Origin: Nocardioides caldifontis
GTDB lineage: Bacteria; Actinomycetota; Actinomycetes; Propionibacteriales; Nocardioidaceae
DNA: 64,000 nucleotides
Direction of reading: 5' to 3'
Assembly: GCF_008087345.1 (NCBI RefSeq)
Contig: NZ_ML701737.1
Span: forward strand, 124,001 to 188,000
A program made the position numbers and the translations under genes. The notes under the pieces were generated by a model, which worked only from the letters and a program-made list of their open reading frames with translations, ran no database searches and was not told where the DNA came from. This document shows positions 1 to 64,000 of this stretch, one piece after another. Positions within the stretch are counted from its first letter, which is position 1. Each line of letters opens with the position of its first letter.

Positions 1-136
1 CCTGCGGGTCGAGGTCGACGATGAGCACCTTCGCCCCGAGCTCCGCCAGCGCCGCGCCCAGCGAGGCCACGGTGGTGGTCTTCGCCACGCCACCCTTCTG
101 GTTGGCGACGGCGAGAATCGTGCTCACGGCGGCCAT
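1..136 (-). CDS. ParA-family ATPase, N-terminal part (runs off the window)
   Basis: Reading leftward from the ATG at 134-136, the peptide begins MAAVSTILAVANQKGGVAKT and continues to VLIVDLDPQ at the window edge. KGGVAKTTT is the deviant Walker A motif of ParA/MinD/Soj ATPases, and the D in VDLDPQ is the usual Walker A' position. These proteins are cytoplasmic ATP-dependent switches in chromosome or plasmid segregation or in positioning protein clusters. Only about 45 codons are present, so the subfamily cannot be told. The gene diverges from the SDR gene that starts 54 nt away. Confidence 0.85.
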   Translation of the reverse strand, partial: MAAVSTILAVANQKGGVAKTTTVASLGAALAELGAKVLIVDLDPQ

Positions 137-178
137 TGTGCCCCGCAGCCCCGTCCGGACCGGGGAGGCAGGCCCTGG

Positions 179-184
179 CATGCT
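179..184 (+). promoter_or_regulatory. -10-like hexamer for a leaderless SDR transcript
   Basis: CATGCT lies exactly 6 nt before the ATG at 191 and no Shine-Dalgarno sequence is visible. Transcription would then start at or next to the A of the start codon. Confidence 0.4.
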
Positions 185-190
185 GCCCGC

Positions 191-979
191 ATGTCGCAGG
201 CCGCCAACAGCTCTCCCGCCCGCCCCGTCGCCCTGGTCACCGGACCCACCGCTGGTCTGGGCCGCCGGTTCGCCGTCCGGCTCGCCGAGCGCGGCCACGA
301 CCTCGTCCTCGTGGCCCGCGACCGGGGCCGGCTGGAGGAGCTCGCCGTCGAGCTCGAGCGCGACCACGGGGCGTCGTCGGAGGTGCTCGTCGCCGACCTG
401 GCGGACCGCGAGCAGCTGAAGGCGGTCGAGCGCCGCGCGGCCGCCACGGAACGGCCGGTCGAGCTGGTGGTCAACAACGCGGGGTTCGGGATGAAGCACC
501 CGTTCCTCGACAACGACGTCGAGGACGAGCAGCGGATGCTCGAGGTCCTCGTCACCGCGGTGATGCGGCTCAGCCATGCGGCTCTCGGCCAGATGGTGGA
601 GCGCGGCAGCGGCGGGATCATCAACGTCTCCAGCGTCGCCGGCGAGCTCCCCCGCGGCACCTACTCCGCCGCGAAGGCCTACGTCACCCAGCTCTCCAAG
701 TGGTCCGACGCGACCTACCGGGACCAGGGGGTGCGCACCATGGCGCTGCTGCCCGGGTTCACCCGCACGGAGTTCCACAGCCGGATGGACGTCAAGCAGC
801 ACTCCGCCCCGGCCTGGATGTGGCTCGACGCCGACCGCGTGGTGCGGGACGGGCTGCGGGACTTCGACGCGGGCCGGTCGGTGTCGGTCCCCTCGAAGCG
901 CTACAAGCTGATCACCACGGCCGTCCGAGCGGTGCCGTACGGCGTGCAGGCGAAGTTCCAGTCGCTGGGCCGCAAGTAG
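191..979 (+). CDS. Short-chain dehydrogenase/reductase (SDR)
   Basis: This 262-residue classical SDR is a soluble NAD(P)-dependent oxidoreductase. The cofactor glycine motif TGPTAGLG is at about residues 17-24, NNAG at 95-98, the catalytic Ser near 147-148 in INVSSVAG, and the YSAAK Tyr/Lys pair at 158-162, so it should be active. Length is normal for the family. The LLPGFTRTEF segment fits the usual SDR substrate-loop region. The substrate cannot be read from sequence. It is a single gene between the divergent ParA gene and the convergent MarC gene. Confidence 0.9.
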   Translation: MSQAANSSPARPVALVTGPTAGLGRRFAVRLAERGHDLVLVARDRGRLEELAVELERDHGASSEVLVADLADREQLKAVERRAAATERPVELVVNNAGFGMKHPFLDNDVEDEQRMLEVLVTAVMRLSHAALGQMVERGSGGIINVSSVAGELPRGTYSAAKAYVTQLSKWSDATYRDQGVRTMALLPGFTRTEFHSRMDVKQHSAPAWMWLDADRVVRDGLRDFDAGRSVSVPSKRYKLITTAVRAVPYGVQAKFQSLGRK

Positions 980-1015
980 TCCGGGCGGGGAGACCCAGGG
1001 TGCCCTTGGGGAACT

Positions 1016-1051
1016 GGTGCTCCCCACAGGTTGCGGTCGATGGGGAGCACC
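1016..1051. terminator. Inverted repeat between convergent SDR and MarC genes
   Basis: GGTGCTCCCC (1016-1025) pairs perfectly with GGGGAGCACC (1042-1051) across a 16-nt loop. A second short palindrome, CCCATG/CATGGG, follows at about 1057-1072. The position between two gene ends suggests a bidirectional terminator, but there is no clear T tract. Confidence 0.4.
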
Positions 1052-1088
1052 GGAAACCCATGCCACCATGGGAAACCGTCCCCCGAAC

Positions 1089-1706
1089 TCAGCCCTCGCC
1101 GGCGATGAACGCGCGGACCGCGTCGGCGACCAGCTGCACGGCGATCGCCGAGAGCAGCAGACCGGCGATCCGGCTGACGAGCACGACCCCGCCCTCGCGG
1201 AGCAGCCGCAGGATCGGCATCGAGAAGCGCATCGAGAGCCAGATGGCGACGTGCACCAGCACCAGCGCCAGCCCGACCGCGGAGAACGACGCCACGTCGT
1301 CGACGTGCTCGGAGTAGACCATGGTCGCCACGATCGCGCCCGGTCCGGCGAGGAGCGGCGTGCCGAGCGGCACGAGCGCGATGTTGACGTCGGAGTTCGC
1401 CGTCGGCGTCTCCTCCTTGCCGGTCAGCAGCTCGAGCGCGACCAGCAGGAGGAGCAGCCCGCCGGCCGCCTGCAGCGCCGGCAACGAGATGTGCAGGTAG
1501 CTCAGGATCGCCTGGCCGAAGAAGGCGAACGCGCAGATCACGCCGAAGGAGACCGCCACCGCCTGCCAGGCAGCCCGGCGGATCGTGGCCTGCGCTCGGC
1601 CGCGGGTCAGCGACAGGAAGATCGGGATCGTCCCGACCGGGTCCATGATCACGAACAGCGTGACGAACACCTCGGTCATCAGACCGAGGGCGAGCAGGTC
1701 GCTCAT
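1089..1706 (-). CDS. MarC-family integral membrane protein
   Basis: This 205-residue hydrophobic protein has about six membrane segments. The N-terminus carries the family-typical FVIMDPVGTIPIFLSL, followed by AFFGQAILSYL and the central PLGTPLLAGPGAI. The biochemical role of the family is unresolved: it is named after the mar locus, but antibiotic-resistance claims have not held up. Its ATG overlaps the stop of the upstream PHP gene (ATGA, 1703-1706), so the two are probably translationally coupled. Confidence 0.9.
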   Translation of the reverse strand: MSDLLALGLMTEVFVTLFVIMDPVGTIPIFLSLTRGRAQATIRRAAWQAVAVSFGVICAFAFFGQAILSYLHISLPALQAAGGLLLLLVALELLTGKEETPTANSDVNIALVPLGTPLLAGPGAIVATMVYSEHVDDVASFSAVGLALVLVHVAIWLSMRFSMPILRLLREGGVVLVSRIAGLLLSAIAVQLVADAVRAFIAGEG

Positions 1707-2563
1707 GCGGGGCGGGTCCTCTCACGGGAGGCGACGGCGGCCCGCTCGCGCAGCCGCTCGTACTCCTCCGGGGCGGTGGTGTTGCACCCGAGGTCGTGGT
1801 CGACCTTCCCGGTGCCGTGGTGGTCGCTGGAGCCGGTCACGACGAGGTCGAGCTCGGCGGCGATGGCGCGCAGCTCGGCGCGCTGACGGGCGTCGTGGTC
1901 CTGGTGGTCGACCTCGATGCCGGTGAGGCCGTGCGCCTTCAACCGCGCGATGCCGTCGAGCCGCAGGTCGTCGTTGTCGTGCCTGCCCCACGGGTGGGCG
2001 ACGACCGTGACGCCGCCGGCGCTGGCCACGATGCCGATCATCGACTCGACGGTCGGGGCGTAGCGGCGGACGTACGCCGGCCGCCCGGGCGACAGCCACC
2101 GGTCGAACGCCTCGTCGCGGTGGCCGACGACGCCGAGCGAGACCAGCGCGTCGGCGACGTGCGGGCGGCCGATGGCGGCGGCGTCGCGCCCGTGCTCGGC
2201 CACCAGCTCGGTGGTGATGTCGATGCCGTGGGCGCGCAGCTTCTCGACGATCAGCGGGGTGCGGCCGTCGCGGCCGTCGAGGATCCGGTCGAGCTCGGCG
2301 ACCAGCGCCGGGTGCGTCGGGTCGGGCCAGTAGGCCAGCAGGTGGAGCCCGCGGCCGGCGTGCTTGCAGCTGATCTCCATGCCGGGGACCACCGTGATGC
2401 CGGCCGCGTCGGCGGCCTCCGCGGCCTCGTCCCAGCCGGTCGCGGTGTCGTGGTCGGTGAGCCCGAGGACGTCCAGCCCGGCCTCCACCGCCGCCCGGAC
2501 CAGCGCGGACGGCGAGTCGGTGCCGTCCGAGCGGTCGGAGTGGGTGTGGAGGTCGATACGCAC
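1703..2563 (-). CDS. PHP-domain metal-dependent phosphoesterase
   Basis: The 286-residue protein starts MRIDLHTHSDRSDGTDSPSA, the PHP motif I with HTH at residues 6-8. GLTDHDT, VVAHPWGRH and C-terminal GSSDHHG supply further metal ligands. It resembles the YciV/RNase AM-like branch, which removes phosphates from 3',5'-bisphosphonucleotides or RNA 5' ends; that assignment is by family. The GTG at 2563 is preceded after 6 nt by TAGGCT, a good -10, so the mRNA is probably leaderless. It is coupled to MarC by a 4-nt overlap. Confidence 0.88.
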   Translation of the reverse strand: MRIDLHTHSDRSDGTDSPSALVRAAVEAGLDVLGLTDHDTATGWDEAAEAADAAGITVVPGMEISCKHAGRGLHLLAYWPDPTHPALVAELDRILDGRDGRTPLIVEKLRAHGIDITTELVAEHGRDAAAIGRPHVADALVSLGVVGHRDEAFDRWLSPGRPAYVRRYAPTVESMIGIVASAGGVTVVAHPWGRHDNDDLRLDGIARLKAHGLTGIEVDHQDHDARQRAELRAIAAELDLVVTGSSDHHGTGKVDHDLGCNTTAPEEYERLRERAAVASRERTRPA

Positions 2564-2569
2564 CGGTCA

Positions 2570-2575
2570 AGCCTA
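2570..2575 (-). promoter_or_regulatory. -10 hexamer for a leaderless PHP transcript
   Basis: TAGGCT on the minus strand matches TANNNT and ends 6 nt before the GTG at 2563. Confidence 0.5.
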
Positions 2576-2635
2576 GTCAGCGGCGCGGCGCCGGCCCGCC
2601 GATCGACCGCCCGGGCAGGGTCATCTCCGTCACCC

Positions 2636-3271
2636 TCACCAGGAGCGCGGCAGCGTCCCGAAGGGGGTGTCGACCAGCGGCGGACCGAGGTGCGAGAGGT
2701 CGGCGAGCGGCCCCACGTCGCGGAGCAGGAGCAGTGCCGAGGCCGGGCGTACGACGACCCACAGCCACCGTCCCTCGGCCTCCCCGGCGACGACCGCCCG
2801 GTCGAGGGCCTCGCCGTCGTCGGCGGTCGAGACCGTCCACATCGGAAGGGTGACGTCCTCCACGCGCAGGTGCAGCGCTGCGGGGCCGTGGCCGACCTCC
2901 GCGCCGGGGTCGGTGTGCGTGACGCCGCCGACCCGCGCCCCGAGCCCGACGCCGGGCTCCTCGGTGACGACGGTCAGCTCGACCGGACCGTCGAGCTCGC
3001 TGGTGCCGGAGCAGGAGGCGAACGCCGCCTGCGGGGTGCCGCCCTCGACGTTGACGCAGCCGAAGTCGGTGACCTGCCAGCCGGCGGGCAGCGGCCAGGG
3101 CAGCCAGGTCGGCAGCGGGCGCGAGAGCACGAGGTGCTCCGCGAAGCTCTCGTACGACGGCTCCTCGGCCCGCCACAGCGGCGCGGTCTCCTCGTGCGTG
3201 GCGCACCGGACGTCCGTGCCCGCGACGGTGACCGGGCCGGGGCAGCGAGGGCACTGGGGCTCGAGCGTCAT
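2636..3271 (-). CDS. DUF6758-type protein with N-terminal zinc-ribbon-like cysteines
   Basis: This 211-residue soluble protein of unknown function starts MTLEPQCPRCPGPV with a CxxC knuckle (C7, C10), then C23 and H26, so metal binding is possible. The rest is a conserved actinobacterial domain with motifs PLPTWLPWPLPAGWQVTDFG and GPAALHLRVEDVTLPMWTVS. As known from actinomycete genomes, this family sits beside PHP and MarC genes, as here. A 72-nt gap separates it from the PHP gene, which has its own promoter. Its start is set by TAGGCT 6 nt upstream of the ATG at 3271. Confidence 0.75.
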   Translation of the reverse strand: MTLEPQCPRCPGPVTVAGTDVRCATHEETAPLWRAEEPSYESFAEHLVLSRPLPTWLPWPLPAGWQVTDFGCVNVEGGTPQAAFASCSGTSELDGPVELTVVTEEPGVGLGARVGGVTHTDPGAEVGHGPAALHLRVEDVTLPMWTVSTADDGEALDRAVVAGEAEGRWLWVVVRPASALLLLRDVGPLADLSHLGPPLVDTPFGTLPRSW

Positions 3272-3277
3272 CGGCTC

Positions 3278-3287
3278 AGCCTAAAGT
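3278..3287. promoter_or_regulatory. Overlapping divergent -10 elements in a 22-bp intergenic gap
   Basis: On the minus strand TAGGCT (3283 to 3278) is 6 nt before the DUF6758 ATG. On the plus strand TAAAGT (3282-3287) is 6 nt before the NUDIX GTG. The two hexamers share 3282-3283, so RNA polymerase could serve only one direction at a time. Confidence 0.55.
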
Positions 3288-3293
3288 GGCCCG

Positions 3294-3698
3294 GTGCTGC
3301 CGAGGAGGGTCCCGTGCGCCGGGGCGGTGGTCCAGGACGCGACCGGCCGGCTGCTGCTGGTCCGCCGCGGGACGGAGCCCGGACGCGGCCTCTGGTCGGT
3401 CCCCGGCGGACGCGTCGAGCCGGACGAGTCGACCGAGCAGGCGGCGGCCCGAGAGGTCGAGGAGGAGACCGGGCTCCGCGTGGTCCCCGGCCGGCTCCTC
3501 GGGACCGTCGAGCGCGACGGGCCCGGCGGGGTCGTCTACGTCATCCACGACTTCGAGGCCCGCGTCGACGGCACCCCGGCGCTGCGGGCCGGCGACGACG
3601 CGGACGAGGCCCGGTGGTGCACCCCGGACGAGGTCGAGGAGCTGCCGTGTGTCGAGGGGCTGGTCGAGACGCTGCGCGGGTGGGGCGTGCTGGGCTGA
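3294..3698 (+). CDS. NUDIX hydrolase (MutT-like)
   Basis: This 134-residue enzyme would hydrolyse a nucleoside-diphosphate-linked or oxidised nucleotide substrate. The full Nudix box spans about residues 39-61 (GRVEPDESTEQAAAREVEEE followed by TGL), with the catalytic REVEEE intact. The N-terminal strand VPCAGAVVQDATGRLLLVRR is typical. The GTG start follows TAAAGT by 6 nt with no ribosome-binding site, indicating a leaderless mRNA. The substrate is unknown. It ends 12 nt from the convergent phosphatase gene. Confidence 0.9.
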   Translation: MLPRRVPCAGAVVQDATGRLLLVRRGTEPGRGLWSVPGGRVEPDESTEQAAAREVEEETGLRVVPGRLLGTVERDGPGGVVYVIHDFEARVDGTPALRAGDDADEARWCTPDEVEELPCVEGLVETLRGWGVLG

Positions 3699-3710
3699 CC
3701 CGTCGGGAGC

Positions 3711-4265
3711 TCAGCAGTTCCAACGCAGGACCACCGGCGTCTCCCGCTCGTACCCCAGGACGCCGAGGGTGGCGGTGTCGAGCCGGAAGTGCCGCCCCTC
3801 GCTGACCGGCAGGTCGAGCCAGCGCGCGGTCAGCGCGCGGAGGGCGTGGCCGTGACCGAACACCAGGACGTCCCCGTCCGCCTCCCGGGCCCGAGTGACG
3901 ACGCGGTCGAGCCGCGTCCCCACCTGCTCGGCGGTCTCCCCGCCGGGGACCGGGTGGGTCCACACCGTCCACCCCGGGACGGTCTCGCGGATCTCCGCGG
4001 TCGTGACGCCCTCGTAGTCGCCGTACTCCCACTCGGCGAGGTCCTGGTCGACCAGCGGGTCGAAGCCGGCGAGCTCGGCGGTGCGCAGCGCGCGGCGTCG
4101 TGGGCTGCTCAGCACCACGTCGAACTCGTGGTCCGTCAGCCGCTCACGGAGCCGCTGCGCCACCGCGACACCGGCTTCCGTGAGGTCGAGGTCGGTGACC
4201 GAGGTGTGCCGGTGGTCCCGGCTCCACTCGGTCTCGCCGTGCCGGACCAGCCAGAGCTCACCCAT
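3711..4265 (-). CDS. Histidine phosphatase superfamily protein (phosphoglycerate-mutase-like)
   Basis: Starting at the ATG at 4265 the protein is 184 residues and begins MGELWLVRHGETEWSRDHRH. RHG at 8-10 carries the phospho-acceptor histidine, SSPRRRALRTAEL supplies the second arginine, and VFGHGHALRAL the second catalytic histidine. Such enzymes are phosphatases of small phosphometabolites; the substrate is unknown. An in-frame GTG at 4292 adds nine residues, but CAGGAT lies 6 nt before the 4265 ATG and favours the shorter form. Confidence 0.85.
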   Translation of the reverse strand: MGELWLVRHGETEWSRDHRHTSVTDLDLTEAGVAVAQRLRERLTDHEFDVVLSSPRRRALRTAELAGFDPLVDQDLAEWEYGDYEGVTTAEIRETVPGWTVWTHPVPGGETAEQVGTRLDRVVTRAREADGDVLVFGHGHALRALTARWLDLPVSEGRHFRLDTATLGVLGYERETPVVLRWNC

Positions 4266-4353
4266 CCGGGCATCCTGCCACCGGCCCCTCATCCGGTGCA
4301 GATGCGCTGGGATCCGCTCGGGAACCAGCCCAGCTGCACGGCATGAACGACGG

Positions 4354-4887
4354 TCAGCCCCCCTGCGGCCCCGGCCAGTTCTTGTCAGGCTGAGGAACAG
4401 GACGGGCGGGCTGCTCCCCGCCGCGCTCCTCGAGGTAGTTCTGCTTCGGCACCATCACCTTGCGCCGGAAGACGCAGACCACCTTGCCGTCCTGGTTGTA
4501 GCCGAGCGTCTCCACGTGGACGACGCCACGGTCGTCCTTCGACTTCGACTCCCACTTGTCGAGCACCCGGGTCTCGCCGTAGAGCGTGTCGCCGTGGAAG
4601 GTCGGGGCGACGTGGCGCAGCGACTCGATCTCGAGGTTCGCGATCGCCTTCCCGGAGATGTCCGGGACCGACATGCCGAGCAGGATCGAGTAGACGTAGT
4701 TGCCGACGACGACGTTCTTGCCGAACTGGGTGGTCTGCTCGGCGTAGTGCGCGTCCATGTGGAGCGGGTGGTGGTTCATCGTGAGCAGGCAGAACAGGTG
4801 GTCGTCGTACTCGGTGACGGTCTTGCCGGGCCAGTGCTTGTAGGTGGCGCCGACCTCGAACTCCTCGTAGCTCCGACCGAACTGCAT
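4354..4887 (-). CDS. MaoC-family (R)-hydratase-like protein
   Basis: This hot-dog-fold protein of 177 residues begins MQFGRSYEEFEVGATYKHWP. YDDHLFCLLTMNHHPLHMD holds the Asp/His hydratase region and FGKNVVVGNYVYSILLGMS follows. It resembles the mesaconyl-CoA/beta-methylmalyl-CoA hydratase type of MaoC protein, acting on a CoA thioester; the exact substrate is inference. AGGAG lies about 5 nt before the ATG at 4887, better spaced than for the GTG at 4893. It is transcribed alone. Confidence 0.8.
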   Translation of the reverse strand: MQFGRSYEEFEVGATYKHWPGKTVTEYDDHLFCLLTMNHHPLHMDAHYAEQTTQFGKNVVVGNYVYSILLGMSVPDISGKAIANLEIESLRHVAPTFHGDTLYGETRVLDKWESKSKDDRGVVHVETLGYNQDGKVVCVFRRKVMVPKQNYLEERGGEQPARPVPQPDKNWPGPQGG

Positions 4888-5039
4888 GCTCACTCCTGAT
4901 CCGACGGGAGGCGCGCACCCGCACGCCGACGCCTGCGTTCGGCGCCGGGGCCATCGTCGCCGAACGCAGGGGCCGTCGGGAATCCGGCGGCGCGGTGGGA
5001 AACCTCACGCCGCCGCGGTGCAGCGCCCTCGCGGGCCGG

Positions 5040-5231
5040 TCAGGAGCCGCCGCCCCCGGCCTTCCGGCGGTGCATGTGCACCCCGCCGAGCGGGCCGTGG
5101 GTATCCGGACCGTGGCCCTTCTCCTTGCGGTGGCCCTTGGCCTCGACGCCGCGGTCGTTGGCCTGCTTGCGCTCCAACGCCTCCTTCATCCGGGCCTTGA
5201 GGTCGTCGTTGGTCGTGGACTGTTCCGACAC
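5040..5231 (-). CDS. Small DUF5302-type protein
   Basis: This 63-residue, highly charged protein starts at GTG 5231 behind a strong GAGGAGG site 5 nt upstream. An N-terminal helix (DDLKARMKEALERKQAN) is followed by a Gly/His/Lys-rich tail (GHRKEKGHGPDTHGPLGGVH) ending in HRRKAGGGGS. This layout matches the actinobacterial DUF5302 family, whose function is unknown. The histidines could bind metal or the basic tail nucleic acid, but nothing in the sequence settles that. Confidence 0.7.
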   Translation of the reverse strand: MSEQSTTNDDLKARMKEALERKQANDRGVEAKGHRKEKGHGPDTHGPLGGVHMHRRKAGGGGS

Positions 5232-5335
5232 AGGTGCCTCCTCGGGAAGGGTGCTCCCACCCTGCCACCGCGACCTGCCCGCGTCGACCCATTTGTCCCC
5301 CGGCTCCTGGCGGCCGGCGGGCCACCTCCGGCTGG

Positions 5336-5341
5336 TATCTT
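5336..5341 (+). promoter_or_regulatory. -10 hexamer for a leaderless sulfotransferase transcript
   Basis: TATCTT ends 6 nt before the ATG at 5348, with no ribosome-binding site between. Confidence 0.5.
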
Positions 5342-5347
5342 CCGCGC

Positions 5348-6436
5348 ATGGTCGAGGGCATCGCAGGGACGCGGCCGGTCTCGGTCCACATCGGTGCCAG
5401 CAAGACCGGGACGTCCTCGTTGCAGCGCGGGTTGTGGCAGTCGGTGGAGCAGCTCGGCGCTGCCGGCATCGGCATCCCGCTGCCCGGCCGGGTCCCGCAC
5501 GTACGCCGGCTGCTGCGACCGCTCGGCTGGGTGACCGGCTCGGGGTTCGTGCTCCCGCTCGACACCGAGAAGCTCGACGCGCTCGAGCGGCGGCTGACGA
5601 ACACCGGGGGCGCCCGGCTGCTGATCAGCAACGAGGACCTCTGCGAGGCCGGTCCCGACCAGATCGAGGCGCTCGCCGGCGTGCTGCGCCGGGCCCGCCT
5701 CGACCCCGAGGTCGTGCTGACCGTCCGCAACCTCGCCTCGGTGCTGCCCTCGGAGTGGCAGCAGTTCCTCAAGCACCGGCTGACCACGCCGTACCCGGCC
5801 TTCCTGGAGGAGGTCCGCGACCGCCGCGGCGACGCGGCCGCACACTTCTGGACGCGGCAGGACTACGTCGCGATCGCCGAGCGCTGGACCAGGCTGTGCG
5901 CCCCGGAGCGGTTCCACGTCGTGGTCGTCCCGCCGATGGCCGAGGACCCCGACGCGGTGTTCCGGTTCTTCGCCGAGGCGGTCGGCTTCCCGCAGTCGGC
6001 GCTCCGGCTCCCCCGCGGCGACGTCAACGCCTCGCTCGGATACGTCGAGGCAGAGGTCTACCGGCGGCTCAACATCGCGCTCGGGTCCCGGCTCGCGGAG
6101 TTCGAGAAGGAGTACCAGCCGGCGATCCGGCGCGTGCTCCTCAAGGGGGTCCTGGCCCGCAAGGCCAGCGGCCGGATCACGCTTCCCCCCGAGCACGTCG
6201 ACTGGGTGCGCGCGGAGGCCGACCGGCAGCGCAAGGGGCTGCTCGCCGGCGGCTACACGGTGCACGGCAACCCCGACGCCCTGGTCCCGCCGGCCGACGT
6301 GGCGAAGCCGCTGCCCGAGGTCACCGAGCAGCAGGTCGCGGACGCGGCGGTGGCGACCCTGGCGAACTTCGCGGTGCGGACCTTCGAGGCCGGCCAGACC
6401 GAGTCCGGCGAGGAGGAGCCGCCACCCGTCGGGTGA
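5348..6436 (+). CDS. Sulfotransferase-like protein (paralogue 1 of 5)
   Basis: The 362-residue protein begins MVEGIAGTRPVSVHIGASKT; the P-loop GASKTGTSSLQ (about 15-25) is the 5'-phosphosulfate-binding loop of PAPS-dependent sulfotransferases. LTVRNLASVLPSEWQQ provides the Arg/Ser-type 3'-phosphate region, and VNASLGYVEAEVYRRLN is a family block. The four paralogues at 12049, 13394, 21793 and 22938 share T-x-R-[DN]-L...W-Q, N-x-S-[LI]-G and a C-terminal helix after E-x-x-V/L. It is the only one on the plus strand and has R-N-L instead of R-D-L. The acceptor is unknown, probably a cell-surface glycan or lipid. Confidence 0.7.
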   Translation: MVEGIAGTRPVSVHIGASKTGTSSLQRGLWQSVEQLGAAGIGIPLPGRVPHVRRLLRPLGWVTGSGFVLPLDTEKLDALERRLTNTGGARLLISNEDLCEAGPDQIEALAGVLRRARLDPEVVLTVRNLASVLPSEWQQFLKHRLTTPYPAFLEEVRDRRGDAAAHFWTRQDYVAIAERWTRLCAPERFHVVVVPPMAEDPDAVFRFFAEAVGFPQSALRLPRGDVNASLGYVEAEVYRRLNIALGSRLAEFEKEYQPAIRRVLLKGVLARKASGRITLPPEHVDWVRAEADRQRKGLLAGGYTVHGNPDALVPPADVAKPLPEVTEQQVADAAVATLANFAVRTFEAGQTESGEEEPPPVG

Positions 6437-6451
6437 CGGCCCCGCCCGGGG

Positions 6452-7648
6452 TCAGCGTGACTTGTACTCCTTGAGGAGGTTGCGCCCGATGATCATCTTC
6501 TGGATGTCGGAGGTGCCCTCGCCGATCAGCATGAAGGCCGCCTCGCGGTAGAGCCGCTCGATCTCGTACTCCTTGGAGTAGCCGTAGCCGCCGTGGATGC
6601 GGAACGACGCCTCCACGACCTCCTTGCAGTACTCCGAGGCGAGCATCTTCGCCATGCCGGCCTCGACGTCCATCCGCTCGCCGCGGTCCTTCATGCGTGC
6701 GGCGCGGACCATCATGTTGTGCGCCGCCTCGACCTTGGTCGCCATCTCGGCGAGTCGGAACAGCACCGCCTGGTGGTCGGCGATCGGCTTGCCGAAGGTG
6801 TGCCGCTGCTGGGCGTAGTCGATGCCGAGCTCGAAGGCGCGCAGCGCGATGCCGCAGGCGCGGGCGGCGACGTTGACGCGGCCGACCTCGACGCCGTCCA
6901 TCATGTGGTAGAACCCCTTGCCCGGCTGGCCTCCGAGCACCTGGTCGGCGGCGATCCGGTGGCCGTCGAGGACCATCTCGGTGGTGTCGACGCCCTTGTA
7001 GCCCATCTTGTCGATCTTGCCGGGGACGTTGATCCCCTGGGCGACCTCGCCGAAGCCGGGCTCCTTCTCGACCAGGAACGTCGTCATGTTGCGGTAGACG
7101 CTGTCGGCGCCCTCGTCGGTCTTCACCAGCAGGGCCACGAGGTTGGAGGTGCCGCCGTTGGTCAGCCACATCTTCTGGCCGGTGATCGAGTAGGAGCCGT
7201 CGTCCTGGCGCACGGCCTTAGTCGACACCGCCGAGACGTCGGAGCCCAGCCCCGGCTCGGACATCGAGAACGCACCGCGCACCTCGCCGGTCGCCATCCG
7301 GGGGAGGTACTTCTGCTTCTGCTCGTCGGTCCCGTGCTGCATCAGCATGTGGGCCACGATGAAGTGCGTGTTGATCACGCCGGAGACGCTCATCCAGCCG
7401 CGGGCGATCTCCTCGACGCACAGCGCGTAGGTCAGGAGCGACTCACCGAGGCCGCCGTGCTCCTCGGGGATCATCAGCCCGAACAGCCCGAGCTCCTTGA
7501 GCCCCTCGACGATCTCGGTGGGGTACTCGTCCGCGTGCTCCAGCTCGGTCGCGACCGGGATGATCCGCTCGTCGACGAACGTGCGGACCGTCTTCAGGAT
7601 CTCCTCCTGGATGTCGGTCAGCCCTTCGGTCCCGCACAGCCGCGCCAT
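6452..7648 (-). CDS. Acyl-CoA dehydrogenase
   Basis: This 398-residue flavoenzyme of the ACAD family carries out the first, FAD-dependent oxidation of an acyl-CoA. Visible signatures are AFSMSEPGLGSDVSAVSTKA (flavin/substrate loop), TGQKMWLTNGGTSNLV, QRHTFGKPIADHQAVLFRLA, and the C-terminal IERLYREAAFMLIGEGTSDI with the E of the GEGTSDIQ motif in the usual region. Length is normal. AAGGA lies about 8 nt before the ATG at 7648. Chain specificity cannot be assigned. It is unrelated in function to the flanking surface genes. Confidence 0.93.
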   Translation of the reverse strand: MARLCGTEGLTDIQEEILKTVRTFVDERIIPVATELEHADEYPTEIVEGLKELGLFGLMIPEEHGGLGESLLTYALCVEEIARGWMSVSGVINTHFIVAHMLMQHGTDEQKQKYLPRMATGEVRGAFSMSEPGLGSDVSAVSTKAVRQDDGSYSITGQKMWLTNGGTSNLVALLVKTDEGADSVYRNMTTFLVEKEPGFGEVAQGINVPGKIDKMGYKGVDTTEMVLDGHRIAADQVLGGQPGKGFYHMMDGVEVGRVNVAARACGIALRAFELGIDYAQQRHTFGKPIADHQAVLFRLAEMATKVEAAHNMMVRAARMKDRGERMDVEAGMAKMLASEYCKEVVEASFRIHGGYGYSKEYEIERLYREAAFMLIGEGTSDIQKMIIGRNLLKEYKSR

Positions 7649-7741
7649 GAGTACGTCCTTCGGTCTCGTCCGGTGCCACCCACCGGTCCTCAGCGTCGGT
7701 GGATCGTACGCACCCGGCGCTGCACGCGGCTATGAGCGATT

Positions 7742-9973
7742 TCACCCGTCCACGGCAGTACGCCGACGCCGCCGACCGCCCCACCAGGCGAGCCCACCGA
7801 GCAGCACCGCGCCGAGCGTCCCGGCAGCCGCACCCGCCGCGCCGATCCGGGCGCCGGGGGCGGTGTAGGAGAGCTCGAGCGTCCCCGACGCGTCCGCGGG
7901 CAGGGCGACCGTGAGCAGCCCCGCCTGGTTGCGGCGGACCTCGGCGGGCCGGCCGTCGAAGGTGGCCTCGTAGCCCGGCCACCCCAGCGTGCCGAAGACC
8001 ACGTCGCCGCCGGCGCCGGTCGACTCCAGCTCGACGCGCTCCCCGGTCAGCCCGACCGTCTCCGCGGTGCCGACCTCGCCGCCGTCGGGGACCTGGCTGA
8101 GCCGGCTGTCCGGCCACGGGTGCGGCTCGTCGCGGGTGACCAGCAGCGTCCCGCCGGGCTCGGGCTCCGCGGTCCACCCCTCGGGCTGGGTGATGCCGAC
8201 GGCGAGCTTCGGCTGGACGACCACGGTGTCGACCTTCATCAGGTCGACCAGCGGTGGGCCACCGTCGGTGAGCGGCTTCCAGATCCGCTCGTAGCCGCAC
8301 TTCTTGGTGAGCCCGTCGTAGGCCATGCAGAGCCGGTCGGTGAACCGCTCGAGCCCCATGCCGGTGTAGCTGTTGACCGCCTCGACGCCGGCCACGTGGT
8401 ACATCGAGCCGGCGAGGTACTCCTCCCAGCTCCGGCGGAGGACCCGCGGGCCTTGCTTCTGCAGCTGCTTGAGGTCGGCGAGCTGCAGCACCAGCCCGGC
8501 CTCCTCGGGGGCCCGGTCGGCGAACCGCGCCTCGAGGACCCCGACGTCGGAGGGGAAGTACCAGGGCCGCGACCCGGCGTTCTCGCCGAAGACGACCACC
8601 TGGCCGGCGAGCACCCCGAGGGTGCCACCGACGAGGACCCCGGCGAGCAGCAGCTCCGAGCGCGGACCCCAGCGGTGCCAGGCGAGCACGACGGCCACCA
8701 GCACGACGAGCATCAGCGTCCCGCCGTACGCCGCGGCCGACGAGCGCGGGTCCTGCGCCCAGGTGAGCCAGGCGGTGAACGCGACCAGGGCGGCGCTGCC
8801 GAGCGCGCGCTGCCGCCAGTGGTCGCGGGCCAGCCCCGCCGTCAGCAGCAGCGCGACGACGACGAGGAGCCCGAGGTGGAGGTACTCCACCAGCCGCAGC
8901 GGCCAGCGGAAGAACCACAGCTTGGAGGGCGCCAAGGTCAGCAGGAGGTACGCCGTGGTGATGACCGCCAGCCCCGTGAGCCCCCGCGCGGCGCCGCCCC
9001 CGACGGCGACCAGCCGGCGGTAGCGGAACCACGGCAGCAGCGGGACGACGAACCACGCGAGGTAGGTCACCGGCACCTGCGAGGGGCCCGTGACCGAGGT
9101 GATGCCGGGGACGAAGGTGGGCGCGCTGAGCCCGAGCAGGTCGCCGAGCTCGGGGCGGAGCTTGCCGGTGTTGTAGACCAGCGGCCCCTCGACGCGGTAG
9201 GCGAGGTCGACCGCCTCCATCAGCGGGAGGTAGACGAGCGGGAGGAACGCGGCGACGCAGACGCCCACCGCGGCGAGCCGGGCGGTGCCCCACCAACGGC
9301 GGGTGGCGACCCCCTCGACGAGCAGGCCAAAGCCGAGGACGACGACCGCCAGGGTGCCGTAGGGGTTGCCGTGGGTGACGGCGAGCGCGCCGGCGAGGAA
9401 CGCCCACAACGGGTTGAGGGTGCCGTGCAGCGCGCGGCGGAACGTCCACCACACCCAGGGCGCGTAGGCGAAGGCGATGAGTCCGGAGACCCAGGAGCCG
9501 GCGTCCCAGAACAGGGTGAACCCGCTGAACGGCAAGGCGGTCGCGACCACCGCGGCCGCCCACCGCGCCGCGCCGTGGTCCCGCGCGAGGAGGTAGGTGC
9601 CGAGCGCGAGCGCGGTGATGAAGGCGATCTTCACCGCGGTCACGGAGACCAAAAGGTCGCCGCCGAGCGAGACCAGCACCCAGACGAGCGCGTCGAGCGG
9701 GTTGTAGACACCGAACAGCGCCTCCCCGGCGTAGTTGCCGCCGGCCCAGGAGCCGGGGTCCATCACCGGCGGCCAGTGGCCGTCGCGGACCAGCTCGCCG
9801 AGGTGGAACCAGGTCGGCGCGAACTGCGCCGCGGTGTCACCGCGCATGTAGAAGGTGCGGCTGCCCAGGAGCGGGACCAAGGCGGACAGGGCGGTGACGA
9901 CGCAGACGCCCAGCGGCCACAGCACCCGGGTCCGCAGCGGCTCGCGCGGCGGACCGAGGTCGGGTTCAGCCAT
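7742..9973 (-). CDS. YfhO-like polytopic membrane glycosyltransferase (GT-C type)
   Basis: This 743-residue protein has roughly a dozen membrane segments and a periplasmic-type C-terminal domain ending in another membrane helix and GGRRRRRTAVDG. The first loop FYMRGDTAAQFAPTWFHLGE carries the acidic residue typical of GT-C enzymes that use polyprenyl-phosphate sugars, and ALFGVYNPLDALVWV is YfhO-like. In Firmicutes YfhO partners the GT2 protein CsbB in glycosylating lipoteichoic acid. Here the upstream gene is CsbB/GtrB-like and its stop overlaps this ATG by 8 nt, supporting a joint role. Sugar and acceptor are unknown. Confidence 0.75.
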   Translation of the reverse strand: MAEPDLGPPREPLRTRVLWPLGVCVVTALSALVPLLGSRTFYMRGDTAAQFAPTWFHLGELVRDGHWPPVMDPGSWAGGNYAGEALFGVYNPLDALVWVLVSLGGDLLVSVTAVKIAFITALALGTYLLARDHGAARWAAAVVATALPFSGFTLFWDAGSWVSGLIAFAYAPWVWWTFRRALHGTLNPLWAFLAGALAVTHGNPYGTLAVVVLGFGLLVEGVATRRWWGTARLAAVGVCVAAFLPLVYLPLMEAVDLAYRVEGPLVYNTGKLRPELGDLLGLSAPTFVPGITSVTGPSQVPVTYLAWFVVPLLPWFRYRRLVAVGGGAARGLTGLAVITTAYLLLTLAPSKLWFFRWPLRLVEYLHLGLLVVVALLLTAGLARDHWRQRALGSAALVAFTAWLTWAQDPRSSAAAYGGTLMLVVLVAVVLAWHRWGPRSELLLAGVLVGGTLGVLAGQVVVFGENAGSRPWYFPSDVGVLEARFADRAPEEAGLVLQLADLKQLQKQGPRVLRRSWEEYLAGSMYHVAGVEAVNSYTGMGLERFTDRLCMAYDGLTKKCGYERIWKPLTDGGPPLVDLMKVDTVVVQPKLAVGITQPEGWTAEPEPGGTLLVTRDEPHPWPDSRLSQVPDGGEVGTAETVGLTGERVELESTGAGGDVVFGTLGWPGYEATFDGRPAEVRRNQAGLLTVALPADASGTLELSYTAPGARIGAAGAAAGTLGAVLLGGLAWWGGRRRRRTAVDG

Positions 9974-11036
9974 CCCGGCCCTCGTGCCCGGTCTGGCGCC
10001 CGGCCTCGTCCAGGACCTCGCGGACGGCCTGCTGCTGGCTCCGCAGCTGGATCTGGTCGGCGACGGCGAACTGCTCGTGCTCGGGGCCGAGCAGCACCGC
10101 GACGGGGGTCGCCGCGCCCTCGCTGCTCTCCCGCAGCAGGAAGTGCGGCCGCCGTTTGGTCTCGGCGTAGATCCGGCCGAGGTACTCCCCCAGCACGCCC
10201 AGCACCATCATCTGGATGCCCCCCAGCCCGACGACCGCGCAGATGATCGTCACGTAGCCCTCGGCCGGGTTGCCGAAGAGGATCGCGTCGACCAGCACCC
10301 ACAGCGCATAACCGACGGCGACGCTGGTCGCCAGCGCCCCGAGGTAGATCGCAAGCCGCAGCGGCCGGTTGTTGAACGACAGCACGCCGTCGATGCCGTA
10401 GTCGACGAGCGCGCGCATCGTCCACTTGGTCGCGCCGGAGCCGCGGGCGACGTTCTCGTAGTCGATGACCGCCGTGGGGAAGCCGATCCAGGCGAAGAGC
10501 CCCTTGGAGAACCGGTTGTACTCGCCGAGCGCGAGCACCGCCCGCACCGCCTTGCGGCTGAGCACCCGGAAGTCGCCGACACCGTCCTCGAGCTCGACGT
10601 CGACGAGCCGGTTCATCATCCGGTAGTACGCGCGGGACAGCAGCGTCCGCGCGACCGCGTCGCCCTTGCGGGTGCGCCGGGCGACGACCTGCTCGTAGCC
10701 CTGGTCGAGCAGCGGCAGCATCTTCGCCAGCAGCTCGGGCGGGTGCTGGAGGTCGGCGTCGAGGATCGCGACCGCCTCGTGACGGGCCTGCGTCAGCCCG
10801 GCCAGCATCGCCGCCTCCTTGCCGAAGTTGCGGCTCAGGGCGAGGTAGCGGAACCGCGGGTCCTGCTCGTGCGCCGCCCGCATCAGCTCCAGGGTGCGGT
10901 CGCGGCTGCCGTCGTCGACGAGGAGCACCTCGAACTCGTCGGTGATCGCGCCCAGCTCCGCCCGGAGGACGGTGACGAGCTGTTCGAGCACGTCCTCCTC
11001 GTTGAAGCACGGCACGACGACCGAGAGACCCACCAT
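9966..11036 (-). CDS. GtrB/CsbB/DPM1-like family 2 glycosyltransferase
   Basis: From ATG 11036 the protein is 356 residues. MVGLSVVVPCFNEEDVLEQL opens the GT-A fold, VLLVDDGSRDRTLELM gives the DDGS motif, and AILDADLQHPPELL the metal-binding DAD. Two C-terminal membrane helices (LAIYLGALATSVAVGYALWV and CAVVGLGGIQMMVLGVLGEY) are diagnostic of enzymes that charge polyprenyl phosphate with a sugar at the inner leaflet. Its last 8 nt are shared with the YfhO-like gene, fitting a CsbB/YfhO pair. An alternative ATG at 11072 adds 12 residues but has no better signal. Confidence 0.88.
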   Translation of the reverse strand: MVGLSVVVPCFNEEDVLEQLVTVLRAELGAITDEFEVLLVDDGSRDRTLELMRAAHEQDPRFRYLALSRNFGKEAAMLAGLTQARHEAVAILDADLQHPPELLAKMLPLLDQGYEQVVARRTRKGDAVARTLLSRAYYRMMNRLVDVELEDGVGDFRVLSRKAVRAVLALGEYNRFSKGLFAWIGFPTAVIDYENVARGSGATKWTMRALVDYGIDGVLSFNNRPLRLAIYLGALATSVAVGYALWVLVDAILFGNPAEGYVTIICAVVGLGGIQMMVLGVLGEYLGRIYAETKRRPHFLLRESSEGAATPVAVLLGPEHEQFAVADQIQLRSQQQAVREVLDEAGRQTGHEGRDG

Positions 11037-11128
11037 CGCCCCAATCCGTACGACACCTGCGAGCCCGCTCATTGTTGCAAGCGGGCCGGGCAGGCCCCCG
11101 GCGGGCGCGCCGCGCGCCCGGACGCGGC

Positions 11129-12052
11129 TCAGACGGTGGTGCGGAACCGCTCCGGCACGGCGACCACGGGCTGGTTCTCCATCGCCGCGATCTGCCCCTG
11201 GCCGGTGGCGCGGAACATGCCCTTGCGCTCCTTGTCCGGCTCGACGATCTTCGCGAGCTTCCGGACCGGCGGGGAGAACTCCCGGACCTCGTCGCGGACG
11301 ATGCCGGCGTTGATCCGGTCGAGGAGCTCGACCATCACGTCGCCGCCCTGCCGCCAGCTGGTGCTCCGCGCCCGGCCGTCCATCTCGACCATCCGCCGCC
11401 GGTGGTCCGCGGTGGCCTGGAGCAGGTCCCGGTCGGCGAACTTGAAGTGGAACATCCACAGGTCGGGGTCGACGGTGTACGGCGCGAAGATCCCGTGCGA
11501 GGCGTGCGCCCACGCCGCCGGCACCCGCTTGAGCGACGGCTTGCACATCAGCGGGATGAACTTCGCCAGCCTGCGCTGCGCGAGCAGCGGCTCGTCGGGG
11601 CGCAGCGGCGGCTCGTGCGCCACGTCGTGGATCACGTTGAGCGTCGTGACCCCCAGGACGTCACGGTCCGGGCGGTCGGCGAGGAGGTGGCGGATGGTGG
11701 GGTACTTCGCCGGGTCGGCGACCACGAACTCGTCGGCGTCGGCGAGCAGCACCGCGTCGTAGGCGTTGAGCAGCCCCTGGGCGATGCCGCTCGCGAGCCC
11801 CATCCGCGCCGGCTCGAACCCCTTGACCTCGAGCGGCGGGATGCGGAGCACCGTGCAGGGCAGGTCGTCGGTGGAGCCGTCGGAGCTGTTGTCGTCGATG
11901 ACGACGAGCGCGTCGACGCCCACCTGGGCGGAGTAGTGCGCGATCCAGCGCGGCAGCATGACGCCCTCGTCGCGGACCATCGTCAGCACGGCGACCCGCG
12001 GCAGCCGCCCCGCCTCGGTGGCGTCGTCGGCCTGCCGGCGGCGGAAGATCAC
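11129..12052 (-). CDS. Glycosyltransferase family 2-like protein (Glyco_tranf_2_4/GT92-like type)
   Basis: The 307-residue protein starts VIFRRRQADD. VAVLTMVRDEGVMLPRWIAH and VGVDALVVIDDNSSDGSTDD are the hallmark of the subgroup in which a wandering GT-A domain is recognised by L-x-x-W-[IL]-x-[HY]...G. AVLLADADEFVV provides the DxD. No membrane helix is seen, so it is cytoplasmic or peripheral. The GTG overlaps the upstream sulfotransferase stop (GTGA, 12049-12052). A 92-nt gap separates it from the GtrB-like gene. It probably adds a residue to the polymer made or modified by this cassette. Confidence 0.75.
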   Translation of the reverse strand: MIFRRRQADDATEAGRLPRVAVLTMVRDEGVMLPRWIAHYSAQVGVDALVVIDDNSSDGSTDDLPCTVLRIPPLEVKGFEPARMGLASGIAQGLLNAYDAVLLADADEFVVADPAKYPTIRHLLADRPDRDVLGVTTLNVIHDVAHEPPLRPDEPLLAQRRLAKFIPLMCKPSLKRVPAAWAHASHGIFAPYTVDPDLWMFHFKFADRDLLQATADHRRRMVEMDGRARSTSWRQGGDVMVELLDRINAGIVRDEVREFSPPVRKLAKIVEPDKERKGMFRATGQGQIAAMENQPVVAVPERFRTTV

Positions 12053-13125
12053 GCGTCGTCCCCGTCGTCGTACCCCTCGGGGTCGTCGAGCGCGTCGACG
12101 CCCTTGCGCTTCGGCGTCGCCCAGAGCCGGACGACGCGCGCCAGCCCGTCGAGCGCCGCCTCGAGCTGCTGCTCGGTCGTCACGCTGCCGGCGGGGACGC
12201 CGCGGACGGGCCGCGGGGCGAGGTCGTCGAGGGAGCCGATCACGCGGAGGTCGAGCTTGCGGAGCCGGCGCACCTCCCGCTCGGCGAACTTCGCCACCCA
12301 CGGCTCGTCGATGCCGAACATCGGGTCGTCCGCCTCGCGGCGGGCGAGCCCCTCCTTGGCGAGCGCGTGCTTGACGTAGCGGCTGTAGATGTTGCGCGGC
12401 AGCGGGTCGTCGGCGAGCCGCTCGTTGAGCGCGCGGAGCACGAGCGCCGACGCCGCGCCGATCGACGGGTTGCTGCGCCGGGTGGCGAGGTCGAACGGCT
12501 CCGGGTCCAGCCCGACGGCCTGGGCGAACCGCTCCCACAGCAGCGTGGGCGGCGCGCCCGGTGGCGGCACGGTGACCAGCGTGAACCGGTCCTTGCCGAC
12601 GCCCTTGGACCAGCGGTCGGCGATCGCGCCGGTCGCCTGGTGGCGCCAGAAGTTGCGGCCGCCCGGGTGCTTGCGGTTCTCGGTGCGGACCGCCTCGAGG
12701 TAGTCCTCCCAGCCGGAGACGCCGGCGTTCTGCATCGCCTCCTGCCACATGGCCGGGACGGAGCGGGCGAGGTCGCGGACGGTCATCACGGCCTCCACCC
12801 GGTCGGTGGAGAACGAGCTGACGATCTGCTCGATCTTCGGTGGCATCCGGGGCCCGAGGAACTCCATCGAGACCAGCGCAGTGCCGTCCCAGGCGTCGAC
12901 CTCGCGGACCAGCTGGTTCCACGGACCGTCCTCGGCGAGCGGCGGCTGGCCGGGGAGCCCGCGCTCGGAGACGTCGCGGACGGCGCTGACCTGGCGCCGC
13001 CAGCGCTTCCCGGGGAAGCAGAACCCCTGCCGCGCGAGCTCGTCCCGGTTGTCGCCGAGGACGTTCTGCAGGAAGCTGGTGCCCGACTTCATCGCACCGA
13101 TGTGCAGCACGACGCGGTTGGCCAT
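12049..13125 (-). CDS. Sulfotransferase-like protein (paralogue 2 of 5)
   Basis: The 358-residue protein begins MANRVVLHIGAMKSGTSFLQ, with the P-loop Lys at 13. MTVRDLARSVPAMWQEAMQN supplies the 3'-phosphate region, RFTLVTVPPPG a central strand, and SNPSIGAASALVLRALN the N-x-S-I-G block. The tail EQQLEAALDGLARVVRLWAT matches the C-terminal helix of the other paralogues. It is joined by a 1-nt overlap (TGATG) to the upstream small coiled-coil gene and by a 4-nt overlap to the downstream glycosyltransferase, so stoichiometric expression is likely. The acceptor is unknown. Confidence 0.72.
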   Translation of the reverse strand: MANRVVLHIGAMKSGTSFLQNVLGDNRDELARQGFCFPGKRWRRQVSAVRDVSERGLPGQPPLAEDGPWNQLVREVDAWDGTALVSMEFLGPRMPPKIEQIVSSFSTDRVEAVMTVRDLARSVPAMWQEAMQNAGVSGWEDYLEAVRTENRKHPGGRNFWRHQATGAIADRWSKGVGKDRFTLVTVPPPGAPPTLLWERFAQAVGLDPEPFDLATRRSNPSIGAASALVLRALNERLADDPLPRNIYSRYVKHALAKEGLARREADDPMFGIDEPWVAKFAEREVRRLRKLDLRVIGSLDDLAPRPVRGVPAGSVTTEQQLEAALDGLARVVRLWATPKRKGVDALDDPEGYDDGDDA

Positions 13126-13397
13126 CAGCCGTTCTCCTCCTCCTCCGCGGGAGCCTCCAGGGCCTCCGCGACCTTCGTCACCAGGGCGGCCTCCACCCCC
13201 GCGAGCCGCTGCTCGGCGAGCTCCACCAAGGTGCGGTCCTCCGCGACGGCGGGCTCGAGCAGGTCAAGCCTTTCACAGAGCTCCCGGACGGCCTCGACCC
13301 CACCGATCCTCGCGAGCCGCGCGCCCAGTCCGCGGTGGTCGAGGTGGTCGAGCTTGTCGAGGTGGTCGAGCTTGTCGAAACCACGCCCCCCGCTCAC
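13125..13397 (-). CDS. Small acidic coiled-coil protein with KLDHLD repeats
   Basis: This 90-residue protein starts at GTG 13397 (VSGGRGFDKLDHLDKLDHLD) and ends EALEAPAEEEENG. A leucine-rich amphipathic repeat at about residues 8-22 is followed by a predicted helix (VAEDRTLVELAEQRLAGVEA). There is no enzymatic motif. It lies between two sulfotransferase genes and overlaps both (4 nt upstream, 1 nt downstream). The flanking sulfotransferases carry C-terminal helices, so it may be a scaffolding or heterodimer partner; that is inference. I do not recognise a family. The repeat unit is described separately. Confidence 0.6.
   Translation of the reverse strand: MSGGRGFDKLDHLDKLDHLDHRGLGARLARIGGVEAVRELCERLDLLEPAVAEDRTLVELAEQRLAGVEAALVTKVAEALEAPAEEEENG
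13335..13379 (-). repeat. Five 9-nt tandem units inside the small coiled-coil gene
   Basis: Five near-identical units of the type gtggtcgag/cttgtcgag lie head to tail. They encode the alternating DKL/DHL units of the leucine repeat. The array is in frame and 9-nt steps keep it so, so copy-number change would lengthen or shorten the helix. Confidence 0.7.
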
Positions 13398-14695
13398 AGC
13401 GACTCCTGCCGGTAGCGGCGGATCGCCTCGCGGAGCTCCTGCTCGTCGCGCAGCCCCGTCGGCACGAGGAGCTCGGCGACGAGGTCCTCGAGCACCGCGA
13501 TGCGGAGCTGGACACGGCGGCTGGCCGCGAGCTGCTCCTCGAGGGCGGCGATCCGGCGCTGCGCCTCCACGAGCTCCCGGTCGACCCGGTCGACCGCGGC
13601 CGCCTTGACCAGCCGCTTGGCACGGGCCCGCCACCCACGCCCGAGGGGCGCCGCGGCGTCCCCGCCGCCCTCGACGGAGGTGGTCGCCTCCTCGCGCACC
13701 GTCAGCAGCAGCCGGACGACGGCATCGACCGCGACGTCCACGAGCTCGTCGGAGGTGACGTCGCCCGGGGTGCGTGCTTCCCGTCGGGTGGCCCGGATGT
13801 CGTCGAGGTCGCCGACGACGTCGTACCCGGCCTCGCGGATCCGGGCCGCGGCCTCCTCGCTCCGCTCCACCGCGGCGGCGAACTGGTCGTCGGTGATCCC
13901 GATCGGCTCGTCGTCGACGAGGGTGAGCACCCGGTGGGCGAGCACGTCGCGGAGCCAGCGGGCCTGCTCGCGGTTGGTGCCGAGCTCCTCGGGGAGCCGC
14001 TCGTTGACCCGCCGCAGCAGCTCGGCGGCGACGACCCCGAGCGACTCGTTGACCTGCGGGACGTGGAGGTCGACCAGCACGCCGTCGATCCCGCAGGCCC
14101 GCGCGAACCGGTGCCACAGCTCGGTGGCCGCGCCGTCGCGGGGGACGGTGACGACGTGCACCCGCTCGGGCGGCAGGGTCGCGCCCCAGCGGGCGGCGAC
14201 GCCGGCGGGGTCCATCGTCCGCCAGCCCCACTCCGCACGCGGGCCGTCGGACTCCGGCCGCGGGACCCACGACTCGAGCGGGGTGGTGAGCGCGAACTTG
14301 AGCCGCTCCTGCCAGGCGGACGGGACCGCCCGGGCGAGGTCCCGGGTGGTGATGACGACGTGCACCTCGAGCCCGTCGAGGTCGGCGAGCGCCGCGGTGA
14401 CCTGCTCGGCGGAGGCACCGGCGAACAGCTCGTAGCTGAGCACCGCCGAGCTCCCCTGCCACGCCCGGATCTCGGCGGTGAGCCGCTTCCAGGCCTGGAC
14501 GGCCCGCGGCGGGAGGTTCTCCAGCCGCGGGTCCTCGCGCACCGCCATCCCGGCGTGCACCCGGTCCACGTGCCGCTCCCCCACCACGAGCACGCCGGCG
14601 TCGGCGAGCACCTGACGGTTGCCGTCGAGGATCCGCTGGAGGTACGTCGTGCCGGACTTCGGTGCCCCGACGTGGAGGTACACCCGGTCAGTCAT
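13394..14695 (-). CDS. Sulfotransferase-like protein with C-terminal coiled coil (paralogue 3 of 5)
   Basis: From the ATG at 14695 the protein has 433 residues and begins MTDRVYLHVGAPKSGTTYLQ. ITTRDLARAVPSAWQERLKF and VNESLGVVAAELLRRVNERL are the conserved blocks. After residue ~330 it extends beyond its paralogues with a helical region (DELVDVAVDAVVRLLLTVRE, then LVEAQRRIAALEEQLAASRR) typical of a coiled coil, which could bind the adjacent 90-residue protein. Starts further upstream are possible, but the 14695 ATG overlaps the LicD gene by 8 nt and aligns with the paralogue starts. Confidence 0.74.
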   Translation of the reverse strand: MTDRVYLHVGAPKSGTTYLQRILDGNRQVLADAGVLVVGERHVDRVHAGMAVREDPRLENLPPRAVQAWKRLTAEIRAWQGSSAVLSYELFAGASAEQVTAALADLDGLEVHVVITTRDLARAVPSAWQERLKFALTTPLESWVPRPESDGPRAEWGWRTMDPAGVAARWGATLPPERVHVVTVPRDGAATELWHRFARACGIDGVLVDLHVPQVNESLGVVAAELLRRVNERLPEELGTNREQARWLRDVLAHRVLTLVDDEPIGITDDQFAAAVERSEEAAARIREAGYDVVGDLDDIRATRREARTPGDVTSDELVDVAVDAVVRLLLTVREEATTSVEGGGDAAAPLGRGWRARAKRLVKAAAVDRVDRELVEAQRRIAALEEQLAASRRVQLRIAVLEDLVAELLVPTGLRDEQELREAIRRYRQESL

Positions 14696-16232
14696 CAGTC
14701 GCCTTTCCGTGCCCCGGTGCCCAGGTGGCACCGATCCGCCACCGCATCCTCCCCTGCTCCGGCGGGACCACCTCGCAGTGGCGCTCGACCACCGTGCCGC
14801 CGAGCCCCTGGAGCCGGGCCACCACCTCGTCGGGGTCGACGGGGAACCGCAGCCCGCCCTGGCCCTCTGCCGCCTCCTCGGCGAACTCGAGGTACGCCGA
14901 CCCGCCGCCGCGGACGACCATCCCGAGGAACCTCCAGAAGTTCTCGACGCCGGCCGGCGCGAGGGCGTCGAGGAGCCCGCGCGAGTAGACCACCCGCGGC
15001 CCGCGCCGGCGGACCAGGATCGCCGCCCGGGTGACGGTGTCGCGGGCGTCGTACAGGTTGAGGTGGTCGGCGATCAGGTGCTTGACCTGCTTCGCCTGGA
15101 GGCCGCGGTAGGAGCCGCGGGCGTAGTCGAGCGCGACCGCCCGGTGGCCGGACTCGGCGAAGAGCCGGGCGTCCTGGCCGGAGCCGGCGCCGAGGTCGAT
15201 GACCAGGGCGTGCTCCGGCAGCCGTGGCAGCACCCACCGGGCGAACGGCGACGGGTGCTGGGTGGCCGGGTCGCGGAGGTCGCGCCAGAAGACCTCCCAG
15301 GCACGGCGCTGCACCATCGTGTTGCCGAACCACTGGTCGAACCGGTGCACGATCTCGGGCCCCGGCTCGTGGCGGAACGACGGGTCGGGCACGCGCCACG
15401 AGGGACCGTAGGAGAGGGTCAGCACCGCGTCGGGGTCGGCCGGCACCGGGAACGGGCGCCCCTCGAACTCGAGGGTGCCGAGCGGGAGGAACTTCTCCCG
15501 GGGCAGCGGCGCCCGGACGGTGGCGGTCTCGTGGACCAGGTCGTCGACGTAGAAGCAGGCGTAGACGTCGATGCTCGCGCCAGCCCCGTCGGGGGCGTCG
15601 AAGACGACGGTCAGGAACGAACCGGTCTTGTGGATGACCTCGAGCCCGGCCCGGGTCAGCGCGCGCCCGGCCCGGAACATGTCACGGGCGACGCCGGCCG
15701 GGCTCTCGGCGTCGCTGAGGAACGCCAGGTCGATGTCGGAGTCGTGGGCGATCACGCCGCCCTCGCGCACCGCCCCGAGCAGCGTGCCGAAGGCGAGCCA
15801 GGGCTCGAGCCCGCAGTCGCGCTGGAGGACCGTGACGATCCGCTCGGCGTAGTCGAGCATCGTGGCGGTGGTGCCGCTGCCCCGGCCGGCGAACGGCCGC
15901 TGGATGATCCCCCACTTGTCGATGACGATCGGCAGCCCGTGGCGGTCGACGAAGCGGATCCGTCCCTCGCCGCTGCGGAACCGGAGCTCGCCGAGCTCGA
16001 GGGTGCGCCCCTCGTTGCGCAGGGCCACCTCGGCGACCCCGTCGAGGTAGGGGGTGAGGTTCTTGGGCCAGGGCACGAACGTCGGCGCGGCTGGCTCCTC
16101 CGAGGGGGCCGCGGGCTCAGGCGCCAGGAAGGACCAGACGGGGGTGCCGTCGAACAGCACCTCGGTCAGCCCGCGGAGCGGCTCGTGGAGGTGGAGCCCG
16201 CGCTCGTCCGCGGTGGCGGCGCGCGTCGTCAC
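14688..16232 (-). CDS. LicD-type phosphotransferase fused to a class I SAM methyltransferase
   Basis: The 514-residue protein joins two catalytic domains. About residues 100-285 are LicD/fukutin-like: WLAFGTLLGAVREGGVIAHD followed by SDIDLAF gives the metal-binding D-x-D-x-D (164/166/168), and EFEGRPFPVPADPDAVLTLS matches the family's C-terminal block. About 340-505 are a Rossmann methyltransferase with VIDLGAGSGQDARLFAESGH. LicD enzymes attach phosphocholine or a related phospho-group to surface glycans; the methyltransferase acceptor is unknown. The N-terminal ~95 residues match nothing I know. It heads the seven-gene cassette and overlaps the next gene by 8 nt. No membrane segment is seen. 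Confidence 0.82.
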   Translation of the reverse strand: MTTRAATADERGLHLHEPLRGLTEVLFDGTPVWSFLAPEPAAPSEEPAAPTFVPWPKNLTPYLDGVAEVALRNEGRTLELGELRFRSGEGRIRFVDRHGLPIVIDKWGIIQRPFAGRGSGTTATMLDYAERIVTVLQRDCGLEPWLAFGTLLGAVREGGVIAHDSDIDLAFLSDAESPAGVARDMFRAGRALTRAGLEVIHKTGSFLTVVFDAPDGAGASIDVYACFYVDDLVHETATVRAPLPREKFLPLGTLEFEGRPFPVPADPDAVLTLSYGPSWRVPDPSFRHEPGPEIVHRFDQWFGNTMVQRRAWEVFWRDLRDPATQHPSPFARWVLPRLPEHALVIDLGAGSGQDARLFAESGHRAVALDYARGSYRGLQAKQVKHLIADHLNLYDARDTVTRAAILVRRRGPRVVYSRGLLDALAPAGVENFWRFLGMVVRGGGSAYLEFAEEAAEGQGGLRFPVDPDEVVARLQGLGGTVVERHCEVVPPEQGRMRWRIGATWAPGHGKATDD

Positions 16233-16269
16233 CGGTCGCCTCCCCTCCGCGGGAGGCCGCCGGACATGG

Positions 16270-17457
16270 TCAGGGGACGGTCACCCGGGAGTGCAGCACG
16301 CCGTGGTCGGTGATCCGGCGTACCTCGGCGGTCTTCTCGTCGGTGTAGCCGGTGAACTGCACGTCGCTGGAGCCGAAGATCCAGTCGACCCGCATCCCCT
16401 TCGGCGGCTTGCAGGCGCCGCCGCGGCTCCCACCGCGAGGGGAGTAGAGATCGGTCCTGCCCGTCACGGCACAGAAGATCTCCTCCTTCTCGTTCATGTC
16501 GCCCACGAACAGTACCGGGAGGCCGGTCTTCCTCAGCTCATTGATCACTGCGAGTTCGAGCGCCATCGCCTGGTCGCGCTCGGCCTCGCGGCCCCGCGGG
16601 GCGTTGTGGACGTTGACGACCCAGAGCTCGCGACCGGTCTCGTTGTGCTTGAGCCGCACGACCGGCTGGGGGCGCCGCTGGCCCATGAAGGGGATCGTCA
16701 CCGACTCCTTGGCGGTCGCGGTGAACATGCTCTTGCGCCACACCACGGTCTGCGGGACGCCGACGCCGCCGAGCGCCGTGCCTGGCCAGGCGTCGAACGC
16801 GCCGCCGGTCGACCGCTGGAAGACCGCGAGCTGGTCCTTCTGGATCTCGGAGAACCCGATGATGTCGGAGCCCCACCGCTCGAGGTAGCTGACCGCCCAC
16901 TCGGTGCGCACCCCGCCGGGGGCGAAGTGGTCGGCGTTGGAGCCGGGCCGGGTGTGGTTGCTGCCGAGGATGTTGAACTGCGTCAGCATGAAGTCGTACG
17001 GCGCGCCGGTGGCGGCGGTGGTGCGCATCGACTGGATCCGGGACTCGACCTCCTGGCGGAGCAGCCCCGAGTCCTCGAGGTCCTCCGGGGTGATCGGCTC
17101 CTGGGGCTCCTCCCCCGCGCTCCCGCCGCCCCCCGAGCCACCCAGCGAGCCGGCGTCGTCGGACTCACCACCGGTCTCACCGCCGGTCTCCTGGCCGGCG
17201 GCGTCCTTCGCGCGGGTGTCGGTGGTGTCACCGGCAGCAGTGCCGTCCTCGACCGGCTCCTCCTCGACGGGCTCGTCCTCGGCGGGGGCCGCGGCGACCG
17301 CGGTGCCGGGGGTGGCGGGCGCGGTGGCGGCCGGGCCGGAGTCGAAGGCGGTGACGACGGTCTCGGGGCTGATCGCGAACAGCATGCCGCCCGCGGCGAC
17401 GAGGGTCACCGCCGTCGTCGCACCGTTGAGCTGCATCCACTTGGGCAGGCTCTTCAC
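16270..17457 (-). CDS. Secreted endonuclease/exonuclease/phosphatase (EEP-fold) protein
   Basis: The 395-residue protein has an N-terminal signal or anchor (TTAVTLVAAGGMLFAI), then a Pro/Glu/Gly/Asp-rich linker to about residue 120. The EEP domain follows: MLTQFNILGSNH, DIIGFSEIQKDQ (metal Glu), WVVNVHNAP, VLFVGDMNEKEEI (D-x-N), RVDWIFGSSDV and ITDHGVLHSRV (catalytic DH). These identify a metal-dependent phosphodiesterase acting outside the membrane on nucleic acid or a phospholipid-like ester. GGAGG lies just before the GTG at 17457. It starts a run of secreted-protein genes on the same strand. Confidence 0.85.
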   Translation of the reverse strand: MKSLPKWMQLNGATTAVTLVAAGGMLFAISPETVVTAFDSGPAATAPATPGTAVAAAPAEDEPVEEEPVEDGTAAGDTTDTRAKDAAGQETGGETGGESDDAGSLGGSGGGGSAGEEPQEPITPEDLEDSGLLRQEVESRIQSMRTTAATGAPYDFMLTQFNILGSNHTRPGSNADHFAPGGVRTEWAVSYLERWGSDIIGFSEIQKDQLAVFQRSTGGAFDAWPGTALGGVGVPQTVVWRKSMFTATAKESVTIPFMGQRRPQPVVRLKHNETGRELWVVNVHNAPRGREAERDQAMALELAVINELRKTGLPVLFVGDMNEKEEIFCAVTGRTDLYSPRGGSRGGACKPPKGMRVDWIFGSSDVQFTGYTDEKTAEVRRITDHGVLHSRVTVP

Positions 17458-17503
17458 TGGTTCCTCCCGGCCGGCCGCTGGTGCGTCCGGTCCTCCCGCG
17501 TCG

Positions 17504-19729
17504 TCATGCTCCCGCCCCCGTCCCTACCCGGGTCAACGTCGCGCCACGCCGATCGGTTACGGAACCGTCGCCGATCTGGCCCTGGTCGTTGCTTCCCCAG
17601 CAGCCACGGGTGCCCGTGGTGGTCACGCCGCAGCCGTGGAGCCAGCCGGCGTCGACCTCCGTCCAACGGTAGGTATCGGCAGCCGCGACCGGAACCTTCG
17701 TGCTCGCGGTCGACCCGTTCGCCAGCTGGCCGTAGCGGTTGAACCCCCAGCACCAGAGCGCCTGGGCGTCGTCGATCGCGCAGGTCTGGGTGTCGCCGAG
17801 GCTGATCCGGCGGAACACCGCCGCTCCCTGGACACGGGTCGGCGCCGTACGGTCCCGGGTGGTCCCGTCACCGAGCTGCCCGCGGTCGTTGCGCCCCCAG
17901 CACCAGGCCGACCCGTCGGCCCGGAGCCCGCAGGTGTGCTGCCAGGACGCCTCGACGGCCCTCCAGTCCGTGGCGGCGCCGATCCGGAACGGCACGTTCT
18001 TCCGCACGTTGCCGGCGACGCCGAGCTCGCCCTGCCAGCTCTGCCCCCAGCACCAGGCGGACCCGTCGGACCGGACGGCGCAGACGTGCCAGGCGCCCAC
18101 GGAGACCGACTGCCAGGTGGCACCGCCGTCGGCGACCCGGACCGGGCGCTGGCGGTTCTTGACCGCGTCGTTGCCGAGCTGGCCGCGCTCGTTGTTGCCC
18201 CAGCACCACAGGGCGCCGTTGAGCCGGATGCCGCAGGTGGTGAAGTAGCCGGACTCGACCGTGCGGTACTTCCCGCCGCCGACCACCTTCACCGGGACCG
18301 AGCTGTTGGTGCGGGCACCCGAGCCGAGCTGGCCCCACTTCCCCAGCCCCCAGCAGTACGCCGCGCCGCCGGCCCGGACGCCGCAGGTGGTCGTGCCGCT
18401 GGTGCTGATGTGGGTCCAGTCGGACCAGGAGCCGACCCGAACCGGGGAGAGCCGGTCCTTCGTCGTCCCGTCGCCGAGCTGCCCGTAGTCGTTGTCGCCC
18501 CAGCACCAGGCGGTGCCGGCAGGCCGGATCTCGCAGCTCGCCGACGCGCCCGCGCTGACCGTCCGGGCGGAGGACACCGGGTCGAGCGGCGTGGGCTCCA
18601 CGACGACGACGGCCAGGGTGCCGGTGACCGGACGGTCGAACGGGCTGCGCTGGTTGCGGACGGTGAAGCCGACCTCGTAGCTGCCCGCGGTCGTGGGGGT
18701 GCCGACGACCGTCGCCCCGGAGCCGGCCGTGACGCCGTCCGGCAGGCCGGTGAGGTCGGCGACCACCAGCCGTCCCCGCTCGGCGGGGTGCACCTGCACC
18801 GGGAGGGCGAGCTCCAGCGGGGCGCCGACCGTGGCCTGGACCTTGCCGGTCGGCGTCACGACGGGCCACCGGCTGGTGCGGGTGAACGCCTGCCGCCCGA
18901 CGCGGGCGAGGGACGCACGTGCCGCTCCGACGTCGTAACGGCCGTGGCGGCGGGCCGCGGCACGGAACCTGGTGCGGCCGAGGTCGCAGACCACGTCACC
19001 GGCAAGGCAGACCTGGAAGGTCTGCACCCGGGTGCCGGCCGGCGGCACGTCGGGCTGCTGGCCGAGGAAGCGGGAGGAGACCCCCTGCCCCTTCCGGTCG
19101 CCGACCGCGGAGGCGGCGGTCCGGGCCGCGCGGTCGCCGTCGCCGACGAGGACGACGGAGGCGAGCCGGTCGAGGTGCTCGGGCCGGTTGCGCATGGCGA
19201 CGAGCGTCCGGTGGACGACCATCGCGCCCTGGGAGTAGCCGGTGAGCACCAGCTGCTGGTCGGGGCAGCGGGTGGCGGCGGAGTCGAGCAGGGCGATCGT
19301 CGATCGCACACCTCCGGCGACGTCGCCGCGCCAGGCACGCACCTTGCCCTTCTTCACCGCGCGGACCGCGGGGAGCCGGTGGCGCCGCGGGGCGGCGAGC
19401 GTGAGCGCCGACTTCGTGGTGCGGGTGACCACCCGGGTCACCACCCGGGTCTCGACCGAGCGCCCGCCGGTGGCCGCGGCCCCGCGGTAGGCGTCGCCGA
19501 CCACGTCCAGGGTGCGGCCGAGCGAGCCGGCACGCGGCCGTCCCTTCTCGCCGTTCCCAGGGACGCCAACGAGGAGCACCTGGGCGCAGCCGGCCCCCTT
19601 CGACGCGGTCGTGACCGTGCCGGTGGCCGCCGAGGTCACCGTGGTCGGGGCGGCGGGCTGGAGGTGCGGTCCGGCGAACGCCGAGACCACGGCCAGGACA
19701 CTGGCGGCAGCAACCTTGAAGGATTGCAT
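17504..19729 (-). CDS. Secreted cutinase-like / Ig-like / seven-repeat RCC1 fusion
   Basis: The 741-residue protein has a signal peptide (FKVAAASVLAVVSAFAGPHL). About residues 45-270 are cutinase-like, with GYSQGA as the nucleophile elbow and paired cysteines. At about 295-395 an Ig-like/putative-Ig domain contains VTAGSGATVVGTPTTAGSYE. About 400-741 hold seven RCC1-type repeats, each with a CWGxNxxGQLGDG block, for example CWGDNDYGQLGDG and CWGRNDRGQLGDG. Each repeat carries a Cys pair, suggesting disulfide-stabilised blades outside the cell. An esterase tethered to a propeller may bind a polymer surface; the substrate is unknown. CGGAG precedes the ATG. Confidence 0.82.
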   Translation of the reverse strand: MQSFKVAAASVLAVVSAFAGPHLQPAAPTTVTSAATGTVTTASKGAGCAQVLLVGVPGNGEKGRPRAGSLGRTLDVVGDAYRGAAATGGRSVETRVVTRVVTRTTKSALTLAAPRRHRLPAVRAVKKGKVRAWRGDVAGGVRSTIALLDSAATRCPDQQLVLTGYSQGAMVVHRTLVAMRNRPEHLDRLASVVLVGDGDRAARTAASAVGDRKGQGVSSRFLGQQPDVPPAGTRVQTFQVCLAGDVVCDLGRTRFRAAARRHGRYDVGAARASLARVGRQAFTRTSRWPVVTPTGKVQATVGAPLELALPVQVHPAERGRLVVADLTGLPDGVTAGSGATVVGTPTTAGSYEVGFTVRNQRSPFDRPVTGTLAVVVVEPTPLDPVSSARTVSAGASASCEIRPAGTAWCWGDNDYGQLGDGTTKDRLSPVRVGSWSDWTHISTSGTTTCGVRAGGAAYCWGLGKWGQLGSGARTNSSVPVKVVGGGKYRTVESGYFTTCGIRLNGALWCWGNNERGQLGNDAVKNRQRPVRVADGGATWQSVSVGAWHVCAVRSDGSAWCWGQSWQGELGVAGNVRKNVPFRIGAATDWRAVEASWQHTCGLRADGSAWCWGRNDRGQLGDGTTRDRTAPTRVQGAAVFRRISLGDTQTCAIDDAQALWCWGFNRYGQLANGSTASTKVPVAAADTYRWTEVDAGWLHGCGVTTTGTRGCWGSNDQGQIGDGSVTDRRGATLTRVGTGAGA

Positions 19730-19841
19730 GAGGTCTCCGCTCTACCCGGGTGCCGCGCCGCTACGAACGCGTTGATCCTAGGGAGACAGATGGGGCGTGC
19801 GGGGCAAAACGCACAATCCCGTAGGGACCTCCGAAAAGCAG

Positions 19842-19873
19842 TGACGCCGCCGTCCCGGAGGACGGCGGCGTCA
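19842..19873 (-). terminator. Rho-independent-type terminator of the phospholipase D-like gene
   Basis: A perfect 14-bp stem (TGACGCCGCCGTCC with its complement) closes a 4-nt loop. On the minus strand it is followed by CTGCTTTTCGG, a short T run. It lies 21 nt past the stop of the gene at 19894-21273. Confidence 0.75.
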
Positions 19874-19893
19874 GTGCGCGAGCTGGGCCCGGG

Positions 19894-21273
19894 TCAGTGC
19901 AGCTGCACCTTCGCGTAGGGGTTGACCACCTTGCCGTTCGGCAGCACGGCCCGGCTGAGGACCCGGCCGTCGTTGGTGACCCGCACGTTCTCCACCCGCA
20001 TCGTGCTGGCCGTGCGGCTCGCGTTGCGCGGCGGGTTGTTGTACAGCTTGTCGATCCACCTCTCGTACTTCCGCGTGATGTCACCGCGGAACACCTTGAA
20101 GCCGGCCTCGTCGCTGTTGAGTGCCTTCGGGCTCCAGTTGGCGGTGCCGTTGATCGTCAGCCGGGCGTTGCGCTGCGCGCCCCACACGCCGTTGATGGTC
20201 AGCACCTTCATGTGGATGTAGCGGTCGTAGACGCCGTCACCGGTGGTGTCCTGGGTGTAGAACCGCCACGCCAGGCCGGCGAGCTTCGGCTTGACCTGCC
20301 GGTCGGAGACCGCGGTCAGGACCCGGATGTTGCACCCCTGCTTCCGCAGCTGCTGCAGCTTGCGGGCGATGCGGGCGCCCGGGTCACCGAGGAGACCGGT
20401 CTGACCGACGCGGATGACGGTGCGGCCGTTGCGCCCGGCGCCGCCGGTGGCGCCCTTGCACCTCACGCGCTTGAGGACGTTGACGATCGGGTCGCCCTTC
20501 GCGTTCTTGCCGCGATAGGGGTACCACCAGGCCTGGAGGTCCTTGCCGGCGACGAACTGCTGGTAGGGCTTCGCGGCCTTCTTGTCCTTCGCCATCTCGT
20601 GGAAGATCGCCTCGGCCTTCTGGAACAGCCGCGGGCGGTTCGTCACCGTGAACATGTCGTTCCACTGGCTGATCGCGGCGACCGCGGTGAAGTTCGCGGA
20701 GCCGATCATCACCACGTTCTTCGCGTTGCCGGCGTGCGAGAACAGGTACATCTTCGTGTGCGCGATGCCGCCGTAGCCGCGGCAGGAGGCCTTGCACCCG
20801 CGCATGTAGGAGCGGAGCGCCGGCGGCCGCTTCTTGTTGCGGGTGTCGAGCCCACGCTTGAGGGTCCAGTAGGCGCCGCTCTTGCGCTGCCGCTCGCCCA
20901 TCGACTTCGCCATCAGGACCCGCACGCCGACCCCCCGGCGGTGGGCCTTGAGCAAGGCCTGGACGAACTGGGTGCTCTTGATGTTCCAGGAGACGATCCG
21001 GATCGTCGAGCGCGGCGGAGCGGAGTTGATGGTCCGCGCGAGGTGGCGGACGATCACCTTCTTCTGCTTCTTGCCGCCGAGCGGCTGGTTGAACTTCACC
21101 CCGAACCTCGGGGTGTAGCTGTCCGGCGCCGACTTCGGCGCGTCCTTGGGTGCGGCGTCCGCGCGGGTCGCGCCGCCGGCGAACGGCAGCAGCGACAGCG
21201 CGAGGACCAGGGTCGCCACGACCGCCCACCCCTTGCGGGAGGACAGCGGCGAACGGACGGAGTGAGAAGTCAT
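19894..21273 (-). CDS. Secreted phospholipase D-like protein
   Basis: This 459-residue exported protein has a signal segment (GWAVVATLVLALSLLPFAGG). Two HKD-type half-sites are visible: IAHTKMYLFSH followed by VVMIGSANFT, and YIHMKVLTINGVW followed by ARLTINGTANW, each giving H-x-K and a downstream Ser/Asn pocket. This is the PLD superfamily arrangement, acting on phosphodiesters through a His-linked intermediate outside the cell. In both half-sites the usual D six residues after the K is not obvious, so activity is less sure than fold. It ends at a strong hairpin, so it is a separate transcription unit. Confidence 0.82.
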   Translation of the reverse strand: MTSHSVRSPLSSRKGWAVVATLVLALSLLPFAGGATRADAAPKDAPKSAPDSYTPRFGVKFNQPLGGKKQKKVIVRHLARTINSAPPRSTIRIVSWNIKSTQFVQALLKAHRRGVGVRVLMAKSMGERQRKSGAYWTLKRGLDTRNKKRPPALRSYMRGCKASCRGYGGIAHTKMYLFSHAGNAKNVVMIGSANFTAVAAISQWNDMFTVTNRPRLFQKAEAIFHEMAKDKKAAKPYQQFVAGKDLQAWWYPYRGKNAKGDPIVNVLKRVRCKGATGGAGRNGRTVIRVGQTGLLGDPGARIARKLQQLRKQGCNIRVLTAVSDRQVKPKLAGLAWRFYTQDTTGDGVYDRYIHMKVLTINGVWGAQRNARLTINGTANWSPKALNSDEAGFKVFRGDITRKYERWIDKLYNNPPRNASRTASTMRVENVRVTNDGRVLSRAVLPNGKVVNPYAKVQLH

Positions 21274-21419
21274 GCGGGTGGTACCCCCCAGATCGGTGTA
21301 CGGGCGCTCGAGGAGCGGCCGGGACCGCGGCAGCCTACCTGACCAAGATGTCCTTTTCGGACATCAGCCAGTGCGACCGGCGAGTCACACCAGTCACACG
21401 GGTCCCACCTCAGGGTCAC

Positions 21420-21782
21420 TCAGGCGGTGCACTGGCGCAAGGCCTTGTGGTACTGCTTGCTCTCCGCGAGCGACCCCACGTCGTTGACGGGCCCGCCCGG
21501 GACGGCGTAGTAGCGGTCGTCGTAGGTCACGATGACCTGGCCCGAGCTGCACTCCTGGGTCACCGCGGCGACCACCGTGCCGTCCTCGGTGCACCCCTCG
21601 TAGGGGTCGGGGAGCTTCTCGCCGCCCCAGACCTCCTCGCAGGAGGCCGCGGCACCGGTCGGCGACTCCGTGGTCTCCGACGCGCCGTCGGCCCCGTCGC
21701 CCTCGTCCTCGCCGCAGGCGGCCAGCGCCACCAGCAGCAGGGGCGCGGCCAGCAGTGCGGTGGCGGTGCGCAGGCGGCTCAT
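21420..21782 (-). CDS. Small lipoprotein
   Basis: The 120-residue protein begins MSRLRTATALLAAPLLLVAL and continues AACGED; LVALAAC is a clear lipobox with Cys at 23, so it should be lipidated on the outer membrane face. An acidic/Ser/Thr linker follows, then a small domain with four cysteines (SCEEVWGG, YEGCTEDG, TQECSSGQ, RQCTA) that may form two disulfides. I do not recognise a family. TAGACT ends 7 nt before the ATG at 21782, indicating a leaderless mRNA and settling the start. Confidence 0.75.
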   Translation of the reverse strand: MSRLRTATALLAAPLLLVALAACGEDEGDGADGASETTESPTGAAASCEEVWGGEKLPDPYEGCTEDGTVVAAVTQECSSGQVIVTYDDRYYAVPGGPVNDVGSLAESKQYHKALRQCTA

Positions 21783-21789
21783 GGGGCGG

Positions 21790-21795
21790 AGTCTA
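21790..21795 (-). promoter_or_regulatory. -10 hexamer for the lipoprotein gene
   Basis: TAGACT on the minus strand lies 7 nt before the ATG at 21782, overlapping the end of the upstream sulfotransferase gene. Confidence 0.5.
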
Positions 21796-22941
21796 GCCCG
21801 CGGGGTCGTCCTCGCCGGCCGCCTCACGGGGGGTGCCGCGGCCGACCAGCCGGCGGAGGAGCCGCCCCGCCCGGACCGACCTGCTGGACTCGTAGCGGGC
21901 CTGGAGGCGGGCGATCTCCTGCACCAGCTCGGCGACCGCGAGCCGCGCAGCGTCGTACTTCTCGGCTTCGGTGACCACGTCGGGCCCCTCCTCCCCCTCC
22001 GGGGGCGGGCTGGGCACCAGGTCCTCGAGCTCACCGTGGACGGCGAACCCGGACCGCCGCACGTAGTCGACCCACTCCCGCGCGAGCGCGTCGACGTGGT
22101 CGTGGAGCGGCCCCGACGGCGAGGTCGGGCGTCGGGAGACGTGCGCGGGGAGCATCCGCTGCGCGAGGCCGCGCTTGACCACCATCCGGTAGGACAGCGG
22201 GTCGAGCCGGCCGCGGAGGTCGTCGTTGACGTCGCGCAGCAGCGCGATCGCGGCGACCCCGAGCGACTCGTTGGTCCGCACCCGGCTCCGCTCGGGGGTA
22301 CGCGCGGGGTCGAGCCCGACCGCCTCCGCGAACCGGCGCCACAGCTCCCACGGGTCCGCACCACGCGGCGGGCAGGTGACGACGTGGATCCGGTCGGCTC
22401 CGACCCGGTCGACCCAGGGGGCCAGCACTGCCGGCAGGTCCTGCATCCGCCAGAACCGGTGGTTGCGCTCGCCCGAGTCGAGGTCGGTGAGGAGCTGGGA
22501 CGTGAACCGCTCGTAGCTGGCGCTGCTGCCGCTCTTGACCCCCTCCTGCCAGCCGGCGGGGATCTGGCGGCCGAGGTCGCGCACGGTCACCACGACGTGC
22601 ACCTCGAGCCCGGACAGTGCGAGCAGCGCCGCGTCGACCTGGTCGGGCCTCATCGCGCTGAGGTTCTCGTGGCTGATCAGCGACGAGCCCGGGTGCGCCC
22701 GCGCCGGCGCGCAGACCCGTTCCCAGGCGCCGCTGACCTGCTTCTCGGTCAGCCCCCACTTCTCGTAGGTGCCGCGCAGCTCGATCGCCCCGTGGAACAT
22801 CGCCTCCCGGTAGGGCAGCGGGTAGAGCAGCCCCTGCTCGGCGAGCAGCGGCCGGTTCGCCTCGAGGAGCTCCTGGAGGAAGGTCGTGCCGGTCTTGGGC
22901 AGCCCGATGTGCAGGTAGACCCGGCGGGGTGCGGCGCTCAT
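21793..22941 (-). CDS. Sulfotransferase-like protein (paralogue 4 of 5)
   Basis: The 382-residue protein begins MSAAPRRVYLHIGLPKTGTT, with the P-loop Lys at 16. VVTVRDLGRQIPAGWQEGVK and TNESLGVAAIALLRDVN are the conserved blocks, and IHVVTCPPRGADPWELWRRF matches the central segment of its relatives. The C-terminal helix AVAELVQEIARLQARYESSR looks coiled-coil-forming. The ATG overlaps the stop of the neighbouring paralogue (ATGA, 22938-22941), so the two are coupled and probably arose by tandem duplication. Start chosen by alignment with the paralogues; no clear ribosome-binding site is needed given coupling. Confidence 0.74.
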   Translation of the reverse strand: MSAAPRRVYLHIGLPKTGTTFLQELLEANRPLLAEQGLLYPLPYREAMFHGAIELRGTYEKWGLTEKQVSGAWERVCAPARAHPGSSLISHENLSAMRPDQVDAALLALSGLEVHVVVTVRDLGRQIPAGWQEGVKSGSSASYERFTSQLLTDLDSGERNHRFWRMQDLPAVLAPWVDRVGADRIHVVTCPPRGADPWELWRRFAEAVGLDPARTPERSRVRTNESLGVAAIALLRDVNDDLRGRLDPLSYRMVVKRGLAQRMLPAHVSRRPTSPSGPLHDHVDALAREWVDYVRRSGFAVHGELEDLVPSPPPEGEEGPDVVTEAEKYDAARLAVAELVQEIARLQARYESSRSVRAGRLLRRLVGRGTPREAAGEDDPAG

Positions 22942-24086
22942 GCGGGGTCCGGGGTCGGGGCGGCGGCTGGCGGCGCGTCGGGTGCGGCGGCTGACGGGGC
23001 GTCGGGCAGGGGCGGGAGCCGCTTGGGGCCCTCGACCTGCGTCCGCAGGGTGGCGATCTCGACGAGCATCTCGGCGATGATGCCGGGCACGTTGGCCACC
23101 AGCTCCTCCGGGCGTACGTCGTCGGGGTCGGGCGCCCCCGCCGGAGCAGCGGCCGGTCGGAGCTCGTCGAGGTCGCCGTGGACCCGGTGGCCCCGCTCGG
23201 CGACCAGCGCCGCCCACCCCTCGACGACGGCGTCGAGCCGGAGCCGCACGTCCTCCGGGGTCACCGGCCGCGCCGACTCGAACTGCGACAGCACCCGCTG
23301 GGAGAAGAACCGTTTGACCACGTGGGCGTAGTGCGGCTCGCGGAGCCGGCCGTCGAGGGCGAGCAGGACCTGCCGGAGCAGCGCGATCTCGGCGGTCCCC
23401 AGGGACTCGTTGGCCGACCGGGCCAGCCCCGGGTCCAGCGCGGCGGGGTCGAGGCCGAGCGCGTCCGCGAACCGGCGCCAGAGCGCGGTGCGGTCGCCGC
23501 CGGTGCGCGGCACGGTGACCAGGTGGACGTGCTCGGGGGCCGCGACCGGGGCCCAGCGGCGGAGCACCGCGCCGAGGTCCTGCTGCCGCCAGAAGGTCCC
23601 CTCCTCGGCGACCGGCGGGGGCTCGGTGAGCATCCGGTCGGCGAACTCCGCGAACGACCAGGGGTTGCCGTTCTTCACCGCCTCCTGCCAGAACGCGCTG
23701 GCCTGGCGGGTGAGGTCGCGCGCGGTGACCACGAGGTGCACCTCGAGGTCGCGGGTGTCCCGGACGACCCGCTCGACGGCGTCCTCACGCGCTCCGGCGA
23801 ACAGCTCGTGGCTGATGATCCCGGTGCCGCCGAACCCGCGGATCCGGTCGAGCAGCTTCTGCCAGGTGCCGTCGACGACGTCACGGTCCAGCCGCCACCG
23901 CCCGTGCAGCCCGCGCAGCTCGACGGCGGCGTGGAACATGCACTCGGCCCGGATGAACGGGTAGATGAAGCCGTTCTCCTTCAGCGCCGGCCGGTTGTTC
24001 GCGAGCAGCCCCTGGAGGTACGTGGTGCCGCTCTTGGGCAGCCCCACGTGGAGGAAGAGTCGCTGGGCTGGCGTCGGCGCGGACAT
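22938..24086 (-). CDS. Sulfotransferase-like protein (paralogue 5 of 5)
   Basis: The 382-residue protein begins MSAPTPAQRLFLHVGLPKSG, P-loop Lys at 18. VVTARDLTRQASAFWQEAVK and ANESLGTAEIALLRQVL are the family blocks, and EMLVEIATLRTQVEG the C-terminal helix. Its N-terminal region (GFIYPFIRAECMFHAAVELR) is close to that of paralogue 4 (GLLYPLPYREAMFHGAIELR), so these two are nearest relatives. TACGCT lies 8 nt before the ATG, suggesting a leaderless or near-leaderless start for the pair. Confidence 0.74.
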   Translation of the reverse strand: MSAPTPAQRLFLHVGLPKSGTTYLQGLLANNRPALKENGFIYPFIRAECMFHAAVELRGLHGRWRLDRDVVDGTWQKLLDRIRGFGGTGIISHELFAGAREDAVERVVRDTRDLEVHLVVTARDLTRQASAFWQEAVKNGNPWSFAEFADRMLTEPPPVAEEGTFWRQQDLGAVLRRWAPVAAPEHVHLVTVPRTGGDRTALWRRFADALGLDPAALDPGLARSANESLGTAEIALLRQVLLALDGRLREPHYAHVVKRFFSQRVLSQFESARPVTPEDVRLRLDAVVEGWAALVAERGHRVHGDLDELRPAAAPAGAPDPDDVRPEELVANVPGIIAEMLVEIATLRTQVEGPKRLPPLPDAPSAAAPDAPPAAAPTPDPA

Positions 24087-24147
24087 CGGGCGTCAGCGTA
24101 GTCCCGCGGCACCCCCGAGCCGCTGCCGGTGGCGCCGGCCCCTGTGG

Positions 24148-24153
24148 CACGCT
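24148..24153 (+). promoter_or_regulatory. -10-like hexamer for the 24160 gene
   Basis: CACGCT ends 6 nt before the GTG at 24160. With TACGCT (minus strand, 24100 to 24095) it forms a divergent promoter pair. Confidence 0.35.
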
Positions 24154-24159
24154 CACGGG

Positions 24160-24558
24160 GTGTCCAGCCCCACCGACCTCGCACTGGTCGCCGAGGCCGC
24201 CCGGAAGTCGCGCGTGTGCTGGCTCGCCTGGAGCCACCCGGGCGGCGAGGTCCGTGACCGGCTCGTGTGGCACCTGTGGCACGACGACGCGCTGGTGGTC
24301 GTCGACGGCGACGACCACCAGGAGCTGCCCGGCCTGGCAGACACCACCGAGGTCCGGGTGACGCTGCGGTCGAAGGAGGCGCGCACGGCGCTCGTCTCGT
24401 GCACCGCTCACCCCGACGTGGTGCCGCCCGGGACCCCGGCCTGGGACGAGCACGCCTCGGCGCTGCTCGCCGTCCGGCTCAACCTCGCCGACCCCGCGGC
24501 GACCCGCGACGCCTGGGCCCGCGAGGCGCGCCTCGTCCGGCTCACCCCGGCCCCGTAG
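24160..24558 (+). CDS. Conserved hypothetical protein
   Basis: The 132-residue protein starts VSSPTDLALVAEAARKSRVC, then WLAWSHPGGEVRDRLVWHLW and VVDGDDHQELPGL. It has an alpha/beta character without a catalytic signature I recognise. The general layout recalls small flavin-reductase/pyridoxamine-oxidase-like split-barrel proteins, but that is only an impression. It lies 38 nt upstream of the PRC/CBS-domain gene, which appears to have its own promoter. The GTG at 24160 is favoured by the -10-like hexamer 6 nt upstream. Confidence 0.55.
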   Translation: MSSPTDLALVAEAARKSRVCWLAWSHPGGEVRDRLVWHLWHDDALVVVDGDDHQELPGLADTTEVRVTLRSKEARTALVSCTAHPDVVPPGTPAWDEHASALLAVRLNLADPAATRDAWAREARLVRLTPAP

Positions 24559-24583
24559 CCACGGGACGAGGGCCCCGGCGCAC

Positions 24584-24589
24584 TACATT
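24584..24589 (+). promoter_or_regulatory. -10 hexamer for the PRC/MgtE-N/CBS gene
   Basis: TACATT ends 7 nt before the GTG at 24597; no Shine-Dalgarno sequence is present. Confidence 0.5.
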
Positions 24590-24596
24590 GGCTGGT

Positions 24597-25880
24597 GTGA
24601 CCACGTCCCCGACCCGCGTCTTCGTCGGCCGCCTGGCCGGGCTGCAGGTCTTCGACCCGGCAGGCGACCAGGTCGGTCGTGTCCGCGACCTCGTCGCCGT
24701 GGTCCGCCCGGGGCAGCTGCCGCCGCGCATCGTCGGGCTCGTCGTCGAGGTCTTCGGGCGCCGCGCGATCTTCATCCCGATGACCCGGGTCACCAGCATC
24801 GACAGCGGGCAGATCATCACCACCGGTGTGGTCAACATGCGCCGCTTCGAGCAGCGCCCCAGCGAGACGCTGGTGGTCGGCGAGATGCTCGACCGCACCG
24901 TGCGGATCAAGGAGAGCGGCGTGGAGGGCACCGTCTACGACCTCGCGATCGAGCAGGAGCGCAACCGCGACTGGGTGGTCAGCCGGGTCGCGGTGCAGGA
25001 GGGGTCGCGGCGCCGCACCCGTGGGGGGTTCGGCCGGCGCGGGCAGACCCACGTCGTCGAGTGGCGCGACATCGAGGGGTTCCACTCGCCGCAGAGCCAG
25101 GGCGCCACCCACCTGCTCGCCGCGCTCGAGGAGATGAAGCCGGCCGACCTGGCCACCGTCATCCACGACCTGCCGCCGAAGCGGCGCGGCGAGATCGCGG
25201 CCGCGCTCGACGACGAGCGGCTCGCCGACGTGCTCGAGGAGCTCCCCGACGAGGACCAGGTCGAGATCCTCCGCCAGCTCGACGAGGAGCGCGCCGCGGA
25301 CGTGCTCGAGGAGATGTCCGCCGACGACGCGGCCGACCTGATCGCCGACCTCCCGCCGGAGATCGCCGAGAAGCTGCTGCTGCTGATGGAGCCCGGCGAG
25401 GCCGAGGACGTGCGGCGGCTGATGACCTACGAGCAGCGGACCGCCGGCGGCATGATGACCACCGAGCCGGTGATCCTGCCGCCCGACGCGACCGTCGCCG
25501 ACGCGCTGGCCCGGGTGCGCAACCCGGAGCTCACCCCCTCGCTCGCCGCCATGGTCTACGTCGTGCGCCCGCCGCTCGAGCCGCCGACCGGCAAGCTCCT
25601 CGGCGTCGCGCACATCCAGCGGCTCCTCCGCGAACCGCCGTCCACGATGCTCGGGGCGATGATCGACGGCTCCGAGGCCGACCCGCTCAAGCCGTCGGCC
25701 ACCCTGGAGGACGTCGCCCGCCACCTCGCGGCGTACAACCTCGTCGCGGCGCCCGTCCTCGACGAGGACGGGCGGCTGCTCGGCGCGGTGACCGTCGACG
25801 ACCTGCTCGACCACCTGCTGCCGGAGAACTGGCGCGACCGGCCGCGCGGCCTGCCGGGGAGGCTCCGTGTCCAGGCGTGA
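24597..25880 (+). CDS. PRC-barrel, MgtE N-terminal and CBS domain protein
   Basis: The 427-residue soluble protein has no membrane segments, so it is not itself an MgtE channel. Two PRC-barrel-like halves come first (RVFVGRLAGLQVFDPAGDQV and VEGTVYDLAIEQERNRDWVV). A MgtE_N superhelix follows, with its acidic repeat (RLADVLEELPDEDQVEILRQ). A CBS pair ends the protein (GGMMTTEPVILPPDATVADA and YNLVAAPVLDEDGRLLGAVT). By family it may sense Mg or nucleotides. It overlaps the DUF1003 gene by 14 nt, so the two are probably coupled. Mycobacteria have a homologue near mrp. Confidence 0.85.
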   Translation: MTTSPTRVFVGRLAGLQVFDPAGDQVGRVRDLVAVVRPGQLPPRIVGLVVEVFGRRAIFIPMTRVTSIDSGQIITTGVVNMRRFEQRPSETLVVGEMLDRTVRIKESGVEGTVYDLAIEQERNRDWVVSRVAVQEGSRRRTRGGFGRRGQTHVVEWRDIEGFHSPQSQGATHLLAALEEMKPADLATVIHDLPPKRRGEIAAALDDERLADVLEELPDEDQVEILRQLDEERAADVLEEMSADDAADLIADLPPEIAEKLLLLMEPGEAEDVRRLMTYEQRTAGGMMTTEPVILPPDATVADALARVRNPELTPSLAAMVYVVRPPLEPPTGKLLGVAHIQRLLREPPSTMLGAMIDGSEADPLKPSATLEDVARHLAAYNLVAAPVLDEDGRLLGAVTVDDLLDHLLPENWRDRPRGLPGRLRVQA

Positions 25881-26448
25881 GGCGAAGGAGACGTCGCGCC
25901 GCGAGCAGCCGTCGCGCACGGCCCGGCTCGACGTCCCCCGCGACACCTCCCGGCGGCTGCTGCGGCGGCCTCGTTTCGAGGAGGACGCCTTCGGCAGGTT
26001 CGCCGAGCGGTTCGCCCGGTTCATGGGCACCGCGAGCTTCCTGCTCTACATGACGCTGTTCGTCACGCTCTGGCTGCTGTGGAACTGGCTGGCACCGGAC
26101 GACGACAAGTTCGACCCGTTCCCGTTCATCTTCCTGACCCTGATGCTCAGCCTCCAGGCGTCGTACGCCGCTCCGCTGATCCTGCTCGCGCAGAACCGCC
26201 AGGAGGACCGCGACCGGGTCATCGCCGAGGGCGACCGCCGCGACAACGCCCGGGCCCGCGCCGACATGGAGTTCCTGGCCCGCGAGGTGGCGGCGCTCCG
26301 GATGGCACTGGGCGAGGTCGCCACCCGCGACTACGTCCGTTCGGAGCTGCGGACGCTGCTCACCGAGATCGAGGAGCTCACCCGCTCGGGGCGTGAGGAA
26401 GACGACGCCGGAGCCGGGGAGGCCACCGAGGAGAGGACCGTACGCTAG
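25867..26448 (+). CDS. DUF1003 membrane protein
   Basis: The 193-residue protein has a basic N-terminus, two membrane helices (GTASFLLYMTLFVTLWLLWN and FIFLTLMLSLQASYAAPLIL) and the family signature LAQNRQEDRDRVIAEGDRR, then a long cytoplasmic coiled coil and acidic tail. DUF1003 function is unknown. The GTG at 25867 lies inside the end of the CBS gene. Pairing with the MgtE-N/CBS protein suggests a membrane module gated by that soluble partner; this is inference. Confidence 0.85.
   Translation: MSRREAKETSRREQPSRTARLDVPRDTSRRLLRRPRFEEDAFGRFAERFARFMGTASFLLYMTLFVTLWLLWNWLAPDDDKFDPFPFIFLTLMLSLQASYAAPLILLAQNRQEDRDRVIAEGDRRDNARARADMEFLAREVAALRMALGEVATRDYVRSELRTLLTEIEELTRSGREEDDAGAGEATEERTVR
26441..26446 (+). 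promoter_or_regulatory. -10 hexamer for leaderless mrp
   Basis: TACGCT inside the 3' end of the DUF1003 gene ends 6 nt before the ATG at 26453. Confidence 0.45.
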
Positions 26449-26452
26449 AGGG

Positions 26453-27616
26453 ATGAGCTCCCCCACCACCGAGCAGGTCACCGCTGCCCTGGCCAAGGTC
26501 GACGACCCGGAGATCCGCCGCCCGATCACCGAGCTCGGCATGGTCGACGACGTCGTGATCGACCCGTCCGGCGCGGTGGTGGTGCGGATCCTGCTGACGG
26601 TGTCCGGCTGCCCGATGCGCGACCGGCTGACCAAGGACGTCACCGCCGCCGTCGCCGCGGTGCCCGGTGTCACCGGCGTCCGCGTCGACATGGGCGTGAT
26701 GAACGAGGAGCAGCGCTCGGCGCTGCAGGCGACGCTGCGCGGCGGCCAGGCGGCACGAGAGATCCCGTTCGCCAAGCCCGGCTCGCTCACCAAGGTCTTC
26801 GCGATCGCCTCCGGCAAGGGCGGCGTCGGCAAGTCCTCGGTCACCGTGAACCTCGGCGTCGCGATGGCGCGCTCCGGGCTGAAGGTCGGCATCGTCGACG
26901 CCGACATCTACGGCCACTCGGTCCCCGCGATGCTCGGGGTAGCCGACTCCCGACCGACCCAGGTCGAGGACACGATCATGCCGGTCCCCACCTCCGAGGG
27001 GCCGTCGGTGATCAGCATCGGGATGCTCAAGCCGCGGCGCGACCAGGTGGTCGCGTGGCGCGGCCCGATGCTCGACCGGGCGCTCGTGCAGATGCTCTCC
27101 GACGTCTTCTGGGGCGACCTCGACGTCCTCCTGCTCGACCTGCCGCCCGGCACCGGTGACGTGGCGATCTCGCTCGGCCAGCACCTCCCCAACGCCGAGG
27201 TGGTCGTGGTGACCACCCCGCAGGAGGCGGCGGCCGAGGTCGCCGAGCGCGCCGGGACGATGGCCTCGATGATGCACCAGCGGGTCGTCGGCGTCGTCGA
27301 GAACATGTCGTTCCTCGCCTGCCCGCACTGCGCGGCCGAGGGCAAGGAGCACCGGCTCGACGTCTTCGGCTCCGGCGGTGGCGGCCGGGTGGCGCAGACC
27401 CTGTCCCAGCGGTTCGGCTACGACGTGCCGCTGCTCGGCGAGGTCGCGCTCGACACCCGGCTCCGCGAGGGCGGCGACTCGGGCCGGCCGATCGTCTCGG
27501 CCGACCCCTCGGCGCCCGCCGCGGTCACCCTCTCGGCGATCGCCGAGCGGCTCGGCGGCCGCAGCCGCAACCTGGCCGGCATGCAGCTCGGGCTCACCCC
27601 GGCGGGCAAGTTCTGA
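26453..27616 (+). CDS. mrp: Mrp/NBP35-type iron-sulfur cluster carrier ATPase
   Basis: The 387-residue protein opens with a MIP18/DUF59 domain (VDDPEIRRPITELGMVDDVV). The P-loop ATPase follows, with deviant Walker A AIASGKGGVGKSSVTVNLGV, VGIVDADIYGHSVPAMLG and LDLPPGTGDVAISLGQHLP. Near the C-terminus FLACPHCAAEG provides the CxxC that in this family holds a bridging Fe-S cluster between subunits. It should carry and deliver Fe-S clusters in the cytosol. It sits beside tatB and faces htrA, as in mycobacteria. An upstream in-frame ATG at 26393 lies inside the DUF1003 gene and is less likely. Confidence 0.93.
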   Translation: MSSPTTEQVTAALAKVDDPEIRRPITELGMVDDVVIDPSGAVVVRILLTVSGCPMRDRLTKDVTAAVAAVPGVTGVRVDMGVMNEEQRSALQATLRGGQAAREIPFAKPGSLTKVFAIASGKGGVGKSSVTVNLGVAMARSGLKVGIVDADIYGHSVPAMLGVADSRPTQVEDTIMPVPTSEGPSVISIGMLKPRRDQVVAWRGPMLDRALVQMLSDVFWGDLDVLLLDLPPGTGDVAISLGQHLPNAEVVVVTTPQEAAAEVAERAGTMASMMHQRVVGVVENMSFLACPHCAAEGKEHRLDVFGSGGGGRVAQTLSQRFGYDVPLLGEVALDTRLREGGDSGRPIVSADPSAPAAVTLSAIAERLGGRSRNLAGMQLGLTPAGKF

Positions 27617-27638
27617 GGCTGTCGGCCATGATGTGCCC

Positions 27639-27968
27639 ATGATGGGCATCGGGCTCGCCGAGTTCCTCGTGATCGGCGTCGTCGCGCTGCTCGTCTTCGG
27701 GCCCGACCGGCTGCCCGACTTCGCCCGCCAGGCGGGCCGGATGGTGCGTCAGGTCCGCACGCTCACGCGGCAGACCCGCGACGACATCCGCAACGAGCTC
27801 GGGCCGGAGTACGCCGACTTCGAGCTCACCGACCTCGACCCCCGCAAGGCGCTGCGCAAGCACATCATGGAGGCGTGGGAGGACGAGGACGACGAGCCCG
27901 CCCCCCGGCGGAAGGAGCGACCGCTCCGGGCCGGGGAGACGCCGCCGTACGACGTCGAGGCGACCTGA
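27639..27968 (+). CDS. tatB: Sec-independent translocase subunit TatB
   Basis: The 109-residue protein begins MMGIGLAEFLVIGVVALLVF followed by GPDRLP: one membrane helix with the conserved Glu (position 8), a GPxxLP hinge, then an amphipathic helix (FARQAGRMVRQVRTLTRQTR) and an acidic tail. With TatA and TatC it exports folded twin-arginine proteins. It is convergent with htrA (6 nt between stops). CATGAT ends 6 nt before the first ATG; the second ATG at 27642 is also possible. Confidence 0.9.
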   Translation: MMGIGLAEFLVIGVVALLVFGPDRLPDFARQAGRMVRQVRTLTRQTRDDIRNELGPEYADFELTDLDPRKALRKHIMEAWEDEDDEPAPRRKERPLRAGETPPYDVEAT

Positions 27969-27974
27969 GCCTGC

Positions 27975-29327
27975 TCAGCCGACCTTCGCGTCGAGCCGCA
28001 CGTCGACGGTGAACTGACGGTCGCCGCGCTGCGCGGTCAGCGTGATCGTCTCGCCGGGCCGGTGGGTGCGGATCGCGACGATGAGCGCGATCGCGTCCGG
28101 GACCGGGGAGCCCTCGACGGCGACCACGCGGTCGCCGTCGCGGAGCCCGGCCTGGTCGGCCGGGGTGCCGTCGGGCACCTCGACGAGGGTCGCGCCCTCG
28201 GTGGAGTTGCTGACGTCGGCGCCGATGATCGGGTACTCCGCCTCGCCCCGGCGCAGGATCTGCTGCGCGGTCACCCGCACCTGCTCCATCGGGATCGCGA
28301 ACCCGACGCCGATGTTGCCGCGCTGCCCGATCGCCGGGCCACCGGTGGTGGCGATCGCGGAGTTCACGCCGACCACCTCGCCGCGGAGGTTCACCAGCGG
28401 ACCACCGCTGTTGCCCGGGTTGATCGCCGCGTCGGTCTGCACCGCGTTGATGTACGACGACACGTCGCCCGCGCCGCTGGTGGTGACCGGGCGGTCGACG
28501 GCGCTGATGATCCCCGAGGTGACGGTGCTCGACAGGCCGAGCGGCGACCCGATCGCGACCACGGTCTCCCCGACGTGCATCGTCCGCGAGGAGCCGAGCG
28601 CCACGGGCTCCAGCCCGCCGGTGTTGCGGACCTCGAGCACCGCGACGTCGTACACCGGGCTGCGGCCGACGATCGTCGCCTCCCGGACCCGGCCGTCGTT
28701 GTCGACGACGGTGATCGTGCCGTCGTCGGCCGCTCCCTCGACGACGTGGTTGTTGGTGATGACGTGGCCCTCGTCGTCGACGACGAACCCGGAGCCGGTC
28801 GCGCCGGAGCCGGTCTCGTCGCCACCCGCGCCGGCCGCGCGGATCTGCACGGTGCTCGGCAGCACCTTCTCGGCGACCGCGGCCACGCTGCGGTTGTCGG
28901 GGTCGAGCGGCTCGGCGGTGCTGCTCCCCGAGAGCACGCCGTCCTCGGAGCCGGTCAGCAGCACGATCGCGCCGCCGACCAGGCCGCCGAGCAGCCCGAA
29001 GACCAGGGCGGTGCTGAGCAGGACGGGCCAGACCCAGCCGGGGACCGCTCCCTGCCGCCGTTCGGAAGGTGGTGGCGGCACCGGGGCGCCGGGGGTGGCC
29101 CAGACGTCACGGGGCTGCGACCAGCCCGGCTGCGGCTGGGGCTGGGGTGCGGGCTGGTGGAGCGCCGGAGGGGCGCCGAAGGGCGGCCCCGCGAAGGGCG
29201 GCGGGCCGTAGGGGTGGCTCTCCGGGTGGCCGTTTCCGGGCGTGCCCTGGTGGTCCTCGTGCGCCGTCGGGTCGTCGACGCGCTGGTCGTCGGGGCCGGG
29301 CGGGGTCACCGGGCCATTGTGGCCCAC
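27975..29327 (-). CDS. htrA: HtrA/DegP-like membrane-anchored serine protease with PDZ domain
   Basis: The 450-residue protein has a long Pro/Gln-rich cytoplasmic N-terminus and one membrane helix at about 97-118 (WPVLLSTALVFGLLGGLVGG). An S1C protease domain lies outside: His in VITNNHVVEG, Asp in SPVYDVAVLEV, Ser in AAINPGNSGGPLVN. A C-terminal PDZ contains VEVPDGTPADQAGLRDGDRV. It degrades or senses misfolded envelope proteins. It lies 25 nt downstream of the anti-sigma gene, in the order sigE-rseA-htrA seen in mycobacteria, and is likely part of that stress regulon. Confidence 0.94.
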   Translation of the reverse strand: MGHNGPVTPPGPDDQRVDDPTAHEDHQGTPGNGHPESHPYGPPPFAGPPFGAPPALHQPAPQPQPQPGWSQPRDVWATPGAPVPPPPSERRQGAVPGWVWPVLLSTALVFGLLGGLVGGAIVLLTGSEDGVLSGSSTAEPLDPDNRSVAAVAEKVLPSTVQIRAAGAGGDETGSGATGSGFVVDDEGHVITNNHVVEGAADDGTITVVDNDGRVREATIVGRSPVYDVAVLEVRNTGGLEPVALGSSRTMHVGETVVAIGSPLGLSSTVTSGIISAVDRPVTTSGAGDVSSYINAVQTDAAINPGNSGGPLVNLRGEVVGVNSAIATTGGPAIGQRGNIGVGFAIPMEQVRVTAQQILRRGEAEYPIIGADVSNSTEGATLVEVPDGTPADQAGLRDGDRVVAVEGSPVPDAIALIVAIRTHRPGETITLTAQRGDRQFTVDVRLDAKVG

Positions 29328-29352
29328 CGGTCGAAACGGACGGCCGGGTCGG

Positions 29353-29844
29353 TCAGCGCAGCGGCGCAGGGAGCCCTTCGGAGGAGCGGGAGCCGCCCGG
29401 GCCGGTGAACGTGGTGGGAGTGGGGCGGGCGCTGGGCGAGCCGCCGACGTTGGCGCCCGCGGGGGCGGAGCCGGTCTCGCCGACGACCGCGGTGAGCCCC
29501 CAGCCCATCAGCGCCACCACCGAGGCGGCGCCGACACCGATCGCGACGCCGGTCCCCCGCCGGGGGTGGCGGTAGTCGGAGACCACCGACGACCAGCCGG
29601 TGACCACCTCGCCGCGCTCGCCGGACTGCCAGCCGGAGAGGGACTCCGTGATCCGCTCGGTGGGGCACGGCGGCGCCCCGAGCGAGGCGAGCCGCTGCTT
29701 GAGCCACATCTCGCGCTCGACCTCGGCCCGGCAGCTCGCGCAGCCGAGCACGTGGCGCCAGGCCCGGTCGAGCTCGGCGGGCGGCAGCTGCCCGTCCACC
29801 ATCGCCGAGACGGTGGAGCCGAGGTGCCGGGAGAACGACCGCAT
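29353..29844 (-). CDS. rseA: RseA-like anti-sigma factor with zinc-binding ZAS domain
   Basis: The 163-residue protein starts [37 protein letters not shown] gives the H-x3-C-x2-C zinc anti-sigma motif, and a membrane helix (GVAIGVGAASVVALMGWGLT) sits near residues 106-125 with a Ser/Pro/Thr tail outside. It should hold SigE at the membrane or redox-sensitively and release it on envelope stress. The start codon shares one base with the sigE stop (TGATG at 29842-29846); a GTG three bases upstream is an alternative. Confidence 0.88.
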   Translation of the reverse strand: MRSFSRHLGSTVSAMVDGQLPPAELDRAWRHVLGCASCRAEVEREMWLKQRLASLGAPPCPTERITESLSGWQSGERGEVVTGWSSVVSDYRHPRRGTGVAIGVGAASVVALMGWGLTAVVGETGSAPAGANVGGSPSARPTPTTFTGPGGSRSSEGLPAPLR

Positions 29845-30509
29845 CACGACGGGGTCCCCGCCTGGGGCGGGACGGCGTGGTGGAGCTCCATGGGACCCGA
29901 GTATCGCTCGCGACCCCCGCTGGGCGCACGGTGGGCCAGCGCCTTGCGGAGCTGGGCACGGCCGCGGTGGATCCGCGAGCGGACGGTGCCCATCCGGACG
30001 CCGAGCACCCGGGCGATCTCCTCGTAGCTGAGCCCCTCGACGTCGCAGAGCACCACGGCGGCGCGCAGCTCCGGGGACAGCGCGGCGAGCGCGGCTTCCA
30101 CGTCGGGGTCGAACAGCGAGTCGAGGACCCGCCGGTCGGACGCCGCCACGCGTAGCGGCGCCTTGGTGTCGATCCCCTCGGCGATCGGGTCGAACCGGAT
30201 CCGCGAGCGGCGCCGGGCGGAGTCGAGGAACAGGTTGGTGGTGATCCGGTTGAGCCAGGCCTCGACGCTGCCGGGGCGGGTGCGGGACCAGTCGAACCCG
30301 TCGAAGGAGCGGAAGACCCGGACGAAGACCTCCTGGGTGAGGTCCTCGGCGTCGGCGCGGTTGCCGGTCAGCCGGTAGGCGAGCCGGTGGACGCGGGCGG
30401 AGTGCTGCTCGACCAGCTCCTCCCAGGTGGGGCGCTCCTGGGCAGGGTCGGTCCCCGGGGCGTCGTACGACGCGGCGGCCCGGGTGGGCTCGTCGGTCTG
30501 CGTGGTCAT
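29844..30509 (-). CDS. sigE: ECF RNA polymerase sigma factor SigE
   Basis: The 221-residue protein has region 2 at about 35-100 ([40 protein letters not shown]) and region 4 at about 145-195 ([40 protein letters not shown]). It redirects RNA polymerase to envelope-stress promoters. Neighbours rseA and htrA downstream and a divergent O-methyltransferase upstream match the mycobacterial sigE locus. GGAGACGCCG precedes the ATG at 30509. Downstream in-frame Met or earlier starts are not needed. Confidence 0.93.
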
Positions 30510-30705
30510 CGGCGTCTCCTCGTGCCGCACGGGGCGGCAGCACCACGCTAGGGACGCCGGCTGAGAGCGCGCTGAACGCTCCCCGTGGAACTGCTGCGAC
30601 CCCGGCGGAGCAGCGGGCGGACGCGGGCCGGGCGTTCGGTAGAGTCCGGCTGTCACCACGCCGGGGTCACCGGTGCTGCAACGCCGCTGATGGAGGGGGC
30701 CACCC

Positions 30706-31350
30706 ATGCCCGGACCGACCGGACTCAAGCCTGCGAGCTGGCTGCACGCCGAGGAGTTCGTCGCCGAGGACGAGGCGCTCGCCGAGGCCCGGGCCCGCGC
30801 CGCCGAGCTGGGCATCGCGCCGCTCGGCCAGGGCGCCGGCGCGGTCCTCCGGTTCCTCGCCAACCTGACCCAGGCCAAGTCGGTCGTGGAGATCGGCACC
30901 GGCACCGGCGTCTCGGGGCTGTGGCTGCTGCAGGGGATGCGCCCCGACGGCGTGCTCACCACCGTCGACACCGAGGCCGAGCACCAGCGGGTGGCCAAGA
31001 AGACCTTCGCCGCCGCCGGGATCGCCTCCCAGCGGGCCCGGCTGATCAACGGTGCCGCGCTCGACGTGCTCCCCCGGCTGACCGACGGCCACTACGACCT
31101 GGTCTTCTGCGACGGCGACAAGCGGGAGTACTCCGACTACCTCACCGAGGCGCTCCGGCTCCTCAAGCCCGGCGGCGTCGTGGCGTTCGACAACGCCCTC
31201 TGGCACGACCGGGTCGCCGACCCCGCCCAGCGCGACCCGGAGACCGTGGCGATCCGCGAGCTCGGCCGTCAGGTGCGCGAGAGCGAGGAGCTGCTGCCGG
31301 TCATGCTGCCGGTGAGCGACGGGCTGCTCGTGGCGCGCAAGCTGGCCTGA
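30706..31350 (+). CDS. SAM-dependent O-methyltransferase (catechol-type fold)
   Basis: The 214-residue cytosolic enzyme of Pfam Methyltransf_3 begins [40 protein letters not shown] is the SAM-binding loop, and [20 protein letters not shown] supplies the metal-binding Asp region. GGAGGGGG lies 6 nt before the ATG. It diverges from sigE across 197 nt. The same arrangement occurs in mycobacteria (Rv1220c beside sigE), but the substrate is not known. No membrane segments or extra domains. Confidence 0.9.
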
Positions 31351-31354
31351 GCCG

Positions 31355-31903
31355 TCAGCTGCTGGGGACCCAGTAGCGCAGCTTCCCCTGGCGGGTGTCC
31401 TCGTACTGCCCGCCGGCCTTCTCGATCACCCGCCGCGAGGCGACGTTGTCGATGTCGCAGGTCACCAGCACCGGGTCGATCCCCCGCTCGGCGCAGAGCT
31501 CGAGCATGTCGAGGAGCGCCGCGGTGGCGTGCCCCTTCCCGCGCGCGGAGGGTCGGACGGCGTAGCCGATGTGACCGCCCCACTCGTGGAGCAGCTCGTT
31601 GAGCTCGTGGCGCAGCGCGATGCGGCCGACGTACTCACCGTCCTCGACCATCCACAGCTCGGTGGCCGCGACGTACGCCCGGGGGCGCGGCTCGTCGGGG
31701 TCGCGCTGCCGGAGCAGGAACCGGACGAGCTCGGCGAAGGTGTCCGGGTGGCGGAGCCCCTCGGCGGTGAAGTCGACGCCGGGGAACCGCCCCTCGGCGG
31801 GCCAGGACGGCAGCCGGAGGCTGTCGTCACCGGCGTCGTCGGCCTCGGCGAGCGCGGCGAGGTACGAGCGGTGGTACCGGACGTCGGGGTCGACCAGCCG
31901 CAC
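31355..31903 (-). CDS. GNAT-family N-acetyltransferase
   Basis: The 182-residue protein starts at GTG 31903 (VRLVDPDVRYHRSYLAALAE). YVGRIALRHELNELLHEWGG and IGYAVRPSARGKGHATAALL hold the acetyl-CoA pyrophosphate loop (R-x-x-G-x-G/A). IDNVASRRVIEKAGGQY is motif B. The acceptor amine is unknown. It starts 3 nt after the stop of the preceding gene (31907-32257) and is the last of a pepA operon. It ends 5 nt from the convergent O-methyltransferase gene. Confidence 0.87.
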   Translation of the reverse strand: MRLVDPDVRYHRSYLAALAEADDAGDDSLRLPSWPAEGRFPGVDFTAEGLRHPDTFAELVRFLLRQRDPDEPRPRAYVAATELWMVEDGEYVGRIALRHELNELLHEWGGHIGYAVRPSARGKGHATAALLDMLELCAERGIDPVLVTCDIDNVASRRVIEKAGGQYEDTRQGKLRYWVPSS

Positions 31904-31906
31904 GGC

Positions 31907-32257
31907 TCAGTAGCGGGGTGCGGCGAGGAACCCCGCGGCGCCCTCGGCGACCGCGACCACCTGGCACGGCTCGACGAGCACCGGCGGCGCGCCGACCAGC
32001 TTCGAGCCCGGCGCGTCGGCCGCGGTGGCGGTGAACTGCTCCTGGAAGGCCGCGCGGGCGGCGTCGGACTCGAAGACGTAGCACCCCTCGAACCACTCGC
32101 CCACGCGCATCCGCCAGGTCTTGAACCGCAGCCCCTCCATGCCGGTGAAGCGGGCGTGCGAGCTCTCCTCGACGTACGCCGCGAGCTCCGCCGCCGTGCC
32201 CGCGGGCGCGTCGGCGAGCGACCAGCGGACGGTGAGTCCGTGGAGCGGTGCGGTCAT
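31907..32257 (-). CDS. Small YdhR-like ABM-fold protein of unknown function
   Basis: The 116-residue protein has blocks HGLTVRWSLADAPAGTAAEL, ARFTGMEGLRFKTWRMRVGE and WFEGCYVFESDAARAAFQEQ. The alternation of a strand, helix and a GLxFKxW...GG/GCYVFxS segment resembles YdhR-like dimeric alpha/beta barrel proteins, but no catalytic residues are known. The ATG overlaps the pepA stop (ATGA), and GGAGGAACCG is upstream, so it is translated with pepA. The operon gives no clear hint of function. Confidence 0.6.
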   Translation of the reverse strand: MTAPLHGLTVRWSLADAPAGTAAELAAYVEESSHARFTGMEGLRFKTWRMRVGEWFEGCYVFESDAARAAFQEQFTATAADAPGSKLVGAPPVLVEPCQVVAVAEGAAGFLAAPRY

Positions 32258-33819
32258 CGGTTCCTCCTCCGTGGCGGCGTGACGCCTGCGAGCGGCTGGC
32301 GCTGCTCGAGCCAGTGCAGCAGCGCCCGGGCGCCGAAGCCGGTCGCGCCCGCGGTCCACTCGAACGCGTCGACCGGCGAGTCGCCCACCGACGCGATGTC
32401 GAGGTGGGCCCACGGGACACCGCCGGTGAACGGGCGGAGGAACAGCGCGGCGGTGATCGCGCCAGGAGTGCCGGCCGCGTTGTCGGCGTCGGCCACCGAG
32501 GACTCGAGCAGCTCCTCGTAGTCGTCGGCCAGCGGCATCCGCCACAGCGGCTCGCCCGCGGCCCGGCCCGCGGCGAGCAGGTGGTCGGCGAGCGCGTCGT
32601 CGGAGGCGAACAGCCCGCCGGTGCGCTGCCCCAGCGAGATCTTCATGGCGCCGGTGAGGGTGGCGACGTCGACGAGGACCGTCGGCGCCAGCTTGTCGAC
32701 GGCGTAGGCGAGCGCGTCGGCGAGCACCAGCCGCCCCTCGGCGTCGGTGTTGGTGACCTCGGAGGTGCGGCCGCCGTAGTGGCGGATCACGTCGCCCGGG
32801 CGAAGCGCGTTGCCGTCGACGGCGTTCTCGGCGCAGGCCAGGAGCCCGGTCACCCGGACCGGGCAGCCGACCTCGGCGAGGCTCCGCATCACCGCGAGCA
32901 CGACGCCGGCGCCGGTCATGTCGCGCTTCATGTTCATCATCGCCTCGGCCGGCTTGATCGAGAGCCCGCCGGTGTCGAACGTGATCCCCTTGCCGACCAG
33001 CACGACGTGCGCGGCGCGGCGTGCACCGGTCGACGGCGTGTAGCGCAGCTCCACCAGCCGGGGCGGCGTGGCCGAGGCCTGGCCGACCCCGAGGATGCCG
33101 CCGAACCCCTCCTTGGCGAGCGCCTTCTCGTCGCGGACCGTGACCTCGAGCCCCGAGGCGGCGGCGACCTCGGTGGCCCGGTCGGCCATCCAGGCGGGGT
33201 TCTTCTCGTTGGAGGGGGTGAGCGCCAGCGACCGGGACAGCCATCCGGCGCGTCCGGACGCGAGCCCCGCGGCAAGCGCCTCGGACCGCCGGTCGGGGCT
33301 CCCCGGCTGCGCGAGCACGAAGCGACGGGCGGGGCGCTGCGGGCCCGACGTCTTCCGGTGGAAGGTGAACGACCCGAGCACCAGCCCCTCGACGAAGGCG
33401 CGCAGCCCCGCGTCGTGGGCGACCGAAGGCACGGAGGTCGCGACGCGGTCGCGGCCCCGGGTGCAGCGGGCGACGGCGGCGCCGGCGCGGCGCAGGTCGC
33501 CCGGGCGCCGGCTCCCGACGCCGACGAGCAGCACCGTGCCGGGCAGGTCGTCGTCGGCGGCGAGCACGAGGTGCTCGACGACCTCGCCGGCAGTGCCCTT
33601 GGCCTCGTGGCGCTCGAGCAGCCTCAGCAGGTCGACGCCGATGCGGTCGACGACCTCCGCGGCCCCCGGCCCGAGGACGAGCTCGTCGTCCTCCTTCTCG
33701 AACGGCAGCGCGAGCACGTCGGCGCCGGGGATCTGTGTCAGCGAGGAGCCGCTCAGCTCCACGTCGGGCAGGAGCCCGTCCCCCGTGCCGGTGTCGATGC
33801 CGGCTTCCAGCTCAGCCAT
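32254..33819 (-). CDS. pepA: Leucyl aminopeptidase (M17)
   Basis: The 521-residue protein has the M17 layout: a variable N-terminal macro-like domain and a catalytic C-terminal domain from about residue 195. VGKGITFDTGGLSIKPAEAM carries the metal Lys/Asp, MKRDMTGAGVVLAVMRSL the second Lys region, and VTNTDAEGRLVLADAL is the signature octapeptide with the metal Asp/Glu and Arg. It would remove N-terminal residues as a hexamer with two Zn/Mn per subunit. It lies 21 nt after the DUF3117 gene and is coupled to two downstream genes. Confidence 0.94.
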   Translation of the reverse strand: MAELEAGIDTGTGDGLLPDVELSGSSLTQIPGADVLALPFEKEDDELVLGPGAAEVVDRIGVDLLRLLERHEAKGTAGEVVEHLVLAADDDLPGTVLLVGVGSRRPGDLRRAGAAVARCTRGRDRVATSVPSVAHDAGLRAFVEGLVLGSFTFHRKTSGPQRPARRFVLAQPGSPDRRSEALAAGLASGRAGWLSRSLALTPSNEKNPAWMADRATEVAAASGLEVTVRDEKALAKEGFGGILGVGQASATPPRLVELRYTPSTGARRAAHVVLVGKGITFDTGGLSIKPAEAMMNMKRDMTGAGVVLAVMRSLAEVGCPVRVTGLLACAENAVDGNALRPGDVIRHYGGRTSEVTNTDAEGRLVLADALAYAVDKLAPTVLVDVATLTGAMKISLGQRTGGLFASDDALADHLLAAGRAAGEPLWRMPLADDYEELLESSVADADNAAGTPGAITAALFLRPFTGGVPWAHLDIASVGDSPVDAFEWTAGATGFGARALLHWLEQRQPLAGVTPPRRRNR

Positions 33820-33840
33820 CTGCGTGAGCGGCCGTCCCGG

Positions 33841-34008
33841 TCAGCCCACGACCTCCTTGAGGGCCGCGCCGAGGGCGCCGGCCTCGTCGGCGTTGAGCTC
33901 CACCACGAGGCGCCCGCCACCTTCGAGCGGGACGCGCATGACGATGCCGCGCCCCTCCTTGGTGACCTCGAGCGGACCGTCGCCCGTCCGCGGCTTCATG
34001 GCCGCCAT
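33841..34008 (-). CDS. DUF3117 protein (55 residues)
   Basis: This small ORF begins MAAMKPRTGDGPLEVTKEGR and ends LGAALKEVVG. The sequence MKPRTGDGPLEVTKEGRG...MRVPLEGGGRLVVEL is the invariant signature of actinobacterial DUF3117, a compact beta-sheet protein of unknown function (Rv1211 in M. tuberculosis). GGAAGAGG lies 7 nt before the ATG. It is between tag and pepA, near its mycobacterial position, and probably co-transcribed with pepA from a promoter at 34085-34115. Confidence 0.93.
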   Translation of the reverse strand: MAAMKPRTGDGPLEVTKEGRGIVMRVPLEGGGRLVVELNADEAGALGAALKEVVG

Positions 34009-34084
34009 CCGAACACCTCTTCCTACAAGCTCTCGTCGGCCTGGCGCGCGCCCTCAGGACCCCTCCGGCGACGCATGACGATCC

Positions 34085-34115
34085 ATTATCGCCCACATGA
34101 CCAATCCGTGGGCAA
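34085..34115 (-). promoter_or_regulatory. Probable promoter of the DUF3117-pepA operon
   Basis: On the minus strand GATAAT (34090 to 34085) is a near-consensus -10, with TTGCCC (34115 to 34110) 19 nt upstream as a -35. The AT-rich patch stands out in the GC-rich surroundings. Transcription would start near 34078, leaving a leader of about 70 nt before the DUF3117 ATG. Confidence 0.45.
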
Positions 34116-34144
34116 ACGACCCGGGAACCGTCCTGATTCCGTGA

Positions 34145-34714
34145 TCAGCCGGCCCGTCGGGCCACGCAGTCGGCGAGGTGGTCGTCGACCATCCCGGTGG
34201 CCTGCATCAGGGCGTACGCCGTCGTGGGGCCGACGAACCGGAAGCCGCGCCGCTTGAGCTCCTTGGCCATCGCCGTCGACTCCGGGGTGGTCGCCGGGAC
34301 GTCGGCGAGCGTGCGGGGCGCCGGGCGACCGGGCGGCGGCGCGAACGACCAGAGCAGCTCGGTCAGCCCGCCGTCGAGCTCGACCACCGCCCGGGCGTTG
34401 TGGATCGCGGCCTCCACCTTGGCCCGGTTGCGGACGATCGCGGTGTCGGAGAGCAGCCGGTGCACGTCGGCGTCGTCGTAGCCCGCGACCGCCGCCGGGT
34501 CGAACCCGTCGAACGCCCGGCGGAACCCGTCGCGCTTGCGGAGGATCGTCAGCCACGACAGCCCTGACTGGAACGCCTCGAGGGTCAGCCGCTCGTAGAG
34601 CTCGCGGTCACCGCGGAGCGGCCGGCCCCACTCCTCGTCGTGGTAGGTGACGTAGTCCGGCGTCGACAGTGCCCAGGGGCACCGCGGGACGCCGTCCGGC
34701 CCGACCTCGGTCAC
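34145..34714 (-). CDS. tag: DNA-3-methyladenine glycosylase I
   Basis: The 189-residue enzyme begins VTEVGPDGVPRCPWALSTPD. CPWALSTPDYVTYHDEEWGR holds one zinc ligand and the Tag N-terminal signature, and LTLEAFQSGLSWLTILRKRD the base-binding helix with catalytic Glu. The C-terminal FVGPTTAYALMQATGMVDDH and CVARR hold the remaining zinc ligands. It excises 3-methyladenine from alkylated DNA. It is last of the dapE-LOG-DivIVA-tag chain; its GTG overlaps the DivIVA gene stop (GTGA). Confidence 0.93.
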   Translation of the reverse strand: MTEVGPDGVPRCPWALSTPDYVTYHDEEWGRPLRGDRELYERLTLEAFQSGLSWLTILRKRDGFRRAFDGFDPAAVAGYDDADVHRLLSDTAIVRNRAKVEAAIHNARAVVELDGGLTELLWSFAPPPGRPAPRTLADVPATTPESTAMAKELKRRGFRFVGPTTAYALMQATGMVDDHLADCVARRAG

Positions 34715-35028
34715 GGGGCCGCCGGTGGAGCCTCGGGCGTGCCAGGAGCGGTGGGCGACCCGCTCGCCGGCTCCTCGGCAGCGGCCCGCTGCTCGAGCTC
34801 GTCGGCCAGCCGCTCGAGCAGCGCGTCGACCTCGGCCGCCCGGTAGCCGCGCAGCGCGGTGCTGAACCGGACCCGGCGCAGGTCGGCCGCGGTGAGCGGC
34901 CGGTCGGCCGGCACCAGCGCGTCGGGGCGGTCGTCGTGGACCTCGGTCATGCTGCCGCCCCGGCCGGTCGCGACGACCGCGGTGGCGCCGAGGGCGACCA
35001 CGACCACGAGCGCGAAGAGCCACGTCAT
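34711..35028 (-). CDS. Small membrane protein with DivIVA-like domain
   Basis: The 105-residue protein has an N-terminal membrane helix ([20 protein letters not shown]) and a DivIVA-type motif (LTAADLRRVRFSTALRGYRA followed by AEVDALLERLADELE). In DivIVA/Wag31 this segment precedes a coiled coil and marks membrane curvature and cell-pole sites. Here only a short coil and a Pro/Ala tail follow. A homologue lies beside tag in mycobacteria. Four-nt overlaps on both sides couple it to the LOG gene and tag. Function is unknown. Confidence 0.8.
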   Translation of the reverse strand: MTWLFALVVVVALGATAVVATGRGGSMTEVHDDRPDALVPADRPLTAADLRRVRFSTALRGYRAAEVDALLERLADELEQRAAAEEPASGSPTAPGTPEAPPAAP

Positions 35029-35795
35029 CGCTGGGTGCCCCGGAGCCGCTGCTCGGCGGCGTCGGCCATGATCCGTGCCGCCTCGGCCGGGTCGTCGGTG
35101 AGCTGCAGCAGGTCGAGGTCCTCCGGGCTGATCGTGCCGAGGCCGAGCGGCTGCTCGCGGAGCCAGTCGAGCAGCCCGGACCAGTAGGAGGTGCCGACCA
35201 GCACGATCGGGAACGACGTCACCTTCCCGGTCTGCACGAGGGTGAGCGCCTCGAACAGCTCGTCGAAGGTGCCGAAGCCGCCCGGGAGGACGACGAACCC
35301 TTGGGAGTACTTCACGAACATCGTCTTGCGGACGAAGAAGTAGCGGAAGTTGACGCCGAGCTCGACCCAGCGGTTCATCCCCTGCTCGCGGGGCAGCTCG
35401 ATCCCGAGCCCGACCGAGGTGCCCTCGGCCTCGCAGGCGCCCTTGTTGGCCGCCTCCATCGCGCCGGGCCCGCCGCCGGTGACCACGGCGAACCCCACCT
35501 CGGCGAGGTGGCGGCCCACCTCCTCGGCCAGCGCGTAGACCGGGTCGTCGGGCTTGGTGCGCGCCGAGCCGAACACCGACACCGCCGGGCCGAGCTCGGC
35601 GAGCGCCCCGAAGCCGTCGACGAACTCGCTCTGGATCCGCAGCACGCGCCACGGATCGGTGTGCACCCAGTCGGCCGGGCCGCGGCTGTCGAGCAGCCGC
35701 TGGTCGGTCGTCGAGCCGCCCCGCGTGGAGCGCTTCACCTGCTGCCCCCGCAGCTGGACGCGCCCCACGGTGCGCTCGAACCTCTCCTCGGTCAT
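35025..35795 (-). CDS. LOG-family (TIGR00730) Rossmann-fold protein
   Basis: The 256-residue protein has [40 protein letters not shown] and [19 protein letters not shown]. GGGPGxMEAxxxGA and PGGxGTxxEx(F/L) are the signature of LOG/lysine-decarboxylase-like proteins, which hydrolyse cytokinin ribotides or other nucleoside monophosphates to free base and ribose phosphate. In mycobacteria the homologue is Rv1205. It is coupled by ATGA overlaps to dapE upstream and the DivIVA-domain gene downstream. The physiological substrate here is not deducible. Confidence 0.9.
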
Positions 35796-36907
35796 CGTGG
35801 CTCCCCCTCCGTCGTCGTGGCTGTCCCCGGGCTGTCCCCCGGCCCCGGCTGCTCCAACCACCGTCGCAGCCGGTCGGTGACCGTCACGACCTGGTCGACG
35901 GGCACGTGCTCGTCCTGCTTGTGCGCGAACATCGGGTTGCCGGGACCGTAGTTCACGGCGGGCACCCCGAGTGCGGTGAACCGCGCGACGTCGGTCCAAC
36001 CGAACTTCGGGTTCACCTGCCCGCCCACGGCCTCCACGAAGGCCGCGGCTGCGGGCACCGCGAGGCCGGGGAGCGCGCCGGGCGCCGAGTCGGTCACCAC
36101 CACGTCGTACCCCTCGAAGAGGGAGCGGACGAAGGCCAGGGCCTCCTCCTCGGTGCGGTCGGGGGCGAACCGGTGGTTGATCGTCACCACGCACCGGTCC
36201 GGGACGACGTTGCCGGCGACCCCTCCGGAGATGAAGACCGCGTTGAGCCCCTCGTGGTACTCCAACCCGTCGATCACCGGGCGGCGCGGCTCGTGGGCGC
36301 GGAGCCGGTCGAGGATGTCACCGGCCGCGTGGATCGCGTTGCTCCCCATCCAGCTGCGGGCCGAGTGCGCGCGCTCGCCGCGCGCGGTCACCTCCACCCG
36401 CAACGTGCCCTGGCAGCCGGCCTCCACCACGCCGTCGGAGGGCTCCATCAGCACCGCGAAGTCGGCCTCCAGGAGCTCGGGACGCTCGCGCGCCAAGCGG
36501 TTGAGCCCGTTGAGCTCCGCCTCGACCTCCTCGCACTCGTAGAACAGGTAGGTCACGTCGCGCACCGGCTCGGTCACCGTGGCCGCGAGGTGGAGCCCCA
36601 CGGCCACGCCGCCCTTCATGTCGCAGCTGCCGAGCCCGTGGAGGATCCCGCCCTCGAGCCGGGACGGCAGGTTGTCGTTGACCGGGACCGTGTCGAGGTG
36701 GCCGGCGAGGACCACCCGCTCCGGCCCGCCGAGCCGGGTGCGGGCCACGACGTTGTTGCCGATGCGGAGCACCTCGAGGTGCGCGCACTCCTGCAGCGCG
36801 CGCTCCACGGCGTCGGCGATGCGTTGCTCGTCACCGCTCACCGACGGGATGTCGACGAGCGCGGCGGTCAGGGCGACCGGGTCCGACGCGAGGTCCAGGG
36901 AGTCCAT
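35792..36907 (-). CDS. dapE: Succinyl-diaminopimelate desuccinylase
   Basis: The 371-residue M20 peptidase-fold enzyme has [13 protein letters not shown] (metal His and catalytic Asp), [15 protein letters not shown] (bridging Asp), [16 protein letters not shown] (catalytic Glu pair) and AVLMEPSDG (metal Glu), with the C-terminal His in [16 protein letters not shown]. It releases LL-diaminopimelate from its N-succinyl form for peptidoglycan and lysine synthesis, using two zinc ions. It starts the four-gene coupled chain and diverges from dapD. ATG 36916 (three residues earlier) is an alternative start. Confidence 0.93.
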
Positions 36908-36985
36908 GCCGACCATCCAACCAACCCGCTCCGACAGTTGTCGCCGGTCGGCCCGACTGGCGTCGGAGCCGTTGCCGCGCTTCGC

Positions 36986-36991
36986 TACCTT
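36986..36991 (+). promoter_or_regulatory. -10 hexamer for leaderless dapD
   Basis: TACCTT ends 7 nt before the GTG at 36999 with no ribosome-binding site between. It fixes the dapD start. Confidence 0.5.
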
Positions 36992-36998
36992 TGGCCGC

Positions 36999-37970
36999 GT
37001 GAGCGCCGCCGCCCCCTCCCAGACTCCAGACCGTCCCTCCCGCGCCGGGGGCTTCGGGATCGCGACCGTGGCCGAAGGCAGCGGCGCGGTCCTCGACGTG
37101 TGGTACCCCGAGCCGGTGCTCGGCGAGGTGCCGCAGGAGGCGCCGGACGGGCTGGCCGCGCTGGAGGGCGCCGACGAGCTGCGCGGCGTGCGCCGCGAGC
37201 TGGTGCGCACCGTCGTCGACGACCTCCAGGCGCCCCCGGCGGACACCCCGGACGTCTGGCTCCGGCTCCACCTGCTCAGCCACCGGCTGGTGCGGCCGCA
37301 CACCGTCAACCTGGACGGGATCTTCGGGCTCCTCACCAACGTCGTGTGGACGAGCGCCGGCCCGTGCGCCGTCGACGGCTTCGAGCTGACCCGGGCCCGG
37401 CTGCGGGGGGCCGGCCAGCAGGTCTCGGTGTACGGCGTCGACAAGTTCCCCCGGATGACCGACTACGTCGTCCCCACTGGCGTCCGCATCGCCGACGCCG
37501 ACCGCGTGCGGCTCGGGGCCCACCTCGCCTCCGGCACGACCGTGATGCACGAGGGGTTCGTCAACTACAACGCCGGCACGCTCGGCGCCTCCATGGTGGA
37601 GGGGCGGATCAGCGCCGGGGTCGTCGTCGGCGACGGCTCCGACATCGGCGGCGGCGCGTCGATCATGGGGACCCTCTCGGGCGGCGGCAAGGAGGTCATC
37701 TCGATCGGCGAGCGGTGCCTCCTCGGCGCCAACGCCGGCATCGGGATCTCGCTCGGCGACGACTGCGTCGTCGAGGCCGGCTGCTACGTCACCGCCGGCT
37801 CCAAGGTGGCCGTCCTCGACGGCGACGCACCGCGCACGGTCAAGGCGGCCGAGCTCTCCGGTGCGAGCAACGTGCTCTTCCGACGCAACTCGGTCAGCGG
37901 CGCCCTCGAGGCGGTGCCGTGGAAGCGGCAGGGCATCGAGCTCAACGCCGCCCTGCATGCGAACGACTGA
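36999..37970 (+). CDS. dapD: Tetrahydrodipicolinate N-succinyltransferase
   Basis: The 323-residue enzyme (actinobacterial DapD type) uses succinyl-CoA to acylate tetrahydrodipicolinate. [20 protein letters not shown] and the N-terminal dimer domain lead to a left-handed beta-helix with hexapeptide repeats: [60 protein letters not shown]. It forms a trimer. It diverges from dapE, whose product acts two steps later; dapC, the step between, lies 1.6 kb downstream. All three flank this short interval. Confidence 0.93.
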
Positions 37971-38004
37971 CCCGGCTCGCCCATCGCGGAGGACCGAGGC
38001 GGGA

Positions 38005-38973
38005 ATGGCCCGGCTCCTCGTCGCGCTCGTGGCCGTCGTCGTGCTGGCCGCCGCGGGCGGGCTCCTGGTGTGGCTCGGCGCCGGCCCCCTGCCCGACCCG
38101 GAGGGGTGCACCGCCGAGGTCGACGGCACCGAGGTCGAGCTCACCACCACCCAGTCGGAGAACGCCGCGCTGATCGCCGCGGTCGCCGTCCGGCGCGGGC
38201 TGCCGGCCCGCGCGGTGTCGATCGCGCTCGCCACCGCGTTCCAGGAGAGCAAGCTCCGCAACATCGACTACGGCGACCGGGACTCCGTCGGCCTCTTCCA
38301 GCAGCGGCCGAGCCAGGGGTGGGGCACCGAGGAGCAGCTGCTCGACCCGACGTATGCCGCCAACGCCTTCTACGACGAGCTCGTCGAGGTCGAGGGCTAC
38401 GAGGAGATGCGGATCACCGAGGCCGCCCAGGCGGTGCAGCGGTCGGGGTTCCCGGAGGCCTACGAGGAGCACGCCGAGGGTGCCCGGGCGCTCGCGTCGG
38501 CACTGACCGGGTGGAGCCCGGCACGGTTCTCCTGCGTCGCCTCCGACCCGTCGGTCTCCGCGGAGAGCGAGGGACCTTCGGGGCTCACGCCGCGCGCGGA
38601 GCGGGTGCGCGAGCGGCTCGTCGAGGTGTTCGGCGAGCTGCCGCTGGGCGGGTTCGAGCCGGGCGGCGTCGACACCGGCCACATGGAGGGATCCGCGCAC
38701 TACGAGGGGCGGGCGATCGACGTCTTCGTGCGGCCGGTGAACGACGCCAACAAGCGGCGCGGGTGGGCGATCGCGTCGTACCTCGTGGCGCACGCGGTCG
38801 ACCTCGAGCTCGACCACGTCATCTTCGACGGCCGGATCTGGAGCGCCGGGCGCCGCTCGGAGCAGGGGTGGCGGGAGTACTCCCCCTCCTCGGCCGAGGA
38901 CGCCGAACCCCGGACCCGCGCGATCCTGCTGCACCGCGACCACGTCCACGTCGACGTGGCCGAAGGGGACTGA
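38005..38973 (+). CDS. Exported lysozyme-like / ARB-07466-type C-terminal domain protein
   Basis: The 322-residue protein has a signal anchor (LLVALVAVVVLAAAGGLLVW). At about 50-165 comes a helical lysozyme-like domain (ENAALIAAVAVRRGLPARAV, ALATAFQESKLRNIDYGDRD, GLFQQRPSQGWGTEEQL) with the Glu of AFQESKL at a position typical of transglycosylases. About 200-322 match the actinobacterial ARB-07466-like domain (MEGSAHYEGRAIDVFV, WAIASYLVAHAVDLELDHVI, LLHRDHVHVDV), with H/D residues like a metallo-muramoyl peptidase. It likely acts on peptidoglycan; the exact bond is inference. GAGGCGG precedes the ATG. Confidence 0.72.
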   Translation: MARLLVALVAVVVLAAAGGLLVWLGAGPLPDPEGCTAEVDGTEVELTTTQSENAALIAAVAVRRGLPARAVSIALATAFQESKLRNIDYGDRDSVGLFQQRPSQGWGTEEQLLDPTYAANAFYDELVEVEGYEEMRITEAAQAVQRSGFPEAYEEHAEGARALASALTGWSPARFSCVASDPSVSAESEGPSGLTPRAERVRERLVEVFGELPLGGFEPGGVDTGHMEGSAHYEGRAIDVFVRPVNDANKRRGWAIASYLVAHAVDLELDHVIFDGRIWSAGRRSEQGWREYSPSSAEDAEPRTRAILLHRDHVHVDVAEGD

Positions 38974-39069
38974 CGGGTCCCCTGCCCCGGGACCAGTCCC
39001 CGGTTCGGCGCCTCGTCGGACAACCCGCCCCGATCCACCGGACCTAGGTCCCGAGTCGCCCACGATGGA

Positions 39070-39098
39070 TTGAGACCGGTGTCCGGTTTGCCCAGACT
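39070..39098 (+). promoter_or_regulatory. Possible promoter of the 39150 gene
   Basis: TTGAGA (39070-39075) and CAGACT (39093-39098) are separated by 17 nt. Both are imperfect matches. Transcription would begin near 39105, leaving a 45-nt leader. Confidence 0.3.
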
Positions 39099-39149
39099 GA
39101 TCACCACGAGGCGGCCACGGAAGGCCGCCGCCGAGGTCCGGGGGTTCTC

Positions 39150-39431
39150 ATGGGTCAGTCGTCGATGCTCTACACGATGGGGATGGCGCTCGACCGCGCC
39201 GCCGAGAACGGGTACGACGTGACGCTGCTCGTCGAGGGCACCTGGCTCAGCGGCCGCATCGCCGCCAACGACGGCACCGGCGTGGTGGTCGAGGGGTTCG
39301 AGGGCGAGCACTGCGTGATCCGGACCGAGCGGATCTCCGCGGTGAAGGTGCTCGCGGCCTCGCCGTACCAGTCGATCAGCGGCGCCCGTCCGATGGGCTC
39401 GCACGTCAACCCGCAGCCCGCCTACGCCTGA
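39150..39431 (+). CDS. Small conserved hypothetical protein
   Basis: The 93-residue protein begins MGQSSMLYTMGMALDRAAEN. GYDVTLLVEGTWLSGRIAAN and GTGVVVEGFEGEHCVIRTER look like a small beta barrel, comparable with Hfq/LSm- or SH3-like sheets. I do not recognise a family. GGGGG lies about 6 nt before the ATG. It stands alone between the exported-protein gene and the convergent dapC. Confidence 0.6.
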   Translation: MGQSSMLYTMGMALDRAAENGYDVTLLVEGTWLSGRIAANDGTGVVVEGFEGEHCVIRTERISAVKVLAASPYQSISGARPMGSHVNPQPAYA

Positions 39432-39459
39432 CCTGGAGCCGTGGTCGTACGACGAGCAC

Positions 39460-39510
39460 GTGAACGAGCTCTCACCGGTTCCGCGTCGTACGGCGTCAAA
39501 GCTCGTTCAC
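39460..39510. terminator. Inverted repeat between convergent 39150 gene and dapC
   Basis: GTGAACGAGCT (39460-39470) pairs perfectly with AGCTCGTTCAC (39500-39510) around a 29-nt loop. There is no T tract on either strand. It may act as a bidirectional terminator or be a member of an intergenic palindrome family; compare 42163-42239. Confidence 0.45.
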
Positions 39511-39546
39511 CTGTGCCGACCCCGGTCCATCCTCGGGCGACGGGCG

Positions 39547-40701
39547 TCAGGCGAGCCACTCGGCGGCGGCCGCGACGCGCTCGTCCGTCGCGGTGAACGC
39601 GACCCGGACGTGCCGCGCCCCCCGGCGGCCGTAGAAGTCTCCTGGCGCCACCAGGATCCCCCGGTCCGCGAGCCAACCGACCGTCGTCCAGCAGGGCTCG
39701 TCGCGGGTGGCCCAGAGGTACAGCGACGCCTCGGAGTGGTCGATCCGGAACCCCGCGCCCTCGAGCGCCCGGCGGAGGACGGCCCGGCGGGCGGCGTACC
39801 TCGCGTGCTGCTCCTCGACGTGCGCGTCGTCCTCGAGCGCGGCCTGCATGGCCACCTGCTGCGGCGCCGGCACCATCAGCCCGAGGTTCTTGCGGACCGC
39901 GAGGAGCTCGGCGACCACGGACCGGTCGCCGGCGACGAACGCGGCACGGTAGCCGGCGAGGTTCGACCGCTTCGACAGCGAGTGGACCGCGAGGATCCCG
40001 GTGTGGTCGCCGCCGCTGACGTCGGGGTGGAGCACCGACCAAGGGCGCGGCTCCTCCCAGGAGCTCTCGAGGTAGCACTCGTCGGAGACCAGCAGCGCAC
40101 CGCGCTCGCGGCACCAGGCGACGACCTTGCGCAGGTGGTCGACCGGCAGCACCCGGCCGGTCGGGTTCGACGGCGAGTTGACCCACACCAGGGAGACCGG
40201 CTGGGGGCCGAGGGCGGTGAGCGAGTCCGACGGGACGGCGGTGGCGCCGGCGAGCGCCGCGCCCACCTCGTAGGTCGGGTAGGCGAGCTCGGGGTAGACG
40301 ACGGTGTCGCCGGGTCCGAGCCCGAGGTGGCCGGCGAGCGAGGCGATCAGCTCCTTCGAGCCGATCGTCGGGAGCACCTGGTCGGGGGCGAGCCCGGTGA
40401 CGCCGAACCGCCGCGCCAGCCAGTCGACGCACGCCGCCCGGAGCTCCGGACGCCCGACGGTCAGCGGGTAGCCCGGCGCGTCCGCGGCGGCCGCGAGCGC
40501 CTCACGGACGACCGTGGGCGTCGGGTCGACGGGGGTGCCGACGGAGAGGTCGACGATGCCGCCCGCGTGGCTCCGGGCCCGCTCGGCCATCGGGACGAGC
40601 TTGTCCCAGGGGAAGTCGGGGAGCCGGCCGGAAACCGGACGTGCCGCCCACCGGGGACCGGGGGACGGCACGACGGAGGCTGGGCCGGAGCCGGAGCTCA
40701 C
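39547..40701 (-). CDS. dapC: Succinyldiaminopimelate transaminase
   Basis: The 384-residue class I/II aminotransferase binds pyridoxal phosphate. It starts VSSGSGPASVVPSPGP; GSKELIASLAGHLGL, VWVNSPSNPTGRVLP (NPTG), SDECYLESSWEEP (D and Y) and AVHSLSKRSNLAGYRAAF (SLSKR, the Schiff-base Lys) are the functional motifs. It uses glutamate to aminate N-succinyl-2-amino-6-oxopimelate between the DapD and DapE steps. It overlaps the ferredoxin gene stop by 4 nt, an arrangement shared with mycobacteria. Confidence 0.93.
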   Translation of the reverse strand: MSSGSGPASVVPSPGPRWAARPVSGRLPDFPWDKLVPMAERARSHAGGIVDLSVGTPVDPTPTVVREALAAAADAPGYPLTVGRPELRAACVDWLARRFGVTGLAPDQVLPTIGSKELIASLAGHLGLGPGDTVVYPELAYPTYEVGAALAGATAVPSDSLTALGPQPVSLVWVNSPSNPTGRVLPVDHLRKVVAWCRERGALLVSDECYLESSWEEPRPWSVLHPDVSGGDHTGILAVHSLSKRSNLAGYRAAFVAGDRSVVAELLAVRKNLGLMVPAPQQVAMQAALEDDAHVEEQHARYAARRAVLRRALEGAGFRIDHSEASLYLWATRDEPCWTTVGWLADRGILVAPGDFYGRRGARHVRVAFTATDERVAAAAEWLA

Positions 40702-41024
40702 TCCTGGTTTTCCTGCGGCGGCAGCGCGGCGACCAGCGGGTGGTCCTTGTCGATGACGCCCATCTTCGCGGCGCCACCGGGCGACCCCAGGTCGTCGAAG
40801 AACTCCACGTTGGCGTTGTAGAAGTCCTTCCACTGCTCCGGGGTGTCGTCCTCGTAGTAGATCGCCTCGACCGGGCAGACCGGCTCGCAGGCACCGCAGT
40901 CGACGCACTCGTCGGGGTGGATGTAGAGCATCCGCTTGCCCTCGTAGATGCAGTCGACGGGGCACTCGTCGACACACGCGCGGTCCTTGAGGTCCACGCA
41001 GGGCTGTGCGATGACGTAGGTCAC
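40698..41024 (-). CDS. fdxA: 7Fe ferredoxin
   Basis: The 108-residue protein starts VTYVIAQPCVDLKDRACVDE. CVDECPVDC and the first half are the [3Fe-4S] part, and HPDECVDCGACEPVCPVEAI the [4Fe-4S] part, as in actinobacterial FdxC (Rv1177). It carries electrons at low potential to P450 or other redox partners. AGGAGGAGACAG lies just before the GTG. It is translated together with dapC although no link of function is known. Confidence 0.95.
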   Translation of the reverse strand: MTYVIAQPCVDLKDRACVDECPVDCIYEGKRMLYIHPDECVDCGACEPVCPVEAIYYEDDTPEQWKDFYNANVEFFDDLGSPGGAAKMGVIDKDHPLVAALPPQENQE

Positions 41025-41141
41025 CTGTCTCCTCCTCGTCAGCGGTCGCGGCTCGCACCGCGGGGGCCAGCCTAGTATCCGCAGCGGGCCGGACCCACCT
41101 GGCCCCTGGCACCCGTCATTGAACCGGAAACGAGGGTCACC

Positions 41142-42161
41142 GTGGCGACCGATCCAACCAGCGGGCAGCCGCCGCCGTCGGCGCCGGCCTCCGGGCTCGG
41201 GCCGCACTGCCTCGGCAGCCGCGTGGTCGTCCGCCACACGCTGCCCGGGACAGGGCCGAGCGGTGGCCCCGTCCTCAACGACGTGCTCGGCGTGCTCGAG
41301 GAGTGGGGCGCCACGACCCTGACCGTACGCCGGGAGGACGGCTCGTCCGTCGTCGTCGACCGGTCCACCGTGGTGGCCGGCAAGCCGGTGCCCCCCCGGC
41401 CGCCGGTCCGGCTCCGGGTCCCGGTCGACGTGGCCGAGCGGCGGGCGGTCGACGGCTGGCCCCCGCTGGAGCGGGTCGACCTCGGCGAGTGGGTGCTGCG
41501 CGCCTCGGAGGGGTTCTCGGCGCGGGCCAACTCCGCGCTGCTGGTCGGCGAACCAGGGGCGGCCTGGCCGGAGGCCGTGGCGCGGGTGCGGCGGTTCTAC
41601 GACGAGCGGGCGCTGCTGGCCCGGGCGCAGGTGGTCGCCGGCTCGGAGCAGGAGGCGCGGCTCCGCGAGGAGGGGTGGCAGCCCTCCCCCGGCTACGCGA
41701 CGACGGTGTCGTTCCTGATCGGCGGCGTGGCGGGCGTGCGCCGAGCCTTGCGCGGGGCTCCTGACGTGGACGTCGCGCTCGACGGCCGGGTCACGGCACA
41801 GTGGCTCGCCGACGACGAGCGGGCGCAGCGGTTCCTGGAGCCGGCGACGCGCGTGCTGGAGGGCCCGGAGGAGGTCGTCTTCGCCTCGGTCGTCGAGGAC
41901 GGGACCGTGGTCGCGAAGGGACGGGCCTCCCTGTCGGTGCGCGCCGACGTCTGGGCCGGGGTCACCGACGTGCACGTGGCCCCGTCGCACCGGCGCGGCG
42001 GGCTGGCCGGCGCGGTGATGCAGGCGCTGCTCGGGTGGGCCGCCGAGCGGGGCGCCACCGCGGCGTACCTCCAGGTGCGGGGCGACAACGACGCCGCGCT
42101 GGCGCTCTACGACCGGATCGGGTTCGTCGAGCACCACCGCACCTGGTACCTCTCCCCCTGA
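41142..42161 (+). CDS. GNAT acetyltransferase with N-terminal SH3-like domain
   Basis: The 339-residue protein has two parts. About residues 20-85 form a small beta domain (LGSRVVVRHTLPGTGPSGGP and LEEWGATTLTVRREDGSSVV). About 170-339 are GNAT: TDVHVAPSHRRGGLAGAVMQ holds the R-x-x-G-x-A loop, and NDAALALYDRIGFVEHHRTW is motif B. Actinobacterial relatives are annotated as N-acetyltransferases. No substrate is clear. GAGGGTCACC precedes the GTG. It is convergent with the VanW gene. Confidence 0.85.
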   Translation: MATDPTSGQPPPSAPASGLGPHCLGSRVVVRHTLPGTGPSGGPVLNDVLGVLEEWGATTLTVRREDGSSVVVDRSTVVAGKPVPPRPPVRLRVPVDVAERRAVDGWPPLERVDLGEWVLRASEGFSARANSALLVGEPGAAWPEAVARVRRFYDERALLARAQVVAGSEQEARLREEGWQPSPGYATTVSFLIGGVAGVRRALRGAPDVDVALDGRVTAQWLADDERAQRFLEPATRVLEGPEEVVFASVVEDGTVVAKGRASLSVRADVWAGVTDVHVAPSHRRGGLAGAVMQALLGWAAERGATAAYLQVRGDNDAALALYDRIGFVEHHRTWYLSP

Positions 42162-42162
42162 G

Positions 42163-42239
42163 CGCCGAGTCGTCGCATCTTCACGGTGACGATGCGACGA
42201 CTCGAGGTGCGATCGGCGTGAAGATGCGACGACTCGGCG
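42163..42239. terminator. 23-bp three-armed palindrome between convergent genes
   Basis: Arm 42163-42185 pairs perfectly, over 23 bases, with 42217-42239 across a 31-nt loop. In that loop lies a third copy of the core: 42191-42204 (GATGCGACGACTCG) can instead pair with 42166-42179, giving a 14-bp stem with an 11-nt loop. The element begins 2 nt after the GNAT stop and ends 3 nt before the VanW stop. It is probably a bidirectional terminator, but its two exclusive folds are unusual. Confidence 0.55.
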
Positions 42240-42241
42240 GG

Positions 42242-43987
42242 TCAGCGGCAGATGACGGTGTCCGAGGCGATGTAGGTGGTGTGCATCTTCTCGGTGTGGT
42301 GGATCTCCGACTCGCCGGCCTTGCGGAAGACCCGGGTGACGTCGACCTGGAACCCGGAGTAGCCGGTGTTCGGGACGCAGTCGTCGCCGGTCAGCGTCTG
42401 CGTGCCGGGCGAGGTGTAGGCGTAGCGCTCGGAGGTCAGCGCCTGGATGTCCCACACCTTCGTCGAGAACATCCGGACCGTGAGCGACCCTGAATTCGAC
42501 CAGCTGCTCGGCGTGTGGATCGTCTGGATCAGCACGCCGTAGTCGGTGTCGTTGCGGAACCTCAGGTCGACCGTGGGCCAGGCGACCGTCGCCTCGCGGC
42601 CGACCGGGTAGCGGTCGATGTAGACCGAGTGCGGCTTGTGCTCGATGTCCTCGAGGCCGGCGAAGAACGCGGCGTTGAACGTGGTCGTCGCGACCTGGCT
42701 GACGCCGCCGCCGTAGTCCTCCTTGAACAGTCCGTTGCTGATGATCGTGCCGCGGGCGAAGCCGTTCTCCGCGGTTCGCTCGCCCACGATCTCGTTGAGG
42801 CTGAAGGTCTCCCCCGGCTTCAGCAGGGTCCCGTCGATCAGCTCGGCGGCGCGGCCGATGTTGATGTTGCGGTACTCCGCGTGGGGGTAGTAGGTCGTGA
42901 ACTGAGAGACCTTCTGCTTCACGCCCAGGGCGCGGACGTCCTTGACGGTCACCTCGGGCGGGGTGTCGACCGTGGGCAGCCGGGCCGCCCGCCGCTCGCT
43001 CACCACCAGCGCCAGGAAGCTGTCGCCGAGCCGCTCGTCGTCCACCGCGCGGCCGGCCCGCCCGGGCACCACCTTCGGCCGCCCGTCGACGACCCGGACG
43101 GTGGCGTCCTGGGGCCCCTGGAGCACGTCCTCGAGCAGCGGGTCGAGGAGGCTGCGGAGCCGGTCGACGTCGACCGCCGGCTCCAGCACACCGTCGCGGA
43201 CCTCCATCGAGAGCGCGGATGCGTAGTCGGCCGGGTCGAGCGAGACCCGCTGGCCGGCCGCCCGGTAGGTGACCGGTCCGTCCATCGCCGGGTCGGCGAA
43301 CTCCCGCATCGCGGCGGTGACGGCGGGGACGTCCAGCTCCGGCTCGACGTCGACCAGGTCGAGCCGCACCGGCTCGCCGTCGGACGGGAAGGCGGCGACG
43401 ACCGCCTCGGAAGCAGCGGCCACGTCGAGCCCGCTGCCGGCCTCGGGGAAGGTCGCCTCGGGGCCCGACGCCTCGAACCGGACCGCGCCCTCCACGGGCG
43501 GCTCGCCGACCTCCTCGGAGATCTCCTGGAGCCGCTCCTCCAGGACACCCGATCCGGTGGTGACCACGGCGGGGTACTCCTCCCCGCCGACGAGGGTCTC
43601 CCACATCTCGGCGACGCTCCACGTGCGGCCGACGGGCACCTGGTCGACCGACGCCGCGACGTCGACGTCGAGCCCGAGCTGGGCCGGCTCGAGGTCGAAC
43701 GTGCGGCCGTCGACGTCGAGCGTGATCGGGCGGTCGATGCGCTCCCCGAGCCGCTCCCGCAGGACCTGCTCGGCGCGGTCGGGCTTGAGGCCGCCGACCT
43801 CCACGCCGGCGATCCGCGTGTCCTCGGGGAGCCGGTCGCTGGCGAACGCCAGCCCGGCGACGTAGAGCCCGCCGACCACGAGGACGACGGCCAGCAGCAG
43901 CCACCGCAGGAACCGTCGGTCACGCTTGCCAGGGTCCGACGACGGCTCGTCGTCGGCGATGTCGTCGAGGAACAGCCGGTCGGTCAC
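42242..43987 (-). CDS. VanW-family protein with peptidoglycan-binding-like repeats
   Basis: The 581-residue protein has a cytoplasmic segment, one membrane helix (WLLLAVVLVVGGLYVAGLAF) and an extracytoplasmic body. Two YoaR/PG_binding_4-like domains (LPEDTRIAGVEVGGLKPDRA near residue 60; DGPVTYRAAGQRVSLDPADY near 230) are followed by the VanW domain (YPHAEYRNINIGRAAELIDG, KEDYGGGVSQVATTTFNAAF, ERTAENGFARG) and a C-terminal tail. VanW was named from glycopeptide-resistance clusters; its biochemical role is unknown. TAGCCT lies 7 nt before the GTG at 43987, so this start is preferred over the GTG at 44011. Confidence 0.88.
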   Translation of the reverse strand: MTDRLFLDDIADDEPSSDPGKRDRRFLRWLLLAVVLVVGGLYVAGLAFASDRLPEDTRIAGVEVGGLKPDRAEQVLRERLGERIDRPITLDVDGRTFDLEPAQLGLDVDVAASVDQVPVGRTWSVAEMWETLVGGEEYPAVVTTGSGVLEERLQEISEEVGEPPVEGAVRFEASGPEATFPEAGSGLDVAAASEAVVAAFPSDGEPVRLDLVDVEPELDVPAVTAAMREFADPAMDGPVTYRAAGQRVSLDPADYASALSMEVRDGVLEPAVDVDRLRSLLDPLLEDVLQGPQDATVRVVDGRPKVVPGRAGRAVDDERLGDSFLALVVSERRAARLPTVDTPPEVTVKDVRALGVKQKVSQFTTYYPHAEYRNINIGRAAELIDGTLLKPGETFSLNEIVGERTAENGFARGTIISNGLFKEDYGGGVSQVATTTFNAAFFAGLEDIEHKPHSVYIDRYPVGREATVAWPTVDLRFRNDTDYGVLIQTIHTPSSWSNSGSLTVRMFSTKVWDIQALTSERYAYTSPGTQTLTGDDCVPNTGYSGFQVDVTRVFRKAGESEIHHTEKMHTTYIASDTVICR

Positions 43988-43994
43988 GCCCCCA

Positions 43995-44000
43995 AGGCTA
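43995..44000 (-). promoter_or_regulatory. -10 hexamer for the VanW gene
   Basis: TAGCCT on the minus strand is 7 nt before the GTG at 43987. Confidence 0.4.
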
Positions 44001-44035
44001 CGGAGCCGCACCGACGGCGCCGTGGCGCCACCCGG

Positions 44036-44935
44036 TCAGAGCCCCGCGAACAGGTCGTCCTCCCACCCGCGCTCGTCGACGGGGCCTTGGATGCCCTTCA
44101 CGAGCCGGTAGTGCTCGACGCCCCACACCTGGTTGCCGATCTGGTTCGACAGCGCGAAGAACGGCCCCTCGACCGAGATCTGGGTGCGGTGGGCCGCCAT
44201 CGCCTCCATCTTCAGGTCGGCGTACGCCGTGCCGTCGACCGCGCAGGCGATGTCGGCGTCCTCGAGCATGAACGCGGGCGGCTCCTCGAGGCTGATCTCC
44301 TCGAAGGGGTTCTCGACGCCGGCCTCCTCGAACCGCTGGCGCTGCTCGCGCATCGCGCTCAGCGACATCCCCACCCAGTAGATCTTCGGGATGTCCCACG
44401 CCTCCCCCAGGTCGTGGCGGTACGACGGGACAGCTGCGAGCGCGGCGGCGTACATCGCCACCCGGTGGGCCTGGATGTGGTCGGGGTGGCCGTAGCCCCC
44501 GGTCTCGTCGTAGGTCACCAGCACCTGGGGGCGGACCTCGCGGAGGATCTCGACGAGGTGGTTCGACGCCTCGAGGAGGTCGGCCCTCCAGAACGTGTCG
44601 TCGCGGACGGTCGACTTGGGGACCGCCCTCATCGCCGACCCCCACTCCATGCCGGAGTCGCGGTAGCGACCGGGGCCGCCGAGGAACCGGTGGTCGGTGA
44701 CGCCGAGGACCTTCATCGCGTCGGCGAGCTCGCCGATCCGGTGCTCCCCCAGCGCGTCCTCGCGGTCGGCGGCGAGGTGCTCGAGCTCGGGGACGAGGAT
44801 CTCGCCCTCCTCCCCCAGGGTGCAGGTCACCAGGGTGACCTGGCGACCTTCGGCGACGTACTTCGCCATCGTCGCGCCGTTGTTGATGGTCTCGTCGTCG
44901 GGGTGGGCGTGCACGAGCAGCAGCCGTCGGTCCAT
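44036..44935 (-). CDS. mshB: Mycothiol biosynthesis deacetylase MshB
   Basis: The 299-residue zinc enzyme begins [25 protein letters not shown] at 11-15 supplies zinc ligands and the catalytic Asp; [20 protein letters not shown] carries the third ligand. It removes acetyl from GlcNAc-inositol in mycothiol synthesis. The [10 protein letters not shown] segment and length match MshB rather than Mca. TAGAGT lies 7 nt before the ATG, indicating a leaderless mRNA. Its position near fdxA-dapC agrees with the mycobacterial map. Confidence 0.9.
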
Positions 44936-44942
44936 GGGCCCC

Positions 44943-44948
44943 ACTCTA
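44943..44948 (-). promoter_or_regulatory. -10 hexamer for leaderless mshB
   Basis: TAGAGT on the minus strand ends 7 nt before the ATG at 44935. Confidence 0.5.
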
Positions 44949-44966
44949 GGGACGGGCACCGACGGG

Positions 44967-45206
44967 TCAGCCGGTCGGCGGCCCGAAGACGTCCAGCCAC
45001 CCGTCGTACTTCTCCACGAGCACCTCGACCACGATCTCCGGCGCGTCGGTGACCACCGCCCAGGGGTGGTCCTCGTCGTCGTCCTCGTTGACGAGCCGCT
45101 CTCTGACCACCTCGGCGGTGAACCCGTCCGCGCGGAGCCGGCCGGCGGCGGCCTCGGCGTCGTCGCGCTCGAAGAACACCGCGAGGAAGTTCGTCGGTCC
45201 GGTCAC
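44967..45206 (-). CDS. Small hypothetical protein, RraB-like pattern
   Basis: The 79-residue protein starts [20 protein letters not shown]. The order [49 protein letters not shown] follows a strand-helix-strand pattern with a closing D/Y-DGW motif that recalls ribonuclease-E-inhibitor RraB domains. The match is weak. The GTG overlaps the NUDIX stop (GTGA), so it is co-translated with that hydrolase and ends 31 nt before mshB. Confidence 0.55.
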
Positions 45207-45643
45207 GGCGCCACTGTCGCATCCGGGTCGTCGGCGCGGAGCAGCGCCCGGAGGCCGGGGAGGAACACCCGGTCCGCGTCGAGCCACTCGACGGCGTCGA
45301 GCTCGTCGGCACGCAGCCGGCGGAGCGCGTCGTGCTCGGTCGGCAGCGGCTCGCCCTCCACGACCTCGGCGGTGACGACCTCCAGGGTGAGCCCGTCGCC
45401 GAGCCCCGCGACGCCGGGCAGCCGCCCGGGCGCCCGCACGGTGCACCCGAGCTCCTCCCGGAGCTCGCGGACCGCGGCCTCCTCGAGGGACTCGCCTGCG
45501 TGCGCCTTGCCGCCGGGCAGCTCCCAGCGACCGGCAGCGGAGGCGGGGCGGGTGCGCCGGGCGGCCAGGAGTCGCGGACCGTCGGGGAGCTGGTCCAGCA
45601 CGGCGACCGCCACCACCCGGGCGGCTCGACTACTCGCGTTCAC
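45203..45643 (-). CDS. NUDIX hydrolase (MutT/8-oxo-dGTP-pyrophosphatase-like)
   Basis: The 146-residue enzyme starts VNASSRAARVVAVAVLDQLP. GGKAHAGESLEEAAVRELRE followed by ELG is a complete Nudix box; RWELPGGK is typical of the MutT branch, and RTRPASAAGRWELPG its nucleotide-binding strand. It likely sanitises oxidised nucleotides. A GTG three bases upstream (45646) is a possible start. The stop overlaps the next gene. Confidence 0.87.
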   Translation of the reverse strand: MNASSRAARVVAVAVLDQLPDGPRLLAARRTRPASAAGRWELPGGKAHAGESLEEAAVRELREELGCTVRAPGRLPGVAGLGDGLTLEVVTAEVVEGEPLPTEHDALRRLRADELDAVEWLDADRVFLPGLRALLRADDPDATVAP

Positions 45644-45836
45644 CACGCCATTCCCTGTGGAGCTCCTCGACAAGGGCGTCCGCGGCCCGTTCTCGACACC
45701 TCGGCAGCCCCTTCTCAGCTGGCAGACCCTCGACTCGCCGGCAGCACGGAGGCGCCGGGACGCGGGCTGACGACCAGTCCCGCCGTTGGTCGGACAGTCT
45801 CGCACCACGCCGCCCCGAGGCTCCGGCGGCATCGGG

Positions 45837-45842
45837 CAGACT
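45837..45842 (+). promoter_or_regulatory. -10-like hexamer for the 45849 gene
   Basis: CAGACT ends 6 nt before the GTG at 45849. Confidence 0.4.
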
Positions 45843-45848
45843 CGGCCC

Positions 45849-46943
45849 GTGGCCGCGCCAGACACCGCACCGATCCGGCTCACCGCCGGCCGTGCCCGGA
45901 CCCGCGAGAACGGTCTGCTCGCCGAGGCCGCGGGCGGCCGCGTCGGACTCGCCGGCGTCCTCGGGGCGCTCACCCGGAGGGCCACGCCCGTCGACACCCG
46001 GGGCACCACCGCCCGCCGTGGCTTCGCCTGGGACCGCGAGGACCAGCGCAGCCACTGGTGGCCCCAGGGCGTCACGAGCTCCGCCGACTCAGGGCTGCCG
46101 GAGGGGAGACCCCTGCTGGTCACGACGTCCTACGCCAAGGAGGTCGGCGACGTCGCGATGGGTTCGAGGATCACCGTCGTGGACCTCGACTCCGGCCCCG
46201 GCCCGACGTACGCGCACGTGCTGCTGGTGTGTCCGGAGGTCGACGACGCCGGCAGGCTCGAGGTCCGGCCGGTCCGGTCGCACGCCGGCGGCATCGCGTG
46301 GCGCGGCAACCAGCTGCACGTCGGGTCGACGGCACGGGGCCTCTACACCTTCGACCTCGACGACGTCGTGGCGGCGGCCCGGACCGACCACCCGCACGAG
46401 CTCGGGGTGCTGCCCGACGGCGGGGTGGCCGCGTACGCCCACCGGTTCGTCCTCCCGGCCCGGCGGCTGCTGAAGGCCGGGACGGCTGAGGGGTCGACGC
46501 CCTTCAGGTACTCCTTCTTGTCGGTCTCACACGAAAAGACCCCGCAACTGTGGGTCGGCGAGTACGGCCGCGACGGAGCCACGACCCGCCTGGCGACGTA
46601 CGGGCTCGCGGACGACGGGCAGGTCGCCACCGACGAGGACGGGGTGGCGGTGCCGTCGTACCTCGCGGACGGGGGCGTGCCGAGGATGCAGGGCGTGGCC
46701 GCCGTCGACGGCGTCCTCCACGTCACCACCAGCAACGGCCGCCGCGGGCGGGGCAGCATCTGGGTCGGCACCCCCGGTGCGCTGCAGCAGCGCGAGAAAG
46801 TGCTGCCTCCGGGGCCGGAGGACCTCTGCTACCGCCCGGCCGAGGACGAGCTGTGGACGGTCACGGAGTATCCCCGACGCCGGCTCGTCCTGGCGCTGCG
46901 GCGCGACTCGTTCCCCCAACCCGGGCAGGGCACCTGGCCGTAG
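45849..46943 (+). CDS. Uncharacterised protein, beta-propeller-like
   Basis: The 364-residue protein starts VAAPDTAPIRLTAGRARTRE. Repeated strands with HAGGIAWRGNQLHVGSTARG, GVPRMQGVAAVDGVLHVTTS and PEDLCYRPAEDELWTVTEYP suggest a beta-propeller. No signal peptide or catalytic motif is visible. I know of similar conserved proteins in Streptomyces and relatives but no function. It is monocistronic and converges on helR, ending 14 nt from its stop. Confidence 0.6.
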   Translation: MAAPDTAPIRLTAGRARTRENGLLAEAAGGRVGLAGVLGALTRRATPVDTRGTTARRGFAWDREDQRSHWWPQGVTSSADSGLPEGRPLLVTTSYAKEVGDVAMGSRITVVDLDSGPGPTYAHVLLVCPEVDDAGRLEVRPVRSHAGGIAWRGNQLHVGSTARGLYTFDLDDVVAAARTDHPHELGVLPDGGVAAYAHRFVLPARRLLKAGTAEGSTPFRYSFLSVSHEKTPQLWVGEYGRDGATTRLATYGLADDGQVATDEDGVAVPSYLADGGVPRMQGVAAVDGVLHVTTSNGRRGRGSIWVGTPGALQQREKVLPPGPEDLCYRPAEDELWTVTEYPRRRLVLALRRDSFPQPGQGTWP

Positions 46944-46956
46944 CGCGATGGCTTCC

Positions 46957-49101
46957 TCACCCGCTCGTCAGGACGACCAGCTGCTGGGTGGCCCGCGTCA
47001 TGGCGACGTACCTGTCGACGGCCCCTTCGATGCCCTCCCCGAGCTGCTGGGGGTCGACGAGCACCACCAGGTCGAACTCCAGCCCCTTGGCCAGCACCGG
47101 GGTCAACGCCCTGACGCGCGGGGTGGCTGGGCGGACCGGAGCGCCGATGACGCACGCCGTCCCCTCGGGGTGCGTGGCCAGCCACCGCTCGAGCACCGCG
47201 TCGAGGTCGGCGGCGGAGCCGTGCTCGACGGGGAGACCACCGGTCCGGACCGACCGGGGCACGTTGGCGTCCGGCAGCTCCGCTCGGATCACCGGTTCCG
47301 CCTCGGCCATCACCTCGGCCGGCGTCCGGTAGTTGATGCTCAACGACGCCAGCGCGACCCGCTCCAGCCCGACCCGTCGGAGCCGCTCCTCCCAGGACTC
47401 GGTGAACCCGTGGCGGGCCTGGGCACGGTCTCCCACGACGGTGAAGCTCCTCGACGGGCAGCGCGCCAGGAGCATCTGCCACTCGGCATCGGTCAGCTCC
47501 TGCGCCTCGTCGACGACGACGTGCGCGAACGGGCCGGCGAGCCGGTCGGGAGCCGCCGCGGGCACCGCGGAGTCGTCCACCAGCGCCCCACGCAGGTCCT
47601 CGACCCGCAGCATCGACATCACCTGCATCTCCGAGTCGTCGGCCGCGACCAGGTGGTCGACGACCCGGCTCATCTCCTCCTGCTGCGCGGCGAGAGCTGC
47701 CTCGTGCCGCCGCCTGCGTCGCGGCACCTCCGGGTCCCCGAGCCGCAACCGCGCCGCGTCCAGCAGCGGCAGGTCGGAGAACGTCCACGCCGAGGGCTCG
47801 TCCCTCTGCAGCAGCCGCACCTCGTCGGGGGCCAGCCACGGGGCGCACCGCCGCAGGTACGCCGGCACCGACCACAGGTCGCCGACGACGTCGGTCGCCT
47901 CGAGCATCGGCCAGGCCCTGGTGAGGGCAGTGAACAGCTCGCGGTTGCGGCCCAAGGCGGCACGGACCTGCTCCGGGGGCCCCTCGTCGTCGTGCTTGTC
48001 CACGAGGATGTCGAGCAGCGCGTCCCACACCTGGTCGCGGGCCTCGTTGTGGGGTGTGCCGGGCTCCGGCGCCGCGAACGCCTCCGCCCAGTCGGAGGGG
48101 CTGAGCCAGACGTCGCCCCACAGCGTCTCGACGACCATCCCTTCCGTCGGAGGCTCCTCGTAGAGCGCGACGGCCGGCTCGATCGCCGCGACCATCGCCG
48201 CGGACGCCTTCAGCCGGGCAACTCGCGGATCGGGCTCCTCAACAGCCTCGCGCCCCTCCGGCACCAGGTCCCGGAGCGTGCAAGGCTGCACCCCCTCCTC
48301 CCCCAGGCTCGGCAGGACGTCCCCGACGTAGGCGAGGTAGGGCTGGTGCGGGCCGACGAACAGCACGCCGCCGCGCCGGTGGCCGAGCCGCGGGTCCGAG
48401 TAGAGGAGGTACGCCGCGCGGTGCAGAGCCACCACGGTCTTGCCGGTGCCCGGGCCGCCGTCGACCACGAGCGCTCCGCGTGAACCGGCACGGATGATCG
48501 CGTCCTGGTCGGCCTGGATGGTGGCCAGCACGTCCCGCATCCGCGGCGACCGGCTGGCGCCCAGGCTGGCGATGAAGGCGGACTGGTCGTCGAGGGCGGC
48601 GCCGTGGTCGACCCCGTCCTCGGCGAACACCTCGTCCCAGTAGTCGGTGATCCGGCCCGCCGTCCACCTGTAGCGACGCCGGCTCGCCAGCCCCATCGGG
48701 TTCCCGTGCGTGGCACCGAAGAACGGCTCGGCGGCCGGCGAACGCCAGTCGACCAGGAGCGGAGTGCCGTCGCCGTCCTTCAGGCCGAGACGCCCGACGT
48801 ACACCGGGTCGCCGTCGGCGGGCACCATCCGCCCCAGGCACAGGTCGAGCTCGAAGCGGCGGAGCGTGCGCAGCCGGGCACTGAGCCGGTGCACCTCCAG
48901 GTCCCGGTCCAGTGCCTGCTGACCGGAGCCGCCCGGAGCGCGGCGCGCCTCGACGAGCCGCTCGGTGAGCTCGGCGGTCGTCCGCCCCAGGGTCTCGGCG
49001 ATCCGCTCGAACTGGCGCTCGTCGTGCGCGACGAGCGCCGGGTCGGCCTTGGCGGTCAGGTGGTCCGGGAGGGCGAAGACGCTGGTGCACGCGGGGTTCA
49101 A
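46957..49101 (-). CDS. helR: HelR-type RNA polymerase recycling ATPase (HelD family)
   Basis: The 714-residue UvrD/HelD-like protein has FALPDHLTAKADPALVAHDE and RRAPGGSGQQALDRDLEVHR at its N-terminus, the coiled-coil region of HelR proteins. DGGPGTGKTVVALHRAAYLL is Walker A; HVVVDEAQELTDAEWQMLLA is Walker B; FTVVGDRAQARHGF and LSINYRTPAEVMAEAEPVIR are later helicase motifs. HelR displaces rifamycin from RNA polymerase and recycles stalled enzyme. A rifamycin-associated element lies 56 nt upstream. The start is TTG at 49101; no strong ribosome-binding site is visible. Confidence 0.88.
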   Translation of the reverse strand: MNPACTSVFALPDHLTAKADPALVAHDERQFERIAETLGRTTAELTERLVEARRAPGGSGQQALDRDLEVHRLSARLRTLRRFELDLCLGRMVPADGDPVYVGRLGLKDGDGTPLLVDWRSPAAEPFFGATHGNPMGLASRRRYRWTAGRITDYWDEVFAEDGVDHGAALDDQSAFIASLGASRSPRMRDVLATIQADQDAIIRAGSRGALVVDGGPGTGKTVVALHRAAYLLYSDPRLGHRRGGVLFVGPHQPYLAYVGDVLPSLGEEGVQPCTLRDLVPEGREAVEEPDPRVARLKASAAMVAAIEPAVALYEEPPTEGMVVETLWGDVWLSPSDWAEAFAAPEPGTPHNEARDQVWDALLDILVDKHDDEGPPEQVRAALGRNRELFTALTRAWPMLEATDVVGDLWSVPAYLRRCAPWLAPDEVRLLQRDEPSAWTFSDLPLLDAARLRLGDPEVPRRRRRHEAALAAQQEEMSRVVDHLVAADDSEMQVMSMLRVEDLRGALVDDSAVPAAAPDRLAGPFAHVVVDEAQELTDAEWQMLLARCPSRSFTVVGDRAQARHGFTESWEERLRRVGLERVALASLSINYRTPAEVMAEAEPVIRAELPDANVPRSVRTGGLPVEHGSAADLDAVLERWLATHPEGTACVIGAPVRPATPRVRALTPVLAKGLEFDLVVLVDPQQLGEGIEGAVDRYVAMTRATQQLVVLTSG

Positions 49102-49141
49102 CGAGGGGCTCCGATCGCACGACGACGTGGGTAGCCCGGAG

Positions 49142-49147
49142 AGTCTG
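49142..49147 (-). promoter_or_regulatory. Possible -10 of helR
   Basis: CAGACT on the minus strand lies 10 nt downstream of the RAE, placing the -35 region inside the element. Confidence 0.35.
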
Positions 49148-49157
49148 AGCCACGACG

Positions 49158-49177
49158 GGGGTCTTGCCGCAAGCCCC
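49158..49177 (-). promoter_or_regulatory. Rifamycin-associated element (RAE)
   Basis: On the minus strand the sequence is GGGG, CTTGCGGCAAG, A, CCCC. The core CTTGCGGCAAG is the inverted repeat known as the RAE, found upstream of rifamycin-resistance genes in actinomycetes. It differs from the consensus as I remember it at one base. It is oriented towards and 56 nt upstream of helR. Confidence 0.85.
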
Positions 49178-49196
49178 GGGGTGCGCTATACGTTGA

Positions 49197-49225
49197 GAAC
49201 GGAGAGGGCATCGCCCTCTCCGTTC
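49197..49225. terminator. 13-bp hairpin between the VOC gene and helR
   Basis: GAACGGAGAGGGC (49197-49209) and GCCCTCTCCGTTC (49213-49225) form a perfect stem with a 3-nt loop. It is 88 nt past the stop of the VOC-protein gene and upstream of the RAE, so it should insulate helR from read-through. There is no T run on the minus strand. Confidence 0.7.
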
Positions 49226-49312
49226 GTCTTCCGCCGCGACGAACCCGGCTCACCCCGTCGACGAGGGCTCCCCTGCCACTTCTTGTCGTGCTGACCTGAA
49301 CCCTCGCGCTGC

Positions 49313-49669
49313 TCAGCTCAGGCAGAGGCAGAACGGGTGCCCCGCCGGGTCGAGGAAGACCCGGAAGGTCGTGCCCGGCTGGTGCTCGTGCTTGGTCGCT
49401 CCCAGCTCGACCACGGCCGCCTCGGCGGTGTCGAGGTCGTCGACGACGACGTCGAGGTGCATCTGCTGCGGCACCTGCTGCCCCGGCCACTCGGGCGCGC
49501 GATAGTCGTCGACCTTCTGGAACGACAGGCACTGCCCCTGCTCGGACTTGACGTCGATCCAGTCGTCGCCGGGCTCGACCTTCCAGTCGAGCAGCGCCGC
49601 GTAGAACTCCGCGAGCGGAGCCGGGTCAGGGCAGTCGAGGACGGTGGTGGGATAGCGGGCGATGGCCAT
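49313..49669 (-). CDS. VOC/glyoxalase-like protein
   Basis: The 118-residue protein begins MAIARYPTTVLDCPDPAPLA, then FYAALLDWKVEPGDDWIDVK, QQMHLDVVVDDLDTAEAAVV and a closing VFLDPAGHPFCLC. These are the paired beta-alpha-beta-beta-beta units of the vicinal oxygen chelate fold. The His in MHLDVVV and the GHPFCLC segment are the usual metal or substrate region. Substrate unknown. TACTGT 6 nt before the ATG supports a leaderless start. Confidence 0.87.
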   Translation of the reverse strand: MAIARYPTTVLDCPDPAPLAEFYAALLDWKVEPGDDWIDVKSEQGQCLSFQKVDDYRAPEWPGQQVPQQMHLDVVVDDLDTAEAAVVELGATKHEHQPGTTFRVFLDPAGHPFCLCLS

Positions 49670-49675
49670 GGCGGG

Positions 49676-49681
49676 ACAGTA
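49676..49681 (-). promoter_or_regulatory. -10 hexamer for the VOC gene
   Basis: TACTGT on the minus strand ends 6 nt before the ATG at 49669. Confidence 0.5.
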
Positions 49682-49745
49682 CGCCGCGCTCCACCGCCGA
49701 TCCACCGCCTTCGCGCAGCCGCGGATCCGGGTGGGGAGAACGGGG

Positions 49746-50180
49746 TCAGTTGAGCGGCGCGCGCTGGAGCGGGACCCGCGCGCGCCGGACGACGACGTGC
49801 ATCGTGACGTAGGGGCCGTGGCTGTCGCCGCGGGTCGCTCCCTGGAGCTCCACGTGGTCCTGGTCGACGAGGATCGCGTGCGCCTCCCACAGCGAGTAAC
49901 GGAGCTTCTCCTGCCACAGCCAGGCCAGGCACCGCGCGACGTCCCGCTCGTCGAGCCCGGGGCCGAACTGGCCGAGCGCGATGACCAGCCGGTCCGGGTC
50001 GTCGGTGTGGCCGGCCTCGAGGTCGACGAAGAGCCGGGTCGCCAGCAGCTCGTCGCGGAGCCGCCGCTCGAGCTCGCGCAGCCGGCCGGGCGCCTCGGGC
50101 CCGGCGTTGAGCTGCACGGCCGTGCGCAGCCGGCGGTAGCGGATGAGCCGCTCCTCCTCCGTGACCCGTGTCGTCCCCAT
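49746..50180 (-). CDS. Hypothetical protein
   Basis: The 144-residue protein begins MGTTRVTEEERLIRYRRLRT. RRLRDELLATRLFVDLEAGH and DERDVARCLAWLWQEKLRYS are helical; VELQGATRGDSHGPYVTMHV precedes a basic end (VVRRARVPLQRAPLN). No known family or motif is evident. An upstream in-frame ATG at 50228 adds 16 residues, but GAGACT lies 6 nt before the 50180 ATG, supporting the shorter leaderless form. Confidence 0.55.
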   Translation of the reverse strand: MGTTRVTEEERLIRYRRLRTAVQLNAGPEAPGRLRELERRLRDELLATRLFVDLEAGHTDDPDRLVIALGQFGPGLDERDVARCLAWLWQEKLRYSLWEAHAILVDQDHVELQGATRGDSHGPYVTMHVVVRRARVPLQRAPLN

Positions 50181-50365
50181 CTGCGCAGTCTCGCTGGCAC
50201 GGTACGTGCGGTTCCAGACCGGTTGCATGGTCTTTACCTGGGACGCGACGCTCGTCCCGCCCGGTTCAGGACGTCGGCCTCTCCTGGACGCCGCTTCGCG
50301 ACCGATGAGTCCCGGCGCCGGCGTACGTCTGCAGAACCAGTGACCGACCGACGCGAGGGGAACCC

Positions 50366-50962
50366 GTGAGCGCCAGCTACACCTTCGACATCTTCATGAC
50401 CCTGGACGGTTACGGCTCCTACGGGCCGGGCGGCGACTGGGGTGGGTACTGGGGCAAGCACGGTCCGGAGCTCCTCGAGCACCGCCTCGCCCAGGTGAGT
50501 GAGGACCAGCGGATGGTGCTCGGTGGAGCGACGTTCCGAGAGTTCTCGCGGTGGTACGGCCCCGAGTCCGGTGAGCTGGCCGGCGAGATCGACCCCGTCA
50601 ACGCGGCGGCCCGGGCGCTGCCGACCACCGTGATCTCGTCGACGCTCGACACCCCCCTCGACTGGCCGGACGCGACGCTCGAGAAGGGCGACGCGGTGGA
50701 GACCGTCGCCCGGCTGAAGGACGAGTCCCCCGTGCCGCTGCGCTCGCACGGCAGCATCTCGCTCAACCGGTCGCTGATGGCCGCCGGGCTCGTCGACCGC
50801 GTGCAGGTCACCGTCTTCCCGGTCGTCTCCGGACGCACCGGCGAGCGGCCGATCTTCGAGCGGGCCGCCGACTTCGACCTCGAGCTGCTCTCGACCACCG
50901 TGCTCGACGGGCGCACCCTCGAGCTCGTCTACCGACCGACACTGCACGGAGGACCGGCATGA
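50366..50962 (+). CDS. Dihydrofolate-reductase-like / RibD C-terminal domain protein
   Basis: The 198-residue protein starts VSASYTFDIFMTLDGYGSYG. DIFMTLDGYG is the N-terminal strand-loop; EDQRMVLGGATFREFSRWYG and LRSHGSISLNRSLMAAGLVD are NADPH-binding parts, and VQVTVFPVVSGRTGERPIFE the closing block of RibD_C proteins. It probably reduces an unknown substrate with NADPH. GAGGGGAACCC precedes the GTG. The stop overlaps a 19-codon ORF. Confidence 0.87.
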   Translation: MSASYTFDIFMTLDGYGSYGPGGDWGGYWGKHGPELLEHRLAQVSEDQRMVLGGATFREFSRWYGPESGELAGEIDPVNAAARALPTTVISSTLDTPLDWPDATLEKGDAVETVARLKDESPVPLRSHGSISLNRSLMAAGLVDRVQVTVFPVVSGRTGERPIFERAADFDLELLSTTVLDGRTLELVYRPTLHGGPA

Positions 50963-51018
50963 GCACCCAGGACCGCGGCCCGGAGCTCGACGGCGTGAGC
51001 CAGACCTCCCGGAGCTGA
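50959..51018 (+). other. 19-codon ORF overlapping the reductase stop
   Basis: ATG at 50959 overlaps the preceding TGA (ATGA) and encodes MSTQDRGPELDGVSQTSRS before stopping. It could be a relic of a truncated gene or a chance ORF. It has no similarity I recognise. Confidence 0.25.
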
Positions 51019-51029
51019 CGCCGAGATCC

Positions 51030-52187
51030 TCAGAGGCCGAGCGAACGCCCGATGATCTCTTTCTGGACCTCGGTCGTGCCGCCGTAGATCGTGCTGATCC
51101 GGCTGTCCAGGAACGCCTTCGCGACCGGGTACTCCATCATGTAGCCGTAGCCGCCGTGGAGCTGGACCGCCTTGCCCGCCAGCTTGTTCTGCAGCTCGGT
51201 CACCCACCACTTCGCCATCGAGGCGAGCGTCGAGTCGCACTGGCCGGCGAGGTGCTTCTTGATGCAGTCGTCGACGAAGACCTGCGCGATGCGCGCCTCG
51301 GTCGCCATCTCGGCGACGAGGAACCGGTTGTGCTGGAACTTGCCGATGGGGCGGCCGAAGGCCTGCCGCTCGGTGGCGTACTGCAGGCACATCTCGACCA
51401 GCCCCATGCACGCCGCGGCGCCCTGCATCGCGATCGCGAGCCGCTCCTGCGGGAGGTTCATCATCAGGTAGATGAACCCCTGCCCCTCCTCGCCGAGGAG
51501 GTTCTCCTTCGGCACCTGGACGTTGTCGAAGAACAGCTCGGCGGTGTCCTGCGCGTGCAGCCCGACCTTGTCGAGGTTGCGGCCCCGCTCGAAGCCGGCC
51601 ATCCCACGCTCGACGACGAACAGGCTGATCCCCTTGTGGCCGGCCTCGGGGTCGGTCTTCGCGACGACGATGACGAGGTCGGAGAGGATCCCGTTGCTGA
51701 TGAAGGTCTTGGAGCCGTTCAGCACGTAGTGGTCGCCCTTGTCGACCGCGGTCGTGCGGACCCCTTGCAGGTCGCTGCCGGCGCCGGGCTCGGTCATCGC
51801 GATCGAGGTGATGATCTCGCCGGAGACGCAGCCGGGGAGCCAGCGCCGCTTCTGCTCCTCGGTCCCGAGCTGGGTGATGTAGGGGACGATGATGTCGGTG
51901 TGGACCGGGAAGCCGGGCCCCGCCGTCCCGGCCCGGGTCTGCTCCTCGGCCAGGATCTGGTTGAACCGGAAGTCGTCGATGCCCGGGCCGCCGTACTCCT
52001 CGGGGACGTCGAAGCAGAGGAGCCCGGCCTCACCGGCCTTCAGCCACAGCTCGCGCGGCACGATGCCGTCCTTCTCCCACTGGTCGTGGTGCGGGACGAC
52101 CTCCTTCTCGAAGAAGGTCCGGACCGTCTTCCGGAAGTCCTCGTGCTCGGGCTCGAAGATGTCGCGGGGGAAGGCAGCGGTGGGCAT
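51030..52187 (-). CDS. Acyl-CoA dehydrogenase
   Basis: The 385-residue flavoenzyme begins MPTAAFPRDIFEPEHEDFRK. IAMTEPGAGSDLQGVRTTAV is the flavin/substrate loop, FISNGILSDLVIVVAKTDPE follows, and MVEYPVA-like MMEYPVAKAFLDSRISTIYG with GGTTEVQKEIIGRSLGL ends the family. It carries out alpha,beta-dehydrogenation of an acyl-CoA; chain length is unknown. It starts 1 nt after the LLM oxidoreductase stop and probably forms an operon with it. GGAG lies about 8 nt before the ATG. Confidence 0.93.
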   Translation of the reverse strand: MPTAAFPRDIFEPEHEDFRKTVRTFFEKEVVPHHDQWEKDGIVPRELWLKAGEAGLLCFDVPEEYGGPGIDDFRFNQILAEEQTRAGTAGPGFPVHTDIIVPYITQLGTEEQKRRWLPGCVSGEIITSIAMTEPGAGSDLQGVRTTAVDKGDHYVLNGSKTFISNGILSDLVIVVAKTDPEAGHKGISLFVVERGMAGFERGRNLDKVGLHAQDTAELFFDNVQVPKENLLGEEGQGFIYLMMNLPQERLAIAMQGAAACMGLVEMCLQYATERQAFGRPIGKFQHNRFLVAEMATEARIAQVFVDDCIKKHLAGQCDSTLASMAKWWVTELQNKLAGKAVQLHGGYGYMMEYPVAKAFLDSRISTIYGGTTEVQKEIIGRSLGL

Positions 52188-52188
52188 G

Positions 52189-53229
52189 TCAGGAGCTCCA
52201 TTCCTTGAGCTGGGCGACGACAGAGGCGGCGTCCTCGCCCTCCTTGGTGGGCACGGGGACGACGTTGAGGTGGGTCACGCCGGACTCCTCGAAGGCGGCC
52301 ATCCGCTCCTTGACGTACGACGCGGGGCCGACGAGGTTGCACATCTCCAGCAGCTCCAGCGGTACGGCGGCCGCGGCCTCGTCCTTCTTGCCGTCGAGGT
52401 AGAGGTCCTGGATCCGGACCGCCTCCTCCTCGTAGCCGTACTGCCGCACGACGTCGTTGTAGAAGTTCTTGCCGCGCGCGCCCATGCCGCCGATGTAGAG
52501 CGCGAACAGCGGGCGGGCGAAGTCCAGGAACCCCTTGACGTCCTCGCCGATCGCGACCATGCCGCCGGCGGCGACCTGGAGCGGGCCGAGCTCGGCGGGA
52601 CGCTTCGCGGCGCCGGCGGCGAGCGACTCGCCCCAGACCTTCGAGGCGAGCTCGGGGGCGTAGAGGTGCGGGAGCCAGCCGTCGGCGTACTCCGCGGTGG
52701 CCTCGACGTTCTTGCGGCCGAGCGAGGCGATCCAGATCGGCACGGTGTCGCGCTCGGGGGTGGTGAGCATCTTCAGCGGCTTGCCGAGCCCGGTGCCCTC
52801 CCCCTCGGGCAGCGGGAGCTTGAAGATCCCGTCGTTGGTGAGCCGCTCGCGGCGCAGCGCCCGGCGGACGATGTCGACGACCTCGCGGGTCCGGCCCAGC
52901 GGCTTGCTGTAGGGGAGGCCGTGCCACCCCTCGACGACCTGCGGGCCGGAGGCGCCGAGCCCGAGGATCGCGCGGCCGCCGGAGACGTTGTCGAGCCCGG
53001 CCGCGGTCTGGGCGAGCAGCGCCGGCGTCCGCGAGTAGATGTTGAGGATCGCCGAGCCGATCTCGACGGTCTCGGTCTTGGCGGCCAGGTAGCCCATCAG
53101 CGTCGGAGAGTCGAAGCCGTAGGCCTCGGCGACCCAGATCGTGTCGAGCCCGGCCTTCTCGAGGCGGGCGACCTCGTCCGCCGCGTTGCGCGGGTTGCCG
53201 TCGTACTGGAGAGGGGTGGAGAGCTTCAT
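52189..53229 (-). CDS. LLM-class F420-dependent oxidoreductase
   Basis: The 346-residue TIM-barrel enzyme begins MKLSTPLQYDGNPRNAADEV. IWVAEAYGFDSPTLMGYLAA, ILGLGASGPQVVEGWHGLPY and IASLGRKNVEATAEYADGWL are luciferase-like monooxygenase signatures, and the whole resembles F420-linked reductases of actinomycetes. It could oxidise or reduce a fatty-acid- or sterol-derived substrate with F420. CCAGGACGG precedes the ATG. It leads an operon with the acyl-CoA dehydrogenase and diverges from the MerR regulator. Confidence 0.88.
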   Translation of the reverse strand: MKLSTPLQYDGNPRNAADEVARLEKAGLDTIWVAEAYGFDSPTLMGYLAAKTETVEIGSAILNIYSRTPALLAQTAAGLDNVSGGRAILGLGASGPQVVEGWHGLPYSKPLGRTREVVDIVRRALRRERLTNDGIFKLPLPEGEGTGLGKPLKMLTTPERDTVPIWIASLGRKNVEATAEYADGWLPHLYAPELASKVWGESLAAGAAKRPAELGPLQVAAGGMVAIGEDVKGFLDFARPLFALYIGGMGARGKNFYNDVVRQYGYEEEAVRIQDLYLDGKKDEAAAAVPLELLEMCNLVGPASYVKERMAAFEESGVTHLNVVPVPTKEGEDAASVVAQLKEWSS

Positions 53230-53258
53230 GACCGTCCTGGGTTGCGAAGGCGACATCC

Positions 53259-53282
53259 GTACTGTGACAGCGGTACTGTCAG
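53259..53282. promoter_or_regulatory. Repeat-rich operator between LLM/acyl-CoA dehydrogenase operon and MerR gene
   Basis: TGACAG-CGGTA-CTGTCA (53265-53281) is a perfect 6-bp inverted repeat. CTGTGACAG (53262-53270) is a second palindrome. GTACTGT occurs twice as a direct repeat, 14 nt apart (53259, 53273). The site lies between divergent genes and is likely bound by the MerR protein. Confidence 0.6.
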
Positions 53283-53335
53283 AGAACAAGCGTGACGAGC
53301 GTCCCACCTGACCGGGGCGTGACGAGGAGGTGGGC

Positions 53336-54082
53336 GTGAACGCCGGGAACGACGGCGGCGAGCCGCGCCTCACCATCGACGAGCTGGCGATGACGGCCGG
53401 GATGACGGTCCGGACCACCCGCTACTACGCGAGCCTCGGGCTGCTCCCGGCGCCGGAGCGGCGGGGTCGCGTGGCCTACTACGGCCCGGAGCACCTCGCG
53501 CGGCTGCAGCTGGTCCGCGCCCTCCAGGACCACGGGTTCACGCTGGCCGCGATCGAGCGCTACCTCGCGGGGGTGCCGCTCACCTCCTCCCCCGAGGAGC
53601 TGGCGGTGCAGCGGATCCTGCTGACCGCGTGGAAACCCAGCCAGTGGCAGCGGATGACCCGCGAGGAGCTCGACGCCCGCGTCGGTCGCCGGCTCGGCGA
53701 CCGCGACCTCGAGTGGCTCACCCAGGCCGGTGCCGTACGCCGGACCTCGACCGGTGACCTCCAGGTGCTCCCGGTCGTCGACCACGCCGTGGAGGTCCTC
53801 GACCTCGACGTGCCGATCGACGCGATCGTGGACGCCAACGCCGCGGTGCGCCGGCACATGTCTGCGCTCGCCGACGAGCTCGACGACATCCTGCGGCGCA
53901 GCGTGGTCTCCCGCTACCAGGGGCAGGAGCTCTCGACCGAGGCGGCCGACCGGCTGGAGCGGACCGTCACCGGGCTCCGGACGCTCGCCCTCGACGCGAT
54001 CGTGTCGACCTTCCAATGGGCGGCGAACCAGCTCGTGGCCCGCTCGGTGCCGACCCACCACGACGAGGAGCGCGGCGCCTGA
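53336..54082 (+). CDS. MerR-family transcriptional regulator
   Basis: The 248-residue protein has an N-terminal MerR winged helix (LTIDELAMTAGMTVRTTRYY followed by ASLGLLP; RVAYYGPEHLARLQLVRALQ) and a long C-terminal helical domain with DLDVPIDAIVDANAAVRRHM. No cysteine metal site is seen, so it more likely binds a lipid or CoA ligand. AGGAGG lies 5 nt before the GTG at 53336, better than the GTG at 53330 within the site. It is divergent from the LLM/acyl-CoA dehydrogenase operon and probably controls it. Confidence 0.87.
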   Translation: MNAGNDGGEPRLTIDELAMTAGMTVRTTRYYASLGLLPAPERRGRVAYYGPEHLARLQLVRALQDHGFTLAAIERYLAGVPLTSSPEELAVQRILLTAWKPSQWQRMTREELDARVGRRLGDRDLEWLTQAGAVRRTSTGDLQVLPVVDHAVEVLDLDVPIDAIVDANAAVRRHMSALADELDDILRRSVVSRYQGQELSTEAADRLERTVTGLRTLALDAIVSTFQWAANQLVARSVPTHHDEERGA

Positions 54083-54097
54083 GCGGGACGTCCGCGC

Positions 54098-54754
54098 TCA
54101 CGGGTCCCGCCGGGCGGCGTAGCGCAGCATCACCTCGCGCCGGTCGCTGAGCTGGAGCTTGGTGAGGATGTGCGACACGTGGTTGCGCACGGTGATCGGC
54201 GAGATGAAGAGCCGCTCGGCGATGCGCTGGTTGGAGAGCCCCTGCGCGACGAGCTCGAGCACCTCGCGCTCGCGCTCGGAGAGCTCCGGCGGCCACGGGG
54301 CCGGCGGCGAGGAGGATCCGGGCGCCGCGATCAGCTCGAGCACCCGGCCCGCCAGCTCGGGGCCGAAGACGGCGTGGCCGGCCGCGACCGCGCGCACCGC
54401 GGCCACGACCTCGTCCGGCCCGACCCCCTTGACCAGGTAGCCGTGCGCCCCGGCCCGCACGGCGGCCAGCACCGCGGTGTCCTCGCCGCTCATCGTCAGC
54501 ACCAGGATCCGGGCGCGGGTGCCCTCCGCGACCAGCGCACGGGTGGCGGCGAGCCCGCCCGCGCCGGGCATCGCCAGGTCCATCACCACCACGTCGGGGT
54601 CGAGGCGGCGGGCCAGCTCCACCGCGGCCTCGCCGTCCTCGGCCTCCCCCACCACCGGCACCCCGGCGCGGGTCAGCGTGAACCGCACGCCCTCGCGGAA
54701 CATCGGGTGGTCGTCGACGAGCAGCACCCGTGGCCCGGGAGCCGGCTCAGCCAC
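54098..54754 (-). CDS. NarL/LuxR-type response regulator
   Basis: The 218-residue protein has a receiver domain (RVLLVDDHPMFREGVRFTLT; phospho-Asp in DVVVMDLAMPGAGG; GAHGYLVKG with the Lys) and a LuxR helix-turn-helix near residues 155-210 (PELSEREREVLELVAQGLSN, AERLFISPITVRNHVSHILT). It is phosphorylated by the adjacent kinase. The GTG overlaps the kinase stop by 8 nt. Its targets are not known; the convergent MerR gene is unrelated. Confidence 0.93.
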   Translation of the reverse strand: MAEPAPGPRVLLVDDHPMFREGVRFTLTRAGVPVVGEAEDGEAAVELARRLDPDVVVMDLAMPGAGGLAATRALVAEGTRARILVLTMSGEDTAVLAAVRAGAHGYLVKGVGPDEVVAAVRAVAAGHAVFGPELAGRVLELIAAPGSSSPPAPWPPELSEREREVLELVAQGLSNQRIAERLFISPITVRNHVSHILTKLQLSDRREVMLRYAARRDP

Positions 54755-56726
54755 GCCCGCCTCCCAACGGCAGCAGGGCCTGCACCGTCGTCCCGGCCCC
54801 CGGTCCGCCGGAGATGACGAGCCGGCCCCCGAGCTCGGCGGCCCGCTCCCGCATCGCGACGACGCCCACGCCGACGCGGTCGCCGCTCCACCCGCGGCCG
54901 TCGTCCCGCACGCTCAGGTCGAGGCTGCCGCCGGCCAGCCCCAGCCGCACCACGGCGGACCTGGCCCCCGCGTGGCGGGCCGCGTTGGTGAGGGCCTCGG
55001 CGCCGATCCGGTAGGCCGCGACCTCGACGGCCGGGGGCAGCACGGGCAGCGGCGGGCCCTCCGCCGTGGTCGGTACACCGAGCCGGGAGGCGTGGTCGAG
55101 CAGCGCCCCGGTCAGTCCGAGCTCGTCCAGTGCCGGCGGGCGGAGCGAGCGGCTGACCCGGCGTACGTCCTCCAGCGCGGTGCGCGCGGCGTCCTCGAGC
55201 AGCGGGACCCGCTCCGCCGCCACCTCGGGGCTCTCCTCGAGCAGCTCCCGCAGCCCGGCGAGCTGCATGACCAGGCCGGCGAGCGTCGGGCCGAGCTCGT
55301 CGTGAAGATCCCGGCGCAGCCGGGCTCGCTCCTGCTCGCGGGCGGCGACCAGGGCATGCCGGCTCTCGATCAGGGCGGCCGCCAGCAGCAGCGCCGTCAC
55401 CGTGCGCCCGCCCTGGCGGACGAGACCGTCGAGCAGCGCGTCGTCCTCGGCGGTGAGCCGGCGCCCTCGGGGCCACCCGACGGTGACGGCGAGGTGCCGC
55501 CCGTCGCCGCAGTCGGTGGTGCGGAGCAGCTCCGTGGTGTGTGCCGACAGCGAGCCGTGCACCGCCCGTTCCCCGTCCACCACGGCGGCGACGTGGGGGG
55601 CCCGCAGCGCGGTGGCGACGGAGGTGGCGATGCCGCGCAACGCCTCGTCGAGCGAGGTCGCCGACTCCAGGCGGTCGTCGAGCCGGCGCACGGCGGCGTA
55701 GGGGTCGGCCCGGTCGCCGTAGAGGACCTCCTGCAGCGCGCGCTGCAGCCGCCCGCGCACGGGCAGCACGGCGAGCGCGACCACCGCGGTGACCAGCCCC
55801 TGCCCCAGCGGCGGGAGGTCGACATCCAGCGTGGACAGGGCTCCGACGGCCGCGACGTAGCCGACCGCGACGACGACCGTGAGCACGGCGTGGACGACGG
55901 AGTGGTGGAGAACCACCTCCAGCCCGGGCAGCCGGCCGCGCAGGACCGCGGTCGTGACACCGATGCCCAGCACCGCGGCGCCGACGACGTCGAGGAGGTC
56001 CGCGCCGGAGGGCCAGAACGCGTGGCCGAGGAGCGCGAGCAGCACGAACACGCCGGCGGCGAGCAGGAGCTCGACCAGGCGGGTGCGCTCCTCCCCCGCC
56101 CCCCGCCGGACGCGCACGACGAAGGCGACCAGCGGCACCAGCAGGGGCAGCCCCAGCACCACGGGCTCCATCGACACCGCGAGCTCCTCGACCGACGCCG
56201 GGAGCACGCCGACCGGGTTGGGGAGGTCGGCCACCGTGGCCGGCAGCTCCGAGTCGGGGGCGCCGGCGGTGGTCGCGGCGAGGCAGTAGACCGCGACCAG
56301 GGCGCCCTGCGCGCCCACCGCGGCGGCCGCGACGGGCGCCCATCCACGCCCCGGGAGCCGGCCGTCGGGCAGGAGCAGCACCGCGAGCAGGAGCAGGGGT
56401 ACGGCGAACGCGGAGAATCGGTCCGTCCACCAGGCCGCCCACTCCACGCCCACGCGGGACGGCGTCCCCGTCCACGCACCGGCGAACGCGGAGCCGCCCA
56501 GCAGCACGGCCACGGCGAGCAGGAGCCAGCCGACCGCGACGTCGGGGCGGCCGGCCGCGATGAGCGCGCCCGGGAGGGCGAAGCAGAGCGGCAGGACCAC
56601 CAGCTTCCATCCTGCGGGCTCCGGTCCGCCGACGAGGAGCGACGCGGTGGCCAGCAGCGCGGCGAGGCACGCGAACGACCAGGCCGGCACGGGTGCCGAC
56701 CTGGCGTTCACCCCCTCGGGCGTCAC
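54747..56726 (-). CDS. NarL-type sensor histidine kinase with polytopic membrane sensor
   Basis: The 659-residue kinase starts VTPEGVNARSAPVPAWSFAC. About ten membrane segments fill the first ~330 residues, including YCLAATTAGAP and LVPLVAFVVRVR. A GAF-like segment follows (RLDDRLESATSLDEALRGIA). HisKA_3 has ARLRRDLHDELGPTLAGLVM with the phospho-His, and VSRSLRPPALDELGL; HATPase has EALTNAARHAGARSAVVRLG and SVRDDGRGWSGDRVGVGVVA. The extended hydrophobic domain points to sensing of membrane or lipid state. It overlaps the upstream membrane-protein stop (GTGA). Confidence 0.9.
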   Translation of the reverse strand: MTPEGVNARSAPVPAWSFACLAALLATASLLVGGPEPAGWKLVVLPLCFALPGALIAAGRPDVAVGWLLLAVAVLLGGSAFAGAWTGTPSRVGVEWAAWWTDRFSAFAVPLLLLAVLLLPDGRLPGRGWAPVAAAAVGAQGALVAVYCLAATTAGAPDSELPATVADLPNPVGVLPASVEELAVSMEPVVLGLPLLVPLVAFVVRVRRGAGEERTRLVELLLAAGVFVLLALLGHAFWPSGADLLDVVGAAVLGIGVTTAVLRGRLPGLEVVLHHSVVHAVLTVVVAVGYVAAVGALSTLDVDLPPLGQGLVTAVVALAVLPVRGRLQRALQEVLYGDRADPYAAVRRLDDRLESATSLDEALRGIATSVATALRAPHVAAVVDGERAVHGSLSAHTTELLRTTDCGDGRHLAVTVGWPRGRRLTAEDDALLDGLVRQGGRTVTALLLAAALIESRHALVAAREQERARLRRDLHDELGPTLAGLVMQLAGLRELLEESPEVAAERVPLLEDAARTALEDVRRVSRSLRPPALDELGLTGALLDHASRLGVPTTAEGPPLPVLPPAVEVAAYRIGAEALTNAARHAGARSAVVRLGLAGGSLDLSVRDDGRGWSGDRVGVGVVAMRERAAELGGRLVISGGPGAGTTVQALLPLGGGRG

Positions 56727-57451
56727 GCGTCCAGTATCGCCGCGCGGCCCCTCCCCGCACCCCCTTCCCACGTCTCGCGCGGCAGCCGGAGCAGGTGGAC
56801 CCCCAGCCAGCACCAGGCCACGACCAGCACCAGGTGCGGCTCGAGCGGCCCGACCGGCGGGAACCCGAAGTCCCACACCAGGAAGAGCACCATCAGCACC
56901 AGCGGCGTCCTCGGGAACGCGCCGCTGCGCCAGCAGGCGACCGCCAGCAGCACCAGCCCCAGGAACGAGCAGAGCAGGTGCGGGTACAACGCCGTCGCCA
57001 TCACGCCCGGGTCGTCGACGAGCGCGTCGTTGAGGGCGACGGCGCCGTCGGTCCCCACCACCGGGGGCGCCACCGTGCCCACGGTGTAGCCGAGGGCGAG
57101 CACGTTGTGGAACCCCCACATGCCGAGGACGACGAGGACGGCGGCCACCCCCGCGAGCCGCCGTCGCGTGTGGTGGGCGACCCAGGCGAGCCCGAGCAGC
57201 CCGACCGGCATGAACAGGCTGCTCACCAGCAGGGTCAGCTGCTCGGCCCGGTGGAGGTCGCCGTTCGCGGCACTCTCGGTGCTCCACCGGATCTGCTCGG
57301 AGAAGCCGCCGAGGTCGCCGGTCACCAGGTGGGTCACCGCCTGCGGCACCCCGTTGGTGAGCGCCGCGAGGACGAGGGCCGCGCCCGCGACGGTCTGCAG
57401 CGGGGCGCGGGTGCGGCTCCTGGTCGGCCGGCTCTCGAGCGTCGTGGTCAT
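56723..57451 (-). CDS. Polytopic membrane protein, first gene of the two-component operon
   Basis: The 242-residue protein begins MTTTLESRPTRSRTRAPLQT and has about six membrane helices, including TVAGAALVLAALTNGVPQAV and LVLMVLFLVWDFGFPPVGP. No known family motif is evident. Coupling to the sensor kinase (4-nt overlap) suggests it supports signalling or is regulated by it. AGGAGGTGCACCG lies before the ATG at 57451. An upstream in-frame start at 57523 is possible but lacks that site. Confidence 0.7.
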   Translation of the reverse strand: MTTTLESRPTRSRTRAPLQTVAGAALVLAALTNGVPQAVTHLVTGDLGGFSEQIRWSTESAANGDLHRAEQLTLLVSSLFMPVGLLGLAWVAHHTRRRLAGVAAVLVVLGMWGFHNVLALGYTVGTVAPPVVGTDGAVALNDALVDDPGVMATALYPHLLCSFLGLVLLAVACWRSGAFPRTPLVLMVLFLVWDFGFPPVGPLEPHLVLVVAWCWLGVHLLRLPRETWEGGAGRGRAAILDA

Positions 57452-57538
57452 CGGTGCACCTCCTGGTCGGTGCCCCGATCGTGGTGGCGGGAGGGCCGGC
57501 GGCGCATGGTGCAGGTGCACCAATCGAGCTCCCGGTGC

Positions 57539-58303
57539 TCAGCCGGCCGACCGGGCCGCCTCGAGCGCCTGGCCGGCGTAACCGCCGCCGAAGAGGACGG
57601 CGTGGACCAGCAGGATGTGGAGCTGGTGGACCGGTACCCGTTCCCGCCAGCGGTCGGCGAGCGGGTGGACCTCCTCGTAGCCGGCGATCACGGCCGCGAG
57701 GTGCGGCGCGCCGAACAGCGCCAGCTGCGCGAGGTCGCTCTCCCGGTGACCTCCGTGCGCCGCCGGGTCGATCAGCACCGCCCCGCCGGGTGTCCACATG
57801 ACGTTGCCGGACCAGAGGTCGCCGTGCAGCCTCGCCGGTGCGTCGTCGGTGTCGAACACCCCGTCGGCCAGCCGCGTGCAGGCCCGGTCGAAGACACGCG
57901 TCTCCCCCTCGTCGTACGCGCCGCGGTCGCGGGCCAGCCGCACCACCGGCGCGACGCGCGCCTCGGCGTAGAACGCGCCCCACCGCTCCCACGTGCCGAG
58001 CACCATCGGCAGCGGCTCCGCGGCCGGCCCGAAGAAGCCGTCGCCCTGCCACCCCTCCGGTCCGCTGCCGTACGCCGGAGCGCCCGTGTCGTGCGTCCGG
58101 GCGAGCGCGGCCCCGAACGACCCGGCAGCCGGCTCCGTCGGCGTGGCAGGGCGGAGCCGCTCGAGGAGCAGGTGGTCGTCACCCTCGTCCAGGACGCGGA
58201 CCACCGGCGCTCCGTCCGGCACCACGAGCCAGCGAAGCCCTGCCGCCTCCCAGGCGAAGTAGCCGGCCGGCGCCGCGCCGCCCTTGCGGAAGACCTCGGT
58301 CAC
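57539..58303 (-). CDS. Fructosamine-3-kinase-type protein
   Basis: The 254-residue protein starts VTEVFRKGGAAPAGYFAWEA. VLDEGDDHLLLERLRPATPT is the ATP-binding lobe; APARLHGDLWSGNVMWTPGG is the catalytic loop with D and N, and VLIDPAAHGGHRESDLAQLA the metal Asp (DPA motif). Such kinases phosphorylate sugar adducts on proteins (deglycation) or ribulosamines. CATCGT 6 nt before the GTG suggests a leaderless mRNA. It is separated by 37 nt from the convergent or tail-facing hemerythrin gene. Confidence 0.88.
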   Translation of the reverse strand: MTEVFRKGGAAPAGYFAWEAAGLRWLVVPDGAPVVRVLDEGDDHLLLERLRPATPTEPAAGSFGAALARTHDTGAPAYGSGPEGWQGDGFFGPAAEPLPMVLGTWERWGAFYAEARVAPVVRLARDRGAYDEGETRVFDRACTRLADGVFDTDDAPARLHGDLWSGNVMWTPGGAVLIDPAAHGGHRESDLAQLALFGAPHLAAVIAGYEEVHPLADRWRERVPVHQLHILLVHAVLFGGGYAGQALEAARSAG

Positions 58304-58339
58304 GACGTCACGATGCCACCGGAACGCGACCCGCGTGCG

Positions 58340-58840
58340 TCAGGAGATCACCGCGTCGATGGTCTTCTTCAGCGCGCTCGGCTGGCTCGGCCGCTTCGGC
58401 GCCTTCTTCCGCGCCTCCTCCATCGCCTCGCCGATCTCCTGCAGGGTCTTCCGCCCGAGCCCCTCGCGGACCTTCGGGAACCACTCCTGCTCCTCCTCCT
58501 CGATGTGGTGGCGGACGTTCTCGATGAGGACGGTGGTCTTCGCGTCGAACCGCTCCGCGTCGGGCTTCATCGCGGCGAGCTCGACGACCAGGACGTCGGC
58601 GACGTGGTGCTCCTCGTAGGACTCCAGCACGTCGTCCTCGAGCTCGGGGAGCAGCTCGCGGACCCGTGGGTACATCACCTCGTTCTCGATGTAGGTGTGC
58701 ACGGTCAGGAGCTCGATCATCCGGTCGACGAGCTCGCCCTTGCGCTTGGTGGCGTTCTCCCCCGCCTTCTCGAACTCCTTGAACGTCTTGAGGATCTCCT
58801 TGTGGTCGTTCCTCAGCAGGACGATGGCGTCGTTGGACAT
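58340..58840 (-). CDS. Hemerythrin-domain protein
   Basis: The 166-residue four-helix protein has VLLRNDHKEILKTFKEFEKA (first His), LLTVHTYIENEVMYPRVREL (His/Glu), LESYEEHHVADVLVVEL and LIENVRHHIEEEEQEWFPKV, giving the diiron His/Glu/Asp ligands of the hemerythrin HHE fold. It may bind oxygen or protect iron clusters. The C-terminus RKKAPKRPSQPSALKKTID is basic. GGAGGAG lies about 5 nt before the ATG at 58840. It is divergent from the membrane-protein gene. Confidence 0.9.
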   Translation of the reverse strand: MSNDAIVLLRNDHKEILKTFKEFEKAGENATKRKGELVDRMIELLTVHTYIENEVMYPRVRELLPELEDDVLESYEEHHVADVLVVELAAMKPDAERFDAKTTVLIENVRHHIEEEEQEWFPKVREGLGRKTLQEIGEAMEEARKKAPKRPSQPSALKKTIDAVIS

Positions 58841-58865
58841 GGCACTCCTCCGGGTACGTGACGAC

Positions 58866-60482
58866 GTGGCGGTCTTTACCCGGCAGCTCCCCGAGCAACA
58901 CGACGACGGCGTCGAGCGCGCCTCCGAGGGCGCGCCGAGGTGGCGGTGGGCGCTCACCACCCGCCGCGACCTGCTCGTGCCGGTCGTCGGTCTCGTCGCC
59001 CTCGTGGTCTACCTGCTCCACGGCCGCGACGGGCTGCTCAGCCGTGACCTCGCCGTCTACAGCTACGCCGGCCAGGAGGTCGCGGACGGCGTCCCGCCGT
59101 ATGTCGGGATCCTCAACCGGGCGGGGCCGCTGGCGCACCTCCTCCCCGGCGTCGGGTCGCTGCTCGCCGAGCTCGGCGGCTTCGACCAGCTCGCGACGAT
59201 GCGGCTGCTGTTCCTCGGCTTCGCGGTGGCCGCGGTCTGCGCGACGTACGTCCTGGGGCGTGAGCTCCTCGGCTCGAGGGCGGCCGGACTGGTCGCGGCC
59301 GCCGCCATGCTGAGCTTCTACGGCTTCGTCGAGTACGCCTCCAACGGTCCCCGCGAGAAGACGCCGATGGTCCTCTTCATCGTCTGCGCGCTCCTCGCCC
59401 TCACTCGGCAGCGCTGGTTCACGGCCGGGGTCTTCGCGAGCCTCGCGACGCTCTGCCTTCAGACGGCGTTCTTCGTCGCGGTGGTCGCGGTGGGGCTCGC
59501 GGCACTGCTGCTGGCGCGCAGGGGGAGGGCCCGCGCCGTCGCGATGGTCGTCGCCGGCGGTGCCACGCCGGTCGCGCTCTACCTTGCGTACGCCGCGGCC
59601 ACCGGGTCCCTCCACGAGGCGGTCGAGGCGTTCGTGGGCATCAACGCCCGCTACACCACGCCCGACCCGCTGATGCCGCGGCTCGACGAGGAGTGGGAGC
59701 TGCTGCGCGAGGCCTACGGCACCTCGCTCTGGATCGGGATCGCGGGGCTCGCGACGCTCGGCCTGGCGCCGCTCGCGGTGCTCGTCCGGCCGCTCCGGCG
59801 ACGGCACCCCGCCCTGCCGGTGCTCGCGGTCCTGGCGGTCACGGCCGGGACGTCGCTCGCCTGGAACGTCCACGAGTACGACGGGTGGCCCGACCTCTTC
59901 CCCGTGCTGCCGCTCGCCGCGGTCGGGGTCGGGGCGCTGTTCGACGTGGTCGCGCGGTTCCTCCCCCGCCCGACGGTCCTCCCGGTCGCGCTGGCCCTGT
60001 CCGTCGCGGCGACGGGGGTCGCGGTGGACTTCTCGGTCGGCACGCGCAGCGACGAGCTGGTCGTGCAGAGGGCCTCGACGGAGGCGGTCTTCGACGTCCT
60101 CCCCGACGCGACCGTCCTCTCCGTGGAGGCGCCGCAGCCGCTGGTGCTGACGGGCCGGACCAACCCGACCCGCCACCAGATGTTCGGCGGCGGACTGACC
60201 GACTACCTCGACGACACGTGGCCGGGCGGTCTGACCGCGTTCCTCGACGGGGTCGTCGAGGAGGAGGCCGACCTGGTGGTCCTCGGCGACCCGGTGTCGC
60301 GCCGGTGGTGGCGGCTGCTCGCGCCCGACTACGCCTACGTGGGCAGCGCCCCCGACTGGTTCTGGCTGGCGCGCAGGTCTCTCGGCGAGGAGCGGCTGGC
60401 GGCGCTGCGCGAGGCGGCTCTCTCGGCCGGCACCGGAGGGGCGCCGCCGATGGAGGTGGTGGACGGACCGATGACCCCTTGA
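58866..60482 (+). CDS. Polytopic membrane protein, GT-C/ArnT-like
   Basis: The 538-residue protein starts VAVFTRQLPEQHDDGVERAS and has about 9-11 membrane helices. GLLSRDLAVYSYAGQEVADG has the Asp of GT-C enzymes at the first loop, and GVPPYVGILNRAGPLAHLLP and AWNVHEYDGWPDLFPVLPLA follow. A C-terminal extracytoplasmic domain ends at VVDGPMTP. It likely uses a polyprenyl-phosphate sugar; donor and acceptor are unknown. An upstream ATG at 58839 overlaps the hemerythrin start (catg), so the GTG at 58866 is chosen with modest certainty. Confidence 0.65.
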   Translation: MAVFTRQLPEQHDDGVERASEGAPRWRWALTTRRDLLVPVVGLVALVVYLLHGRDGLLSRDLAVYSYAGQEVADGVPPYVGILNRAGPLAHLLPGVGSLLAELGGFDQLATMRLLFLGFAVAAVCATYVLGRELLGSRAAGLVAAAAMLSFYGFVEYASNGPREKTPMVLFIVCALLALTRQRWFTAGVFASLATLCLQTAFFVAVVAVGLAALLLARRGRARAVAMVVAGGATPVALYLAYAAATGSLHEAVEAFVGINARYTTPDPLMPRLDEEWELLREAYGTSLWIGIAGLATLGLAPLAVLVRPLRRRHPALPVLAVLAVTAGTSLAWNVHEYDGWPDLFPVLPLAAVGVGALFDVVARFLPRPTVLPVALALSVAATGVAVDFSVGTRSDELVVQRASTEAVFDVLPDATVLSVEAPQPLVLTGRTNPTRHQMFGGGLTDYLDDTWPGGLTAFLDGVVEEEADLVVLGDPVSRRWWRLLAPDYAYVGSAPDWFWLARRSLGEERLAALREAALSAGTGGAPPMEVVDGPMTP

Positions 60483-60507
60483 CCCAGATACCCCCCAGGG
60501 GTATGTT
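60479..60507 (+). promoter_or_regulatory. Promoter with CsoR-type copper operator, DUF4396 gene
   Basis: TTGACC (60479-60484) and TATGTT (60502-60507) are 17 nt apart. Between and over them, ATACCCCCCAGGGGTAT (60488-60504) is a typical CsoR operator. The ATG at 60515 is 7 nt after the -10, so the mRNA would be leaderless. Confidence 0.72.
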
Positions 60508-60514
60508 GCAGCGT

Positions 60515-61201
60515 ATGGACAACCACCAGCACCACCAGCACGCAGGTCACGCAGGTCCTGCCGGTCATGCCGGTCATGCCGGTCACGCCGGTCACGCCGG
60601 TCACGCCGGAGGCGTCAACGCCATGGCGATCAGCGCCACGCTCCACTGCCTGACCGGTTGTGCGATCGGCGAGGTCCTCGGGCTGGTGATCGGCACCGCC
60701 GTGGGGCTGTCGACCGGGTGGACGATCGCCCTCGCCGTCGGGCTCGCATTCCTGTTCGGCTACGCGCTCTCCACGCTGCCGCTGCTGGCCGCCGGTCTCG
60801 GGGTGGGCGCCGCGCTGTCGGTGGTGCTGGCCGCGGACACCCTGTCGATCGCCACCATGGAGGTCGTCGACAACGCGGTCATGGCGCTGGTTCCCGGGGC
60901 GATGGACGCGGGGCTGGTCAACCCGGTGTTCTGGCTGAGCATGACGCTCGCGCTGACCGTGGCGTTCTTCGCCGCCTGGCCGGTCAACCGGGTCCTGATC
61001 GCCCGCGGCAAGGGGCACGCGCTGACCCACGAGTACCACCAGGGACACGACGAGCCACCCGCCCGGCGGGTACCGACCCCGACGACCGGCATGCTGGTGA
61101 CCGCAATCGCCGCGTTCATGCTCGGCGGACTCGTCGTCTCCAGCGCCGCCGAGCTCGAGGACGAGCCCGGCGACCCGGCACCCGCGCACGCCGCCCCCTG
61201 A
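60515..61201 (+). CDS. DUF4396 membrane protein with histidine-rich N-terminus
   Basis: The 228-residue protein begins MDNHQHHQHAGHAGPAGHAG; about 14 His in the first 35 residues could bind metal. The membrane part carries ATLHCLTGCAIGEVLGLVIG, the DUF4396 signature, and four or five helices. AKxx GKGHALTHEYHQGHDEPPAR is a second His cluster. The family is found with copper-response genes; function is unknown. The start at 60515 is chosen from the leaderless -10; ATG 60503 overlaps the operator and is less likely. CsoR control indicates copper stress. Confidence 0.75.
   Translation: MDNHQHHQHAGHAGPAGHAGHAGHAGHAGHAGGVNAMAISATLHCLTGCAIGEVLGLVIGTAVGLSTGWTIALAVGLAFLFGYALSTLPLLAAGLGVGAALSVVLAADTLSIATMEVVDNAVMALVPGAMDAGLVNPVFWLSMTLALTVAFFAAWPVNRVLIARGKGHALTHEYHQGHDEPPARRVPTPTTGMLVTAIAAFMLGGLVVSSAAELEDEPGDPAPAHAAP
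60542..60604 (+). repeat. Seven 9-nt tandem units encoding AGH
   Basis: Seven copies of gcVggtcaY lie head to tail and encode Ala-Gly-His (one Pro for His). They form the histidine-rich tail of the DUF4396 protein; 9-nt steps keep the frame. Confidence 0.75.
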
Positions 61202-61212
61202 TCGGAGGACCC

Positions 61213-62052
61213 ATGACCCGCTCCCGCCCGTTCGCCCAGGTGGACGTCTTCGCCAGCGGTCCCTACACCGGCAACCCCGTCGCCGTGGTGCTCGACGCCG
61301 AGGGGCTCGACGACGCCGCGATGGCCGCGTTCGCCCGGTGGACCAACCTCTCCGAGACCACCTTCGTCCTGCCGCCGCAGGACGAGGCCGCCGACTACCG
61401 GCTGCGGATCTTCACGCCGGGCGGTGAGCTGCCGTTCGCCGGCCACCCCACGCTCGGGTCGGCGCACGCGTGGCTCGAGCACGGCGGGGTCGCCCGCACC
61501 CCGGGCCGGGTCGTGCAGGAGTGTGGCGTCGGGCTCGTCGAGCTGCGGGTCGAGAGCGGCGCGCTCGCGTTCGCGGCCCCCGAGCGCCGTCGCACGGGAC
61601 CGCTCGACGACGCGCTGCTCGACCGGGCGGCCGGCATCCTCTCGGTGCCGCGTGCCGACATCGTCGACCACCAGTGGGTCGACAACGGCCCCGGGTGGCT
61701 GGCGGTCCGGCTCACCTCCGCGCAGCAGGTGCTCGACGTCGAGCCGGACCCGGTGGCGCTCGGCGACCTGATGCTCGGCGTGGTCGGCTTCTACCCCGAC
61801 GGCTCCGAGCACCTCGTCGAGGTCCGGGCGCTGTGCGGCGACATCGGCGTCATCGAGGACCCGGTCACCGGCAGCCTCAACGCCGGCCTGGCCCAGTGGC
61901 TGATCGGCAACGGCGCTGCTCCACCGTCGTACACCGCGAGCCAGGGGCTGCGCGTCGGGCGACGCGGCGTCGTCCGGGTCTCTTCCGAGGGCGACGAGAT
62001 CTGGGTCGGCGGCACCACCCTGACCTGCATCGCCGGCACGGTCACCCTCTGA
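61213..62052 (+). CDS. PhzF-family isomerase-like protein
   Basis: The 279-residue protein begins MTRSRPFAQVDVFASGPYTG. GNPVAVVLDAEGL, NLSETTFVLPPQDEAADYRL (catalytic Glu), GELPFAGHPTLGSAHAWLE and IEDPVTGSLNAGLAQWLIGN are all PhzF signatures. It resembles diaminopimelate epimerase and probably isomerises a small metabolite, not phenazine, as no phz genes are near. GGAGGACCC lies before the ATG. It overlaps the convergent membrane-protein gene by 11 nt. Confidence 0.9.
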   Translation: MTRSRPFAQVDVFASGPYTGNPVAVVLDAEGLDDAAMAAFARWTNLSETTFVLPPQDEAADYRLRIFTPGGELPFAGHPTLGSAHAWLEHGGVARTPGRVVQECGVGLVELRVESGALAFAAPERRRTGPLDDALLDRAAGILSVPRADIVDHQWVDNGPGWLAVRLTSAQQVLDVEPDPVALGDLMLGVVGFYPDGSEHLVEVRALCGDIGVIEDPVTGSLNAGLAQWLIGNGAAPPSYTASQGLRVGRRGVVRVSSEGDEIWVGGTTLTCIAGTVTL

Positions 62053-62557
62053 CGAGCGACCGCGGCACCGGGCCGACATCGGCGTGGCGGCCGGGGCGGT
62101 AGCTCGCGTGGACCTGCCCCGGGCCGGGCCGCTTCGCCAGTCCGTCGGCGACCAGGCCGGTGACGAACGCGTAGACGCCCTTGTGCAGCAGGTCCACGAC
62201 CAGCTCGCCCCGCGGCCAGGTCTCGGGCGGCGCCCCGACCCCCGTGGCGTTCTCCAGCACCTGGTCGGTGGTGAGCCGGACGACCGCGAACTTCGAGGAC
62301 GCGACCGGCCCCCGCAGCCCGACGTTGGCCATCACCGACCGCAGCACCCCGACGAGCGCGCCCTGCCCGTAGTGCATCGCCCAGTTCAGCGCCGTCGACT
62401 CGCGGTCCTCGAGCCCCGTGAGCCGCTCCAGCGTCCGCGCCGGCACGAACGAGCTCGGCCTGCCGGTGAGCCGCTGCTCGACCTTCTCGGCCACCGTCAT
62501 CGCGACCGTGCCGACCGCGCCGGCGACGAGCCCCTGCCACACCGAGTCCCTGAGCAT
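62042..62557 (-). CDS. Small membrane-associated protein, unknown
   Basis: The 171-residue protein begins MLRDSVWQGLVAGAVGTVAM with three short hydrophobic segments (WQGLVAGAVGTVAMTVAEKV, MHYGQGALVGVLRSVMANVG, VDLLHKGVYAFVTGLVADGL). I do not recognise a family. Its stop is inside the PhzF 3' end. The start ATG at 62557 is 70 nt from the divergent hydroxylase start. Confidence 0.6.
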   Translation of the reverse strand: MLRDSVWQGLVAGAVGTVAMTVAEKVEQRLTGRPSSFVPARTLERLTGLEDRESTALNWAMHYGQGALVGVLRSVMANVGLRGPVASSKFAVVRLTTDQVLENATGVGAPPETWPRGELVVDLLHKGVYAFVTGLVADGLAKRPGPGQVHASYRPGRHADVGPVPRSLVRG

Positions 62558-62627
62558 GCCGGCACCGTTCCCAGCTCACACCGTCGTACTCACCGCTAGG
62601 GTGCCGACCGACGAGAGAGGGGGCCTC

Positions 62628-63566
62628 GTGCTCGCTGACCTGTGGGACGCCGTCCCTGAGCCGCTCCGCGACCCGGTCGCCCTGGCGGTGCCGTTCTTCG
62701 TGCTGTTCGTCGCGGTCGAGGGGCTCGCCGCCTACCTCCTCGAGGACGAGCGCCCGGAGGAGCAGCGCCGCGCCGCCGACGGCCGGGCGATGCCCCTGCC
62801 CGGCGGCTACTCGCGCCCCGACGCGCTGGCGAGCATCACGATGGGAGCGGTGTCGGTGGCGACCATGACCGCGTGGAAGAGCCTCGGGCTGCTGGGCTAC
62901 GCGGTCCTGTTCGCCTACGTCGCCCCCTGGCAGCTGCCCGCCGACGCCTGGTGGACCTGGGCGCTGGCGATCCTCGGCGTCGACTTCACGTTCTACTGGG
63001 CGCACCGGGTGGCCCACCGGGTGCGCGTCGTCTGGGCGACCCACCAGGCCCACCACTCCAGCGAGTACTTCAACTTCGCCACCGCCCTGCGGCAGAAGTG
63101 GAACAACGCCCACGAGCTGGTCTTCTGGGCGCCGCTGCCGGTGCTCGGGGTCCCGCCGGCGCTGGTGTTCCTGGGCTTCTCGGTGAGCCTCGTCTACCAG
63201 TTCTTCGTGCACACCGAGCACGTCGGGACGCTGTGGCGGCCGGTCGAGCTCGTCTTCAACACCCCGTCGCACCATCGGGTCCACCACGGCAGCGACCCGG
63301 AGTACCTCGACCGCAACTACGGCGGGATCCTCATCGTCTGGGACCGGCTCTTCGGGTCGTTCCAGCCCGAGCTGCACCGGCCGACGTACGGGCTCACCAC
63401 CCCGGTCGGCACCACGAACGTGCTGCGGCTGCAGACGCACGAGTACGCCGCGATCGCCCGCGACGTCCGGCGGGCTCCGACCCTCCGGGAAAAGCTCGGG
63501 TACGTCTTCGGTCCGCCGGGGTGGCGGCCGGCCGTGCCGGACCCTCATTCCGTGCAGACGGGCTGA
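62628..63566 (+). CDS. Sterol-desaturase/fatty-acid-hydroxylase family protein
   Basis: The 312-residue diiron membrane protein starts VLADLWDAVPEPLRDPVALA. Helices GAVSVATMTAWKSLGLLGYA and VFLGFSVSLVYQFFVHTEHV surround the His boxes FYWAHRVAHRVRVVWATHQA and PSHHRVHHGSDPEYLDRNYG. It would hydroxylate or desaturate a lipid using oxygen. AGGGGG lies 5 nt before the GTG. An upstream GTG at 62601 is possible. It ends 42 nt from the convergent ABM gene. Confidence 0.88.
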   Translation: MLADLWDAVPEPLRDPVALAVPFFVLFVAVEGLAAYLLEDERPEEQRRAADGRAMPLPGGYSRPDALASITMGAVSVATMTAWKSLGLLGYAVLFAYVAPWQLPADAWWTWALAILGVDFTFYWAHRVAHRVRVVWATHQAHHSSEYFNFATALRQKWNNAHELVFWAPLPVLGVPPALVFLGFSVSLVYQFFVHTEHVGTLWRPVELVFNTPSHHRVHHGSDPEYLDRNYGGILIVWDRLFGSFQPELHRPTYGLTTPVGTTNVLRLQTHEYAAIARDVRRAPTLREKLGYVFGPPGWRPAVPDPHSVQTG

Positions 63567-63608
63567 TCCGGAGCCGGATCTCAGCGCAGCTGCACCGGAT
63601 GACGGGGC

Positions 63609-63893
63609 TCAGGGCTCCTCGACCGAGGAGATGACGTACTTCGCCACGTCGGCGCCCACCACCTCGGGGAGCACCGGGGTCGGCCCCTCCGAGGCCCGGA
63701 ACCGCCTCAGGTCCTCCTCGGACTCCCAGCGCTCGAGGATCACGATCCGCCCTGCCTCCAAGGGGTCCGGCGCCTGCACGAACTCCAGGCAGCCCGGAGC
63801 CTCGCGCGCGTGCGCGGTCACGCGGGCGACGCCCACCAGGTAGTCGTCGCGGTCGTGCGGGTGGACGGTCAGCGACCCGGCGACGATCAGCAC
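63609..63893 (-). CDS. ABM-fold (antibiotic biosynthesis monooxygenase-type) protein
   Basis: The 94-residue protein starts VLIVAGSLTVHPHDRDDYLV. EAPGCLEFVQAPDPLEAGRI and VILERWESEEDLRRFRASEG are the strand-helix-strand pattern of dimeric ABM proteins, including the conserved W. It might be a cofactor-free monooxygenase or isomerase; substrate unknown. The GTG overlaps the preceding stop by 7 nt, so it is co-translated. Confidence 0.87.
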   Translation of the reverse strand: MLIVAGSLTVHPHDRDDYLVGVARVTAHAREAPGCLEFVQAPDPLEAGRIVILERWESEEDLRRFRASEGPTPVLPEVVGADVAKYVISSVEEP

Positions 63894-64000
63894 GGCTCCT
63901 CCTCGAGCACCGCGGTCACGGCGGCCGCCGCGCGTCGCAGCCCGTCCGCCCGGTCGACGGCCCCCACCGCGTCGTACGACGTGGCAGCAGCGTGCAGGTC
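63887..64000 (-). CDS. C-terminal fragment of a gene running off the window
   Basis: The last 37 codons DLHAAATSYDAVGAVDRADG...AVTAVLEEEPC stop at 63887. It is in frame to the window edge and overlaps the ABM start (GTGCTGA). The family cannot be identified. Confidence 0.6.
   Translation of the reverse strand, partial: DLHAAATSYDAVGAVDRADGLRRAAAAVTAVLEEEPC

Follow-up and report, generated by a model that had tools for sequence, protein, structure and literature searches.

Introduction

HelR frees rifamycin-blocked polymerase, as published for actinobacteria other than the one considered here; its hallmarks are a primary channel loop that displaces rifamycin and a raised tolerance to the drug. 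The rifamycin-associated element (RAE) of actinomycetes appears, in the available excerpts of earlier work, as a 19-bp palindrome upstream of helR and of genes for rifamycin-inactivating enzymes, lying over the -35 of the gene promoter (PMC10719064, PMC8655204, PMC12802891, PMC10194278)—the site described here has the same features. In RNA-seq of M. smegmatis, homologues of rox, helR (MSMEG_2174), and arr are among the most rifampin-induced genes (available part of PMC6529629). Rifamycin sensing through the RAE in actinomycetes was called unresolved in 2026 (excerpt of PMC12802891). An RAE before helR is an already-known arrangement, to which Nocardioides caldifontis adds one case.

Divergent promoters share one operator in TetR-type systems, and in the RAE module a palindrome likewise lies between two predicted divergent promoters; the module differs in that the RNA made outward from it would, at about half of the sites, amount to a short hairpin, and in that no recurrent regulator gene adjoins it. 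The helD/pps dual-promoter rifampicin alarm of B. subtilis, as given in the available part of PMC12802891, resembles the module in having a helD-type gene and a better promoter that opposes a weaker one. That alarm responds to rifampicin, as the module would, and its induction is lost in a rifampicin-resistant polymerase background. The B. subtilis promoters converge, with 39 bp from one start site to the other, both sites counted, whereas those of the RAE module would diverge and overlap; its elements face away from a shared centre, in place of a convergent arrangement with room for both polymerases.

Here we describe the RAE of a 64,000-nt stretch of N. caldifontis DNA (the window) and compare it with sites from other genomes. 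Relative to the published RAE, the module adds a position midway between opposed -10-like elements, a hairpin at about half of the sites, and a centre that may vary (CTTG-N3-CAAG); the predicted outward promoter and its in-register hairpin would be the addition over what is known. An outward promoter at the RAE was not met in the RAE/HelR literature searched, in the excerpts available, including PMC12802891, PMC10719064, PMC8655204, PMC6529629, PMC7283461, PMC10194278, and PMC13246000; the primary RAE papers lay outside that scope, and an earlier description is possible. Our main reading, to which we give a probability of about 0.6, is that the RAE would be the centre of a two-way promoter whose outward arm keeps helR low and which a putative RAE-binding activator switches. 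Such a symmetric promoter with an outward hairpin would make the question of RAE sensing concretely and cheaply testable.

Site sample

The pool of sites comprised 30 loci from a search of the phylum (only a part of the phylum matches entered), 30 from a search of the family, 40 stretches fetched by place, the source genome of the window (G000) and further searched loci, and at least 120 named stretches that a scan across species genomes supplied. The 19-mer GGGNCTTGCNGCAAGNCCC was the sole criterion for taking up a site, so that the flanks were free to vary; identical 121-bp contexts and mismatched 19-mers were excluded, leaving 211 distinct exact sites. Gene families were assigned at 149 of the 211 by the initial gene caller and at 203 once five clusters, each represented by no more than 8 members, had been used as tblastn queries. 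Two of the 203 lie too close to the end of their stretch and were dropped from the analyses of 201 sites. Positions are given in a frame in which the palindrome centre is 0 and the resistance gene lies to the right. The names rgt, arr, and rph are our presumptive assignments, made from the sequences in the light of the literature on these families.

The helR locus

The original prediction had placed an RAE 56 nt before helR, a CAGACT hexamer 10 nt past it, and the -35 region inside the element. The match is exact, the spacing to the TTG start (49101) and the hexamer are as described (Table 1), and the overlap of the RAE with the predicted -35 of the helR promoter is supported both by the sequence and by relatives. 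The identity of the downstream gene is likewise supported: its product scores 1267.6 bits against the NCBIfam model NF041254 (motor_HelR), above the curated cut-off of 750. Among solved structures the top match is the HelD entry 6yxu (E 1.2e-106), which we take to be the M. smegmatis protein.

Table 1. Coordinates of features around the RAE in the window (positions count from the first letter of the window)
Feature	Position	Strand	Details
helR	46957..49101	-	714 aa; TTG start; start codon assigned mechanically
Predicted helR RNA start	near 49135-49137	-	start of the promoter with CAGACT
helR-side -10-like CAGACT	49142..49147	-	+21..+26 from RAE centre; 10 nt past the RAE
RAE palindrome	49158..49177	-	exact GGGGCTTGCGGCAAGACCCC; centre 49168; two head-to-head TTG (-35-like) motifs inside
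19-mer GGGNCTTGCNGCAAGNCCC	49159..49177		exact match
Outward -10-like TACGTT	49189..49194	+	-21..-26 from RAE centre
Predicted first bases of outward RNA, GG	49201..49202	+	7 nt beyond the outward -10
Hairpin	49197..49225	+	13 bp in DNA (arms 49197-49209 and 49213-49225, 3-nt loop); 9 bp (49201-49221) for an RNA starting at 49201
Moderately U-rich tail GTTCGTCTTC	49222..49231	+	behind the hairpin, in the outward direction
Small ORF	49318..49671	-	coded on the same strand as helR, upstream of the module; VOC-like by eye

A 13-bp hairpin upstream of the element had also been predicted, as a block to read-through into helR. The hairpin itself stands, as a perfect inverted repeat; the role assigned to it finds no support, since its U-rich side points away from helR and it keeps a fixed register with the predicted outward start. 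Termination in both directions is possible, but a hairpin that guards helR against read-through was rejected on these grounds. In an RNA starting at the predicted outward position, pairing would begin with the very first nucleotide (-20.7 kcal/mol, z -3.5), with the DNA repeat extending 4 bp past this hairpin on each side and GUUCGUCUUC directly behind it. A single terminator-like site was found in 48800-49600, on the + strand and pointing away from helR. The hairpin is more likely to terminate a short RNA of about 30 nt made in the outward direction than to block read-through.

An Rfam search over 48900-49500, at E up to 1, returned four matches below the gathering score, none covering the RAE or the hairpin; a known RNA family was rejected on this result. 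The outward RNA would head towards the 3' end of the small ORF, which has no Pfam match at E 0.001.

Specificity and spread of the RAE

With up to 3 mismatches allowed, the window holds 2 RAE matches against a mean of 7.8 in shuffles; the window is GC-rich and this count is at chance level, so degenerate matches carry no meaning. This is the one point in favour of taking the RAE as a chance motif in GC-rich DNA, a reading to which we give practically no weight: the exact 19-mer occurs in 50 of 149 genomes of the same family, against 1 of 149 for a reversed-pattern control, and 203 of the 211 exact sites precede genes of rifamycin-resistance families by tblastn (helR 93, rox 59, rgt 20, arr 16, rph 15). 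A looser pattern, GGGGCTTGCNGCAAGNCCCC with up to 1 mismatch, was found in 42 of 396 genomes of a phylum sample and its reversed control in 10 of 396. Five of the eight unassigned sites lie near a stretch end (L088, L105, L114, L123, L142), L058 (Paraburkholderia) is without the module and chance-like, and the other two (L146 and L193) come from the same family as the window. When the closest gene facing away from each site, at no more than 500 nt, is considered, just these five resistance families recur, with no recurrent regulator cluster; regulator genes adjoining RAEs were rejected as a common partner for this reason.

Within the family, 52 of 149 genomes have a helR gene above the model cut-off, and 45 of these 52 genes carry the module (up to 1 mismatch, same strand, at most 400 bp upstream). 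Five more have both -10-like elements and a changed centre—CTTGAAACAAG twice, CTTGAATCAAG once, and CTTGTTTCAAG twice. In one genome (G398) the module lies about 1.3 kb upstream of helR; in another (G468) none was found in the roughly 0.5 kb upstream stretch, and this 1 of the 52 counts against the two-way reading. The changed-centre RAEs (L258-L261, L263) read CTTG-N3-CAAG with N3 being AAA, AAT, or TTT. A looser search found the module in 65 of 149 family genomes, against 3 for controls; of the 68 modules that it returned, 63 retain the GGG and CCC flanks, which lie outside the search pattern. Changed centres and kept flanks lead us to a general RAE form, GGGGCTTG-N3-CAAG-N-CCCC.

The module was also met outside the class of the window, including in records labelled Chloroflexi (L061, L083). 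In Minicystis rosea, presumably a myxobacterium, a rox-type gene has an RAE with the outward -10-like element and without the gene-side one (L155); this RAE-rox pair looks to have been transferred from actinobacteria.

A probable two-way promoter module

At 199 of the 203 assigned sites two opposed -10-like elements flank the palindrome at exactly equal distances, one gene-ward at +21..+26 and one outward at -21..-26; the full pair is missing at L040, L070, L148, and L155. The gene-side element has the form cAgAAT (A2 1.0, T6 0.99, A4 0.94, A5 0.87), with C at its first position in a fraction of 0.87 and T in 0.01. The outward element, on the other strand, is TAnnnT (T1 0.99, A2 1.0, T6 1.0), most commonly TACGTT (60 of 201), TAAGTT (27), or TACCTT (22). 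As judged from sequence only, the outward -10 is thus closer to the -10 consensus than the gene-side one, with T1 at 0.99 versus 0.01.

Both elements are nearly invariant. Scanning all offsets, nAnnnT occurs at +21..+26 in 198 of 201 sites, against a median of 3 at the remaining offsets, and outward-strand TAnnnT at -21..-26 in 199 of 201, against a median of 0; a further AnnnT lies at -32..-28 in 111 of the 201, which weighs against the two-way reading. After thinning to less than 60% flank identity, both elements are present in 61 of 65 sites. Between non-homologous gene families, letter identity is 0.70 at -26..-21 and 0.80 at +21..+26, where 0.28 is expected by chance; elsewhere in -41..+40 outside the palindrome it is 0.46-0.58, and beyond -42 and +41 it falls to 0.26-0.33. 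Because identity drops to chance outside these limits, it is a module of about 80 bp, and not the surrounding DNA, that has been kept or moved.

The direction of the two elements needs separate evidence: AnnnT is its own complement, so that nAnnnT is met equally on the opposite strand, one base over, and A2 and T6 cannot give direction. The outward direction of the left element rests on T1, present in 199 of 201 sites against 13 of 201 for the reverse reading. On the right, the gene-ward direction rests on A4 and A5, and also on promoter 2 of helD, which has been mapped in M. smegmatis and has its -35 over the RAE in the available part of PMC10719064. The predicted starts of the two promoters are about 66 nt apart and face outward from the shared centre. 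The evidence for a two-way architecture is strong at the level of conserved letters, and the RAE is very probably the centre of a two-way promoter module of about 80 bp with two opposed -10-like elements. Such a module would be a more specific signature of rifamycin-response genes than the palindrome alone.

Two other assignments were rejected. Each -10 sits 19 nt from its TTG, and this spacing alone might suggest a MerR-type promoter; in MerR-type geometry, however, the palindrome centre lies in the promoter spacer, and here it lies at the -35. The excerpt of PMC10719064 that was available has, for M. smegmatis, another promoter in the sense direction, P1, lying some 20 bp before the RAE, and is silent on an outward promoter. 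The published position of P1 is close to the predicted outward start, which counts against the two-way model. Read as the -10 of P1, the upstream element would give a start near -15, which does not fit the published distance of about 20 bp, and the 13 sites with TAnnnT on the gene-ward strand speak against this reading.

A CTGCGGAAA-type stretch at about +43..+59 from the RAE centre recurs in the predicted 5' leaders of many rgt, rox, and rph sites.

The predicted outward RNA

Counting from the outward -10, the seventh and eighth nt past it are G in fractions of 0.95 and 0.89 of the 201 sites. Hairpins scoring at least 6.5 were found near this predicted start at 94 of the 201, and 59 of the 94 end exactly there. 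Swapping arms between sites gave 20-34 hairpins per 201 over 20 permutations; there are 71 different 3' arms, and the excess over the permuted counts means that the pairing goes beyond shared sequence. Behind the hairpin, the first three bases are U in fractions of 0.68, 0.69, and 0.62 on the outward strand; the gene strand is far poorer in U there (0.06, 0.29, and 0.63). By family, the hairpin is found at helR 47/93, rox 22/58, rgt 12/19, rph 12/15, and arr 1/16; with 107 of 201 sites lacking a good one, including 15 of the 16 arr sites, it is common and not universal. The pattern suggests that the second arm, which faces away from the gene, would often yield a tiny hairpin RNA; such a short RNA may sit unnoticed in published RNA data.

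These data bear on a one-way scheme, in which a dimeric activator on the RAE serves the helR promoter alone, the upstream AnnnT belongs to a larger operator, and the hairpin terminates neighbouring transcription. The scheme is the published view—in the available parts of PMC10719064 and PMC12802891, a factor binds the RAE, a 19-bp palindrome that covers the -35 of promoter 2—and also has in its favour that the invariant A/T at +-22 and +-26 are themselves palindromic. We nevertheless consider it quite unlikely, given that the upstream element has the T1 of a -10 in 199 of 201 sites and is followed, as far on as is usual for a start, by GG, and that the hairpins keep register with their U-rich tails away from the gene.

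How the module may switch

In the two-way reading, the RNA polymerase footprints on the two promoters would overlap, so both could not be occupied together and use of one would exclude the other. Without drug, polymerase would prefer the outward promoter and yield a short self-terminating RNA, and this outward initiation would keep helR low; for the claim that it does hold helR low we see the chances as even. Rifamycin would tip the balance towards the helR promoter, and HelR would then release rifamycin-blocked polymerase. The conserved better outward -10, the weakened gene -10, and the frequent hairpin end suggest that starting RNA outward has a benefit of its own, the simplest being that it would keep the gene promoter low in the absence of drug.

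The switching could be done by a widely conserved, dimeric RAE-binding protein, acting as an activator rather than a repressor. We favour such a putative protein because the GGG/CCC flanks are conserved and because deletion of half the RAE ends induction: in a study cited by PMC10719064, as summarized in the available excerpt, loss of half the RAE abolished induction, although that review itself notes that the deletion also took the -35. On this evidence a protein probably does the switching, and is a likelier agent than sensing by RNA polymerase alone.

Sensing by the polymerase would need no dedicated protein: two unequal, overlapping promoters would respond directly to rifamycin-blocked polymerase. 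The RAE would then be the heart of a self-contained rifamycin sensor and not (or not only) an operator, with the outward promoter cycling polymerase through a short self-terminating RNA. We hold this to be possible and rather doubtful. It has a parallel in the B. subtilis rifampicin alarm, where the opposing promoter is the stronger (PMC12802891, in the part available), and would fit the conserved inequality of the two -10s, the lack of a recurring regulator gene at the closest outward-facing position (up to 500 nt), the module outside the window's class (including the Chloroflexi-labelled L061 and L083), and the outward element standing alone before rox in Minicystis rosea. However, a polymerase blocked by rifamycin should stay where it is, at the outward promoter, and thereby go on shutting out use of the gene promoter, and sigma contacts do not explain the invariant GGGG/CCCC flanks. 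When the two opposed B. subtilis promoters were moved into overlap, induction was abolished, according to the same excerpt (PMC12802891); this speaks against switching by polymerase exclusion alone. If sensing by the polymerase were true, the polymerase itself would report the drug, the module would be to actinobacteria, in divergent form, what the convergent alarm is to B. subtilis, and the sensor would be portable, standing before five unrelated resistance gene families.

A second RAE and related genes in the genome

A scan of the source genome (33 contigs, 4.8 Mb, 99.65% complete) that allowed up to 3 mismatches gave two RAE sites, one before helR and one before a rox-type gene on contig C1. 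The original prediction had proposed a scan for further RAEs, and this is the one more that it yields; the rox site had been missed, as had the outward promoter element. The top NCBIfam model for the rox-type product is rifampin monooxygenase (777.5 bits, slightly under the cut-off of 800), and its nearest solved relative is the rifampin monooxygenase 5vqb (E 7e-190). Inducible rifamycin tolerance of the strain, through release (HelR) and inactivation (Rox), is a fair inference from these genes and their RAEs.

The second RAE (G000:C1, around 716800; L257 1944-3159) lies between rox and a divergent gene for a PcaDC-like alpha/beta hydrolase-decarboxylase (NF051488 352.9 bits, cut-off 390; start codon chosen manually), into which its outward promoter would read; no hairpin was seen by eye at this RAE. 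The PcaDC-like gene was rejected as a recurrent RAE partner, with one weak match in another locus that does not adjoin the RAE there.

Contig C1 also has a second HelD-like gene (112-115 kb; L007 1486-3684), whose 732-aa product is 37% identical to the HelR of the window and falls under the cut-off of all four HelR/HelD models that it matched; the genome scan at up to 3 mismatches found no RAE near it. The rifampicin-binding stretch of rpoB (L267), read from the sequence over 29 residues, keeps what we take to be D516, H526, and S531 in E. coli numbering, with changes at 518 and 522.
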